In this document: positions 1-8,174 of the stretch, in pieces
Layout: each line of letters begins with the position of its first letter
How positions within the stretch are numbered: the first letter of the stretch is position 1
Source of the DNA: Geoglobus sp.
GTDB lineage: Archaea > Halobacteriota > Archaeoglobi > Archaeoglobales > Archaeoglobaceae
Direction: 5' to 3'
Assembly (NCBI GenBank): GCA_027016965.1
Contig: JALURI010000227.1
Span: 1-8,174, forward strand
Length of the DNA stretch: 8,174 nt
Notes under the pieces: generated by a model
Told to the model about the DNA's origin: nothing
Databases searched by the model: none
Seen by the model: only the letters and a program-made list of their open reading frames with translations
Translations under genes and position numbers: made by a program

Positions 1-30
1 GTTTTACATTGATATTAAAATTTAGCCCAT

Positions 31-1029
31 TTAATATCCTGGGTATATAAATATTTTTCGACCTTCAATTTTAACAGACTCACCTGAAAATGCATTAATG
101 ACATATGCGTTACTTTTTGTGTGATCTGTAACTGAAGTTGCTGTGTAGTTTGTTTTTCCACTTGCCATAAAGGCAAAGGTCATTATCTGATCTGCAAGAT
201 GTCTGTCGAAAATACCATCAGAGCTCAACTCTGCAGTAATATCCATTCCAGCCTCCCTACCTACCTTTTCTGCAGGCTTCCCTCTTTCCCCAAGTGCCAC
301 AGATCCTTTGTAACCGCAAAAGAGTGTTATTCCAGATCCTGTGGATTTGCCCTTCTGAACCTCTGTTTCTATCTCACATCTCATCCCTGTGCTTTCAAGG
401 AACTTGCTTGCTGATAATGCCTGTTTTTCAGCTACATGCCCTGGAAGATTTGAGCAGTGGCTTATACCTCTAACTTTTCTGCACTCTGTTTTTTGAAACT
501 CCCTCCCATTCAGCTTGGATCCTTTCACCTTCACCACAACCTTGCCACCGCCCTTGGGGTAGTAGCCCCTCCTTATAACTTCAATTCGGATGTCTGTACC
601 CATTTCCTTCAGGGCTTTAAGGGTTACAAATCTGAAATAATCAATGCTTGGACTCCAGCTGACATCTGTCCCTCCTGTTATTTCAAGTCTGCAATCCCTT
701 TCACCATAAACAATAGGTGGCAGAATTGTCTGGAGCAGTAAGGTTATGCTTCCGGCAGTGCCTATATCTATTCTCATATCCCTTATTTTCAGTTCCCTAG
801 GTCTGAAAATCACCCTTGTCGACCCCATTTTCAGCCCCTCAACCTGTGCACTGCAGAGCACCTTTGCAACCTCAATACCCCTGAGATGCTGAGCCTTAAG
901 TCCCGGCTTTGGTCTGTTTGCTCTTATGTTGTATATCTCCACATCTTCACCTGTGATGCATGAGAGAGCAACTGCTGTTCTGAGGATCTGTCCTCCTCCC
1001 TCTCCAAAGCTTCCGTCTATTTTGATCAT
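31..1029 (-). CDS. rtcA: RNA 3'-terminal phosphate cyclase (RtcA)
   Basis: 332 aa, close to the usual family length of about 340. RtcA converts an RNA 3'-phosphate to a 2',3'-cyclic phosphate using ATP, through an enzyme-AMP intermediate on a histidine, and acts in RNA repair and end processing in the cytoplasm. Visible family marks are GEGGGQILR at residues 9-17, the RTC signature R-G-x2-P-x-GGG at 154-162, and the C-terminal DHTKSNAYV at 302-310, whose His303 matches the adenylated histidine of E. coli RtcA. The ATG at 1029 overlaps the TGA of the upstream acetyl-CoA-synthase-like gene (ATGA), and a GGGGTGATG ribosome site lies in the end of that gene, so translation is probably coupled. 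No RtcB ligase or RtcR-type regulator is nearby. The identification is firm; the cause of the pairing with its partner is unknown. Confidence 0.95.
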   Translation of the reverse strand: MIKIDGSFGEGGGQILRTAVALSCITGEDVEIYNIRANRPKPGLKAQHLRGIEVAKVLCSAQVEGLKMGSTRVIFRPRELKIRDMRIDIGTAGSITLLLQTILPPIVYGERDCRLEITGGTDVSWSPSIDYFRFVTLKALKEMGTDIRIEVIRRGYYPKGGGKVVVKVKGSKLNGREFQKTECRKVRGISHCSNLPGHVAEKQALSASKFLESTGMRCEIETEVQKGKSTGSGITLFCGYKGSVALGERGKPAEKVGREAGMDITAELSSDGIFDRHLADQIMTFAFMASGKTNYTATSVTDHTKSNAYVINAFSGESVKIEGRKIFIYPGY

Positions 1030-2138
1030 TTCATCACCCCTTCTCCACCTTGAACCATCATTCTCTCCAGAATTTCTTTCGGAAGAAATCTGCTGACGAA
1101 CTCATATATTTTTGGGCTCACCCAAGTCACTTTCTTCCATCCACCCTCTCCTTTGAGAAAGCTTTCTGATTTCAGATATCTGAGGCTTATTCCGGTAAAT
1201 CCCTCAACCTGTAATCCAGCTATGAACCTTTCGATATTACTGAATCTGAGTCCGAGAGGTGTTTTTCCTTTAAAACTCCTGTCAACTATTCCAAAACCGT
1301 TATCATCAGGTATGTAGAAGAGGATGGCCTCTGCGAAGTTCCCTGTTAGGGGAGGGTTTTCAAGAACTGAGTGAATCTTTATTCTTTCCACCTTCGATTC
1401 AGTTTTCTTTTTAATTTCCCTGCTTATATTCTCATACTCTCCCGCCATGGCATCAATCTCTTTACCCTTATGAACCGGGGAATAGTATTCTACAATCTCC
1501 AGTTCACTGGCAGATTTTGCTTCAGAGTATAACGTTCCACATGGAGATGGTCTTTCAGGAGTTATCACGCATGCATGGTATGGCAGGTAGACCTTGCAGG
1601 ACTCGCAAAGGTAAAATTCCCGAACATTCTCATCCCTGAGGGATTTGCTCTTACTTTCTCTCTGTTCATGTACTTTTGCAGCCCTCTTTTTCACAGCCTC
1701 AAATTCAGCACCGTCACACACGATCCTTACCTTTACTTTTTTTATCGCTTTGATGGATTTCACCGCTCTGAATATAACCTCTCCAACACATTCTGGAGTA
1801 AATCTCTGGAAAGAACTACTTGAGACGATCATCATCACATTTTCTTTCCTGAATCTGTACTCAACACCCCTCATCCTGCTTATAACCTCTGAGAGGAGAC
1901 TTTCCAAAGCCTGGGCAGATTCGTCGCCTATCCCTTCAACAGTTACATGAAACCCCATCCTGTCTCTGAAGTCTCCAACAATCTCAACCCCCTCTCTGTT
2001 AACTCTCCCTGCTTCAACAAACTCAAATCCGTAAATCAGCTTTCCATCTTCCACAATTTCTCCGGAAAAAGCAGGGTCAATTTCAATGCAATCTGATACA
2101 GGATTGATTTTGTATGGGTCTATGAATCGATTGATCAT
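1026..2138 (-). CDS. Acetyl-CoA synthase beta subunit (CdhC/AcsB)-like paralog lacking the Cys-Gly-Cys nickel motif
   Basis: 370 aa, shorter than archaeal CdhC (about 470). CdhC/AcsB makes acetyl-CoA from CO, a methyl group and CoA at the A cluster, a [4Fe-4S] cube bridged to two nickels. Residues 1-170 resemble the middle domain of ACS. C178-x2-C181-x8-C190-x9-C200 reproduces the spacing of AcsB Cys506/509/518/528, within YLCESC and ITPERPSPCG. FYIPDDNGFGIVDRSFKG (274-291) and GGWKKVTW (332-339) align with the ACS blocks FYIPEVDGIGWVDR and GGW/Y-x-R-VVW. Where ACS has HTSCGCFE, this protein has PLTGNFAE: the Cys-Gly-Cys becomes Gly266-Asn267-Phe268, so the distal nickel site is gone. The frame is intact over the whole length, so it is not a decayed gene. 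It probably starts at ATG 2138, about 26 nt from a TATA-like box (leaderless). It is unlikely to be a working ACS; a pseudoenzyme, scaffold or sensor role is inference. Confidence 0.85.
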   Translation of the reverse strand: MINRFIDPYKINPVSDCIEIDPAFSGEIVEDGKLIYGFEFVEAGRVNREGVEIVGDFRDRMGFHVTVEGIGDESAQALESLLSEVISRMRGVEYRFRKENVMMIVSSSSFQRFTPECVGEVIFRAVKSIKAIKKVKVRIVCDGAEFEAVKKRAAKVHEQRESKSKSLRDENVREFYLCESCKVYLPYHACVITPERPSPCGTLYSEAKSASELEIVEYYSPVHKGKEIDAMAGEYENISREIKKKTESKVERIKIHSVLENPPLTGNFAEAILFYIPDDNGFGIVDRSFKGKTPLGLRFSNIERFIAGLQVEGFTGISLRYLKSESFLKGEGGWKKVTWVSPKIYEFVSRFLPKEILERMMVQGGEGVMK

Positions 2139-2156
2139 ATCCTTAATTAACCTCGT

Positions 2157-2170
2157 GATGATAAATAGAT
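2157..2170. promoter_or_regulatory. Shared AT box between divergent genes (candidate bidirectional promoter)
   Basis: GATGATAAATAGAT reads as TATTTAT on the minus strand and ATAAATA on the plus strand. Its centre, near 2164, is 26 nt from the minus-strand ATG at 2138, which fits a leaderless transcript. In the other direction a start near 2190 would leave a leader of about 18 nt carrying the plus-strand ribosome site at 2196-2203. One core element serving both directions is inferred from spacing only; two overlapping promoters are equally possible. Confidence 0.45.
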
Positions 2171-2195
2171 CACCGGACTTTTGGAAATCAATGTA

Positions 2196-2203
2196 AGAGG
2201 TGA
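2196..2203 (+). promoter_or_regulatory. Ribosome binding site deciding the start of the LOG-like gene
   Basis: AGAGGTGA lies 4 nt before the ATG at 2208. It is inside the longer reading frame that could begin at TTG 2181, so it argues for ATG 2208 as the true start. Confidence 0.7.
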
Positions 2204-2207
2204 GACC

Positions 2208-2654
2208 ATGCAGGTTGGTATTATAGGGGGTGGAAGGTGTTATGAGGACATCTGCGAGTTAGCATTCAGAATAGGTCAGCTTCTTGCAGAAAAAGAGTGT
2301 GTGGTGATAAATGGAGGTCTTGGTGGTGTTATGGAAGCGGTCAGTAAGGGTGCGAAGGATAAATGTGGTACTGTCATAGGGATAGTTCCGGGTAAAGACA
2401 GAACAATGGCAAATAGATACTGTGATTATGTAATTGCAACAGACATGGGACATGCAAGAAACATGATAATAGTCCATTCAAGTGATGTGCTTATTGCAGT
2501 TGGTGGAAGTTACGGAACGGTCTCTGAAATGGCAATAGCTCTGAAAGAAGGTAAGAGGGTTGTTGCTTGCAAACCACCTGTTTTGCTTGATGGAATCATT
2601 ATTGCTGAGAGTCCGGAAGAAGCTGTTGAAAAAGCTCTGGAGGGATTTGGATGA
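2208..2654 (+). CDS. LOG/DprA-like Rossmann nucleotide-binding protein (TIGR00725-type)
   Basis: 148 aa from ATG 2208, one Rossmann domain. Marks are a glycine-rich first loop (MQVGIIGGGR, 1-10), NGGLGGVMEAVSKGA at 35-49, and GGSYGTVSE at 99-107, the counterpart of the PGGxGTxxE motif of LOG and lysine-decarboxylase-like proteins. LOG relatives bind nucleotides and some hydrolyse cytokinin-type nucleoside monophosphates; members of this short prokaryotic group have no settled role and are sometimes compared with the molybdenum cofactor carrier protein. The frame is open back to a TTG at 2181, but the ATG with AGAGGTGA just before it and the typical family N-terminus favour 2208. The last codons overlap the next gene by ATGA, so the two are probably translated together. 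The family call is good; the substrate is unknown. Confidence 0.85.
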   Translation: MQVGIIGGGRCYEDICELAFRIGQLLAEKECVVINGGLGGVMEAVSKGAKDKCGTVIGIVPGKDRTMANRYCDYVIATDMGHARNMIIVHSSDVLIAVGGSYGTVSEMAIALKEGKRVVACKPPVLLDGIIIAESPEEAVEKALEGFG

Positions 2655-3049
2655 AAGTTCTTGAATTTGAGATGGACAGAGATGAGATACTGAATATTAC
2701 AGATGAGGTTCAGAGGTTTGTTGAGGAAAGTGGTAAAGATGAGGGAACAGTTCTGATCTTTTCAACAGGATCAACAGGTGCGATTACAACAATTGAATAC
2801 GAACCGGGTCTTGTAAAGGATCTTCCAAGAGTAATGGAAAAAATTGCCCCCTATTCAGAGCATTATGAACATCACAGAACTTGGAATGATGATAATGGTT
2901 CATCGCACGTCAAGTCAGCAATAGTGGGTGTAAGCATCCTTGTTCCCTTTTCAAACAGAAGATTGATGCTTGGTACATGGCAGCAGATAGTTCTGATTAA
3001 TTTTGACACACGAAGAAGAAATAGGAAGGTTATTTTACACGTGCTTTAG
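2651..3049 (+). CDS. YjbQ/UPF0047 family protein (possible secondary thiamine-phosphate synthase)
   Basis: 132 aa, normal length for UPF0047. Some members, such as E. coli YjbQ, show weak thiamine-phosphate synthase activity, but the cellular role of the family is not established. Visible family blocks are STGSTGAITTIEYEPG (38-53), the histidine-rich HYEHHRTWNDDNG (71-83) followed by SSHVKSAIVG (84-93), and LMLGTWQQIVLINFD (105-119), which matches the near-universal GtWQ-x-hhh-x-DfD ending. In place of the HTS/HTT seen in E. coli-type members it has a GSTGA sequence, which I recall as usual in an archaeal and bacterial subgroup. The start overlaps the TGA of the LOG-like gene (ATGA), indicating a two-gene operon. 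The family call is strong, the function tentative. Confidence 0.88.
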   Translation: MKVLEFEMDRDEILNITDEVQRFVEESGKDEGTVLIFSTGSTGAITTIEYEPGLVKDLPRVMEKIAPYSEHYEHHRTWNDDNGSSHVKSAIVGVSILVPFSNRRLMLGTWQQIVLINFDTRRRNRKVILHVL

Positions 3050-3053
3050 CAAA

Positions 3054-3063
3054 GTTTAAATTT
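3054..3063 (+). promoter_or_regulatory. TATA-like box for the secreted coiled-coil gene (leaderless start)
   Basis: GTTTAAATTT is centred near 3058, 26 nt before the ATG at 3084. No ribosome site is visible between box and ATG, which fits a leaderless mRNA and a transcription unit separate from the upstream yjbQ-like gene. Confidence 0.55.
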
Positions 3064-3083
3064 CAACCTTCACTTTTTTAAAC

Positions 3084-4349
3084 ATGTTCAGGAAGATCAT
3101 CCCGATCATATTAATGCTCATAACTCTGGTATGGGTTGTAAATGCAGCTCAGACTGTCACGGAGGATAATTTTGCTGAACCGGTTATTGAACCTAAGCTT
3201 GTGAAATACTTTTTGCCTGGAACTGAAATTTCTTTTAACTACACAATTCAGCCTAAAACGGTAGATGATGCAGAGATAATAGACGGCAGAATATATGAAT
3301 TCAACACAACTCTTGACAATCCCTGGATGAGGGTGACAATTGAGTATGGTGGTTCCGGACCCATTAGAATATACGAAACCCGGGATTATATTAAGGCAGA
3401 TGTGAAGGACTGGGATGACGGTCTGGCAAGGATATTTGTCGAAGTTAAGGGAAAGGTTCCGGCTGTAAGTGAAAGGGTGGCAGAGGTCATTGCCCTTGGG
3501 ATCCATGTTCAGGATTCTGAAGATGGAGCTTTGAGTAATGTGTTCATCAAGGTGGTCAACAAGGAGCTCTTTTCAGCATACATCAATCAGCTTGACGAGA
3601 AATACAATAATCTTGAAAACAGGGTTAATGAACTCGGGAAAAAAGGAGTATCGATCGCTCCGGTAAAGGTTAAGTTAAATTCTGCAAAGGTAAGGATAGA
3701 TGAAGGAAAAATATACTTTGATCAGGGGGATTACAGCAGGGCAGATTCAAGTTTTCTGGAGGCTGAATCCCTTCTTGAAGAGGCAACAAATCTATCTCAG
3801 GAAGTTGAGACTGATTATAAAATTGATTCGGCATACAAAAAGGTTGAAGAGATGTTTGCAAAAATGACTGAGCTTGAGATTCTGGTTCAAAATCTTAAAA
3901 AGAAAGGTGAAAGTACCATAGGTTATGAAATAAAACTGGAAAACTACAAAAGAGATTACTCTGATTTGAAATCCAAAATAGCTCAGGCTGAAGATTTCAG
4001 AAGAAATTCCCTGTATGATGATGCTCAGAAACTGGCTGATGAAGTCGTAAATACTGCCACAACCAAGATTTCTGAGATTGATGCCCTTATAGGAGAAATA
4101 TCTGCAAATCTTGAATTAACCCCTACACCTGAAGAAAATAAAACACCAGCCCCTGAAAAAACTCCAGAGGACTCATGGGGAGAAAACACTCCAGATTTCT
4201 TTTCAGGGATAACTTCCTGGTTCGTGAATAATACCAGGCTTGCTGGGATGATTGCCGGTGGTCTTGTTGTTCTGGGTATTGGAGGTTATTTCGGGTACAG
4301 AGGTTTGAAGGGGTATATGAAAAGGAGAAAATGGGATGAGCTGAAGTAG
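3084..4349 (+). CDS. Secreted, C-terminally membrane-anchored coiled-coil protein of unknown function
   Basis: 421 aa; I do not recognise a named family. Residues 1-3 carry positive charge (FRK), 5-19 are hydrophobic and a cleavage site is likely near NAAQ (20-23): a signal peptide. Residues 24-160 look beta-rich and may form an Ig-like domain. About 162-340 are charged, helix-rich and heptad-like (coiled coil). Residues 345-370 are a Pro/Thr/Glu linker (TPTPEENKTPAPEKTPED region). One membrane helix follows at about 386-406 with a basic tail GYMKRRKWDELK, so the bulk faces outside. Sequons for N-glycosylation occur at N52, N74, N236, N352 and N382. No cysteine is present. The gene is leaderless by promoter spacing and ends 11 nt from the stop of the convergent ferredoxin gene. 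It may have a cell-envelope or S-layer-associated role; this is inference from architecture only. Confidence 0.85.
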   Translation: MFRKIIPIILMLITLVWVVNAAQTVTEDNFAEPVIEPKLVKYFLPGTEISFNYTIQPKTVDDAEIIDGRIYEFNTTLDNPWMRVTIEYGGSGPIRIYETRDYIKADVKDWDDGLARIFVEVKGKVPAVSERVAEVIALGIHVQDSEDGALSNVFIKVVNKELFSAYINQLDEKYNNLENRVNELGKKGVSIAPVKVKLNSAKVRIDEGKIYFDQGDYSRADSSFLEAESLLEEATNLSQEVETDYKIDSAYKKVEEMFAKMTELEILVQNLKKKGESTIGYEIKLENYKRDYSDLKSKIAQAEDFRRNSLYDDAQKLADEVVNTATTKISEIDALIGEISANLELTPTPEENKTPAPEKTPEDSWGENTPDFFSGITSWFVNNTRLAGMIAGGLVVLGIGGYFGYRGLKGYMKRRKWDELK

Positions 4350-4360
4350 GATATCAGCCT

Positions 4361-4537
4361 TCAATCCATTTTTATCAAGGCACCGTAAGGACATGCCTCA
4401 ACACACTTGTAACATTCCATGCATTTTTCGGGATCTATTCTGACGACCTTCCCACCCTCTCTTACTATCGCATCTGTTGGGCAGGCCTGAGAGCATTTTC
4501 CGCAGCCCTGACATCCGAGTATGGCAGGAGGCATCAT
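4361..4537 (-). CDS. Small 2[4Fe-4S] ferredoxin
   Basis: 58 aa, a typical bacterial-type dicluster ferredoxin reduced to the core fold. The two cluster motifs are C9-x2-C12-x2-C15-x3-C19-P and C39-x2-C42-x2-C45-x3-C49-P; as usual in this fold, the fourth cysteine of each motif should bind the other cluster. It is a soluble low-potential electron carrier. The start at ATG 4537 overlaps the TGA of the regulator gene upstream (ATGA); a second ATG follows directly, so the protein may begin one residue later. It is the last gene of the redoxin / radical SAM operon and is the natural candidate to deliver the electron that the radical SAM protein needs to cleave SAM. That partnership is inferred from gene order. 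The downstream neighbour is convergent. Confidence 0.93.
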   Translation of the reverse strand: MMPPAILGCQGCGKCSQACPTDAIVREGGKVVRIDPEKCMECYKCVEACPYGALIKMD

Positions 4538-4902
4538 CCATCTCTGTATTTTCTCCTGAATTCTTCTATGGTTTCAGTAACCTTTGTGTACCAGTTTTCC
4601 AGGATTTCTCTCATCTCCCTTGCCACAACATCAGGACTGACAGCCCTGTAGGTGTAGTAGTATCCACCACCTTTTATCAGTCTTTTCTCCCTTATAACAA
4701 TGCCTGCCATCATGAGCTTCTGGAGGGATTTATATGTTGTGTTCTCACTTTTTCCAGCGATTGAGCTTATCTCCTCTATTTTTTTTTCACCTTCAGAGAG
4801 GAGAATTTTGTATATCTCTACATCACTCTCATTTATTCCGTAAAAGCATTCAAGAACATTATCACAGCTTAAAATGGTGATTGAGTCTTTTATTGTCTTC
4901 AT
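4534..4902 (-). CDS. Winged-helix transcriptional regulator (TrmB/ArsR-like fold)
   Basis: 122 aa. Residues 24-70 form a helix-turn-helix core (SDVEIYKILLSEGEKKIEEI, then AGKSENTTYKSLQKLMMAGI). The stretch 71-88 with RLIKGGGYYYTYRAV looks like the beta wing. The C-terminal 90-120 is a charged helix (PDVVAREMREILENWYTKV) probably used for dimerisation. It resembles the short archaeal TrmB-like regulators without a sugar-binding domain. Cys13 and Cys19 lie in the N-terminal arm ahead of the helix-turn-helix. It overlaps the radical SAM gene before it and the ferredoxin after it by ATGA at both ends, so it is made with them and probably controls this operon. Whether the cysteines sense redox state or bind metal cannot be told from sequence. 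The effector and binding site are unknown. Confidence 0.82.
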   Translation of the reverse strand: MKTIKDSITILSCDNVLECFYGINESDVEIYKILLSEGEKKIEEISSIAGKSENTTYKSLQKLMMAGIVIREKRLIKGGGYYYTYRAVSPDVVAREMREILENWYTKVTETIEEFRRKYRDG

Positions 4903-5564
4903 CTCTCTCCCTCATCACCTATCACCATTACTTTTTTTGCATATTTCTCTGCAATCTCTTCAAGTCTCTTTACAAAGCTGAACTCTGGTTTTTCAAATCC
5001 TTCAACCGGCTTATCCCAGTCTGGTCTTGAAAGGAACTGGTAGAGGAGTATTTCATCTACCTTTCCGATTCTTTCCATCATCTTTTTGAATCTCATCTCA
5101 TCTATGTATCCCGGAATAATCCTGAACCATATTCTTACTTTCCTTCCATTTTCCTTTGCGATTCTTATGCTTTCAAGGAGATTTTCTGTGTATTTTTTTG
5201 CTCTCTCTCTGCTCAGTCCGGATAAAGCTGCCACAGAGTCGAGATCCTCAAAGTCCCCTTTTATCTCGAAAACATAGCGATGGACAAATGGCAGGAACAT
5301 TCTGAGCCTGTCAGGAAGGAGACCATTTGTTTTGAGAGTGATTTCAGTTCCCTTTTTACTGAGCTCCTGAAGAAGATCCAAAAGATCTCCGTGAACTGTA
5401 GGTTCGGCACCTCCAATGTAAACGGATTTGCAGTTTTCAAGCTTATTTACTATATCCTCCACATCCATGTTTTCTGTTTTTTCATAAAGATGAACACAGT
5501 ATGGACATCGGAGATTGCAGAGTCCAACAGAAACTCTGCAATCTCCAATCTTTATAACTCTCAT
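4899..5564 (-). CDS. Radical SAM protein, PFL-activase/NrdG-like
   Basis: 221 aa. C16-x3-C20-x2-C23 (GLCNLRCPYC) binds the SAM [4Fe-4S] cluster, and YIGGAEPTVH (49-58) is the GGE-type SAM-binding strand. Later parts (TLKTNG at 76-81, RIWFRIIPGYID at 144-155) resemble pyruvate formate-lyase activating enzymes. It lacks the N-terminal leader of NrdG and any extra ferredoxin domain or SPASM-type cysteines; the only other cysteines are C9 and C45. The family creates a 5'-deoxyadenosyl radical and usually abstracts hydrogen from a protein glycine or a small substrate. No glycyl radical enzyme gene is in the window, so the substrate is unknown. The gene overlaps the thioredoxin gene before it and the regulator after it by ATGA. 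Adjacent ferredoxin and thioredoxin could supply electrons; this is inference. Confidence 0.9.
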   Translation of the reverse strand: MRVIKIGDCRVSVGLCNLRCPYCVHLYEKTENMDVEDIVNKLENCKSVYIGGAEPTVHGDLLDLLQELSKKGTEITLKTNGLLPDRLRMFLPFVHRYVFEIKGDFEDLDSVAALSGLSRERAKKYTENLLESIRIAKENGRKVRIWFRIIPGYIDEMRFKKMMERIGKVDEILLYQFLSRPDWDKPVEGFEKPEFSFVKRLEEIAEKYAKKVMVIGDEGER

Positions 5565-5884
5565 GCCCTGATTTTTTCCAGAGCTTTTTCAATCTCTCTT
5601 CTTACAACACTCTCAGGCATCGCACCAACAAAGCTGTTCACAACTTCACCCTTGTAGAACATCATGACTGTTGGGATGCTGAATATGCCGTACTTCATGG
5701 CCACATTTGGATTTTCATCTGTGTTCAGTTTTGCAAATTCAACATCCTCAAACTCCTGTTCAAGTTTTTCAAGTATGGGTGTCAGCATTCTGCATGGCAT
5801 GCACCACTCTGCCCAGAAGTCCACGAGAACAAGTCTTTCCTTGCCAATCTCATCGCTGAAATTGCTTTCATTCAGTTCTTTCAC
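5561..5884 (-). CDS. Thioredoxin with WCMPC active site
   Basis: 107 aa, full thioredoxin length. It has FWAEWCMPC with the redox pair C28 and C31, D22 in the VDFWA strand (the buried acid), and a cis-proline at P71 in FSIPTVMMF. The centre is WCMPC instead of the common WCGPC, a change that may shift redox potential or partner choice; WCMPC also occurs in other thioredoxins. The start codon is GTG at 5884, supported by GGAGGTGAT just before it. It follows the glutaredoxin-like gene by 13 nt and overlaps the radical SAM gene by ATGA. It reduces disulfides in the cytoplasm; the neighbours suggest service to the radical SAM protein or its target. No thioredoxin reductase gene is in the window. 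Confidence 0.95.
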   Translation of the reverse strand: MKELNESNFSDEIGKERLVLVDFWAEWCMPCRMLTPILEKLEQEFEDVEFAKLNTDENPNVAMKYGIFSIPTVMMFYKGEVVNSFVGAMPESVVRREIEKALEKIRA

Positions 5885-5887
5885 ACA

Positions 5888-5896
5888 ATCACCTCC
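5888..5896 (-). promoter_or_regulatory. Strong ribosome binding site fixing the GTG start of thioredoxin
   Basis: On the minus strand GGAGGTGAT lies between the TGA of the glutaredoxin-like gene and the GTG at 5884, with about 7 nt from GGAGG to the start codon. It matches the complement of the archaeal 16S rRNA tail and explains use of GTG in place of ATG. Confidence 0.75.
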
Positions 5897-5897
5897 C

Positions 5898-6158
5898 TCA
5901 ATTATACCTGTATCTCTCCACGATTTTTTTAAGGTCGCCGATTCTCGGCACTCCGAGGAGGACCTCGCTGTCGTTTATAATTATTGCCGGCACACCTGAA
6001 ATGCCAAATTTCATCGCCTCTCTCAATCCCTCATCAGTTGTAACACTGAGTTCAAGTGCAATAATTCTGCTATCCTCCTCAGCCAGCTGCTTCACAACTT
6101 CCCTTGCCCTCGGACAGTAAGGGCAGGTTGGTGATGTCAGTAACTTTATGGTTATCAT
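5898..6158 (-). CDS. Glutaredoxin-like small thioredoxin (CPYC)
   Basis: 86 aa, the size of the small archaeal thioredoxin/glutaredoxin-like proteins. Active site TCPYCPRA with C12 and C15, and a cis-proline at P57 in SGVPAIII. The fold pattern is one redoxin domain without signal peptide, so it is a cytoplasmic thiol-disulfide carrier. CPYC is the glutaredoxin-type centre; many archaea lack glutathione, and such proteins there often act like thioredoxins. It is the first gene of the five-gene operon, with ATG at 6158, an AGGTGA site 6 nt before it (6165-6170) and a TATA box at 6193-6202. The next gene begins 13 nt after its stop. Confidence 0.93.
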   Translation of the reverse strand: MITIKLLTSPTCPYCPRAREVVKQLAEEDSRIIALELSVTTDEGLREAMKFGISGVPAIIINDSEVLLGVPRIGDLKKIVERYRYN

Positions 6159-6192
6159 TTTTCATCACCTCATTTTATGGTTTGTGGCGGGA

Positions 6193-6202
6193 GTATATAA
6201 AG
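6193..6202 (-). promoter_or_regulatory. TATA box of the redoxin / radical SAM operon
   Basis: CTTTATATAC on the minus strand is centred near 6198. Transcription would begin near 6172, leaving a short leader with AGGTGA (6165-6170) before the ATG at 6158. An inverted repeat at 6210-6236 lies directly upstream and could be a regulator site. Confidence 0.65.
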
Positions 6203-6226
6203 TTGTTAGTGGTTTTGATAAAATCG

Positions 6227-6904
6227 TTAAAAACCATCTCTTCCCTGCTCAATCTCTCTCATTATTTTCATTTCTCTTAGAAGTCTGTGTAACTCTCCTG
6301 TCTTTGCTTTCCTGTGGATTATGTATGAGACGGGTAGATTTATAACAAGGAAAAATGCAGGAATAACCCAGAAATCGCTTACCGGAATGAGATAGACTGT
6401 GTGCAGTGCCAGGATGAAATGCTCAAGAAGCAGTGCTGCTGAAAACAGAATCACCCTTTTTATTGGTTCTGCTCTCAGATAGTCTCTGTAATTCATTTTA
6501 ACTCCAAATTCGAGTACGGAGTATCTGTAAAATCCATCGACATTTATCCCGCTGACGATCGAGCCGATACACCTTCCCACAAGAAATGATGCGTAAATCG
6601 TACCCATCTCAATTCCAAGAATCATAAAGGCTTTTGCAACACCGTCTTCAAAGGATGTGGATACATGGAAAAACAAAAGGTTGAAGGCAATGAAGAGAAT
6701 GAGAAAGAGAGCAAAACCAGACTTAAAGCGTAGGATTATTCTTCTCTGGAACAGCTGATCTCTTATTCTGCTTGCTCTCTCTATTGTCTCCTCATCTGCC
6801 CGGAGCCTCTTGATTTCTCCAGCGATTTTCCAGAATTCTTTTCTTATATCTTCTCCAGTTTCAAGTTTTTTCTCGATTTCTTCAATCTTTTTCAGCACCT
6901 CCAC
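6227..6904 (-). CDS. Four-helix membrane protein with N-terminal coiled coil, unknown function
   Basis: 225 aa; no family recognised. Residues 1-55 are highly charged and helical (KKIEEIEKKLETGEDI, then many Arg/Lys), a likely cytoplasmic coiled coil. Hydrophobic stretches at about 62-81, 90-112, 150-172 and 175-196 suggest four membrane helices. The tail from 197 is basic and helical. Basic residues flank helix one and helix four, so both ends should be cytoplasmic. One cysteine (C112) is present and no enzyme motif is seen. The chosen start is GTG 6904: a TATA-like GTTTATC at 6929-6935 is about 26-28 nt upstream, which fits a leaderless message. The GGAGGTG inside the first codons is not followed by an in-frame start. 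It diverges from a potassium channel gene, a weak hint of a membrane or ion-related role. Confidence 0.75.
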   Translation of the reverse strand: MEVLKKIEEIEKKLETGEDIRKEFWKIAGEIKRLRADEETIERASRIRDQLFQRRIILRFKSGFALFLILFIAFNLLFFHVSTSFEDGVAKAFMILGIEMGTIYASFLVGRCIGSIVSGINVDGFYRYSVLEFGVKMNYRDYLRAEPIKRVILFSAALLLEHFILALHTVYLIPVSDFWVIPAFFLVINLPVSYIIHRKAKTGELHRLLREMKIMREIEQGRDGF

Positions 6905-6928
6905 AGAATTGGCAGTGTTAAAGGTCGA

Positions 6929-6935
6929 GATAAAC
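6929..6935 (-). promoter_or_regulatory. TATA-like box for the membrane protein gene
   Basis: GTTTATC on the minus strand is centred near 6932, about 28 nt from the GTG at 6904. With no ribosome site before that codon, a leaderless or nearly leaderless start is likely. Confidence 0.45.
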
Positions 6936-7011
6936 TTTTGGAATTTGAATTTATCAAATCAGGTTATTTAATATAAGCTCAATATGGTCGGAGTTAAATG
7001 TTATCGCACTG

Positions 7012-7032
7012 TTACCGCTGTGGCAGTGGTAA
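7012..7032. repeat. Inverted repeat / potential RNA hairpin
   Basis: The left arm TTACCGCTG and right arm CAGTGGTAA surround a 3-nt TGG loop. As RNA the nine positions pair completely if one G-U pair is allowed; as DNA it is an imperfect palindrome. There is no T-tract after it, so it does not look like a simple terminator. It could be an operator for either divergent gene or a structured element in a longer leader. Confidence 0.55.
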
Positions 7033-7098
7033 TGAGATGTCCATGAAAAATGAACACTCTTAAACTGATTGATGCACATCTGTCAAAACTTCGTTAAA

Positions 7099-7106
7099 CA
7101 TTAATA
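7099..7106 (+). promoter_or_regulatory. TATA-like box for the K+ channel gene (leaderless start)
   Basis: ATTAATAG is centred near 7102, 26 nt before the ATG at 7128. The bases directly before the ATG (CGCGGCT) contain no ribosome site, so a leaderless message is likely for the full-length channel. Confidence 0.5.
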
Positions 7107-7127
7107 GGCTCCGGCAGTATCGCGGCT

Positions 7128-8102
7128 ATGATCCAGATTCTTTTCAGGGTCTTCAGAAAAGTCATACTGACTCTCAGGAGAAGAAAGATCCTGATCTATG
7201 CAGGCAGCTACGCTTTAGCTCTCTGGACAATTTCATCCATTCTTTTCTCATTTTACGAGAAAATACCACTTTTTGAGGCATTTTACTGGGTTATAACCAC
7301 CACAACCACTGTGGGGTATGGAGACATCACACCATCATCATTTGAAGGTAAGCTCATAGCACTGTTCACCATGCTCAGCGGTATTGGTGTTCTTGGTATT
7401 TTTCTTGGCGTAACTGCAGAAATTCTTATTGAAAGTGGGATAAGAAGTAAGAGGAGGGTTGAAATGAAGGATCATGTAGTAATTTTGGGCTGGAACAGGG
7501 TGGCTGAAATTGCCGTTAAAGAGCTTCTGAGTGAGGGTATGGAGGTTGCAGTTGTGGCAGATGTTGAAGAGCTGCCGGTTGAACACAGAAATCTTGAATT
7601 TCTCAGGGGTGAACCTTCAGAGGAGGAGAATCTGATCAGAGTGGGTGTGGAAAAGGCGAAAAGTGTTTTGATCGCAACCAGTGACGATACTGAAACACTG
7701 ATCTCGGCAATTGCCGTTAAAAAGCTCAGTGAAGATGCCCAGATCACGTGTGTTGTCTCGGATCACCGCACAAAGAAAGCCCTTGAAGGCATAGGAGTGG
7801 ATCAGGTGCTCTCAATTGATGAAATCGCCGGACTTGTCTTGTGCAGGTCTGTGTTTTCTCCGAGAGTTTCAGTTTTCCTCAATGAGCTCATGTCAACGAA
7901 AGGAATGGAAATTTATGAGCAAGAGATCACTGAAACTGCTGGAAAAACTGCTGGAGAGGTTATGGATGTTCTGAAAAGAGAGAAAAATGCGACCCTTATC
8001 GGGGTGATCAGAGAAGGGAAGGTGATACTCAACCCACCTGAGGATCTTGTGCTTGAGGAGGGGGATGAGGTGATTTACATATCTGAGAGTAAAATAGACT
8101 GA
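7128..8102 (+). CDS. MthK-like two-helix potassium channel with RCK domain
   Basis: 324 aa. Residues 21-42 form the outer membrane helix, 48-60 the pore helix, TVGYGD (61-66) the K+ selectivity filter, and 75-102 the inner helix with glycines at 85, 87 and 90 that could serve as hinges. Residues 115-232 are an RCK N-domain (Rossmann-like, VVILGWN at 117-123) and about 245-319 a TrkA_C-type domain ending in LEEGDEVIYIS. Order and length match MthK (336 aa). The channel would be a membrane tetramer gated by a ring of RCK domains. The MthK calcium ligands Asp184, Glu210 and Glu212 align with Ala, Val and Ser here, so calcium gating like MthK is doubtful; the ligand is unknown. Met113 has a strong ribosome site before it and may start a separate soluble RCK subunit. 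Confidence 0.93.
   Translation: MIQILFRVFRKVILTLRRRKILIYAGSYALALWTISSILFSFYEKIPLFEAFYWVITTTTTVGYGDITPSSFEGKLIALFTMLSGIGVLGIFLGVTAEILIESGIRSKRRVEMKDHVVILGWNRVAEIAVKELLSEGMEVAVVADVEELPVEHRNLEFLRGEPSEEENLIRVGVEKAKSVLIATSDDTETLISAIAVKKLSEDAQITCVVSDHRTKKALEGIGVDQVLSIDEIAGLVLCRSVFSPRVSVFLNELMSTKGMEIYEQEITETAGKTAGEVMDVLKREKNATLIGVIREGKVILNPPEDLVLEEGDEVIYISESKID
7451..7458 (+). promoter_or_regulatory. Internal ribosome binding site inside the channel gene
   Basis: GAGGAGGG lies 5 nt before an in-frame ATG at 7464 (Met113), which is directly before the RCK domain. The spacing and match to the 16S rRNA tail are those of a good archaeal start site. MthK is known to make a soluble RCK protein from an internal start at a comparable place. 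Confidence 0.65.
7464..8102 (+). CDS. Predicted soluble RCK subunit from the internal start of the channel gene
   Basis: This alternative product would be 212 aa, beginning MKDHVVILGWN and containing the complete RCK N and C domains without membrane helices. In MthK, four RCK domains attached to the pore assemble with four free RCK subunits, made from an internal start (Met107), into the octameric gating ring. The ATG here falls at the matching domain border and is preceded by GAGGAGGG. It shares the frame and stop of the full channel. The product is predicted from sequence and the MthK precedent, not shown. Confidence 0.5.
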   Translation: MKDHVVILGWNRVAEIAVKELLSEGMEVAVVADVEELPVEHRNLEFLRGEPSEEENLIRVGVEKAKSVLIATSDDTETLISAIAVKKLSEDAQITCVVSDHRTKKALEGIGVDQVLSIDEIAGLVLCRSVFSPRVSVFLNELMSTKGMEIYEQEITETAGKTAGEVMDVLKREKNATLIGVIREGKVILNPPEDLVLEEGDEVIYISESKID

Positions 8103-8109
8103 AGCGAAA

Positions 8110-8117
8110 CTTTTATC
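8110..8117 (+). promoter_or_regulatory. TATA-like box of the tRNA gene
   Basis: CTTTTATC is centred near 8113, about 32 nt before the tRNA 5' end at 8145. Transcription would begin near 8140, leaving a short 5' extension for RNase P, as is usual for archaeal tRNA genes. Confidence 0.5.
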
Positions 8118-8144
8118 TTGCCCTCCCATGTTCTGTTAGATAAA

Positions 8145-8174
8145 GCGGTCGTAGTCTAGGGGCAGGACACGGGC
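8145..8174 (+). tRNA. tRNA gene, 5' part only, probably tRNA-Gly
   Basis: The first 30 nt of a tRNA are present before the window ends. They read as acceptor strand GCGGTCG, T8 and A9, D stem GTCT with GGAC closing a loop AGGGGCA, A26, then CACGGGC whose CGGGC is the 5' anticodon stem strand. The anticodon is beyond the end. The GCGG acceptor and CGGGC stem are like archaeal tRNA-Gly as I recall it; identity needs the missing part. Confidence 0.85.

Follow-up and report, generated by a model that had tools for sequence, protein, structure and literature searches.

In acetyl-CoA synthase (ACS), the cubane of the A-cluster is held by the four motif cysteines other than those of the nickel-binding Cys-Gly-Cys (CGC). 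The closest described relatives of the protein considered here are the archaeal ACDS beta subunit CdhC (PDB 9c0s, 9c0t) and bacterial AcsB (PDB 1oao, 1ru3 and others). In the available part of a report on Methanosarcina thermophila CdhC, the proximal nickel is described as having the thiols of Cys278 and Cys280 for ligands and the distal nickel as coordinated through the main-chain nitrogen of Gly279, and Phe195 is assigned to the CO alcove, located where CODH and ACS meet (PMC11474084). A genome paper on G. ahangari counted an additional ACS beta copy, with missing ligands going unmentioned in the portion accessible to us, and our literature search, which reached few subscription journals, recognised no paper on a nickel-less ACS paralog.

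The window analysed here, a whole stretch of 8,174 nucleotides from Geoglobus sp., carries an open reading frame at 1026..2138 on the minus strand that begins with ATG and runs uninterrupted to its stop codon, encoding a 370-aa protein of the ACS/CdhC fold without the CGC; we use the name PAR for this product and for its family. Pfam places PF19436 (ACS_CODH_B_C) on residues 158-360 with 156 bits, and the NCBIfam cdhC model TIGR00316 gives 205.7 bits, under its cut-off of 355.95. Homology with CdhC spans residues 17-361, and phmmer searches against solved structures aligned residues 60-361 with M. thermophila CdhC (9c0s_E, E 4.5e-44) and residues 99-348 with bacterial ACS (1ru3, E 1.2e-37). 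The AF2 model has a pLDDT of 91.9 and its top rows in Foldseek and VIA-align were all ACS (Foldseek TMq 0.83 for CdhC); PF19436 for homology, and Foldseek and VIA-align for the predicted fold, all identify the C-terminal (A-cluster) domain of ACS beta. PAR also shares with CdhC the four motif cysteines and a motif histidine, but differs from it in having no CGC, no alcove Phe and no C-terminal tail, in carrying C-x-S-C and SPC signatures, and in falling in a separate clade. Compared with AcsB, with which its sequence scores are lower than with CdhC, PAR is without the A1 domain and the nickel-site cysteines.

The cysteines of PAR lie at residues 17, 117, 141, 178, 181, 190 and 200, with none beyond 200. 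C178, C181, C190 and C200 (C-x2-C-x8-C-x9-C; codons within 1539..1607, minus strand, a span that includes the PAR-specific Ser180 and Ser198-Pro199) form the presumed [4Fe-4S] site, and phmmer matches them to the four motif cysteines of both M. thermophila CdhC and bacterial ACS. Gly266-Asn267-Phe268 (1335..1343, minus strand) stand in place of the nickel-binding CGC, with which they align gap-free in the phmmer alignments to both proteins, and Tyr184 (1587..1589, minus strand) takes the place of the CO-alcove Phe (Phe512 in Moorella, Phe195 in Methanosarcina). The preliminary description of this DNA had reported four cysteines with A-cluster spacing and Gly-Asn-Phe at the CGC position; these residues were read correctly, and phmmer agrees.

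A database search returned 46 proteins, 39 of which form the PAR group (P0001-P0039, 338-378 aa, the first being the window's own); the remaining seven (P0040-P0046) are CdhC with the CGC. In all 39 full-length PAR rows the four cysteines are present, as are the motif His (His188), the Ser before the second cysteine and the Ser-Pro before the fourth, and no row has a CGC. The alcove Phe is likewise absent from all 39, its position being occupied by Tyr (32), Asn (4), Ser (2) or Thr (1), and every canonical row whose motif could be read (42 of 42) has it; the other 62 of the 104 collected proteins with a CGC are outside this Phe count, the full four-cysteine motif not having been found in their rows. 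Two outcomes that the preliminary description had named as fatal to its claim did not occur: the four cysteines are not randomly lost among relatives, and a frameshift or sequencing error masking a CGC is ruled out by the lack of one in all 39. Going by homology, the four conserved cysteines very probably hold a [4Fe-4S] cluster. Because the CGC and the alcove Phe are lost and the genomes carry a separate cdhC, PAR almost certainly does not synthesise acetyl-CoA.

The same site has been considered as a new heterometal centre, with a different metal beside the cubane or zinc replacing it. The equivalent of the bridging cysteine, C181, is present with His188 in 39 of 39 rows, and C17 and C117, both invariant among the full-length family, could serve as ligands if they reach the site. 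Against such a centre, no Cys occurs within the 16 residues preceding the FYxP block in any of the 39 full-length rows, none follows the fourth motif cysteine in 35 of them, and short forms of the protein are entirely without the C17/C117 region. We therefore judge a second or substituted metal to be improbable.

Those short forms emerged when genomes of the heat-loving order Archaeoglobales were compared. A family-profile match was found in 50 of 57 genomes and full-length PAR in 16 (477-631 bits), all 16 with a further match of CdhC type; for the 11 genomes examined first, the cdhC match was above cut-off every time, with the CGC read in 10 and the eleventh cut by a contig end. Five further genomes (G025, G026, G040, G041 and G043) carry a form of about 170-180 aa comprising the A-cluster domain alone, in which the four cysteines are kept, the CGC is absent, and the N-terminal domain, with the region of C17 and C117, has been lost. 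The short-form database search had 192 passing matches; among the 120 listed, 17 were short rows, 15 with the full motif and two whose records lack its first two cysteines; none of the 17 had a CGC. One short row, P0057, is labelled as a Hadarchaeota MAG, and three fragments (P0064-P0066, 105-133 aa) with no full motif and no CGC are outside these counts. When the 17 short rows were used to search 392 genomes of the phylum, 21 matches scored at least 194.6 bits and corresponded exactly to the 16 full-length and five short-form genomes; below them was a gap down to 150.7 bits, where all nine loci that were read have the CGC.

A tree of 92 A-cluster-domain rows (42 full-length PAR, 15 short forms and 35 CdhC, the latter including two without a CGC, P0068 and P0117) placed all full-length and short PAR rows on one side of a 100/99 branch and the CdhC rows on the other. 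On the PAR side, the short forms branch from among the full-length proteins, and thus the N-terminal domain was probably lost later, the cysteines staying. For the four scorable PAR pairs, dN/dS was 0.14, 0.09, 0.18 and 0.06, showing purifying selection in these pairs; the other six of the ten were saturated. Conserved cysteines, no CGC, a single clade and low dN/dS together argue that selection keeps the cubane site without nickel chemistry. The earlier assertion that the gene cannot be a normal acetyl-CoA synthase, yet is intact, is supported (CGC and alcove Phe each in 0 of 39 rows, a further match of CdhC type in all 16 genomes with the full-length protein, dN/dS 0.06-0.18), and the lone decayed copy with no conserved lineage that it had set as its own counter-case is ruled out by the 100/99 clade of 42 full-length and 15 short rows and by dN/dS not exceeding 0.18 in any of the four scorable pairs.

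Loss of the CGC and the alcove Phe could also be taken as the decay of a functionless cdhC duplicate, and the PAR gene of G. ahangari is probably GAH_00919, the one that the accessible portion of the genome paper lists as an additional beta copy, judging from its place in the gene numbering. With the four cysteines kept in 39 of 39 rows, dN/dS no higher than 0.18 in scorable pairs and one old clade, this account is very hard to credit. A recent duplication of the organism's own cdhC is disfavoured as well (uniting PAR and Archaeoglobales CdhC in one clade gives AU p 0.012, with long branches in play), and the family therefore looks old from its sequences, with a long stem and an insecure exact place.

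The short-form search row P0068 led to 25 Methanimicrococcus-type CdhC rows (P0068, P0167-P0190), among them P0168 from Methanimicrococcus stummii and P0170 from M. blatticola. The four cysteines are present in 24 of the 25, the remaining row being 206 aa long without the full motif, while the CGC is found in none of the 25 and the alcove Phe in none of the 24. These proteins are like PAR in having four cysteines, no CGC and no alcove Phe, but unlike it in that their full-length rows run to about 410-422 aa, have C-x-I-C for C-x-S-C and form their own clade. They group with PAR against the canonical rows at 94/95, with both stems about 0.9 long as a warning of a long-branch join, and constraining them with Methanosarcina CdhC gave an AU p of 0.0475. 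Two reports, as far as the available text goes, describe the loss of CdhA and CdhB in the hosts and the retention of CdhCDE in M. blatticola, for which an anabolic role is predicted and CO detoxification suggested (PMC11362671, PMC9723798). A CdhC without nickel ligands should not carry out acetyl-CoA chemistry. Among other CdhC-like sequences, two metagenomic rows (P0117, P0139) have Cys-Ser-Cys replacing Cys-Gly-Cys and an altered motif region, and CdhC-like matches lie within long open frames of about 1375-1407 aa in G058, G067, G076 and G093 (L110, L112, L111 and L109).

PAR might likewise be an accessory or regulator of CODH/ACS, that is, a nickel-free ACS docking on either CODH or the corrinoid protein CdhDE to act as an assembly chaperone, corrinoid redox activator or CO sensor. 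Such a role fits with the ACS fold kept by PAR, with the CdhC-type match in all 16 genomes with the full-length protein, and with Methanimicrococcus, whose CdhC is without CGC and which is reported to have kept CdhCDE and lost CdhAB. Yet no cdh gene was recognised beside PAR among the annotated neighbours at the loci inspected, the five single-contig genomes have at least 160 kb between PAR and the canonical match, most genomes of the order that carry CdhC are without PAR, and the alcove Phe, described in the available text as lying at the CODH/ACS contact (PMC11474084), is not kept. We consider a function in CODH/ACS a serious candidate, though a doubtful one.

The neighbourhood of the gene points elsewhere. 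In the window, a gene for an RtcA-like RNA 3'-terminal phosphate cyclase (31..1029, minus strand; TIGR03399 398 bits, above cut-off) lies downstream of PAR, its start codon and the PAR stop sharing a 4-bp overlap (1026-1029). On the other side, a divergent intergenic region of 69 bp (2139..2207) separates PAR from the gene for a SLOG cluster-4/TIGR00725 protein (2208..2654, plus strand; PF18306 147.5 bits, TIGR00725 151.6 bits, above cut-off), which overlaps by 4 bp with a YjbQ/UPF0047 family gene (2651..3049, plus strand; PF01894). Of the earlier statement that PAR is expressed as the first gene of an operon, the sequence bears out no more than the overlap with rtcA and the gap to the divergent gene, and such an operon is putative. 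The SLOG neighbour, and not PAR itself, is a relative of the Moco carrier protein (E 3.3e-17 to PDB 2iz5) and, by weaker matches, of LOG-type cytokinin phosphoribohydrolases, which leaves Moco binding by SLOG putative; a bacterial Moco carrier is reported, in the part of the source available, to bind Moco (PMC7470044). Farther along the window, a 58-aa two-cluster ferredoxin-like frame (4361-4537, minus strand), absent from the 60-aa ORF list, has same-strand genes for TrmB-like HTH, radical SAM, thioredoxin and glutaredoxin-like proteins near it. At 8140-8174 (plus strand) the DNA resembles by eye the 5' portion of a tRNA gene truncated where the window stops, for which ARAGORN gave no prediction.

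Comparison of 22 PAR loci showed that the SLOG/TIGR00725 gene adjoins PAR divergently in 13 (two of the nine loci without it start at or near the PAR start, at a contig end), with YjbQ beyond SLOG in nine. RtcA is found downstream of PAR in seven loci, four directly and three 1-4 kb away, and MoaD followed by MoeA lies directly downstream in six. The MoaD-MoeA adjacency occurs only in Archaeoglobus-type loci; the window and the other Geoglobus-type loci have rtcA downstream. The MoaD-like genes that were scanned pass two models, archaeal MoaD and the protein modifier SAMP1, each above its cut-off. Their MoeA-like counterparts have MoeA_N above the Pfam cut-off but score below the NCBIfam equivalog cut-offs. 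Counting a pair as matches within 300 bp on the same contig and strand, we found MoaD-MoeA in 15 of the 16 genomes with full-length PAR versus 4 of the 41 without it (G032, G034, G056 and G057), with a Fisher p of 2.6e-9 that has to be read in light of the non-independence of kin and the incompleteness of MAGs. Some 14-18 kb separate the pair from PAR in G002, G009, G029, G030 and G031, and none of the five short-form genomes has it.

Several individual loci stood out upon inspection. At L067 (9070-11614, genome G020), genes for DUF134, an ApbC/Mrp-type Fe-S carrier ATPase, PAR, a MoaD-like and a MoeA-like protein follow on one strand, the ATPase frame upstream of PAR with a 4-bp overlap. One open frame of 477-559 aa spans the MoaD-like and MoeA-like matches in G028 (C1:1689966-1691354), G004 (C302), G034 (C172), G056 (C1:35627-37051) and G057 (C221), which suggests a MoaD-MoeA fusion protein. 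Of the five short-form loci, four (L068, L069, L070 and L072) have a fused OMP-decarboxylase/HUMPS-RraA gene convergent with, and adjoining, the short PAR. Two CdhC-length matches occur in G032 (C24 and C68; L074 and L075), a genome with no PAR and with the MoaD-MoeA pair, the CGC being read only in the C24 copy, and in G051 (C12:96791-102100), also without PAR, a CdhC match lies about 4 kb from a SLOG/TIGR00725 gene.

On genome context by itself, the handling of a Mo/W-pterin cofactor would be the best-supported single function. The preliminary description had offered a scaffold, maturation factor, sensor or transferase; from this list the context favours the maturation role, directed at the Mo/W-pterin cofactor and not at nickel or CO, with the adjoining SLOG gene, the MoaD-MoeA pair and the Fe-S carrier ATPase gene of L067 counting in its favour. 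Several observations temper this, among them the confinement of MoaD-MoeA adjacency to Archaeoglobus-type loci, the absence of the pair from the short-form genomes, the SAMP1 score of the MoaD-like protein and the low equivalog scores of the MoeA-like rows. SLOG is above cut-off in 46 of the 57 genomes, with or without PAR, and its adjacency to PAR may therefore be an inherited position. In addition, the accessible text of one report has the Methanimicrococcus host losing moaABC/moeA (PMC9723798), and its CdhC without CGC therefore means that such an ACS fold need not have a Moco role. PAR could also be a structural or generic electron-transfer protein tied to neither pathway, its neighbours keeping inherited positions: besides the order-wide SLOG, the neighbours vary by lineage (rtcA, MoaD-MoeA, the HPS-RraA fusion) and a single-domain form suffices in five genomes. 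The tracking of full-length PAR by the MoaD-MoeA pair (15 of 16 versus 4 of 41) speaks against this, and we hold such a protein to be rather unlikely.

Our preferred reading, to which we assign a probability of about 0.38, is that PAR is a nickel-free, all-cysteine [4Fe-4S] protein of the ACS fold, acting as a redox or sulfur/cluster accessory in the assembly or delivery of the Mo/W-pterin cofactor and not in acetyl-CoA chemistry, the cluster being predicted by homology and the cofactor role by context. PAR is a family conserved among archaea that shares the predicted fold of CdhC, the beta subunit of ACS, and from which the dinuclear nickel site is absent; its A-cluster domain would hold a plain all-cysteine [4Fe-4S] cluster. 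It would neither make nor cleave acetyl-CoA, which the canonical CdhC elsewhere in the genome would do, and may work with the Moco-carrier-like SLOG protein and the MoaD-MoeA pair on the Mo/W-pterin cofactor, for example by supplying electrons or sulfur when the metal is inserted. More speculatively, an ACS fold that shed its nickel site would have been turned to metal insertion into the Mo/W-pterin, serving with its [4Fe-4S] cluster as a redox or sulfur donor alongside MoaD-MoeA and SLOG; we know of no such [4Fe-4S] donor component in the described Moco pathway.

Annotators should take note that counts of ACS beta copies are including PAR-type genes. The A-cluster is among the most conserved and ancient metal sites of carbon metabolism, and PAR, trimmed to the A-cluster domain in some species, would be a natural nickel-free ACS for measuring the cubane's own properties. 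If the link drawn from gene context is true, the family would add an Fe-S component to archaeal Mo/W cofactor assembly.
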